This document shows, one piece after another, positions 1-37,515 of a stretch of 37,515 bases of DNA (its first letter is position 1; each line of letters begins with the position of its first letter). The notes below the pieces were generated by a model, which saw nothing but the letters and a program-made list of their open reading frames with translations, made no database searches and was not told the DNA's origin. A program made the position numbers and the translations under genes. Source of the DNA: Bacteroidota bacterium (GTDB lineage Bacteria > Bacteroidota > Bacteroidia > Chitinophagales > Chitinophagaceae); assembly GCA_021824365.1 (NCBI GenBank), contig JAKAKY010000002.1, positions 1-37,515 of the forward strand. Reading direction: 5' to 3'.

Positions 1-2135
1 GCCAAAAATTTACGTTGTACTTCTTTAATGCCCTCCAAATCAAATTTTAAATTATCCCAGGGTGATGCATTGGTAACTAAATACCAGCGGGTGGCATCGG
101 CACCAAATTGTTCAATGGTTTCAAACGGATTAACCACGTTGCCTAATCGTTTGCTCATTTTGTTGCCGTTCTTATCTAATACCAAACCATTTGATACAAC
201 ATTTTTATAGGCTACATTATCAAATAACATAACAGCCAGCGCATGCAGCGTATAAAACCATCCGCGGGTTTGGTCTACACCTTCTGCAATAAAATCGGCC
301 GGAAAGGCTGATCCTTTGTCAATCAAATCTTTATTTTCAAACGGATAATGCCATTGCGCATAAGGCATAGCTCCGCTATCAAACCAAACATCCACCAAAT
401 CGGGTACCCTTTGCATGGGTTTACCGGATGGGCTTACCAACACAATTTCATCTACATAAGGTTTATGCAAATCTAAAATGCCTTCATGCAGGTAATGTTT
501 ATTTACTTCTGCACCTAATACCTCATTGGCTTTTTTAATGGCGGCGTTTAGTTCATCAATTGAACCAATGCAAACTTCTTCAGTCCCATCTTCTGTTCGC
601 CAAATGGGCAGTGGCGTGCCCCAATACCTGCTTCGGCTCAAATTCCAATCTACCATATTTTCTAACCAGTTGCCAAAACGGCCTTCGCCGGTACTTTTGG
701 GTTTCCAGTTAATGGTTTTATTGAGTGCCACCATTCTGTCTTTAACTGCTGTGGTTTTAATAAACCATGCTTCTAACGGATAATACAAAATGGGTTTATC
801 GGTGCGCCAGCAATGGGGATAACTGTGTTCGTATTTTTCTACCTTGAATGCCCTGTTTTCTTTTTTCAATTTTACACAGATATCTACATTCACATCCTGA
901 TACTGCGGATCATCGGTATAATTTTTTACATGCCGATTACTGAATTCGCCTAAGCCGTCTACAAATTTACCTTGCCGGTCTACCAGTGTTAAAATGCCGA
1001 TGCCATATTTTTTACCCACTTTAAAGTCATCAGCGCCAAAAGCAGGAGCAATGTGTACAATACCGGTACCATCATCAGTGGTAACAAAATCACCCAACAT
1101 TACCCTAAATGGATTACCTCCTGATAAAGCAGGCTGATTGGCCTCATAAGGCATTAATTGCTCGTACCTGCAATTTTCTAATTGGCCGCCTTTGACAACT
1201 GCCAATTGTTGCCAGGGAAATATTTTTGACTCAGATGTATAGCTGCTAAAATCTGTATTCTCGGCTTCGGGTTTAAAGTATTTGTGAACCAGATCTTTAG
1301 CCAACACTACATTTACAGGCAAATGGGTATAAGGGTTAAACGTTTTAATGAGTACATAATCCACATCAGCACCAACAGCCAATCCCAGATTGGAGGGTAA
1401 AGTCCAGGGTGTGGTAGTCCATGCTAAAAAGAAGAACTCATCACCATGCAATAAATGGTGTAAAAAAGCAGATTTTTCATCTTGCAAGGCCCTGAACATA
1501 GCCACACAACTGGTATCTTTTACATCTTTATAGGTTCCCGGCTGGTTTAATTCATGAGAACTAAGGCCGGTACCGGCGGCTGGTGAATAGGGTTGAATAC
1601 TCACACTTTGGTAAAGCAGGCCTTTTTGACAGAGTTTCGACAACAACCACCATAAGGTTTCAACATATTTATTATCGAAAGTAACATAGGGGTCATTCAA
1701 ATCAACCCAATAGCCCATCTTGGTGGTAATTTCATCCCATTTATCCTTATAACGCAATACCGCTTCCCGGCATTTTTGATTGTAGTCTTCAATGGAAATT
1801 TTCTTACCAATATCTTCTTTGGTTATACCTAATTCTTTTTCTACACCCAATTCAACCGGCAACCCATGGGTATCCCATCCACCTTTCCGTTTTACCTGAA
1901 AGCCCTGCATGGTTTTGTAGCGGCAAACCAAATCTTTTAAAGTTCTGGAAATAACGTGGTGTATTCCGGGCATGCCATTTGCACTGGGTGGCCCTTCATA
2001 AAATACGAAAGTTTGAGCACCTTCCCGTAAGGTGATGCTTTTTTCAAATGCCTGTTCCTGCTGCCAACGCTGCAATATTTCTTTTTCAATAGAAGGTAAA
2101 TGTAATGCCTGAAATTCGCGGTAGATATTGCTCAT
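1..2135 (-). CDS. ileS: Isoleucyl-tRNA synthetase, 3' end cut by window edge
   Basis: Charges tRNA-Ile with isoleucine in the cytoplasm. The reading frame is open from ATG at 2135 down to base 1 with no stop, so about 711 N-terminal residues are visible and the C-terminal part lies outside the window. The class I HIGH signature appears as GMPGIHH around residues 54-60, the usual form in this phylum, and the KMSKR loop is at residues 659-663 (bases 147-161). The region between holds the long editing insertion, with WTTTPWTLPSN and the GTGIVHIAPAFG motif. The zinc-binding or anticodon-binding tail cannot be assessed. The start fits MSNIYREFQ followed by a conserved N-terminal block. A TACCTTCG promoter-like box lies about 35 bp upstream. 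Identification is essentially certain. Confidence 0.97.
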   Translation of the reverse strand, partial: MSNIYREFQALHLPSIEKEILQRWQQEQAFEKSITLREGAQTFVFYEGPPSANGMPGIHHVISRTLKDLVCRYKTMQGFQVKRKGGWDTHGLPVELGVEKELGITKEDIGKKISIEDYNQKCREAVLRYKDKWDEITTKMGYWVDLNDPYVTFDNKYVETLWWLLSKLCQKGLLYQSVSIQPYSPAAGTGLSSHELNQPGTYKDVKDTSCVAMFRALQDEKSAFLHHLLHGDEFFFLAWTTTPWTLPSNLGLAVGADVDYVLIKTFNPYTHLPVNVVLAKDLVHKYFKPEAENTDFSSYTSESKIFPWQQLAVVKGGQLENCRYEQLMPYEANQPALSGGNPFRVMLGDFVTTDDGTGIVHIAPAFGADDFKVGKKYGIGILTLVDRQGKFVDGLGEFSNRHVKNYTDDPQYQDVNVDICVKLKKENRAFKVEKYEHSYPHCWRTDKPILYYPLEAWFIKTTAVKDRMVALNKTINWKPKSTGEGRFGNWLENMVDWNLSRSRYWGTPLPIWRTEDGTEEVCIGSIDELNAAIKKANEVLGAEVNKHYLHEGILDLHKPYVDEIVLVSPSGKPMQRVPDLVDVWFDSGAMPYAQWHYPFENKDLIDKGSAFPADFIAEGVDQTRGWFYTLHALAVMLFDNVAYKNVVSNGLVLDKNGNKMSKRLGNVVNPFETIEQFGADATRWYLVTNASPWDNLKFDLEGIKEVQRKFL

Positions 2136-2169
2136 AAATGCGGTACTATCAATACGGTTTTAAAAGTTG

Positions 2170-2177
2170 CGAAGGTA
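2170..2177 (-). promoter_or_regulatory. Possible -7 promoter element for ileS
   Basis: On the minus strand the sequence is TACCTTCG, one base off the Bacteroidota consensus TAnnTTTG, 34 bases upstream of the ileS ATG. The rest of 2136-2259, between ileS and the amidohydrolase gene, shows nothing else that I recognise. Confidence 0.35.
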
Positions 2178-2259
2178 AGGATTCTGCACATGTAATGAGA
2201 AGATAAACCCTGCCATGGCTTTCTTCCAATTGGGCGGTTGGGGTAAGCACATCTACTTA

Positions 2260-3897
2260 TTATTTCTGGTATACTTTTTTGCCGGCAATATAGGTAGCCA
2301 GCACATTTGTTTGCAACACTTTGTTCCAGGGTATTTGCATCAAATCGGCATCTAACACCACAAAATCGGCTTTTTTGCCTGTTTCCAGGCTTCCGGTTTC
2401 TTTGTCTAAAAAATCGGCTTTGGCAGCCCAAATGGTCATACCCCGAATGGCTTCCTCCCGGCTTAGGGTATTTTCAGGCAAAAAGCCACCGGAAGGGAAA
2501 CCCGTGCTATCTACCCTAAACACTGCTGCCAGAAAAGTTTTAAAGGGCGAGATATCTTCTACCGGAAAATCAGTACCCAATGGCAGCCATCCGTTTTGTG
2601 CTAATAGTTTTTTATAAGCATAGGTATTATTAAGCCTGGTTTTTCCCAATCGGCTTTCAGCCCAATACATATCGCTGGTGGCATGGGTGGGTTGAACTGA
2701 AGGAATGATGGAAGCTGCCCCAAATAAAGCCACATCATCGGGTGCTACCACTTGTGCATGTTCAATGCGCCAACGTCTGTCGTTTTTACCTTTTAAATAT
2801 TTGTTATACACCTGCAAAATTACCCGGTTACCCGAATCGCCAATGGCATGGGTGCACATTTGAAAATTTGTTTTCGATAAAACCCCGGCCATTGAATCAA
2901 AATGGGAAGCATTACTCAATAAAAAACCATACCAACCGGATTTATCTGCATAGGGTTGCAATAAACATGCACCTCTGCTTCCCAAAGCGCCATCGGCATA
3001 AAATTTAAAACCATTCACAAACAGTTTATCGGTTTTATAGGGGCCTTTAGGCAAAAAATAATCATAGTTTTCTTTGGCATCACTCAGCATAATGTATAAC
3101 TGCATGTTTAAAGCGCCTGCTTGTTGAAGGCTATCAATGCGCAATACATCTTTGTAACTCAAGCCACAATCGGTAATGGTAGTTAAGCCCATGGCAAAAC
3201 AATTTTGCTGGGCGGCCATTAATCTTTCTGCATAGGCTTTAGCAGATAATGGGGGCATTACTGCCAATACCGGTTTTTGGGCATTATCAATTAATACACC
3301 AGTTAAGTGGCCTTCAAAAATTTCGAAACTGCCACCCACCATTTTTTGCCCGGCTTTTATGCCTGCCAAATCCATGGCTTTTGCATTCACAATTGCTGCA
3401 TGGCCATCTACTCTGGCTAAAAAAACAGGCGTAAAAGGGAAAAGCTGATTCAATTTTTCAACCGAATGAGGAAAAACTTTTCCCGGCCATTTGTTTTGGT
3501 CCCATCCGCGGCCCAATAACCAGGGTTGGTTGGGATGTTGGGCGGCAAAAGCTTTTAAACGTTCTAATACTTCATCAAAACTTTTGGTATCATGTAAATC
3601 GGCCGTAAACAGTTCCTGGCCATAACCCACAAAATGCGCATGTGCATCAATAAAACCGGGGAATATGGTTTTATCTTTTTCATTCAACATTTCATTTGCG
3701 CTAAAATGTTGCAGAATGCTATCTTTTTTTCCAATAGCTACAATCTTTCCATTTTGAATGGCCATGGCATTAGCAATATCAAACTGCGCATTAACCGTAT
3801 AAATATGTGCATTATAAACAATGGTATCTACCTGTTTTTTGGAAGTACAGGCACTAAATAGAAGCAGGATACAACCACTTAAACAGAACTTTCTCAT
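2260..3897 (-). CDS. Amidohydrolase family 3 (YtcJ-like) lipoprotein
   Basis: Predicted metal-dependent hydrolase of the amidohydrolase superfamily, of the YtcJ/Amidohydro_3 type, with unknown substrate. I start it at the ATG at 3897 rather than the in-frame ATG at 3942, because the shorter form begins directly with a lipoprotein signal peptide (MRKFCLSGC...) and a lipobox FSAC with Cys17. The product of 545 aa would therefore be exported and lipid-anchored. Metal-site motifs visible in order are FPGFIDAHAHFVG (HxH), DGALGSRGACL, THAIGDSGNR, RRWRIEHAQ and LPLGTDFPVED (late Asp). The C-terminus closes with a GKKADFVVLDADL strand typical of the composite beta-sandwich. It stands alone, divergent from hemN; no partner suggests the substrate. 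Family call is firm, substrate is not inferable. Confidence 0.9.
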   Translation of the reverse strand: MRKFCLSGCILLLFSACTSKKQVDTIVYNAHIYTVNAQFDIANAMAIQNGKIVAIGKKDSILQHFSANEMLNEKDKTIFPGFIDAHAHFVGYGQELFTADLHDTKSFDEVLERLKAFAAQHPNQPWLLGRGWDQNKWPGKVFPHSVEKLNQLFPFTPVFLARVDGHAAIVNAKAMDLAGIKAGQKMVGGSFEIFEGHLTGVLIDNAQKPVLAVMPPLSAKAYAERLMAAQQNCFAMGLTTITDCGLSYKDVLRIDSLQQAGALNMQLYIMLSDAKENYDYFLPKGPYKTDKLFVNGFKFYADGALGSRGACLLQPYADKSGWYGFLLSNASHFDSMAGVLSKTNFQMCTHAIGDSGNRVILQVYNKYLKGKNDRRWRIEHAQVVAPDDVALFGAASIIPSVQPTHATSDMYWAESRLGKTRLNNTYAYKKLLAQNGWLPLGTDFPVEDISPFKTFLAAVFRVDSTGFPSGGFLPENTLSREEAIRGMTIWAAKADFLDKETGSLETGKKADFVVLDADLMQIPWNKVLQTNVLATYIAGKKVYQK

Positions 3898-3982
3898 AAG
3901 CAAACAATAAAATGTGTGATGAAGATAGTTAATTGTTGGCATTGTAATTTATCCTGGCCATCCGGCCAAACAATGCTGGGGT

Positions 3983-3996
3983 ATGACAATAATCAT
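3983..3996. promoter_or_regulatory. Candidate CRP/FNR-type operator upstream of hemN
   Basis: The sequence is ATGAC-AATA-ATCAT, an inverted repeat with 5-bp arms and a 4-bp spacer, one arm pair imperfect, extendable by one T-A pair to 16 bp. The architecture equals the FNR site (5-4-5). Its centre (3989.5) is 29.5 bp before the TAGCTTTG box of hemN. A matching, perfect palindrome sits at the same relative place before hemA (8084-8097). The identity of the binding protein is inference. Confidence 0.45.
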
Positions 3997-4018
3997 AGTA
4001 CACCCTAACTATACGCTT

Positions 4019-4026
4019 TAGCTTTG
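4019..4026 (+). promoter_or_regulatory. -7 promoter element of hemN
   Basis: TAGCTTTG matches the Bacteroidota consensus TAnnTTTG exactly and ends 16 bases before the hemN ATG, which implies a very short 5' leader of about 10 bases. No TTTG -33 element is present at the usual distance, consistent with a promoter that needs an activator. Confidence 0.45.
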
Positions 4027-4042
4027 TGGAAAATTGAGGTAC

Positions 4043-5410
4043 ATGCAGGTTAGTCACCATTTATTAGAAAAATACAATGTTCCTGTTCCCAGGTATACCA
4101 GTTACCCAACTGTTCCATTTTGGAATGAAACCATATCAGTACATGCGTGGGAACAATTAGTAAAAGCTGCTTTTAATAAAGATGTATCAGGATTAAGCTT
4201 ATACATTCATTTGCCTTTTTGCGAATCGTTGTGTACTTATTGTGGTTGCAATAAAAAAATTACTACCAACCATCAGGTTGAGTCTGAATATTTAGCGGCT
4301 GTTTTAAAAGAATGGCAATTGTATCTGCAATTATTGCCGGGCAAACCATTGTTGCGTGAATTACATTTAGGCGGTGGCACACCTACTTTTTTTTCGCCGG
4401 AAAATTTACACTATTTAATCAGTTTTATTTTGGCAACTGTTGAAGTGCATTCCCAACATGAATTTGGTTTTGAAGGCCACCCGAATAATACTACCCTGCA
4501 ACATTTAGAAATCCTACATAACCTGGGTTTTAACCGGGTTAGTTTTGGTATTCAGGACCACAACCCTTTGGTACAAAAAATCATTAACCGCATACAACCT
4601 ATTGAAAATGCAGAACGGGCAGTGAATATGTCGCGCCAAACAGGATATACCTCCGTAAATTTTGATTTGATTTATGGTTTGCCGCGTCAAACCGTTGAAA
4701 GTATGCGCACTACCATTGAGCAAACCATTGCTTTACAACCCGACCGAATTGCATTTTATAGTTATGCCCATGTACCCTGGACCAGTAAAGGCCAGCGTTT
4801 ATTTGATGAACAAGACCTGCCGGATGCCGATACAAAAATGAAATTATACCAATTAGGAAAAGAAATGCTTACGGCTGCCGGGTATATTGATATTGGCATG
4901 GACCATTTTGCATTGCCGAATGATGCCCTGTATGTTGCACAACAGGAAAAAAGGTTACACCGAAACTTTATGGGTTATACAACGCAACAAACCAAATACA
5001 TGATAGGGCTTGGTGTTTCAGCCATTAGCGATATTGGAACAGCATTTACTCAAAACGAAAAAACACTGCACAATTATTATGAAGCAGTTTGCAACAATAC
5101 ATTAGCGGTAACCAAGGGAATTATTTTAACGGAGGAAGACATTCATTTTAAACAATACATATTAGATATCAGCTGCAATGGACAAACCATTTTACAAGAT
5201 GCAGATAAAGCGATGATTACAAAATTTGTAATTCCTGAAATAGAGATATTGAAGTTAGATGGCTTAGTGGAGTTAGAAGAAAATGTACTAACGGTAACGC
5301 CTTTAGGTAAACACTTTATCAGAAATATTTGCAGAGCATTTGATTTGCGATTATTGCGGAATCATATACATGAATCTTCCCACAACCCACAGTTTAGCAA
5401 GGCTATTTAG
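4043..5410 (+). CDS. hemN: Oxygen-independent coproporphyrinogen III oxidase
   Basis: Radical SAM enzyme that decarboxylates coproporphyrinogen III to protoporphyrinogen IX without oxygen, in the cytoplasm. The 4Fe-4S/SAM motif CESLCTYC (CxxxCxxC) is at about residues 60-67, followed by GCNKK. The N-terminal VPRYTSYPT segment is typical of true HemN rather than the HemW chaperone. LHLGGGTPTFF and GFNRVSFGIQD are the usual core motifs. I use the ATG at 4043 (455 aa) rather than an upstream in-frame TTG at 4034; a GAGG lies just before the ATG. The gene is monocistronic, convergent with the chaN-like gene with no base between the two stop codons. It provides the anaerobic or microaerobic alternative to HemF encoded in the nearby operon. 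Confidence 0.95.
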   Translation: MQVSHHLLEKYNVPVPRYTSYPTVPFWNETISVHAWEQLVKAAFNKDVSGLSLYIHLPFCESLCTYCGCNKKITTNHQVESEYLAAVLKEWQLYLQLLPGKPLLRELHLGGGTPTFFSPENLHYLISFILATVEVHSQHEFGFEGHPNNTTLQHLEILHNLGFNRVSFGIQDHNPLVQKIINRIQPIENAERAVNMSRQTGYTSVNFDLIYGLPRQTVESMRTTIEQTIALQPDRIAFYSYAHVPWTSKGQRLFDEQDLPDADTKMKLYQLGKEMLTAAGYIDIGMDHFALPNDALYVAQQEKRLHRNFMGYTTQQTKYMIGLGVSAISDIGTAFTQNEKTLHNYYEAVCNNTLAVTKGIILTEEDIHFKQYILDISCNGQTILQDADKAMITKFVIPEIEILKLDGLVELEENVLTVTPLGKHFIRNICRAFDLRLLRNHIHESSHNPQFSKAI

Positions 5411-6292
5411 TTAGAACGTTTTAGGAACATCAGGATTGGTGATGATAATAAAATCGGCTTGTTGCTTCCACTCATCCCAATGGTGATGTGTAAATTGTGC
5501 ATCACTAAAGCAACTGATATTTTTCATTTTTATTTTGGGTGATAAAGTATGCAAACGTGCAAAAGTACCCAATTTGTCATCGCTGTGAAAACGGCCATTC
5601 ACCTGAAAAATAGTGTAGGATTTATTGTGTTTCCAAAACCGGTAAATACTATTGGACATGGTAGCATCCCATAAATTTTGCGCATCAAACATATTTTGAT
5701 TGAATTGCGCATGACCACCCATAATATTTTCAAATTTTTGTTGATAGGCAGCCGGAGCTGCACTAAATGGCAATGGCGGAAGATAGGTTTTTGATAATTT
5801 ATCTAATTTCATTAAGGTTTCAACACCGCTTTGGTGTACCAAACTTACATAACGCCTTGGGGCATTGGCTGCTATAACCGGCAATTGATATTGCTTAGCC
5901 GTTTCAACCATCGGTTTATAATCATTGTAATTATTCCACGGCCGTGAATTAGCCAAAAATTGCTTTTCGGTAATAAAGCCTGCAACATACTCATTCAACG
6001 GTGCCTGGCAATCGGTTTCAAACATTTCTAATGATAGTGCCACATTTTTCTTTGTTCGCACCAATGCCTTCAACAAAGTATCTTCCAAATAGTGGGCTAC
6101 AGCATCGTTATGGTCTTCTCCAAAAAATACAACTTGTGTAGTACTCAAAGCGCTGACAAGCTCACTAAAAGTAAGTGTTTTATTTTGGGTAACATCAAAA
6201 ATAAAATAATTATTTTGCATATTATTTTGAGCAAATAATGTAACAAAGGCAAACAACAACAAAAAGATAAATCCTGATTTTTTGTATAGCAT
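5411..6292 (-). CDS. ChaN-like secreted heme-binding protein
   Basis: Member of the ChaN/DUF399 family, part of the TIKI/EreA-like fold; Campylobacter ChaN is a heme-binding iron-regulated protein. The 293-aa product opens with a signal peptide (MLYKKSGFIFLLLFAF..., likely cut after LFAQ) and has no lipobox cysteine, so a soluble periplasmic protein is predicted. Family motifs are VVFFGEDHND (residues 54-63), a conserved Glu in ALSLEMFE (Glu89), AANAPRRYVS (141-150) and VNGRFHSDD near the C-terminus. It is the last gene of a probable hemH-hemJ-chaN operon, only 3 bases after hemJ, which points to a job in heme export, storage or salvage linked to the last two steps of synthesis. Whether the heme ligands are kept cannot be judged without alignment. 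Confidence 0.8.
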   Translation of the reverse strand: MLYKKSGFIFLLLFAFVTLFAQNNMQNNYFIFDVTQNKTLTFSELVSALSTTQVVFFGEDHNDAVAHYLEDTLLKALVRTKKNVALSLEMFETDCQAPLNEYVAGFITEKQFLANSRPWNNYNDYKPMVETAKQYQLPVIAANAPRRYVSLVHQSGVETLMKLDKLSKTYLPPLPFSAAPAAYQQKFENIMGGHAQFNQNMFDAQNLWDATMSNSIYRFWKHNKSYTIFQVNGRFHSDDKLGTFARLHTLSPKIKMKNISCFSDAQFTHHHWDEWKQQADFIIITNPDVPKTF

Positions 6293-6295
6293 TAT

Positions 6296-6841
6296 TTATT
6301 TATTTCGTAACATTTTATAAATTTTAATAGCGCATAACAATACCAAAAGCAATGCCAGCAAAGCAACAAAACCCCATAACAAACTAATACTTTGTTTAAC
6401 AGTGGCCAAAAAAACAATAGCAAATAAAAACAAAGTAGCTACTTCATTCCAAATGCGTAATTGTTGCGAAGTATATCGGTAAATACCGCGCAATTCCTCA
6501 CCAACCACTTTTTGCAGCGAAAAATGATATCCATATAATAAAACAACAAAAATTAATTTAACCAACAACCACTGCCCTTCCGGCTTCCATAATACTGCAT
6601 ACCAATTGCTTTCAATTAAAACACTACTTCCCAGTATTAAAGTAATAATGGCAGAAGGCCAGGTAATACCATACCATAAACGCTTCATCATAATAGCAAA
6701 TTGGTTGCGAAGTATACTGCATTCCGGCTCAGGTTTTCCGCCGGCTTCAGTAGCATAAATAAACAAACGGGGCATATAAAATAAACCCGCAAACCAGGTT
6801 ACTACAAAAATAATATGCGCAGCTTTCAGATATAAATACAT
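6296..6841 (-). CDS. hemJ: Protoporphyrinogen IX oxidase, HemJ type
   Basis: Integral membrane protein of the HemJ/CopD-like family (UPF0093) that oxidises protoporphyrinogen IX to protoporphyrin IX, replacing HemG and HemY. At 181 aa it has four to five hydrophobic segments. The signature KAAHIIFVVTWFAGLFYMPR carries His9 and Arg25, and the LWKPEGQWLLVK segment carries Trp91 and Lys95; these correspond to residues reported as essential in cyanobacterial HemJ (assignment from memory, not from alignment). It lies 17 bases downstream of hemH and 3 bases before the chaN-like gene. No hemG or hemY is seen in the window, so HemJ is the only candidate for this step here. A general CopD-family protein is the alternative, but the heme context makes HemJ much more likely. 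Confidence 0.88.
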   Translation of the reverse strand: MYLYLKAAHIIFVVTWFAGLFYMPRLFIYATEAGGKPEPECSILRNQFAIMMKRLWYGITWPSAIITLILGSSVLIESNWYAVLWKPEGQWLLVKLIFVVLLYGYHFSLQKVVGEELRGIYRYTSQQLRIWNEVATLFLFAIVFLATVKQSISLLWGFVALLALLLVLLCAIKIYKMLRNK

Positions 6842-6858
6842 GTTATTAAAGATACGTA

Positions 6859-7908
6859 TTAACTCAACAACATATTCTTCTCACTCATCTTATAATCATT
6901 TACCCATTTACTAATGACAGCTATCCAAAGTGGCTGTGTATTTAAGCAGGGAATGGTGGTATAACTTTCACCACCGGCTTCCATAAAACTTTCTTTACCA
7001 CGTTCCGCAATTTCTTCCAGCGTTTCCAGGCAATCACTCACAAATGCAGGGCAAAGAATCAATAGTTTTTTAATTCCCTGAGCAGGCATTTCTTCCAATC
7101 GCTTATCAGTAAAGGGCAGTAACCAACCCTTACCTAAGCGAGATTGAAAAGAAATACTGAATTTTTCTTTAGGTATTTGCAAGGCCTCTGTTACTAATTT
7201 AGTAGTTTCAAAAACCTGATGCCGATAACAGGTTTGATGTGCTACAGAAGGCACATTACAACAATCTTTTACCTGCAGGCAATGGAATCCCGTTGTATCA
7301 CTTTTGCGAATATGACGTTCGGGAATACCATGATAGCTAAATAAAATATGATCGTATTCTTGTTGCAAATAAGGCTGAATACTATTGGCAAGTGCCTGAA
7401 TATATTCAGGATGATTATAATAAGGTTTAATGGTTTTCAACTTGAATTTGTAGTTCATTTTTTGGTGTACTTCCTTCATATATTCTACTGCAGTTTCATA
7501 GCTGCTCATAGCATAATGCGGATACAAAGGAAACAATAATACTTCTTCCAGGTCAGGATTTTGATCTAATAACGATTGATATGCCGCTTCCGGCGAAGGG
7601 TTACCATAACGCATAGCAACGGCTACAGGCATTTGAATGTGCTGCTGTACTGCTTCTTTTAATTGTTGGGTTAATACAATCAACGGAGAACCGGCATCGG
7701 TCCAAATAGTTTTATAGGCCTCGGCCGATTTAGGCGCCCTGAATGGAACAATAATGCCTTTAATGAGTAACAACCTGAAAAAATAAGGCACATCAATGAC
7801 CCTTTCATCCATTAAAAATTCCTTTAAATACTTTTGCACATCTTTTACCGAAGTGGAATCCGGCGAGCCCAGATTCATTAAAATAATGCCTTTTTTAGTT
7901 GGATGCAT
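6859..7908 (-). CDS. hemH: Ferrochelatase
   Basis: Inserts Fe2+ into protoporphyrin IX to give protoheme. The 349-aa product has the catalytic His193 in FSYHGIPERH and the conserved acidic helix CLETLEEI (Glu295 and following), and begins with the usual KGIILMNLGSPDS. A cysteine cluster follows the His motif: Cys210, Cys216, Cys217 and Cys227, in the pattern C-x5-CC-x9-C. Some bacterial ferrochelatases carry a 2Fe-2S cluster on internal cysteines, so this cluster may bind one, but that is inference. It is the first gene of the hemH-hemJ-chaN unit and is divergent from hemA across a 253-bp regulatory interval. A TACATTTG box is 17 bp upstream of the ATG. Confidence 0.96.
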   Translation of the reverse strand: MHPTKKGIILMNLGSPDSTSVKDVQKYLKEFLMDERVIDVPYFFRLLLIKGIIVPFRAPKSAEAYKTIWTDAGSPLIVLTQQLKEAVQQHIQMPVAVAMRYGNPSPEAAYQSLLDQNPDLEEVLLFPLYPHYAMSSYETAVEYMKEVHQKMNYKFKLKTIKPYYNHPEYIQALANSIQPYLQQEYDHILFSYHGIPERHIRKSDTTGFHCLQVKDCCNVPSVAHQTCYRHQVFETTKLVTEALQIPKEKFSISFQSRLGKGWLLPFTDKRLEEMPAQGIKKLLILCPAFVSDCLETLEEIAERGKESFMEAGGESYTTIPCLNTQPLWIAVISKWVNDYKMSEKNMLLS

Positions 7909-7924
7909 AAATAATAAATGTTAG

Positions 7925-7932
7925 CAAATGTA
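7925..7932 (-). promoter_or_regulatory. -7 promoter element of hemH
   Basis: On the minus strand the sequence is TACATTTG, an exact TAnnTTTG match ending 16 bases before the hemH start. I do not see a clear TTTG -33 partner at the usual spacing. Confidence 0.4.
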
Positions 7933-8028
7933 TTATTTCAAAAATTGTTTTAAACAGGTTACAAATATTTTATTACCCCTAACAACGAAACAAAATGAAA
8001 ATTGGTTTAAAACAACCATAAAAAAACA

Positions 8029-8062
8029 GTAAAACGGTAAAACGTTTTCAAATACGGTAAAA
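8029..8062. repeat. Short direct repeats in the hemH-hemA interval
   Basis: GTAAAACG occurs twice in perfect tandem at 8029-8044 and runs into TTTT, forming the palindrome AAAACGTTTT at 8039-8048. The nonamer ACGGTAAAA occurs at 8034-8042 and again at 8054-8062, 20 bp apart. These lie just upstream of the TGAC repeats of the hemA promoter and could be a second regulator site. Function is unknown. Confidence 0.35.
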
Positions 8063-8097
8063 TGACAATTAAATGACAGAGACATGACTTAAGTCAT
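8062..8097. promoter_or_regulatory. Candidate hemA operator: phased ATGAC repeats ending in a palindrome
   Basis: ATGAC starts at 8062, 8073 and 8084, exactly 11 bp apart, so the three copies face the same side of the helix. The third copy forms the left arm of a perfect 14-bp palindrome ATGACTTAAGTCAT (8084-8097). The palindrome centre is 30.5 bp before the TACTTTTG box, matching where class II CRP/FNR-type activators bind. An AraC-type protein, which reads direct repeats on one helix face, is the alternative reader. Confidence 0.5.
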
Positions 8098-8120
8098 ACA
8101 TTTCTGCCATCCAAGCGGAA

Positions 8121-8128
8121 TACTTTTG
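8121..8128 (+). promoter_or_regulatory. -7 promoter element of the hemA operon
   Basis: TACTTTTG is an exact TAnnTTTG match, 33 bases upstream of the hemA ATG. No TTG or TTTG occurs at the usual -33 distance; the operator palindrome lies just upstream of that position, which fits an activator-dependent promoter. Confidence 0.5.
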
Positions 8129-8161
8129 CGTTTATAAAAGGAACCATATTAAGACCAGCAG

Positions 8162-9382
8162 ATGATAAACTTATCGAATTTTTTTGCCATTGGTATTAAT
8201 TACAAAAAAACAGATGCTTCTGTAAGAGGTCTATTCGCCATTGGCCCCGACCAATATGCTGCCATTTTACAAAAAGCACACACCCTTTCTATAAAAGAAT
8301 TGGTTGTACTCAGTACCTGTAATCGTACTGAAATTTATGGCATTGCCAACCAGGCCTCCGACCTAATTAATTTACTTTGCAGTGAAACGACGGGCTCGAA
8401 AGAGGTGTTTTTAGAACGTTGCTACTTAAAAAAAGAAAAAGAAGCAGTAACACATATTTTTTCTGTTGGTGCCGGATTAGATTCGCAAATTTTGGGCGAT
8501 TATGAAATTGTTGGGCAAATGAAATTGGCCGTTAAGTTTGCAAAAGATCGTGGTTTTGTAGGTTCATTCTTAGAAAGATTATTCAACACGGTATTACAGT
8601 CTTCCAAAACCATTAAAAACCAAACCGCTTTAAGTGGTGGAACCGTCTCCGTATCTTTTGCCGCCATTCAATACTTAAAAGAGCATCTTCCTTCTATTCC
8701 GCAAAAAAACATGCTATTAATTGGCACGGGTAAGATTGGCAAAAACACCTGTAAAAATTTGATTGATTATTTAGATACCACCAATATTACACTGATTAAC
8801 AGAACCAACGAAAAAGCTGCCGAGCTGGCTGCTGAATTGGGTATTGGCTCAGCAACTTACCAAACCTTACCTGTTTTAGCTGAAAAAGCAGATGTAATTA
8901 TTGTAGCTACAAATGCAGAAGCACCTATTTTATATAAAGAAAACTTTATTCAATCGGGTAAAAAAATTCTGATTGATTTGTCTATTCCCCATAATATTCA
9001 TCCCGACACTGCTCAATTAGCGCATATTTCATTAGTAAACGTAGATGACCTAGCAAAAATTAATGATGCTACTTTACAAAAAAGACAGGCAGAAATTCCG
9101 AAAGTATTAAACATTATTCAGGAATTTGAAACTGAGTTTTTTGAGTGGTTAGACAGCAGAAAATTTGTACCCGTTATTAAAGCCGTAAAAAAGAAATTAG
9201 AAGACATGAACCACTGTGAAATGTTTAATGCTGTTTATATAGCCAACAGCCACAGTACCAATGCAGATGACGCTGTTCAAAAAGCAGTAAAAAACATGGC
9301 AGTTAAATTACGCAACAATTACAAACCGGGTTGTAATTTTATAGAAGCCATCAACGATTTTATCACCATCAGCAGTAACTGA
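8162..9382 (+). CDS. hemA: Glutamyl-tRNA reductase
   Basis: First committed enzyme of the C5 pathway: NADPH-dependent reduction of glutamyl-tRNA to glutamate-1-semialdehyde. The catalytic cysteine is Cys53 in STCNRTEIYG (residues 51-60). The second domain has the Rossmann loop LLIGTGKIGKNT near residue 187, followed by NRTNEKAAELA. The C-terminal dimerisation helix region is present and the length of 406 aa is normal. It leads the operon hemA-hemC-hemD-hemE-hemF-hemB-yciI-hemL, with hemC starting 13 bases after its stop. The upstream region holds the only convincing operator-like structure of the operon, so this is the likely control point for the whole pathway. Confidence 0.96.
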   Translation: MINLSNFFAIGINYKKTDASVRGLFAIGPDQYAAILQKAHTLSIKELVVLSTCNRTEIYGIANQASDLINLLCSETTGSKEVFLERCYLKKEKEAVTHIFSVGAGLDSQILGDYEIVGQMKLAVKFAKDRGFVGSFLERLFNTVLQSSKTIKNQTALSGGTVSVSFAAIQYLKEHLPSIPQKNMLLIGTGKIGKNTCKNLIDYLDTTNITLINRTNEKAAELAAELGIGSATYQTLPVLAEKADVIIVATNAEAPILYKENFIQSGKKILIDLSIPHNIHPDTAQLAHISLVNVDDLAKINDATLQKRQAEIPKVLNIIQEFETEFFEWLDSRKFVPVIKAVKKKLEDMNHCEMFNAVYIANSHSTNADDAVQKAVKNMAVKLRNNYKPGCNFIEAINDFITISSN

Positions 9383-9395
9383 TTTTATAGCAATC

Positions 9396-10316
9396 ATGGG
9401 AATAATTAAAATTGGAACCAGAGAGAGCCAATTAGCCGTTTGGCAGGCAACATTAGTGCAAACGCTATTAAGCAAACAACATATTCAAAGTGAATTAAAG
9501 TATATAAAAAGCGATGGCGATATTGATTTAGTTACTCCACTATATGCCCTTGGTGTACAAGGTGTATTTACCAAAACTTTAGACGCCGCTTTACTAAGCA
9601 ATAAAATTGATATTGCCGTACACTCTATGAAAGATGTGCCTACGCAATTAGCAAAAGGTATTCTTCAGGCGGCTGTTTTGCCGAGAGCATCATACCAGGA
9701 TATATTGGTTTTCAAAAAAAATACTGATTTTTTATCAGACCCGCAATCCAATGCAGTTATTGCTACCAGCAGTATCCGCCGAAAAGCACAATGGCTGCAC
9801 CGTTACCCCAACCATACTATTGAAAATTTGCGTGGTAATGTAAATACCCGTTTACAAAAAGTTGCAGACAATGAATGGCATGGAGCCATATTTGCGGCAG
9901 CAGGTTTAGAAAGAATTGCATTACGGCCTGAACAATCTATACACTTAGATTGGATGCTTCCGGCACCAGCACAAGGTGCTATTGTAATTGTATGCCGGGA
10001 AAAAGATACGGAAACCTATCAAAAAATAAATCAGTTAAACGATTTTGATACCGACCTTTGCACAAAAATTGAACGCGATTTTTTGCAAACATTAATGGGT
10101 GGCTGTTCTACACCCATCAGTGCTTTGGCTACAGTTGAAAGAGATGAAGTTTATTTGAAAGGAAATATTACCAGTCCGGATGGAAAACTTCAATTTTCAA
10201 TAGAAAAGAAGAAGCCACTTGCCCATGCCGCAACGATAGGGCTTGAAGCCGGAGCAGAACTTTTACAAACCGATGCTAAAAAGATTATAGAATCTATTCA
10301 TCATGCAAAACAATAA
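9396..10316 (+). CDS. hemC: Porphobilinogen deaminase (hydroxymethylbilane synthase)
   Basis: Polymerises four porphobilinogen units to hydroxymethylbilane using a covalently bound dipyrromethane primer. Cys237 in LMGGCSTPI is the cofactor attachment residue, and Asp80 in HSMKDVPT is the catalytic acid. The start MGIIKIGTRESQLAVWQ and the ATSSIRRKAQ and LRGNVNTRL motifs are typical. At 306 aa it has the usual length. The downstream hemD start lies inside its last 14 bases, which implies translational coupling. Confidence 0.96.
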   Translation: MGIIKIGTRESQLAVWQATLVQTLLSKQHIQSELKYIKSDGDIDLVTPLYALGVQGVFTKTLDAALLSNKIDIAVHSMKDVPTQLAKGILQAAVLPRASYQDILVFKKNTDFLSDPQSNAVIATSSIRRKAQWLHRYPNHTIENLRGNVNTRLQKVADNEWHGAIFAAAGLERIALRPEQSIHLDWMLPAPAQGAIVIVCREKDTETYQKINQLNDFDTDLCTKIERDFLQTLMGGCSTPISALATVERDEVYLKGNITSPDGKLQFSIEKKKPLAHAATIGLEAGAELLQTDAKKIIESIHHAKQ

Positions 10317-11022
10317 TACTATACCGGTTTTATGTACCCGGCCATTAGACCCCATTATTGTAAATAATACCAAAACAAAAGGTATTAGTATAGATTGTAT
10401 CCCATTTATTGAAACCAGCCCAATTGTAAACGAATCTATTTCACAAACCATTCATGAACTGGCACAAAAAAAAATTACCGCCATTTTTACCAGCATGAAT
10501 GCGGTTGATGCTGTAACCGCACATTTACCACAAATCCCTAAATGGAATATTTATTGTTTAGGTGGTATTACCAAAGAAAAGGTTATTCATTTTTTTGGCG
10601 AAAAATATTTTAAAGGCAGCGCAAAAAGTGCCGGTTTATTAGCTGAAAAAATTATTGAACACCACCCCAATCATGAATTGGTATTTTTTTGTGGAGACCA
10701 ACGTATGGATGAATTGCCGGAAACCTTAGCCGCTAACCAATTCCCAACACAACAGGTAATTGTGTACCACACCACTCAAACCCCTGTAGAGGTATCAAAA
10801 AATTATCAGGGTATTGTTTTTTTTAGCCCAAGTGCTGTACATAGTTTTTTCTCCGTAAATACCATACCGTTAGCCACCGTTTTATTTGCCATTGGTAAAA
10901 CCACAGCAGCCACCATACAAACCTATGTTCAAAACAAAATAATTACCAGTGAATGGCCCGGAAAAGAACAAATGATAGATGTAGTGATGAATTATTTTAA
11001 ACCGATTAATATTAAAATATGA
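10303..11022 (+). CDS. hemD: Uroporphyrinogen-III synthase
   Basis: Closes hydroxymethylbilane to uroporphyrinogen III with inversion of ring D. HemD proteins diverge strongly and this one is recognised by its two-lobed layout ([10 protein letters not shown] in the first lobe, [14 protein letters not shown] in the second), by length (239 aa) and by its place between hemC and hemE. It overlaps hemC by 14 bases and hemE by 4 bases (ATGA). Beyond context, sequence similarity alone would give a weaker call. Confidence 0.88.
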
Positions 11023-12059
11023 GTGAATTAAAAAATGATTTAATTTTAAAAACATTAAAAGGCGAAAAAACGGAACGTACCCCTGTTTGGATGATGCGGC
11101 AGGCCGGCAGGTATTTACCACAATACATGGAACTGAGAAATAAATACGGTTTTTTTGAACGTTGCCAAACACCCGAATTAGCCTGCCAAATTACATTACA
11201 ACCTGTTGATATAATTGGCGTTGATGCAGCTATATTGTTTTCTGATATTTTGGTAGTACCCCAAGCTATGGGTCTTGAAGTGCAATTAATTGAAAGTAAA
11301 GGCCCGGTTTTACCCAATCCTATTCAAACGGCCAACGATTTAACCCGCATTCGTGTACCTGATATACAAGAAACCTTAGGATATGTTTGTGAAGCCATTC
11401 AACTGATAAAAAAAGAACTCAATGGCCGGGTACCCCTAATTGGTTTTGCCGGTGCACCCTGGACGGTTCTTTGCTATATGGTTCAGGGGAAGGGGTCTAA
11501 AACATTTGATGAAGCCAAAGCATTTTGTTACCAACAACCCGAATTGGCACACCAGTTATTACAAATGATTACCGATACCACCATTGCTTATCTGCAAGCT
11601 CAAGTAGCTGCCGGTGCCGATACGGTGCAAATATTTGATAGCTGGGGCGGCTTATTGAGTAAAGAAGATTTTGAAACCATTTCATTACCCTATATTCAAC
11701 AAATTGTTGCAGCCATAAAACCCCATGCCCCGGTAATTGTTTTTGCCAAAGGCGCCTGGTACAGCTTAGCTGAAATGGCGCAAACAGGGGCAGCTGCACT
11801 GGGTATTGACTGGTGTACACCACCCGAATTAGCACGACAATTTGCCGGCAGGAACATTGCCTTACAAGGTAATTTCGATCCTGCAAAACTACTATCGCCC
11901 ATACCGGTTATTAAAAAAGAAGTGAAAGCCATGTTACAGGCTTTTGGAGGCCAACAATATATTGCTAATTTAGGACATGGCATTTTACCCAATGTGCCGG
12001 TTGACCATGCAAAAGTATTTGTTGATACGGTTAAAGAATGGCACCCAACCTTTAATTGA
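11019..12059 (+). CDS. hemE: Uroporphyrinogen decarboxylase
   Basis: Decarboxylates the four acetate side chains of uroporphyrinogen III to give coproporphyrinogen III, without a cofactor. The family signature [15 protein letters not shown] is at residues 20-34 and supplies the substrate-binding arginines. [14 protein letters not shown] carries the conserved Asp, and [16 protein letters not shown] is the second signature. At 346 aa it has the normal length. It overlaps hemD by 4 bases, and hemF starts on the base after its stop codon. Confidence 0.97.
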
Positions 12060-13070
12060 ATGCAAATGGAAACAGATTTTTTACCAAATACTACCACAAA
12101 AACATTTCGAGAAGAATGGATACAATATACTCATACCCTTCAGGATACAATATGCAATGCACTTGAGTTGGCAGATGGCAACGCTGTTTTTATACAAGAT
12201 GAATGGCAACGTAAGCCCGATGGTACCGGTGGCGGTGGAAAAACGAGAGTAATAGCCAATGGAAATATTTTTGAAAAAGGTGGAGTAAATACCTCTGTAG
12301 TATATGGCACCGTTAGTGAACCCATGCGTAAACAATTACAAATGGATGGCGATGAATGGCTTGCCTGCGGTTTAAGCTTAGTGATTCATCCTTATAATCC
12401 ATTTGTACCTACCATACATTGCAATTACAGATATTTTGAATTGTATGCCAATAATGAAGTAATTAACCGATGGTTTGGCGGTGGAACTGACCTTACACCT
12501 TATTACCTGGTTACCGAAGATGCCATTCATTTTCATCAAACATACAAAAACACCTGCGATCAGTTTGATACTACATTCTATCCATTATTTAAAACATCCT
12601 GCGATAATTATTTCGTAAACACACACCGTAACAATGAACGGAGAGGCATTGGCGGCATATTTTATGACCACCAAAAACCAACGCCGGAAAAAGATGAACA
12701 ATTTTGGCTGAATTTAGCAAAAGCTTGTGGTCAGGCATTTTTAGATGCATATTTGCCCATTGTAGAAAAAAGAAAAAACACATCATTTACCGAACAGCAC
12801 AAATACTGGCAGGAAATAAGGCGTGGCCGTTATGTTGAATTTAATTTATTACACGACCGCGGTACCATATTTGGCTTAAAAACCAATGGAAGAACCGAAA
12901 GTATATTAATGAGCCTGCCTCCTACTGTTCGTTTTAACTATAATTACCAACCCGAAGCAGGAACCCCTGAAGCCATTTTATTAGATGCCTGTATGCATCC
13001 AAGAGACTGGCTCAAAGAATATCAACCCATTACCGTTGATGAATGGATGCAAAAAACCAATCAATGTTAA
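12060..13070 (+). CDS. hemF: Oxygen-dependent coproporphyrinogen III oxidase
   Basis: Aerobic oxidative decarboxylation of coproporphyrinogen III to protoporphyrinogen IX. Typical motifs are GGGGKTRVI, WFGGGTDLTPYY, ERRGIGGIFYD, RRGRYVEFNLLHDRGT.FGL and ESILMSLPP. At 336 aa it is a little longer than the roughly 300 aa of E. coli HemF. Two in-frame ATGs are possible, 12060 and 12066; the first directly abuts the hemE stop and suits coupled translation. The organism thus holds both the oxygen-dependent (HemF) and the oxygen-independent (HemN) enzyme for this step, which suggests growth over a range of oxygen tensions. Confidence 0.97.
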   Translation: MQMETDFLPNTTTKTFREEWIQYTHTLQDTICNALELADGNAVFIQDEWQRKPDGTGGGGKTRVIANGNIFEKGGVNTSVVYGTVSEPMRKQLQMDGDEWLACGLSLVIHPYNPFVPTIHCNYRYFELYANNEVINRWFGGGTDLTPYYLVTEDAIHFHQTYKNTCDQFDTTFYPLFKTSCDNYFVNTHRNNERRGIGGIFYDHQKPTPEKDEQFWLNLAKACGQAFLDAYLPIVEKRKNTSFTEQHKYWQEIRRGRYVEFNLLHDRGTIFGLKTNGRTESILMSLPPTVRFNYNYQPEAGTPEAILLDACMHPRDWLKEYQPITVDEWMQKTNQC

Positions 13071-13073
13071 TGA

Positions 13074-14066
<993 letters not shown>

Positions 14067-14102
14067 CATGCACATTTTATTGTTTCATTTAAATGTATTT
14101 GT

Positions 14103-14399
14103 ATGTATATTATAGATATAATCTACAAAGTATCCACAACCCTGATTGACCAGCATATGGAAGCACATATTGCTTTTCTGGAAAAACATTATCATTCCGG
14201 CAATTTTATTGCCTCCGGCAAAAAAGAACCTCGCACCGGCGGAATTATTTTAGCCATTGCAGAAAACAAAAAAATAATCGAACAAATCATGGCTCAGGAT
14301 CCATTTTATATAAACCAATTGGCTGATTGGAACATAATAGAATTTAAACCTACTAAATCAATAAAAGCATTTACTGCTTTACTGGAAGGATGTGCATAA
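14103..14399 (+). CDS. YciI-like protein inserted in the heme operon
   Basis: Small cytoplasmic protein of 98 aa with the ferredoxin-like YciI/YCII fold: HMEAHIAFLEKHYHSGNFIASG and RTGGIILA are the typical helix and strand segments, and the C-terminal DPFYINQLADW motif is also typical. Members are diverse and a dehydrochlorinase-like or binding role is known only for a few. It sits between hemB and hemL in the same direction, 36 bases after hemB and 41 bases before hemL, so it is co-transcribed with the heme genes. That suggests a link to tetrapyrrole intermediates, but no function can be assigned. Confidence 0.8.
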   Translation: MYIIDIIYKVSTTLIDQHMEAHIAFLEKHYHSGNFIASGKKEPRTGGIILAIAENKKIIEQIMAQDPFYINQLADWNIIEFKPTKSIKAFTALLEGCA

Positions 14400-14440
14400 C
14401 CCAATATGGTGGCAATAACTAATTATAAATTATCATTTTT

Positions 14441-15730
14441 ATGCAGATAGAAAACAGTCGGCGTTTATTTGAACGTGCACAACAAACCATACCCGGTGGT
14501 GTCAACTCTCCGGTAAGGGCTTTTAAAAGTGTGGGAGGTACGCCTTTATTTATCAAAAAAGCAAAAGGCGCCTATCTGTTTGATGAAGACAATCATCAGT
14601 ATATTGATTACATTGCTTCATGGGGGCCCATGATATTAGGACATGCTTATGATCCGGTTATCAAAGCCATACAAGAAAAAGCTGCAGACTCAACTTCGTT
14701 TGGCACACCTACTGCATTAGAAATTGAAATGGCCGAACTGATTACATGTATGGCACCGAATGTTGATTTAATTAGAATGGTGAGCAGCGGTACAGAAGCC
14801 TGCATGAGTGCACTCCGGTTAGCCAGAGGGTATACCGGCAAAAATAAATTCATCAAATTTGAAGGGAATTATCACGGACACGCAGATGCATTTTTAGTGA
14901 AAGCAGGAAGCGGTGTAGCCACTTTCGATATTCAAACTGTAGCGGGTATCCCTGCAGGGGTAAGTGCCGATACCTTAACCTGCGCTTACAACGATTTAAA
15001 TGCCGTAGAAAAATTAGTAGCGGCACATCCCAATGAAATAGCCGCCATTATTGTTGAACCTGTTGCAGGTAATATGGGCTGCATTATTCCTGAAAACGGA
15101 TTCCTGGAAGGCTTACGAAAAATTTGTACCCATAACCATATTATACTCATTTTTGATGAAGTAATGACCGGATTCAGGCTGGCAGCAGGTGGTGCACAAG
15201 AACGGTTAAGCATTGACGCCGACCTGATTACATATGGAAAAGTAATTGGAGCCGGAATGCCGGTAGGTGCATTTGGTGGTAAAAAAGAAATGATGCAACA
15301 TATTGCCCCATTAGGAAATGTATATCAGGCAGGTACTTTAAGCGGCAATCCAATTGCCATGATTGCAGGCTACACTTTATTGAATGAATTGAAGAACAAT
15401 CCTTCCATTTATCAGGAATTAGATGATAAAACCGCCTATTTACATAATGGACTATATCAAGTATTTACAGCGGCTAACATACCATTTACCATAAACCGTT
15501 TGGGCTCTATGATTAGCGTACATTTTAGCAGTGTACCTGTTACCAATTTTGGAACAGCCGCAGCAGCCAATAACAACCTGTTTAAGCAATACTTTCATGC
15601 CATGCTTAAAAGAGGCATTTATTTACCCCCCTCACCATTTGAAAGTTGGTTTTTGAATAATGCGCTCACTTACGCCGATTTAGATGCTACTATTCAGGCC
15701 AGCAAAGAAAGTTTACAGGAATTAGTGTAA
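14441..15730 (+). CDS. hemL: Glutamate-1-semialdehyde 2,1-aminomutase
   Basis: PLP enzyme that converts glutamate-1-semialdehyde to 5-aminolevulinate, the step after HemA. The PLP lysine is Lys267 in [18 protein letters not shown]. Also typical are [17 protein letters not shown] at the N-terminus, [26 protein letters not shown] and [10 protein letters not shown]. Length 429 aa is normal. It is the last gene of the operon and a strong hairpin terminator follows at 15745. HemA and HemL, which share an unstable intermediate, are encoded at opposite ends of the transcript. Confidence 0.97.
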
Positions 15731-15744
15731 CTGAAAAACTATAA

Positions 15745-15776
15745 AAAAAGCAATCCTGAAAAATGGATTGCTTTTT
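15745..15776. terminator. Bidirectional terminator between hemL and the araC-type gene
   Basis: A 12-bp perfect stem, AAAAAGCAATCC paired with GGATTGCTTTTT, encloses an 8-base loop. A T-rich run follows on both strands, so it can end both the heme operon and the convergent regulator transcript. Confidence 0.9.
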
Positions 15777-15798
15777 CATTAAAACAGGGGTATATCAT

Positions 15799-16722
15799 TT
15801 ACTTTAATAAATCACAAGGTTTTAAACCGGTATGTTTTTTAAAAGCAGCAGAAAAATGCGAAATAGAAGAATAGCCCAACAAAGCTGAAACATCCGTTAC
15901 GCTTAATCCTTTTTCGTATAAAAGGTATTTAGCATGTTCCATTCTTTGCTGCTGATAAAAATCAAAAATGGTGGTGCCAAAAATTTCTTTAAACCCTTTT
16001 TTCAGGTAGCATTCATTCATGGCTACTTTACGACTTAATTCTTTAATCGTAACAGGATTTCCAATATGTTGCAATAAAAGATCACGTGCCTGATAAATTT
16101 GTTCCTTACTGCGTTGATCCGATAAAAACTTACAGGAAAAACCTTCCTCTTTTTCGTCCACCAAACAATCTAAGCTATACAACAACAATTCATGAATTTT
16201 GGCATTCACAAATATATTTTCCAAAGCTCCTATATAACTGTGGTTTAATAAACCATCCAGAATATTTCGCTTCTTATTACAAACGGTAAAAATTTTTGTA
16301 AAGGCATGCGGATGTTTAAAAGCCAAAACCTCATCTTTCCGGTTGTTTAACTTTACATTATGAGTGAACTGATACAAAAAGCCGGCAGTAAAATGAAAAG
16401 TAAATACATCTACTGTTTGAATTTTACCATCACAATTTTCGGTAGGTAATTGTTGACAAAATGAACAGCTTCTTTCTTCACAATAACGATTACCGGTTGT
16501 ACAAAATCTTAATTCCAGATAATTTTTTTCGGGCTTTACCTCATCGTAATGATATACCATCATACCCGTATCTTCAGCTACCCAGGGGTGTTGTGCATAA
16601 TATCTTCTAATATCATATTGAATTGAACCCGGAATATGCTGCGCTTTCTGGTACAATAAATTCATACTTGGCTCTATGCCATTTTTGTGCGCCACCTTCA
16701 ATATATCTAAAATCTGCATCAT
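15799..16722 (-). CDS. AraC-family regulator with cysteine-rich sensor region
   Basis: Transcription regulator of 307 aa. The C-terminal ~100 residues form the double helix-turn-helix AraC domain (TIKELSRKVAMNECYLKKGF, then GLSVTDVSALLGYSSISHF and a final FKKHTGLKP). The N-terminal part is not a recognisable sugar-binding cupin and contains five closely set cysteines, Cys74, Cys81, Cys86, Cys89 and Cys97, in the segment FCTTGNRYCEERSCSFCQQ and beyond. That spacing could hold an iron-sulfur cluster, heme or zinc. It lies convergent with and directly after the heme operon, and its promoter carries TGAC repeats phased like those at hemA, so it is the best local candidate for a heme pathway regulator and possible autoregulator. 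The target is inference. Confidence 0.88.
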   Translation of the reverse strand: MMQILDILKVAHKNGIEPSMNLLYQKAQHIPGSIQYDIRRYYAQHPWVAEDTGMMVYHYDEVKPEKNYLELRFCTTGNRYCEERSCSFCQQLPTENCDGKIQTVDVFTFHFTAGFLYQFTHNVKLNNRKDEVLAFKHPHAFTKIFTVCNKKRNILDGLLNHSYIGALENIFVNAKIHELLLYSLDCLVDEKEEGFSCKFLSDQRSKEQIYQARDLLLQHIGNPVTIKELSRKVAMNECYLKKGFKEIFGTTIFDFYQQQRMEHAKYLLYEKGLSVTDVSALLGYSSISHFSAAFKKHTGLKPCDLLK

Positions 16723-16729
16723 ATTATTG

Positions 16730-16737
16730 CAAAAGTA
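16730..16737 (-). promoter_or_regulatory. -7 promoter element of the araC-type gene
   Basis: Minus strand TACTTTTG, an exact TAnnTTTG match and the same octamer as at hemA, 7 bases before the ATG, so the leader would be very short or absent. Confidence 0.45.
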
Positions 16738-16758
16738 TGTATATACATTGAAAATTCA

Positions 16759-16773
16759 GTCACAAAACTGTCA
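16759..16773 (-). promoter_or_regulatory. TGAC pair with 11-bp spacing before the araC-type gene
   Basis: On the minus strand TGAC lies at 16773-16770 and 16762-16759. Their last bases are 33 and 22 bp before the start of the TACTTTTG box. The hemA repeats end 55, 44 and 33 bp before the identical box, so both promoters share the same 11-bp register. Possible autoregulatory site. Confidence 0.4.
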
Positions 16774-16802
16774 AACGATGCTTTCAATAAAAAGCTGACA
16801 TT

Positions 16803-16818
16803 TTGATCATTTTATCAA
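16803..16818. repeat. Inverted repeat TTGAT-N6-ATCAA between araC-type gene and gyrB
   Basis: A perfect 5-bp inverted repeat with a 6-bp spacer and FNR-like arms (the FNR spacer is 4). It is 145 bp from the gyrB start and 81 bp from the araC-type start. It could be an operator or chance in AT-rich DNA. Confidence 0.25.
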
Positions 16819-16909
16819 CAAAAAAGCTACTTGCAGCTACTATCTAAAACTAAGAGGCAAATAGTGGATAAATACCTGCGTTTTATAGCATTTTAGGCTT
16901 TAAATTCGT

Positions 16910-16917
16910 TATCTTCG
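16910..16917 (+). promoter_or_regulatory. Possible -7 promoter element of gyrB
   Basis: TATCTTCG differs from TAnnTTTG by one base and lies 46 bases before the gyrB ATG. The TTCG variant also occurs before ileS. Confidence 0.35.
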
Positions 16918-16957
16918 CCCACCCCCGAAATATTCGCATAAACACAATAGTCATTAG

Positions 16958-18943
<1,986 letters not shown>

Positions 18944-18990
18944 ATTGGTGTTTTTTATAAAATATTGCGTGTTTTAAGCGCTAACAAGTT

Positions 18991-19021
18991 TCACAAACCA
19001 AAAAATAATTGTAGTTTGTGA
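18991..19021. repeat. Inverted repeat after gyrB
   Basis: TCACAAAC (18991-18998) and GTTTGTGA (19014-19021) form a perfect 8-bp inverted repeat around a 15-base AT-rich spacer. It is not followed by a T run, so it looks more like an operator or leader structure of the downstream small gene than a terminator. Confidence 0.4.
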
Positions 19022-19050
19022 TAGCAGAAACAAAACTTATTTACTCATCC

Positions 19051-19069
19051 ATTCTCATTTTTTGAGAAT
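19051..19069 (+). promoter_or_regulatory. Leader hairpin before the small degenerate zinc-ribbon gene
   Basis: ATTCTCA and TGAGAAT pair perfectly (7 bp) around a five-T loop, ending 16 bases before the ATG at 19086. It could shape translation initiation or mRNA stability. Confidence 0.35.
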
Positions 19070-19085
19070 ACTAAAACAAAAAACA

Positions 19086-19292
19086 ATGGATACTTCTAAA
19101 ATGATTAAAGCATATTGCTTAAAAACAAAAGAAAAAAATGTTCCGATGCACGATGCCGTAATTACTAAAACTGCCAGAGGTGGCTACATGGCCAGCGGCA
19201 ATGATGGTAAAGGCAATAAAATGGCTGCCATATTGAGTGAGGCAAAAGCTTTACAAGCTATTGCAGATGGTGTTGCTAAAAAAGGATTTTAG
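19086..19292 (+). CDS. Small protein resembling a zinc ribbon (DUF5679-like) without its cysteines
   Basis: The product is 68 aa, starting at the ATG at 19086 (MDTSKMIKAYC) rather than at an upstream in-frame TTG at 19062 that would sit inside a leader hairpin. The middle, AYCLKTKEKNVPMHDAVITK then GGYMASG and GNKMAAI, resembles from memory the DUF5679 zinc-ribbon family (pattern YCxxC ... GxCxxCGxKM). Only the first cysteine (Cys11) is kept; the other three ligand positions would be Thr14, Asn39 and Lys42. The C-terminal SEAKALQAIADGVAKKGF is a short amphipathic helix. A clear terminator follows, so it is a single-gene unit after gyrB. The protein is basic, and nucleic acid binding is possible. 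Gene is likely real; family link is tentative. Confidence 0.75.
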   Translation: MDTSKMIKAYCLKTKEKNVPMHDAVITKTARGGYMASGNDGKGNKMAAILSEAKALQAIADGVAKKGF

Positions 19293-19328
19293 TACTATTA
19301 AAAATTACATTACTCTTTACATAAAAGG

Positions 19329-19359
19329 GCAGCCTTCTGGAAAGAAAGCTGCTTTTTTT
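19329..19359 (+). terminator. Rho-independent terminator of the small zinc-ribbon-like gene
   Basis: GCAGCCTTCT pairs with AGAAAGCTGC with a single mismatch around a GGAA tetraloop, followed by seven T. Confidence 0.9.
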
Positions 19360-19408
19360 AACCTTTCAAAACTAAAACGGAAATCATTTACCCGTTTTTC
19401 GGGTTATT

Positions 19409-19852
19409 TTATTCATTATATCTGTACCTGATACATGCCAATTGGTTGTTTTTTTGATATTCGGCAGACCATAGCGTTTCATCGTTTTTTAATAAAATAC
19501 AATTCGCAAATATATCTGCTGTTTTATTGCTAATACTGCCAACAACAACAGGATCTATATTGATTCCCCTAAAATCAAAATACGCAGGGCTCCAATTTCT
19601 GTAGAGGCTGAGTTGCTCATAATACGGTTAACCGGTAACATTCATTTTTAAAACCGCATCAACCCCTAACATTTTGGCCAACATATCAGGGTCAGTATTA
19701 AAAGCATTGTTTGCTGATAATCCTGCTGCACGTAATGACCATTGGTTTTATTTAGCGGTAGCTGCATTTCTACTAACTATGGGCTTATGTGTGCTACAAC
19801 CAGATAGCAGCGCTATTACACAAACAATGAGCATTGTAATTTTAAAATTCAT
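19409..19852 (-). pseudogene. Decayed lipoprotein gene with two in-frame stop codons
   Basis: Reading the minus strand from the ATG at 19852 gives MNFKITMLIVCVIALLSGC, a textbook lipoprotein signal peptide with lipobox LSGC, then 15 more residues to TAA at 19748-19750. The same frame goes on in protein-like sequence (NQWSLRAAGLSANNAFNT, then DPDMLAKMLGVDAVLKMNV) to a second TAA at 19628-19630, and again (YYEQLSLYRNWSPAYFDF, FANCILLKNDETLWSAEYQ) to TAA at 19409. Three protein-like blocks in one frame, split by two stops and with no frame change, argue for a recently inactivated gene. The LAKMLGVDAV segment resembles lipoproteins with a LAKxLGADAV core. With the terminator before it and featureless sequence at 19853-19964, this accounts for the longest gene-free stretch in the window. 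Confidence 0.75.
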
Positions 19853-19964
19853 GCAGGGTATTTTCTGCAAAAATGAAATGATATGACTAATCAAATTTGC
19901 ATGAACGGATGAAGGGATGTTTTCTTATATAAATGGAGTTAAGAAAAATATAATTAAAAAAAAA

Positions 19965-22900
19965 TTATGCTACACTTGTGGGAAGCGTAACGGTCTGCAT
20001 TTTTTGTAAGAAACGTAACATAGCCTGCATAGAATTAACATCATCCACCACTAATAAAAAATTTTTACCTGCCTGTTTTAGTCTGGCTTTATTGGTGCCG
20101 ATTTGTAAATAGTTTAAAATATTTTTAAATAATTCAGATTCAAAATAAGGGGATTCTGGTTTATTGATGAAATAGCAACGCAGAACATTATCTTTCAACG
20201 TCATTTTTTCAAAACCCAATGCAACACCGGCCCATCGTGCTCTAACGGTATCAAATAAATCAGTTACCTGTGAAGGCAGGTTTCCAAAACGGTCTTCCAT
20301 TTCTGTTTTAAACGCTGTTAAATCAGCCTCTGTTTCACAATTATCCAAACGGGTATATAATGAAAGGCGTTCTGTAATATTCGAAACATAATCATCCGGT
20401 ATCAGTATTTCCAAATCAGTATCAATAGTGCAATCGCTTACATAGTCATCCTGCTGAGCAATTTCTTCTTTAAACAAATCTTTAAAATTACTACGTTTCA
20501 ATTCACGCATGGCTTCATCTAAAATTTTCTGGTACATTTCAAATCCAATTTCTGCCATAAATCCACTTTGCTCACCACCTAACATATTACCGGCACCACG
20601 AATATCTAAATCACGCATGGCAATTTGAAAACCACTGCCTAAATCGCTAAACTGTTCCAGCGTTTGTAACCTTTTTCTTGAATCGGTAGGCAAGGTAGCC
20701 ATGGGTGGTGCTAACAAATAGCAAAAAGCTTTTTTATTACTCCGCCCTACCCTGCCACGTAGTTGATGCAAATCGCTCAATCCAAAATGATATGCATTAT
20801 TGATGATAATGGTATTTACGTTGGGTATATCAACACCGCTCTCTACAATATTGGTACAAACTAAAACATCATATTTCTTATCAATAAAATCAAGAATGCG
20901 TTTTTCTAATTCATGCCCTTCTAATTGTCCGTGTGCATATCCAATACTCAAATCGGGGCAGGAAGCCTGAATCAATGCTGTCATTTCAGAAAGGCCCTGA
21001 ACCCGGTTGTGTATAAAAAAAACCTGACCGCCCCGTTCGGTTTCAAAGTAAATAGCATCTCTAATAAAATCCTGATCAAATACATGCACTTCAGTTTGAA
21101 TGGGTTGGCGATTGGGTGGCGGGGTATTAATCACACTTAAATCACGTGCCCCCATTAGCGAAAACTGCAATGTTCGCGGAATGGGTGTTGCCGTAAGTGT
21201 TAAACAATCCACATTTGTTTTCAGGGTTTTTAATTTTTCCTTATGCCCTACGCCAAATTTTTGTTCTTCATCAATTACCAATAAACCCAAATCTTTAAAT
21301 TGAACATCTTTACTCAATATGGCATGTGTACCAATTAATATATCTACTTTACCTTCTGCTACACGTTGAAGCGTTTCCTTTTTTTCTTTGGATGATTTAA
21401 ACCGATTAATAAAATCGATGGTAACCGGAAAATCTTTCAAACGTTCTTTAAAGGTTTTATAATGTTGAAAAGCCAGGATGGTGGTGGGCACTAAAACAGC
21501 GGCTTGTTTACCATCAACACAACTTTTAAATGCAGCCCGAATAGCTACTTCTGTTTTACCAAATCCAACATCGCCACATACCAAACGATCCATTGGGCTG
21601 GCGCCTTCCATATCTTTTTTTACATCGGCTGTTACTTTACTTTGGTCGGGGGTATCTTCATAAATAAATGATGCTTCTAACTCTGTGTTCAAATAATTAT
21701 CGGGAGAATGTTCAAAGCCCTGACGTACTTTTCTTTCAGCATATAAACTAATTAAATCGAATGCCAGCTCTTTTACTTTGGTTTTTGTTTTTTCTTTTAA
21801 TTTATTCCAAACATCACTACCCAGTTTATTTATTTTTGGAATAGTACCCTCTTTACCCGTGAACTTTGAAATTTTATGTAAAGAATTAATATTCACATAT
21901 AAAATATCATTATCCTTGTATATAATTCTAACAGCTTCCTGCCATTTACCGTTCACTTCAATTTTTTGCAAGCCGCTAAACGTACCCACACCATGATCAA
22001 TATGTGTTACATAATCGCCCGGCTGTAGCTCACGTAAAATTTTTAAGGTAAGTGCTTTGCTTTTACTATAAGCTTGTTTTATTTTGTATTTATGGTATCG
22101 TTGAAATATTTGATGATCGGTATAACAAACTACTTTTAATTCATGATCTATAAACCCTTCATGAATACTAATAGGAACAGGCACAAATTTTATTTTGGAA
22201 GAGAGATCAGAAAAAATACTATGCAACCGTTCTAATTGTTTTGTCTGATCAGAGAAAATGTAAATGGTATATCCTTCAGTTTCAAAAGCAGAAAGGTTTT
22301 GCATCAGTAAATTAAACTGACGGTTAAAAGAAGGTTGCGCTTCTGTTTTAAAAGGGATGGTTGTTGTTGCAAAATGAGGGGCATAGCCAAACTCAATAAT
22401 ATGCCGATATTGAATTTGACGGGTAATGGTAGCAGCAGGTGTAAAATCATTTAAGCCAATTGATTTTAAAATTTTGGTATCATCTTCATCTACTTCCTGC
22501 ACAAATGCATCGTCGTTATTTTTTTGTAGAAATTGGCCTAATTCTTCTTCATGCACTTCCAGTTTATTTAAAATAACGTCCCAGTCTTTTAACCAAAAAA
22601 GAGTATTTTCATTCAAAAAATCGAACAAAGAAATTTTTTCACCTTCGTCAAATTGTGTTTCAATATTGGGTATAATACTAACCTGTAATAATTTACGTTC
22701 ACTCAATTGCGTTTCGGGGTCAAAAATCCGAATACTGTCTACTTCATTGCCAAACAACTCAATTCTGTATGGTTTTTCATTACCATATGAATAAATATCC
22801 AAAATACCACCGCGCAAGGCAAATTGACCGGGTTCATACACAAAATCGGTGTGCACAAAACCATACATCACCAACAATTCCATTAAGCTGTCGGGCTGAA

Positions 22901-23372
22901 TGGTATCATTTGTTTTAATAGATATGGTATTGTTATTGAGTGTTTTGGATTGTACCACCTTTTCGGCCAAAGCCTCCGGATAGGTAACAATAATTTTTTT
23001 GTTGCCGCCTGCAGATAATCGGGTTAACATTTCTGTTCGCAACATTACGTGCGAGGCGTTCAATAACCTGAAATTCTTTCTAACTTTAAAAGAAGAAGGA
23101 AAATAAAAAACATCTAAAGCATTGGTCAAGCTTTCAATAGCATTTAAAAAATAGGCTGCATCTTCCGCATCATTCAATACAATCAAATGATTGTACTTTT
23201 CAAGTTGAGCATGTTGGTATAATGCGCTGATAATACACTCAGGGCTACTGCCATACAATTCTGAAAGATAGATCTTCTGTGCTTGTACAGCTGGGTCAAT
23301 AAGCATCCTTTCCAACAGTTTTTTTGCCTGGGGGGTATTTCTAAATTGATCCAAAAGCACTCCTATATTCAT
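19965..23372 (-). CDS. mfd: Transcription-repair coupling factor
   Basis: ATP-dependent DNA translocase that displaces RNA polymerase stalled at lesions and recruits UvrA. The 1135-aa protein has the UvrB-like N-terminal module (VYEPGQFALRGGILDIYSYG), the polymerase-interaction domain (GDYVTHIDHGVGTFSGL), RecG-like helicase motifs (GDVGFGKTEVAIRAAF Walker A, DEEQKFGVGHKEKLK DEEQ box, LTLTATPIPRTLQFSLMG, TNIVESGVDIPNVNT, QLRGRVGRSNKKAFCYLL) and the C-terminal TRCF domain (LYTRLDNCETEADL). I take the ATG at 23372 (MNIGVLLDQF). An in-frame TTG at 23387 gives five more residues but lies inside a TACCTTTG promoter box. Confidence 0.97.
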   Translation of the reverse strand: MNIGVLLDQFRNTPQAKKLLERMLIDPAVQAQKIYLSELYGSSPECIISALYQHAQLEKYNHLIVLNDAEDAAYFLNAIESLTNALDVFYFPSSFKVRKNFRLLNASHVMLRTEMLTRLSAGGNKKIIVTYPEALAEKVVQSKTLNNNTISIKTNDTIQPDSLMELLVMYGFVHTDFVYEPGQFALRGGILDIYSYGNEKPYRIELFGNEVDSIRIFDPETQLSERKLLQVSIIPNIETQFDEGEKISLFDFLNENTLFWLKDWDVILNKLEVHEEELGQFLQKNNDDAFVQEVDEDDTKILKSIGLNDFTPAATITRQIQYRHIIEFGYAPHFATTTIPFKTEAQPSFNRQFNLLMQNLSAFETEGYTIYIFSDQTKQLERLHSIFSDLSSKIKFVPVPISIHEGFIDHELKVVCYTDHQIFQRYHKYKIKQAYSKSKALTLKILRELQPGDYVTHIDHGVGTFSGLQKIEVNGKWQEAVRIIYKDNDILYVNINSLHKISKFTGKEGTIPKINKLGSDVWNKLKEKTKTKVKELAFDLISLYAERKVRQGFEHSPDNYLNTELEASFIYEDTPDQSKVTADVKKDMEGASPMDRLVCGDVGFGKTEVAIRAAFKSCVDGKQAAVLVPTTILAFQHYKTFKERLKDFPVTIDFINRFKSSKEKKETLQRVAEGKVDILIGTHAILSKDVQFKDLGLLVIDEEQKFGVGHKEKLKTLKTNVDCLTLTATPIPRTLQFSLMGARDLSVINTPPPNRQPIQTEVHVFDQDFIRDAIYFETERGGQVFFIHNRVQGLSEMTALIQASCPDLSIGYAHGQLEGHELEKRILDFIDKKYDVLVCTNIVESGVDIPNVNTIIINNAYHFGLSDLHQLRGRVGRSNKKAFCYLLAPPMATLPTDSRKRLQTLEQFSDLGSGFQIAMRDLDIRGAGNMLGGEQSGFMAEIGFEMYQKILDEAMRELKRSNFKDLFKEEIAQQDDYVSDCTIDTDLEILIPDDYVSNITERLSLYTRLDNCETEADLTAFKTEMEDRFGNLPSQVTDLFDTVRARWAGVALGFEKMTLKDNVLRCYFINKPESPYFESELFKNILNYLQIGTNKARLKQAGKNFLLVVDDVNSMQAMLRFLQKMQTVTLPTSVA

Positions 23373-23384
23373 ACAAACAGGGTG

Positions 23385-23392
23385 CAAAGGTA
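23385..23392 (-). promoter_or_regulatory. -7 promoter element of mfd
   Basis: Minus strand TACCTTTG, an exact TAnnTTTG match, only 12 bases before the mfd ATG at 23372. It supports the ATG over the upstream TTG and implies a leader of a few bases. Confidence 0.45.
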
Positions 23393-23447
23393 TAATTTTA
23401 AAGCGGCTATACTCCTAAAAAGGAAAAGAAAAATGTTTACAAAACTT

Positions 23448-23915
23448 CTAATAAACAGCGTTATGGCTAATTTGTATGGCAATGTTGGTTACAGAATCTT
23501 TTAAAACATTTACGCGTTGAATATTGTTTTTTTCATCATAACTATTAGCATAATAATATCCATCCACTTTTGTAAACAACGAATAACTGCCAACAGGTAA
23601 AGCAATGACAAAAGCACCTTTTGCATCTGATACAGTTGAATCAACCAGGCGGGTACGGATAGCCGTATACATGGGTGATTCGTTGATGCGAATCACATCT
23701 TTTATATTGGTTAGTTTGTATATATAAATAGTAGACGAAAAAGGTTGAGGTTTTGGGCTTGGCGCATTAGGAGCAGGCATTTGATTACCGGCAACCAAAA
23801 AAACATAACCGGAAATGCCCTGTTTAATTTTTTTATTAGATATTGCTTTCTTTTCAAACAAACACGCTGAAAAAATGACACTAAAGCCAACCAGCAGAAA
23901 AAGATTTTTATACAT
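23448..23915 (-). CDS. Lipoprotein with a carboxypeptidase-regulatory-like domain
   Basis: The 155-aa product starts with a lipoprotein signal peptide (MYKNLFLLVGFSVIFSAC, lipidated Cys18). After a Pro-rich linker (MPAPNAPSPKPQP) the rest looks like a single beta-sandwich of the carboxypeptidase-regulatory-like type: ISGYVFLVAG, STVSDAKGAFVIALPVGSYS, then TKVDGYYYANSYDEKNN. Such domains are common in Bacteroidota envelope proteins and usually bind or structure rather than catalyse. It lies 60 bases upstream of mfd in the same direction, but mfd has its own promoter box. Divergent from the subtilase gene across 68 bases. Specific function unknown. Confidence 0.75.
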   Translation of the reverse strand: MYKNLFLLVGFSVIFSACLFEKKAISNKKIKQGISGYVFLVAGNQMPAPNAPSPKPQPFSSTIYIYKLTNIKDVIRINESPMYTAIRTRLVDSTVSDAKGAFVIALPVGSYSLFTKVDGYYYANSYDEKNNIQRVNVLKDSVTNIAIQISHNAVY

Positions 23916-23983
23916 AAAGCATTTTGAATGTTTAAAGTATCTAATTTAGTAAAAATAAGCTGTTCACCCAACAACACTGTACT

Positions 23984-26900
23984 ATGCTCAAAAAATTACA
24001 CCTTGCTATTGTTTTAACGCTAAGTGTTGGCAGTATTTTGGCACAAAATACCCGTTCGCCACAAGAATATCAAAAATTATCAGATGCCATTCGTGTTTCT
24101 CAAAACAATAATTTTCAAAGGGCACTACAATTAGCAAAACAAGAGGGTTGGTTTATCAGGCGGGTTACACCAACAGGAAAGGTGATTGCATTAGCAGGCG
24201 TTGATGAAAAAGATAACCCATTATACCTAAGTACCTTCAATAATACCACCGCTGCTGCCACCACCAATGCCAGCCAGCTTTGGCCGGGCGGAAGTTCAAA
24301 TTTAAACCTTTCCGGCTCATCTAATAGCGTAGCAGGGAAATTAGCTATGTGGGATGGTGGCACTCCTTTGCCCAATCATGTTGAGTTAATCGGACGAATT
24401 GTAAATCCTGATTCAGCAGCAGTAAGCGACCATGCTACCCATGTTGCCGGTACTTTAGTTGCCTCCGGCGTTAACCCCATTGCTAAAGGGATGGCTTTTA
24501 ATGCCCAAAAATTAATTGCATACGACTTTAATAACGATCAGGCTGAAATGATGGCAGCCTCTCCAAACTTGTTGCTTTCTAACCACTCATATGGATTTTT
24601 GGCTGGCTGGAATTATGATGGTACCAATTGGAGTTGGTATGGTGATACCACCATTAGCACCAGTAAGTCTTATGGATTTGGGTATTATGACCAAAGTGCA
24701 CAAATGTTTGATTCCATAGCTTATAATGCCCCCAATTACTTAATCAGTATGTCGGCAGGAAACTCCAGGAACTCAAACGGGCCGGCAGTAAGTTCAAAAT
24801 ATTTGTATAATGGTAATAGTAACAAATCTATTTACAGAACAGCTTCCATCCCTAATAACCCCGATTATGGCTCCATTGCTTATACACAGGATGCTAAAAA
24901 TATTTTAGTTATAGGTGCGGTAAATGGAATTCCGCTTGGTTATAATTACCCTGGTGATGTGGTAATGAGCAGTTTCAGCGTATGGGGACCCACCAGCGAT
25001 GGAAGAATTAAGCCCGATGTGGTGGCCGATGGGGTAAATGTAACTTCCAGTTGGGGCACTTCTACCACAGCTTATAAAACAGAAAGTGGAACTTCAATGG
25101 CAGCACCAAATGCCACCGGCTCATTATATCTGGTTCAGGAATATTATAACAAATTGCACCCAGGTAGTTTTATGCGCTCGGCTACTTTAAGAGGATTGGC
25201 CATACATACGGCTAATCAAGCCGGTACAGCACCGGGACCTAGTTATCAATTTGGATGGGGATTGTTGAATGTACTGAAAGCATCCGCAGTTATTACCTCT
25301 TCCTATAACCATGTTTCAGATACCATTATTGAAAAAACATTGAGCAATACTGTACCCTATACCATGAATGTGGTTGCATCGGGCAAAGGGCCTTTGGTAG
25401 CTACTCTAACCTGGTTAGACCCCCCTATTGCACCACTTCCCCCCTCTAACTCAGTAAACAACACTACCCCTCGTTTAATAAACGATATAGACATACGCAT
25501 TACCAATGGCAGTAATGTATATAAACCCTGGATTTTAAACCCTGCCATTCCCAGTGGACCGGCCGTTAAAGGCGATAACTATTTAGATAATGTTGAAAAA
25601 ATTAATGTGGATAGTGCTGTGCCCGGCCAGTTGTATACCATTAGCATTACCAATAAAGGTAATTTACAAAGAGGCACCCAGGCGTTTTCATTAATTGTGA
25701 GTGGCATTGGCGGAACTACCTATTGTAGTTCAGGTGCTATCAACAACACCGGTACCAGAATTGATAGTGTAGCTTTTGCAGGCATTACGAATAAAAACAC
25801 AACAACCAATACCACCTATAGCAACTTTACCAATATTACCGGCAAAATACAATCCAATCAAACCTTGCCTTTCACCATTGTATTAAATAGTTCAGATGCT
25901 ACCAATAATCCCAAAGTGGTGAAAGTGTATATTGATTATAATAGTAATGGCAGTTTTTCTGATCCGGGCGAACAAGTGGCCACCATTGTGGCTACCGGAA
26001 ATGGCACTTATACCACTAACATTACTACACCTGGAAATTTACCTGTAAATAATTTAACCCTGATGCGCATTGTTACCGTTGAAACAACAGACTCTTCAAT
26101 TGTACAACCTTGTGGTAATTATGGTTACGGAGAAACAGAAGATTACCGTATACAGATTATTGCACCTTCCAATAACTTAACATTAGCAGGTATTCTTACC
26201 CCTTCTGCCGGATCCTGTGCTGCAAACAATCAGTATTTAACTGTTCAAATATTAAACAAAGGAAGTGTTAGTGCTACTAATTTTACATTGAATGCCACCG
26301 TTAGCAATGGGGCTGCCGTTATTACCAATTTAACCGGTTTGTATACATTAACACTGGCTGCAGGCGGAACCGATACTTATATATTTCAAACACCATTTAG
26401 CACAGTTGCAGGAAATAATTATACCATCATGGCAAAAATTAATTATGCTGCCGATCAGGACACAACTGACAATACAAAAATCGCTACTATTGCTATTGCC
26501 AATGCACCTGCCGCTCCTCAAGGCACAGCAACTATTTGTGGTAGTAATACCGCTTATTTAAAAGCCACAAATGCCAACAGCAACAGTACCTACCTGTGGT
26601 ATAGCTCAGATACTGCAACCAGCCCAATTGCAGTAGGTGCCAACACTTCAACCAGTACCATTCCTGCCAATAATACCTACTATTTACAAACCGGCACTAA
26701 GGCAACCGTTGGCCCTGCTAATAAAGCAGTATATGGTACCGGAGCCTATAATGCCTTTGCAGGCAACTATGTTACTTTCCATGCTTATACACCATTAACT
26801 ATAGAAACAGCTAAAATGTATATTGGCAATGCAGGAAGTATTCAAATTACGTTAGCGAACAATTTGACCCTTAGTTCAGATGGTTCCAGTTACACTTATA

Positions 26901-27736
26901 TTCCGGTTCAGGTAGTTAATTTCAATGTGGCGGCTACCAATCCCAATCCACCATCTACTCTTCCGGGCAATGATAATACAAATGATACCGGTGCAGTATT
27001 TAATTTGAATTTGCAGGTACCGGCCGCAGGAGATTATGCTTTGATTATGCAATGCAGCAATGGAGCCAGTATTTTTAGAAACAGTGGTATCAGTGGCACT
27101 ATTTACCCAATGGGGGTTAACGGCTTGTTTATGATAACCGGGAATAGTGTACCTCCTGCATCTAATCCACAATCTTATTATTACTTCTTTTATAATGTAA
27201 AGATAAGTACGCCGGATTGTAGTGGCCCACGTACCGCCATTACGGCCAGCAGTATTGCGGCACCCACCGTTACGCAAGCAGGTGATAGCTTAATAAGCAG
27301 TAGTAATAATGGCAACCAATGGTATTTTAATAATACCCCCATTACTGGCGCTACCACCCGCTCTATAAAACCCTCTCAATCGGGTGCTTATGCTGTAATT
27401 GTTACCGACTCATCCGGATGTCAGAGAGGTTCTAATACATTTAATTATGTATTTACTGCTGTACAAAATGTAAATCCGGCTACCATTGGTTTACAAGTTA
27501 CACCTAACCCGGCCAACAGTAATTTCACCATTCGCTTTAATATGAATACACTTGGGCCGGTAAACATTGCATTGTTTAATGAAGCCGGACAGTTAATGAT
27601 GAATGAACAATATAGCAACTTCAGTGGCAGCTTTAATAAACAATACAGTTCAGCAGGTTATGCACCAGGTACCTATATTCTGCAGGTTAAACAGAAAGAG
27701 AAGGTGTATAACCAAAAAATATTAGTTGTGCACTAA
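23984..27736 (+). CDS. Secreted subtilisin-like protease with T9SS sorting domain
   Basis: Serine protease of family S8, 1250 aa. Signal peptide at residues 1-21 (cut after LAQ). The catalytic triad is visible as Asp124 in MWDGG, His150 in SDHATHVAGT and Ser371 in GTSMAAPNATG; Asn260 in SMSAGN fits the oxyanion site. After the protease come a jelly-roll P-like region (about 430-575), a GEVED domain (YIDYNSNGSFSDPGEQ to GYGETEDYRI, about 648-722), a CARDB-like domain (about 730-840), Ig-like repeats, and a type A C-terminal T9SS sorting domain (LQVTPNPANSNFTIRF to GTYILQVKQKEKVYNQKI, last ~80 residues). It is expected on the cell surface or in the medium, with nutrient proteolysis the likely role. 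Single gene with its own terminator. Confidence 0.93.
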   Translation: MLKKLHLAIVLTLSVGSILAQNTRSPQEYQKLSDAIRVSQNNNFQRALQLAKQEGWFIRRVTPTGKVIALAGVDEKDNPLYLSTFNNTTAAATTNASQLWPGGSSNLNLSGSSNSVAGKLAMWDGGTPLPNHVELIGRIVNPDSAAVSDHATHVAGTLVASGVNPIAKGMAFNAQKLIAYDFNNDQAEMMAASPNLLLSNHSYGFLAGWNYDGTNWSWYGDTTISTSKSYGFGYYDQSAQMFDSIAYNAPNYLISMSAGNSRNSNGPAVSSKYLYNGNSNKSIYRTASIPNNPDYGSIAYTQDAKNILVIGAVNGIPLGYNYPGDVVMSSFSVWGPTSDGRIKPDVVADGVNVTSSWGTSTTAYKTESGTSMAAPNATGSLYLVQEYYNKLHPGSFMRSATLRGLAIHTANQAGTAPGPSYQFGWGLLNVLKASAVITSSYNHVSDTIIEKTLSNTVPYTMNVVASGKGPLVATLTWLDPPIAPLPPSNSVNNTTPRLINDIDIRITNGSNVYKPWILNPAIPSGPAVKGDNYLDNVEKINVDSAVPGQLYTISITNKGNLQRGTQAFSLIVSGIGGTTYCSSGAINNTGTRIDSVAFAGITNKNTTTNTTYSNFTNITGKIQSNQTLPFTIVLNSSDATNNPKVVKVYIDYNSNGSFSDPGEQVATIVATGNGTYTTNITTPGNLPVNNLTLMRIVTVETTDSSIVQPCGNYGYGETEDYRIQIIAPSNNLTLAGILTPSAGSCAANNQYLTVQILNKGSVSATNFTLNATVSNGAAVITNLTGLYTLTLAAGGTDTYIFQTPFSTVAGNNYTIMAKINYAADQDTTDNTKIATIAIANAPAAPQGTATICGSNTAYLKATNANSNSTYLWYSSDTATSPIAVGANTSTSTIPANNTYYLQTGTKATVGPANKAVYGTGAYNAFAGNYVTFHAYTPLTIETAKMYIGNAGSIQITLANNLTLSSDGSSYTYIPVQVVNFNVAATNPNPPSTLPGNDNTNDTGAVFNLNLQVPAAGDYALIMQCSNGASIFRNSGISGTIYPMGVNGLFMITGNSVPPASNPQSYYYFFYNVKISTPDCSGPRTAITASSIAAPTVTQAGDSLISSSNNGNQWYFNNTPITGATTRSIKPSQSGAYAVIVTDSSGCQRGSNTFNYVFTAVQNVNPATIGLQVTPNPANSNFTIRFNMNTLGPVNIALFNEAGQLMMNEQYSNFSGSFNKQYSSAGYAPGTYILQVKQKEKVYNQKILVVH

Positions 27737-27755
27737 ATAAAACCATTTTAAAGAA

Positions 27756-27786
27756 ATGCCCCGAAAAAAATTCGGGGTATTTTTTG
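27756..27786 (+). terminator. Rho-independent terminator of the subtilase gene
   Basis: A 10-bp stem ATGCCCCGAA / TTCGGGGTAT with one G-T pair around five A, followed by TTTTTT. Confidence 0.92.
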
Positions 27787-27838
27787 CAAAAAAACTGTCT
27801 TTTTGTTTCTTACTATTATATTAGCAAAAACGAAAAAT

Positions 27839-28567
27839 ATGCAAGCCTGGCAAAAAGGAATTATTGTGGCTATTGAACCGGAAACTAATTTCACCAAAAA
27901 ATTTTTTATTCAACTACCGGAAACAGAAAACTTTGATTTTATACCTGGCCAATTTGTAACATTAGATTTGCCCATTCATGAACAGAAAAACAAAAGATGG
28001 CGTAGTTACTCTATAGCCTCAGTACCCAATGGCAGCAACATCATTGAACTGATTATTGTTTTATTGGAAAGAGGCGCAGGTACCAACTATTTATTTAATG
28101 AAGCCACCGTTGGAACTGAATTTCTTCTGAGAGGACCACAAGGCAAATTCACTTTACCCGAAAACATTGAAAAAGATATATTCCTTATATGTACAGGTAC
28201 GGGCATTGCCCCCTTTCGCTCGATGGTGCAATACATTCATCAGCATCAATTACCCCATCAAAACATTCATTTAATATTTGGTTGCAGAAAAGAAACAGAT
28301 GGTTTGTACCTGAAAGAATTAAGAACACTCAGCAAACAAGAGCCTGGATTTTATTTTCATGCCTGTTTTTCAAGAGAAACAGATATCAAAGATGAGGGAT
28401 ACCATACCGGCTATGTGCATGGCATATATGAACAATTATTGGCGAATGATAAAAAGCCTGCAGCATTTTATTTGTGCGGATGGAAGAATATGATTGATGA
28501 GGCGAAAGAACGAATTATGGCATTAGGATACGAACGTAAAGATATTCATTTGGAATTGTATGGATAA
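27839..28567 (+). CDS. Ferredoxin-reductase-like flavin oxidoreductase
   Basis: The 242-aa protein starts at the ATG at 27839 (MQAWQKGIIV). A TTG start at 27803 would add 12 residues from upstream AT-rich DNA and is unlikely. It has the two-domain ferredoxin-NADP reductase fold: FAD-binding RSYSIAS (residues 55-61), and an NAD(P) domain with CTGTGIAPFRSM (about 118-129), LIFGCRKETDGLY and the C-terminal FYLCGWKNMIDEA. No ferredoxin domain is attached, so it should pass electrons between NAD(P)H and a separate carrier or oxygenase. The C-terminus HLELYG is short. Partner unknown; a ferredoxin/flavodoxin-NADP reductase is the closest guess. Confidence 0.85.
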   Translation: MQAWQKGIIVAIEPETNFTKKFFIQLPETENFDFIPGQFVTLDLPIHEQKNKRWRSYSIASVPNGSNIIELIIVLLERGAGTNYLFNEATVGTEFLLRGPQGKFTLPENIEKDIFLICTGTGIAPFRSMVQYIHQHQLPHQNIHLIFGCRKETDGLYLKELRTLSKQEPGFYFHACFSRETDIKDEGYHTGYVHGIYEQLLANDKKPAAFYLCGWKNMIDEAKERIMALGYERKDIHLELYG

Positions 28568-28571
28568 AAAA

Positions 28572-28600
28572 ATGGCTGCTTCATTGGTTGAAACAGCCAT
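28572..28600 (-). terminator. Terminator of tig
   Basis: ATGGCTG pairs with CAGCCAT, continues past one mismatch into TTCA/TGAA, and on the minus strand is followed by seven T. It lies just downstream of tig and also after the oxidoreductase gene on the other strand, where the T run is weak. Confidence 0.85.
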
Positions 28601-28620
28601 ATATAAAATTCAACATTCAA

Positions 28621-29988
28621 TTAATGGTGATGATGGTGCAATTTAGCGGCAAAATCTTCTGCACTAATTGCCTCTTCTGTTTTCTTCACTTTTTCGGCTA
28701 CTGCAGTAAACATTTTTTCTGTGGCTATTCTGTGATAGCTATCTTCCATAAACTTCCTATCCTGCATCATTCTGTTGGCATAATCTTCTACCCATTGTTG
28801 GTTATCGCCCATGTTAATTTGCCCACCTAAATATTGCAATAATTGTTGTTTAGCCAAATTGCGAATATCATCCGGCAATACTTCAATTTTATGTTCCACT
28901 CTAAGTTGATTACTAATTAAAGTCCATTTTAATTGCTCTTTAAATGTTGGAAATTCAGTCTCAACTTCTTCATTTGTTTTCGGTTTTGCACCGCTTACCT
29001 GTAGCCAACGTTTTAAAAAACTATCGGGAAACTGAAAATTGGCATGCGCTAATAATTGATGGTAAATTTGGTCGTGTACCTGATTTAATACCTGCGCTTC
29101 ATAATAATTGTCTATTTCACTTTTCACTGCTTTTTTAAATTCATCGGTGGTGGCTATGGCTTTTCCGGGATAAACTGTTTCAAAAAACGCTTCATTCAAT
29201 TCAGGTCTTTCTACCAAACCCACTTTTGTAATGTGCAGTTTAAAATATTTACTCTCCTCTTCTTTTTTGCCTTTTTCTAAACCAAGATCAGACAAAATAA
29301 ATTCCATTTCTTTATCGTCGAATGCTTTTTTTAATTGTAAATCAACTGTATCACCGGCTTTTTTTCCAATTAAATTCTTTCTGAATTTTTCGGTAAAATA
29401 TTTAACCAATAATGAATTTTCTTTAGTGATACCGCTTTCCAGATCATTTCCCTCATTATCTGTTTCTACAAATTTTACATTCAATACATTGTCGTCGCCT
29501 GTAACTGTTTCAGGCTCTGTCATTTTTCCGTTGTGTACCTGTAAACGGTCAATTTCCTGTTCTACCATTTCATCGGTAACAGTTACTTGATATTGCTTCA
29601 CATTTAATTTAGTAACATCAATAGCCACCTCGGGTTTTAAGCCAATTTCGAATGAAAAAGAATAATCGGTTGGATTATTCATATCTAAAGTGGGGCTATT
29701 ATTCTCTAAAGGCAGCGGTTGCGCAAATATGTCTACTTTTGCATTTTCTAAATAATCCAGCAAAGATTTCTCTACCTGACGCATTACCTCTTCACTAAAA
29801 ACACTTTGCCCATACATTTTTTTAATTAAACCGGCTGGGATCATTCCTTTCCGAAATCCGGGAATATTGGCGGTTTTTGCATATTTTTTTAGGCTTTTTT
29901 CAAAACCGGCTAAATAATCCTCTTTTGAAAGGGTAACAGTGATTTTATCATTTAAAACACTCAGATTCTCTCGGGTAACATTTGCCAT
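28621..29988 (-). CDS. tig: Trigger factor with native penta-histidine tail
   Basis: Ribosome-associated chaperone for nascent chains. The 455-aa product has the N-terminal ribosome-docking signature NIPGFRKGMIPAGLIKKMYG (about 41-60), a diverged FKBP-like middle region and a helical C-terminal chaperone domain. The protein ends in KLHHHHH followed directly by TAA (28619-28638 region), a natural run of five histidines. Metal-binding histidine tails are known on the E. coli folding factor SlyD, so nickel or zinc binding is possible, but no function is shown here. Transcribed with its own downstream terminator; upstream a terminator separates it from the tRNA gene. Confidence 0.95.
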   Translation of the reverse strand: MANVTRENLSVLNDKITVTLSKEDYLAGFEKSLKKYAKTANIPGFRKGMIPAGLIKKMYGQSVFSEEVMRQVEKSLLDYLENAKVDIFAQPLPLENNSPTLDMNNPTDYSFSFEIGLKPEVAIDVTKLNVKQYQVTVTDEMVEQEIDRLQVHNGKMTEPETVTGDDNVLNVKFVETDNEGNDLESGITKENSLLVKYFTEKFRKNLIGKKAGDTVDLQLKKAFDDKEMEFILSDLGLEKGKKEEESKYFKLHITKVGLVERPELNEAFFETVYPGKAIATTDEFKKAVKSEIDNYYEAQVLNQVHDQIYHQLLAHANFQFPDSFLKRWLQVSGAKPKTNEEVETEFPTFKEQLKWTLISNQLRVEHKIEVLPDDIRNLAKQQLLQYLGGQINMGDNQQWVEDYANRMMQDRKFMEDSYHRIATEKMFTAVAEKVKKTEEAISAEDFAAKLHHHHH

Positions 29989-30017
29989 AATTGCGCTGTT
30001 TGTTGTTTTCCTGTTTT

Positions 30018-30042
30018 AAAAAAATCCCCTTCAAAAAGAGGA
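30018..30042 (-). terminator. Terminator of tRNA-Leu
   Basis: On the minus strand TCCTCTT pairs with AAGGGGA (one G-T pair) around a TTTG loop, followed by seven T. It separates the tRNA from tig. Confidence 0.75.
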
Positions 30043-30056
30043 ATGTGTATGATTAG

Positions 30057-30138
30057 TGCGGATGGAGGGGGTCGAACCCACATGCCTTGCGGCGCTAGAT
30101 CCTAAGTCTAGTGCGTCTGCCAATTTCGCCACATCCGC
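30057..30138 (-). tRNA. tRNA-Leu, anticodon UAG
   Basis: Minus strand. Acceptor arms GCGGATG and CATCCGC pair fully, with discriminator A and no encoded CCA. Anticodon stem CTAGA/TCTAG holds the loop CTTAGGA, anticodon TAG, reading CUA leucine codons. A long variable arm (CGCCGCAAGGC) marks a class II tRNA, and the T loop TTCGACC is canonical. The T stem GTGGG/CCCTC shows one T-T mismatch. Confidence 0.95.
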
Positions 30139-30149
30139 ATTCGGGGACG

Positions 30150-30157
30150 CAAAAGTA
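30150..30157 (-). promoter_or_regulatory. -7 promoter element of tRNA-Leu
   Basis: Minus strand TACTTTTG, an exact TAnnTTTG match, 11 bases before the mature tRNA 5' end. Confidence 0.45.
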
Positions 30158-30216
30158 AGGTTTTTACCGAATAACCGAAAGTTTGATTTTTAAGATAACA
30201 AAACTCAGACAATACC

Positions 30217-30250
30217 GCATAAAAGCGATACTATAAGTGCCATTTTATGC
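30217..30250. repeat. Inverted repeat upstream of the Gly/Tyr-rich gene
   Basis: GCATAAAA (30217-30224) and TTTTATGC (30243-30250) form a perfect 8-bp inverted repeat around an 18-base spacer, about 95 bp before the next start codon. No TAnnTTTG box is visible before that gene, so it may use another sigma factor or activator. Nothing else is recognised in 30158-30343. Confidence 0.3.
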
Positions 30251-30343
30251 AGCATATTTAAATAAATGTTATAACCTGCATTTTTATAAAGCAACCATGT
30301 TACTGAAAGCATCTTTTATAGTCATATATCAGAACAACAAAAA

Positions 30344-30859
30344 ATGAAGATCATGAAAAAATTATTAATAGCAGTATTTGCGCTACTGTTAGTAACAGGC
30401 GCTACAGCAGCAACAGTTAAGCCACATCTTGGCGGTATGAGAGATAGGGATGATTTTGGAGGTGGGAAAGGCCGTACCACAGTTATAGTAGGTGGTGGTT
30501 ATGGTGGCTATGCTCCCCTTTATAATCCCTATTTTGGAATGGGTTTGGGTTATGGTTATGGAATGCCTTGGTATGGTTATGGATATCCCTATTACGATTA
30601 TGGTTATGGTTATAACGCAAGGCCATCTAAATTAGATCAGGAAATTATGGATATACAACACGACTATGCTCAAAAAATCAATTCTGCCCGTGCTGATGAT
30701 AGCATGACTGGTAGAAACAGAAGAGCTGCTATTAGAGAACTAAAATTAGAAAGAGATCAGGCTATTAGCAATGCTAAAAAGAATTATTACAAACAAGGCA
30801 CAACCAGCTATAACAATCAGCCTACTTATTATAATGGTTATAAAGGTGGTACCGATTAA
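30344..30859 (+). CDS. Gly/Tyr-rich secreted protein
   Basis: The 171-aa product has a signal peptide (MKIMKKLLIAVFALLLVTGA, cut near TAA), a short charged stretch, then about 45 residues of glycine and tyrosine rich sequence (VGGGYGGYAPLY, LGYGYGMPWYGYG, YDYGYGYN). Residues from about 95 to 145 form a charged helical segment (DQEIMDIQHDYAQKINSA, RAAIRELKLERDQAISNAKK), and the tail is again Tyr/Asn rich. Proteins of this layout are common envelope or extracellular proteins in Bacteroidota. No catalytic motif is seen. Initiation could be at 30344 or at the second ATG at 30353. Monocistronic, with terminators downstream. Confidence 0.75.
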   Translation: MKIMKKLLIAVFALLLVTGATAATVKPHLGGMRDRDDFGGGKGRTTVIVGGGYGGYAPLYNPYFGMGLGYGYGMPWYGYGYPYYDYGYGYNARPSKLDQEIMDIQHDYAQKINSARADDSMTGRNRRAAIRELKLERDQAISNAKKNYYKQGTTSYNNQPTYYNGYKGGTD

Positions 30860-30867
30860 AATGATTC

Positions 30868-30919
30868 AACCGGCCATGCAGTAATTGAAAGGTGATGAAA
30901 ATAAGAAGGCCGGTTTTTT
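30868..30919 (+). terminator. Terminator of the Gly/Tyr-rich gene
   Basis: AACCGGCC (30868-30875) pairs with GGCCGGTT (30908-30915), loop of 32 bases, followed by TTTTTT. Confidence 0.7.
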
Positions 30920-30944
30920 AAGAGATGGATTCTATGATTACCTT

Positions 30945-30979
30945 AAAGGCGTTGCTTCAATTGAGGCAATACCTTTTTT
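30945..30979. terminator. Hairpin between convergent genes, probable terminator
   Basis: An interrupted stem, AAAGG.TTGC.T with A.GCAA.CCTTT around CAATTG, followed by seven T on the plus strand. It ends at the last base of the murF/alr stop region and may serve both strands. Confidence 0.55.
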
Positions 30980-33441
30980 TATTCGTTCAGGTAAACCCTT
31001 TTTACACGTTGACTAATACTGGTTAAAATTTCGTAGGGAATAGTGGCACACCATTTTGCTACTTCTTCTACACCAATATGTAATCCAAAAATTTCTACAC
31101 TATCACCTTCCTGCACATTGGGTATATGGGTAATATTCACCATTGTCATATCCATACAAACACTGCCAATAACCGGAGCACGATGGCCATTAATATACAC
31201 AAAACCAATACCGTTACTTAAACGCTTACTAAATCCATCGGCATAACCTATACGAATGGTGGCAATTACGGTAGATGCATCTACAATAGCCGTTCTATTA
31301 TAGCCAACACTATCACCGGGTTCCAAATGCTTAATTTGTGCGATGGTTGTTTTTAATGCTGCAACTGTTTGTAAAGTAACCCCCTGCTCATTTAAGCTGT
31401 TTACGCCATATAAACCAATACCCAAACGTACCATTTCGTGGTGCATAGCAGAATGGCGAACAATAGCCGCAGAATTGGCAATATGCCGTATAAATTTATA
31501 GTTTAATATATTTTGGAGGGTATCACTGAAATTCAAAAATTGCAGGTGTTGCGCTTGTGTAAAAAAATCCTGCGCAGGATTTTCAGCAGAAGCCAGATGT
31601 GAAAAAACCGATTTTACCCACATGGTGTTATTGCTCACAAGTTGTTGCGCTAATTGTACAGCCTCTGATACCTCAAAGCCGAGTCGGTGCATGCCTGTAT
31701 CAACTTTAATATGAACAGGAAATTTTTCAATCCCCTGCTCTAATAAAAAGCGATGAAACCGGTGATAGAGTTGAAATGAAAAAATTTCAGGCTCCAGACT
31801 ATGTTCTATTAAAGCATTGAAGCCATTTTCTTCCACATTCATCACCATGATTGGTAAAGCAATACCGGCTTTTCTTAAAGTAACACCTTCATCTATATAA
31901 GCCACTGCCAGATAATCTGTGCCATAAAATTGTAACACTTTGGCTACCTCAACACTTCCACTTCCATAGCCAAATGCTTTTACCATAGCCATTGTTTTAG
32001 TTGTAGGATTCAGCAGTTGTTGATAAGCTCTTAAATTATGTGCAAGTGCAGATAAATTTACTTCTAATATAGTTTCATGTACCTGCTGCTCCAATAAGGC
32101 AGCTATTTGTTCAAAAGCATATTTACGTGCCCCTTTCAATAAAATAAATTCAGATTGAAACGAAAACCGAAACCACTCATTCAGAAATTGAGCGGTATCT
32201 ATAAAGAAATAAGTTTCTTCAGCTGCCTGCTTTAATATGGCTTTATTGGACATACTGTTTGCACCAATGGCAATACATCTGTTAATATTTTTTTGTCGCA
32301 ATAAATGCACCACTTTATGATATAAATTTTCAGCGGGTAACCCTGATTCTAAAAAATCAGAAAGAATTACTGTTGTTTTACTACCGGCTGCCTGTTGCTG
32401 CAAATAATCTAATGCAATGGCTAATGAGTCAATATCATTACTGTAACTATCATTAATAATGGTGCAATCTTGTATACCCTTTTTTAATTGCATACGCATA
32501 TCAATAGGATGCAATTGTAGTATACGTTCCTGAATAACAGGAATCGCTAATTTCAAATATAACAAACTGCAAAGGCAGGTAAGCACATTATGAACAGAAG
32601 CTTTATCAGAAAATGGAACGACTAATGTACCCTCATTTCTGTTATAAACAAAACGAATTTCAGTTTTTTTAGTATGGTAAGTAAATTGCTGAATTTGAAG
32701 GGTAGCATGTTCATCATTACCCCATGAAAATTGAGGTACTTCAGGCAATGTTATACCTTTTGGTAAATCATCTACACAATAAATCAAACATGCTACCTGT
32801 TGAAACAACAATAATTTTTCCTGTATTTTTTCCTGAAGTGAGGAAAAACCTTCATTATGTGCATCGCCAACGGAGGTAAGTATGCCAATGGTGGGTACAA
32901 TAATGGTTTGCAAATGTTGCATCTCGCCAGGTAAAGATATACCCGCTTCAAATATTCCTAACTGATGTTGTGACCCCATGTGCCAAATGCTTAATGGCAC
33001 GCCAATTTGCGAATTATAACTTCTTGGACTTCGAATAATATTCCAATCTTTTTGCAATAATTGATACAGCCATTCTTTTACAATGGTTTTACCATTACTG
33101 CCGGTAATTCCAATAACAGGATAATTAAATTGGCTACGATGAAAAGCAGCCAATTGTTGCAAAGCCAATAATGTGTTCTTTACTTTTAAAAAATTAGCTT
33201 TGGGATAATTGGCAGTATTAAATGTGTTTGTAACTACAAAATTTTTGATACCCGATTTGTAAGCAGTTGCAATAAACTGATGCCCATTTCTGACAGGATG
33301 GTTGCCCAAAGCAAAAAACAGGGATGTTTCTGCCTCTATTATTTGGCGGGTATCGGTTAACAGGTAACGTATGGTAGCCGGAACCCTTAAAGTGGCAGAT
33401 GCATTAATGATGTTGGCTATTTGTTCAACAGGATAGCTCAC
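30979..33441 (-). CDS. murF-alr: Bifunctional MurF ligase / alanine racemase
   Basis: Fusion typical of Bacteroidota, 820 aa. The first ~450 residues are UDP-N-acetylmuramoyl-tripeptide:D-alanyl-D-alanine ligase, with ATP loop GSNGKT at 114-119, FEAGISLPGEM, NDSYSNDIDSL and LLKGARKYAFE. The last ~360 are alanine racemase with EVNLSALAHNLR at about 460, PLP Lys488 in MVKAFGYGSGS, HIKVDTGMHRLGF, VRLGIGLYG and GYNRTAIVD (catalytic Tyr region). One protein thus both makes D-alanine and adds D-Ala-D-Ala to the murein precursor. The start is GTG at 33441, overlapping the terC stop as GTGA, so translation is coupled. Last gene of the gldF-gldG-terC operon. Confidence 0.96.
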   Translation of the reverse strand: MSYPVEQIANIINASATLRVPATIRYLLTDTRQIIEAETSLFFALGNHPVRNGHQFIATAYKSGIKNFVVTNTFNTANYPKANFLKVKNTLLALQQLAAFHRSQFNYPVIGITGSNGKTIVKEWLYQLLQKDWNIIRSPRSYNSQIGVPLSIWHMGSQHQLGIFEAGISLPGEMQHLQTIIVPTIGILTSVGDAHNEGFSSLQEKIQEKLLLFQQVACLIYCVDDLPKGITLPEVPQFSWGNDEHATLQIQQFTYHTKKTEIRFVYNRNEGTLVVPFSDKASVHNVLTCLCSLLYLKLAIPVIQERILQLHPIDMRMQLKKGIQDCTIINDSYSNDIDSLAIALDYLQQQAAGSKTTVILSDFLESGLPAENLYHKVVHLLRQKNINRCIAIGANSMSNKAILKQAAEETYFFIDTAQFLNEWFRFSFQSEFILLKGARKYAFEQIAALLEQQVHETILEVNLSALAHNLRAYQQLLNPTTKTMAMVKAFGYGSGSVEVAKVLQFYGTDYLAVAYIDEGVTLRKAGIALPIMVMNVEENGFNALIEHSLEPEIFSFQLYHRFHRFLLEQGIEKFPVHIKVDTGMHRLGFEVSEAVQLAQQLVSNNTMWVKSVFSHLASAENPAQDFFTQAQHLQFLNFSDTLQNILNYKFIRHIANSAAIVRHSAMHHEMVRLGIGLYGVNSLNEQGVTLQTVAALKTTIAQIKHLEPGDSVGYNRTAIVDASTVIATIRIGYADGFSKRLSNGIGFVYINGHRAPVIGSVCMDMTMVNITHIPNVQEGDSVEIFGLHIGVEEVAKWCATIPYEILTSISQRVKRVYLNE

Positions 33442-34394
33442 AATGTTTTATTTTTTTTGAGTTGTTTGTTGGAATAAAAAATAGAATACAAAACAGAACC
33501 ACCAATACAAACAATAATTAACAACAAGGAAACAAAAACCTGTTCATTTTTGGTTAAAAAGGTATCAACCCATTTTTCACCAATCATTTTGGCACCAATT
33601 AAAATAAGCACAACGGATATGCCTTGTTGTAAATAGGCAAATTTATTTACTGCTCCACGCAATAGAAAAAACAAACTGCGTAACCCCAGTATGGCAAAAA
33701 TATTAGAGGTATAAATAATAATTCTATCTTGCGAAATACCCATTACCGCAGGAATGGAATCGAGTGCAAATATCAAATCAACTGATGCAAGCATAACAAC
33801 AGTAACAAACAAAATAGTGTATTGCGGCTTATTGTTAACACGAATAATAAATCTGCCATTGCCATCAGAAGAGGTTAATGGTAAGAACTTTTGCAGAAAC
33901 CGATAAATTTTATTTTCCTTCGGGCTGAATTCTTTACGCTCATGTTCTGTAAACATTTTAAAGCCGGTGTACACTAAAAATGCACCAAAAATGTATAATA
34001 CCCAATGAAATTGTTCTACCAATCCAACACCAACGGTGATAAAAACTACACGAAATACGATGGCCATTAAAATGCCAATTAACAGCACTCTGGAATAAAA
34101 TACTTCTTTTATCTTAAAAGCATTGAAAATAAGTATAAACACAAATATATTATCAATACTCAGACTCCATTCCATCAAATAGGCACTGATGTATTCAATG
34201 GCTTTTTTATGGCCTTCTTCCATCCACATAAAAACAAAAAACGCAAACGCCAATAATACCCAAAACAGGGTTAAATATATAGCCGATTGCATAGTTACTA
34301 CTTTACCTTTTTTGCTCATTAAGCCCAGGTCGGCTACCAAAGCAATAACCAGTACCATACCAAAAACCAGATATACAATTTCGTTATGTGGCAT
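33438..34394 (-). CDS. TerC-family integral membrane protein
   Basis: The 318-aa polytopic protein has about nine hydrophobic segments and both TerC signatures: EWSLSIDNIFVF (Asp81) and VDLIFALDSIPAVMG in the second half. Members include Alx and TerC/MeeF-type proteins implicated in manganese export and in metal supply to secreted enzymes; the older tellurite label should not be read as function. It starts 4 bases after the gldG stop and its stop overlaps the murF/alr GTG start, so it is inside one operon with gliding/T9SS-related and cell wall genes. A role in metal balance at the membrane is likely. Confidence 0.92.
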   Translation of the reverse strand: MPHNEIVYLVFGMVLVIALVADLGLMSKKGKVVTMQSAIYLTLFWVLLAFAFFVFMWMEEGHKKAIEYISAYLMEWSLSIDNIFVFILIFNAFKIKEVFYSRVLLIGILMAIVFRVVFITVGVGLVEQFHWVLYIFGAFLVYTGFKMFTEHERKEFSPKENKIYRFLQKFLPLTSSDGNGRFIIRVNNKPQYTILFVTVVMLASVDLIFALDSIPAVMGISQDRIIIYTSNIFAILGLRSLFFLLRGAVNKFAYLQQGISVVLILIGAKMIGEKWVDTFLTKNEQVFVSLLLIIVCIGGSVLYSIFYSNKQLKKNKTL

Positions 34395-34398
34395 TCAA

Positions 34399-36108
34399 TT
34401 AAATATTAGTGTATGTTTTTTTCCGATACCATTGGATGATGATACCCAATAATAGGATGATTATAATAGGCAAGGCAATATTAATGAGCTGCCAAAATGT
34501 TTTATTGGCTTTCACTTTATTTTTATCTAATAGCCTTAATGTAAACTCTTTATTTCTGGTTTCTAAAATACCCCTGTTCCCAACCAAATAGTCTAAACAA
34601 TTCAACAAAAACTCCCGATTGGCAAATTGATAATTTTCAAATTGCTGCGTACCCATTGGAAGCGGACCATTAGATTGTGTAACCACATTGGTAACAATAT
34701 CCGCATCGCCGGCTACAATTTGCCGGGCTTCATTAATTCCTTTTGGCATAAAGGGTACTCCCGTTAGTTTCTCAACCGAATCCTGCATGGCTTTGGTAAA
34801 CCGGTTGGCATAGAGCGATTTAAATTTTCCTTCTAATAAAACCACAACGGGCACTTTACTATCGGTAAAAGTTTGTAAATCGCCTTCAGATCGTATACTT
34901 CGTAAACTAACAATAGCAGGTGTTCCCAATTTCCGGCTATTGGTATCACTGGCCAATAAAATTGTTTTTTTAATACCGTTGGCTTCCACCGTATCAACAG
35001 AAGATGGAAATACACTTAACACCTGATCTAAATTACGGGATATGGGATGATTTTCGGGTGCACTTAATAATGGATAATAAGGAAAAGGTATACGTTGTAT
35101 TTGCGGCTGGCTGCCCAAATTCCCCACCACCAATGGTTGTTTGGCCGAATTTAAATCCTGCAATAAATCCGGATTAATACGTACACCATATTTAAACAAC
35201 TGGTCATCAATATTTAATCCTTTGTCATACGCTACAAAATCGCTTTTGGTTCGTAACAAACTGTCGAACTCAGCATATAGTTTATCAATAAACCAAAGTA
35301 CATTTCCTCCCTGGAGAATATACTGATCAATTTTAATTTTTTCGTCTTCAGTAAATGCCTGTTCTGGTTTTACAATCAACAATGCTTTAATGGTATCAGC
35401 ATCTAAAATACCGTTCCGTAAATCGAATAAGCCAAAATGGTAATTATTGCGCAGTGTATTAAATAAATCATTGACCGTAGGGTTTAACGGTTCACCATTT
35501 CCTATGGCATACGCTACTACCGGAAATTGTGTAGTGGTTATTTTTTGAATCGCATCATCAAACTTAAACTCAAGCAGTGCTTCTGAATAGTTTAACGTAC
35601 TTTCTTCATCCATACCACTTTTACCACTCATTAAATCCACCGGAATCATTTTACCATTGTATGAAACAATAGCCGATGGAAATATAAGCCTTTCGGTTTG
35701 TGCATCATCGTTCTCTTGCAACTGATTATTAAAAGGTTTAATACCAATACGCACCAAACTATCATACAATTGCAATTTGATGGAATCGGGCATCCCCTCG
35801 CCCGGTTGTACAAACTTAAAATGTAAATGGCCATTGGAGTAAGATCGATAGTTTTCTAATAACTCATTGGTTGCATTTTTTAATTTCCGAAAGCCGGCGC
35901 TCAGTTTTCCGGTAAGTAATACCTGTATTTCTATATCGCCTTTTAAATTAAACAGCAATTGGCGGGTTGACGGACTTAATGAATACCTTTTTTCTTTGGT
36001 TAAATCTAAACGGGTATGTATTTGTGCAGATAGCAGAATGAGCAAAGCAAAAAAAACGAGTAATACTACCCATCCATATTTTTTTTGAAGTAATGACTGG
36101 AGCTTCAT
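34399..36108 (-). CDS. gldG: Gliding motility-associated ABC transporter protein GldG
   Basis: Component of the GldA-GldF-GldG transporter first defined in Flavobacterium gliding. The 569-aa protein has an N-terminal membrane segment (YGWVVLLVFFALLILLSA, about 11-28), a long extracytoplasmic ABC-type auxiliary domain (DLTKEKRYSLSPSTRQLL, IEIQVLLTGKL, GGNVLWFIDKLYAEFDS, LDYLVGNRGILETRNKEF) and a C-terminal membrane segment (about 545-562) followed by WYRKK. It lies 71 bases downstream of gldF. No gldA ATPase gene is in the window, and in flavobacteria gldA is also elsewhere. Presence does not prove gliding, since non-gliding relatives keep these genes. Confidence 0.93.
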   Translation of the reverse strand: MKLQSLLQKKYGWVVLLVFFALLILLSAQIHTRLDLTKEKRYSLSPSTRQLLFNLKGDIEIQVLLTGKLSAGFRKLKNATNELLENYRSYSNGHLHFKFVQPGEGMPDSIKLQLYDSLVRIGIKPFNNQLQENDDAQTERLIFPSAIVSYNGKMIPVDLMSGKSGMDEESTLNYSEALLEFKFDDAIQKITTTQFPVVAYAIGNGEPLNPTVNDLFNTLRNNYHFGLFDLRNGILDADTIKALLIVKPEQAFTEDEKIKIDQYILQGGNVLWFIDKLYAEFDSLLRTKSDFVAYDKGLNIDDQLFKYGVRINPDLLQDLNSAKQPLVVGNLGSQPQIQRIPFPYYPLLSAPENHPISRNLDQVLSVFPSSVDTVEANGIKKTILLASDTNSRKLGTPAIVSLRSIRSEGDLQTFTDSKVPVVVLLEGKFKSLYANRFTKAMQDSVEKLTGVPFMPKGINEARQIVAGDADIVTNVVTQSNGPLPMGTQQFENYQFANREFLLNCLDYLVGNRGILETRNKEFTLRLLDKNKVKANKTFWQLINIALPIIIILLLGIIIQWYRKKTYTNI

Positions 36109-36179
36109 TTTTTGCTATTTATTACGAACAAATACTGATGATAAAGAAAAGGCAATCCATACAAAATTGTGTTGAACGG

Positions 36180-36902
36180 CTAATGCCTGATTACATTTTT
36201 TTGTGTAATGAAAAGAAAAAAAACAATCACCACAAAAAAGTAAACCAAATCTCTGGTATCAATTACACCCCTGCTAACACTTTGGTAATGAAAGTTGATA
36301 CCCAACAATTCAATATAATAATCGAGCATACCTGAAAAAACAGGTAATTTACTTAATGCATCAAAACCCGTATACAGCATAAAACAAACAAAGGCGCCGG
36401 CAATAAATGCCACAACGGTATTATTGGTAAAACTACTGGCAGCTATACCAATAGATACAAATACACCACATAAAAACAACAAGCCAATATAACTACCAAT
36501 GGTGGCTCCTATATCTAAACCACCACTGTTGCTTAAATATTGTAACGAAAAAGCATATACCAAAGTAGGTAGCAATGCGGCAACAATAATAATTAAGGCG
36601 CCTAAAAATTTTCCCAAAACCAAACCAAAAGGCTGAATGGGCCAGGTTTTCAATAACTCGAAAGTGCCGGTTTTATATTCTTCGGCAAAGCTGCGCATGG
36701 TAATGGTGGGTATTAAGAAAAGCAATACCCATGGTACAAAATCGAAAAAAGGGCTAAGTGTTGCATACCCGAAATTGAGCATACTTGAATCGGGAAAAAC
36801 AAACAAAAACAATCCGTTCAATAACAGAAAAATAACCAATGCAACATAAGCAGTAATGCTGTTAAAAAATTGATTCCATTCTTTTTTACAAATCATCCAC
36901 AT
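36180..36902 (-). CDS. gldF: Gliding motility-associated ABC permease GldF
   Basis: The 240-aa ABC-2 type permease has six hydrophobic segments. The N-terminus MWMICKKEWNQFFNSITAYV and the conserved cytoplasmic TITMRSFAEEYKTGTFELL loop followed by LGKFLGAL are characteristic. It starts at the ATG at 36902, 7 bases after a TAGTTTTG promoter box. It opens the four-gene operon gldF-gldG-terC-murF/alr; the 71 bases between it and gldG show no terminator. Confidence 0.92.
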   Translation of the reverse strand: MWMICKKEWNQFFNSITAYVALVIFLLLNGLFLFVFPDSSMLNFGYATLSPFFDFVPWVLLFLIPTITMRSFAEEYKTGTFELLKTWPIQPFGLVLGKFLGALIIIVAALLPTLVYAFSLQYLSNSGGLDIGATIGSYIGLLFLCGVFVSIGIAASSFTNNTVVAFIAGAFVCFMLYTGFDALSKLPVFSGMLDYYIELLGINFHYQSVSRGVIDTRDLVYFFVVIVFFLFITQKNVIRH

Positions 36903-36909
36903 AACTCTT

Positions 36910-36917
36910 CAAAACTA
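36910..36917 (-). promoter_or_regulatory. -7 promoter element of the gldF operon
   Basis: Minus strand TAGTTTTG, an exact TAnnTTTG match, ending 7 bases before the gldF ATG. Another very short leader. Confidence 0.4.
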
Positions 36918-36971
36918 AGTGATAGTAAGTTTAGAAGCACAGATTTATGAAAAAATTATGGGTTTATTTAT

Positions 36972-37006
36972 AAAAAAAGCTGCAACAGAAATTTATTGCA
37001 GCTTTT
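36972..37006 (-). terminator. Terminator of the HesB/IscA-type gene
   Basis: AAAAGCTGCAA and TTGCAGCTTTT form a perfect 11-bp stem around a 10-base loop; on the minus strand TTTTTTTAT follows. It insulates gldF from the upstream iron-sulfur gene. Confidence 0.9.
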
Positions 37007-37028
37007 GACAAATATTTTCATCCAAAAG

Positions 37029-37376
37029 TTATACTGCAAAACTCTCACCACAGGCACAACTGCGGCTGGCATTGGGATTATTGAAATAAAACCCTTTTCC
37101 ATTCAATCCATCTGAATATTCCAATACAGTATTCACGAGATATAGGAAGCTTTTGATATCGGTTACAATTTTCAATCCGTTTTCGTCAAATACCTGATCA
37201 CCGGGTTTTATTTCATTATCAAAATCCATTTTATAACTCAAGCCCGAACAGCCGCCGCCGACTACACCTACGCGTAAAAAATAAGTTGCAGCATCTTTTC
37301 CTGATTCTTCCATCAGTTCATAAACTTTTTCACGTGCTTTATCACTAATGTGAATAACATTATCAGTTGCTACCAT
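37029..37376 (-). CDS. HesB/IscA-family iron-sulfur cluster carrier
   Basis: A-type carrier of 115 aa that hands iron-sulfur clusters to target proteins. The three conserved cysteines are present: Cys43 in GGGCSGLSYKM and Cys107/Cys109 in SCACGESF. The helix DKAREKVYELMEE and the GFYFNNPNASRSCACG tail are typical. Which paralogue it is (IscA, SufA or ErpA) cannot be told from sequence alone. Own promoter box (TAAATTTG, 37402-37409) and own terminator. HemN and possibly the ferrochelatase in this window are iron-sulfur proteins that such a carrier could serve. Confidence 0.94.
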   Translation of the reverse strand: MVATDNVIHISDKAREKVYELMEESGKDAATYFLRVGVVGGGCSGLSYKMDFDNEIKPGDQVFDENGLKIVTDIKSFLYLVNTVLEYSDGLNGKGFYFNNPNASRSCACGESFAV

Positions 37377-37401
37377 GGTTAATGTAATTTAGAATAAAAT
37401 A

Positions 37402-37409
37402 CAAATTTA
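37402..37409 (-). promoter_or_regulatory. -7 promoter element of the HesB/IscA-type gene
   Basis: Minus strand TAAATTTG, an exact TAnnTTTG match, 26 bases before the ATG. Confidence 0.4.
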
Positions 37410-37457
37410 TTGAAAGATTGTTGAAATAGGGATGTTCATTTTTGCGTGCTATTTGCA

Positions 37458-37515
37458 ATGAGGGCACAAAACCAGAAGATTTTAACAAGGCATGGTGCTT
37501 TAATTTTTACTACTT
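37458..37515 (+). other. Possible start of a plus-strand gene cut by the window end
   Basis: From the ATG at 37458 an open frame reads MRAQNQKILTRHGALIFTT to the window edge. It would be divergent from the HesB/IscA-type gene. Nineteen codons are too few to judge. Confidence 0.2.

Follow-up and report, generated by a model that had tools for sequence, protein, structure and literature searches.

A phased TGAC direct repeat before hemA as a conserved operator of a putative heme and respiration regulon in Bacteroidota

The control of heme synthesis in Bacteroidota is, to our knowledge, poorly described, and no operator for hemA in this group was found described in open-licence papers. A stretch of 37,515 nucleotides from a member of the Chitinophagaceae (the window; its genome is G000 in our set, the family assignment following named records) carries short, regularly spaced repeats before hemA and raises the question which protein reads them and which genes it controls. 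The heme cluster of the window contains a radical-SAM gene, probably hemN (4034-5410), a ChaN-like gene, a UPF0093 gene (hemJ), the ferrochelatase gene hemH (6859-7908, minus strand, from Pfam), the operon hemA-hemC-hemD-hemE-hemF-hemB (8162-14066, plus strand, from Pfam and ORF coordinates), a class-III aminotransferase gene (14441-15730, plus strand), which is probably hemL, encoding glutamate-1-semialdehyde aminomutase, according to Pfam Aminotran_3 and context, a gene for an AraC-type regulator (15799-16722, minus strand) and gyrB. hemH diverges from hemA across the operator region, and the hemA operon represents the controlled genes.

The motif ATGAC occurs on the plus strand at 8062, 8073 and 8084, i.e. 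in steps of 11 bp (TGAC itself at 8063, 8074 and 8085), and the TGAC copies end 55, 44 and 33 bp upstream of TACTTTTG (8121-8128, plus strand), which was assigned from sequence as the -7 box of a Bacteroidota promoter serving the hemA operon. The first two copies form the core operator ATGACAATTAAATGACAG (8062-8079, plus strand), a conserved pair of 7-bp units that are separated by a 4-bp spacer and thus have a period of 11 bp; the third unit, ATGACTT (8084-8090, plus strand), follows 11 bp past the core, its TGAC starting 36 bp before the -7 box. On the minus strand before araC, TGAC is found at 16773-16770 and 16762-16759 within the operator copy TGACAGTTTTGTGAC (16759-16773), starting 36 and 25 bp before an identical -7 box TACTTTTG (16730-16737, minus strand, likewise from sequence) and ending 33 and 22 bp from it. 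The initial annotation had reported an 11-bp phasing of TGAC at hemA and araC, and the positions, the distances to the boxes and the common register are exactly as it claimed. The window contains TGAC-N7-TGAC at three places, where 0.46 would be expected, and each of them is at the hemA or the araC promoter; at least three such pairs were obtained in none of 100 dinucleotide shuffles of the window, the triple in none of 300 shuffled versions of the region before hemA, and every other TGAC spacing from 5 to 23 bp yielded no or one pair. Directly before the araC -7 box lies a palindrome, ATGTATATACAT (16737-16748), a possible second operator, which recurs as roughly ATGTANNTACAT in five relatives (G002, G003, G013, G018, G027).

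Within the Chitinophagaceae TGAC-N7-TGAC was present in all 27 hemA upstream regions, with the consensus AAATGACAnnnnAATGACA, compared to a mean of 0.22 and a maximum of 2 in shuffled sequences. Other spacings up to 21 bp gave at most two pairs, and the ten pairs at a spacing of 22 bp are expected where three units exist. All 13 further named loci with a readable hemA upstream region also hold the pair. The distance from the first TGAC of the pair to the TAnnTTTG box is quantised, being 36 (3 cases), 46 (11), 47 (13), 57 (2) or 58 bp (6), and thus steps by about one helical turn. Three units were also found in G016, G018, G025 and G031; the three-copy form together with a perfect palindrome, which the initial annotation had not noted, is a feature of the genus, and wide conservation applies to the form with two copies. 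Before araC, the pair was detected in 29 of 80 named relatives (200 bp upstream, either orientation), with a shuffle mean of 0.275, a shuffle maximum of 3 and at most four pairs at any other spacing. Relatives that have retained the regulator show the spacing as well, at every family hemA promoter and at araC far above expectation. The link between hemA and araC through a common operator is real, though most relatives, about two thirds of the 80, have no copy at araC. Many of the named araC promoters devoid of TGAC repeats (L175, L179, L195 and others) share another conserved block, roughly TTTTTTTnnCATATATTGTTAAAAnTCAG.

The exact form ATGACA-N5-ATGACA occurs at two sites in the genome of the window, at hemA and at one other. 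The latter adjoins a two-gene unit (L101, 2306-2722 and 1717-2274) encoding proteins of 139 and 186 amino acids, unassigned in function and with no Pfam match; similar pairs of genes are located directly upstream of hemA in G287, G240 and G275 (L337-L339). No hemA match was obtained in eight of the 36 family genomes (G013, G014, G015, G020, G022, G028, G030, G035) and only a weak one in G024. The eight genomes, most of them near complete and most of them keeping an AraC-type relative, might belong to heme auxotrophs.

The repeat extends beyond the family. In other families of the order the pair precedes hemA in L278, L279 and L283 and is present in reversed orientation in L272 and L281. At the level of the class, 35 of 40 hemA upstream regions from about 30 further families contain it, with the consensus TGACAATTCYATGACA, these regions belonging to a distantly related HemA lineage that is about 25-30% identical; here, shuffling gave a mean of 0.44 and a maximum of 3, and at no other spacing between 5 and 21 bp were there more than two pairs. 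In 29 of the 35 sites TTTG follows the first TGAC at a distance of exactly 40 bp, so that the position relative to the promoter is fixed at this level as it is in the family (36, 46/47 or 57/58 bp to TAnnTTTG). Across the spacing scans of 27 and 40 hemA and 80 araC upstream regions, 11 bp alone stands out, consistent with two identical half-sites arranged head to tail. Judged from the sequence data, the TGAC repeats are a real control site and not a product of chance. The class contains two distant HemA lineages (L338-L351 and L352-L402), and the operator accompanies one of them in most families and the other in the Chitinophagaceae; in the closer HemA relatives from other families (L338-L351) no pair was found in the hemA upstream region.

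Other carriers of the site were sought using its reading on the opposite strand. TGTCA-N6-TGTCA within 35 bp of TAnnTTTG occurs 14 times in the 36 family genomes (control, 5). Four of these sites lie at a TolB-like locus, and seven of the ten others precede genes for heme proteins: multiheme cytochromes c (once in G008, twice in G023), a cytochrome c with an iron-sulfur gene (G007), cytochrome-like proteins (G022, G030) and the cbb3 oxidase gene ccoN (G010). These heme-protein sites are located about 12 bp from the box, in an orientation opposite to that of the hemA site. The cytochrome sites of the family, picked without using the spacer, tend to have an AATT spacer, as do the class-level hemA sites. 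In 42 class-level genomes, TGACANTTNNRTGACA yielded about 41 sites, compared with 7 for the control, and hemA accounts for about three quarters of the former. Five of the roughly ten remaining sites precede respiratory heme-protein genes, namely alternative complex III operons (G216, G219, G195), a cbb3 ccoNO gene (G215) and a multiheme cytochrome gene (G274), and two further sites that were examined look unrelated (G206 and one in G215). A further recurrent target in the family consists of a TolB/PD40-like gene followed by a gene for a membrane protein of roughly 150 amino acids (MYNGLLHLH...) and is found in six genera (L246-L251), four of which have no clear hemA. At some of these loci a TPR gene and a ribulose-phosphate-epimerase-like gene are divergent from it.

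The best explanation of these observations, which we regard as reasonably probable on sequence evidence, is that the repeat is the operator of a class-wide heme and respiration regulon and is read by a regulator of the OmpR/PhoB type, with araC among the targets. The unit of 7 bp, the spacer of 4 bp and the TGTCAT core on the other strand favour an OmpR/PhoB-type regulator, and the 11-bp tandem geometry fits such regulators better than AraC/XylS proteins. Counted against this explanation is the opposite orientation of the operator at hemA and at the cytochrome genes, and among the target loci viewed no response regulator gene was seen adjoining a target or carrying the operator. What the computation shows is the site itself, together with how it is conserved, where it is placed and which classes of gene it precedes; the family of the binder, for which the OmpR/PhoB type is the candidate, the direction of control and the signal are inferred. 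A class-common regulator of some other fold, acting through the same direct-repeat operator, is a less likely alternative that we consider doubtful: the site is class-wide, which such a protein would accommodate, but 7-bp repeats that are arranged head to tail every 11 bp and can be extended to three are characteristic of the OmpR/PhoB kind (PMC4832192, PMC4415409). That PhoB itself binds, the site being a PHO box on the other strand that ties heme synthesis to phosphate, is very improbable. The core TGTCA-N6-TGTCA does match the PHO boxes of Escherichia coli, yet none of the genes recognised downstream of TGTCA-N6-TGTCA-N-TAnnTTTG sites in the 36 genomes was a pst or pho gene, and heme-protein genes were found instead. 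The search of sites close to the TAnnTTTG box thus returned none before pst/pho genes, and we dismissed a Pho regulon. Slightly less credible still, and in our view scarcely tenable, is the regulation of hemA by a CRP/FNR-type dimer bound to the palindrome ATGACTTAAGTCAT at 8084-8097, which would render the direct repeats incidental. This 14-bp palindrome is perfect in the window, differs by one central change in G002 and is kept in four members of the genus, but it is absent in all other family members, all of which keep the direct repeats, and the class-level sites consist of direct repeats only. A conserved inverted repeat was thus found in one genus only, and the CRP/FNR site was rejected.

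The initial annotation had combined two ideas, a direct-repeat operator on one helix face common to hemA and araC, which stands, and the adjacent AraC-type protein as its binder, which is not supported. According to the latter idea the protein would bind the repeats both before hemA and in its own promoter and would control both itself and the heme operon, an arrangement that we judge unlikely. It gains from several observations: many family members have araC at the heme cluster; its own promoter carries the 11-bp pair in the 29 relatives described above; with the exception of G034, the family genomes with hemA keep an AraC protein whose DNA-binding domain is similar; no regulator gene other than araC was seen to have the site, as would be the case for autoregulation; and genomes that contain araC but not hemA have the site before the TolB-like gene. 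However, the site also occurs at hemA in G034, G047 and G052, in which no AraC orthologue was detected. In G034 the best AraC relative is an ordinary paralogue (31% over its C-terminal half), and the AraC matches in G047 and G052 were all weak and fell on short proteins, some 190-200 residues long. A search with an HMM for the AraC DNA-binding domain gave no match in the 210 kb around 13 class-level hemA loci and, conversely, where AraC genes are divergent from hemA in two loci of other families (L340, L343), the hemA promoters lack the site. Moreover, about two thirds of the araC promoters are without it, it also precedes cytochrome, cbb3 and alternative complex III genes, and an AraC/XylS monomer recognises a pair of unlike boxes that are spaced by one helical turn, whereas the boxes here are identical. 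Orthologue search, neighbourhood search and promoter comparison lowered the standing of AraC as sole binder. From these sequence comparisons, the adjacent AraC protein is probably not the reader of the hemA site, and araC is more likely a target of the operator than its binder.

The AraC-type protein, identified by Pfam HTH_18, alignment and a structure model, has a cupin-like N-terminal domain with five cysteines in a loop (C74, C81, C86, C89, C97), four of which are invariant and one nearly so across 34 relatives. The loop is possibly a metal or iron-sulfur sensor; the homologues in G004, G008, G014, G023 and G029 lack it. The model (mean pLDDT 80.5, low confidence for the cysteine loop, 84-96) matches Rns, ToxT, CsvR and AraC-type DNA-binding domains in the PDB. 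The predicted structure thus shows an AraC-type fold for the regulator of the window and is silent on its DNA specificity.

In the proposed mechanism, a winged-helix response regulator of the OmpR/PhoB type would read TGTCAT half-sites one helical turn apart, binding as a tandem dimer or, where three units exist, as a trimer. The bound regulator would contact RNA polymerase along a single side of the helix and would bring heme synthesis into step with the production of respiratory heme proteins, the local AraC-type regulator being one of its targets. We put at somewhat better than even the broader proposal that a class-wide, undescribed regulator of Bacteroidota couples hemA to alternative complex III, cbb3 oxidase and cytochromes c via one direct-repeat operator, retained at hemA in about 30 families although it is carried by two different hemA lineages. 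The distribution of the site predicts that the supply of heme and the demand for it share a single switch, and its presence at nearly every sampled hemA promoter of one HemA lineage as well as at respiratory heme-protein genes makes it a defined bait for the regulator. The direct-repeat operator as such is of a known kind; the hemA operator and its heme and respiration regulon were not found described in open-licence papers, and those on RprY and HaeR of Porphyromonas (PMC3646045, PMC3764172) gave no binding motif for comparison.

Among known systems, AraC/XylS operators such as that of XylS at Pm resemble the hemA site in that direct repeats lie close to the promoter along a single face of the helix, and an AraC-family gene is located beside the heme cluster. 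XylS, however, recognises 15-bp units of two different boxes, TGCA-N6-GGTA (PMC5481539), whereas the boxes here are identical, recur every 11 bp and are also present in genomes in which no AraC orthologue was detected. The PHO box is closer. It is built from direct repeat units of 11 nt with the core CTGTCAT in E. coli (PMC4415409), as in the PhoB site of pstS, TGTCATAAAACTGTCATA (PMC10294691), and shares with the hemA site the 7-bp units, the 4-bp spacer, the TGTCAT core and the potential to extend to three or more units. It differs in that the targets here are heme-synthesis and respiratory heme-protein genes rather than phosphate genes, and in that the hemA site is reversed. PhoP of Mycobacterium likewise requires a strict 4-bp spacer between 7-bp motifs and binds as a tandem dimer that extends to trimers and tetramers (PMC4832192). 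Its motif, TCACAGC, is different and belongs to another organism and regulon. In HrrA of Corynebacterium the output domain differs, being of the NarL/LuxR type. In its logic, the HrrSA system is alike, as one regulator coordinates heme handling and terminal oxidase genes, heme metabolism and terminal oxidases both being controlled in response to heme (PMC7337898).
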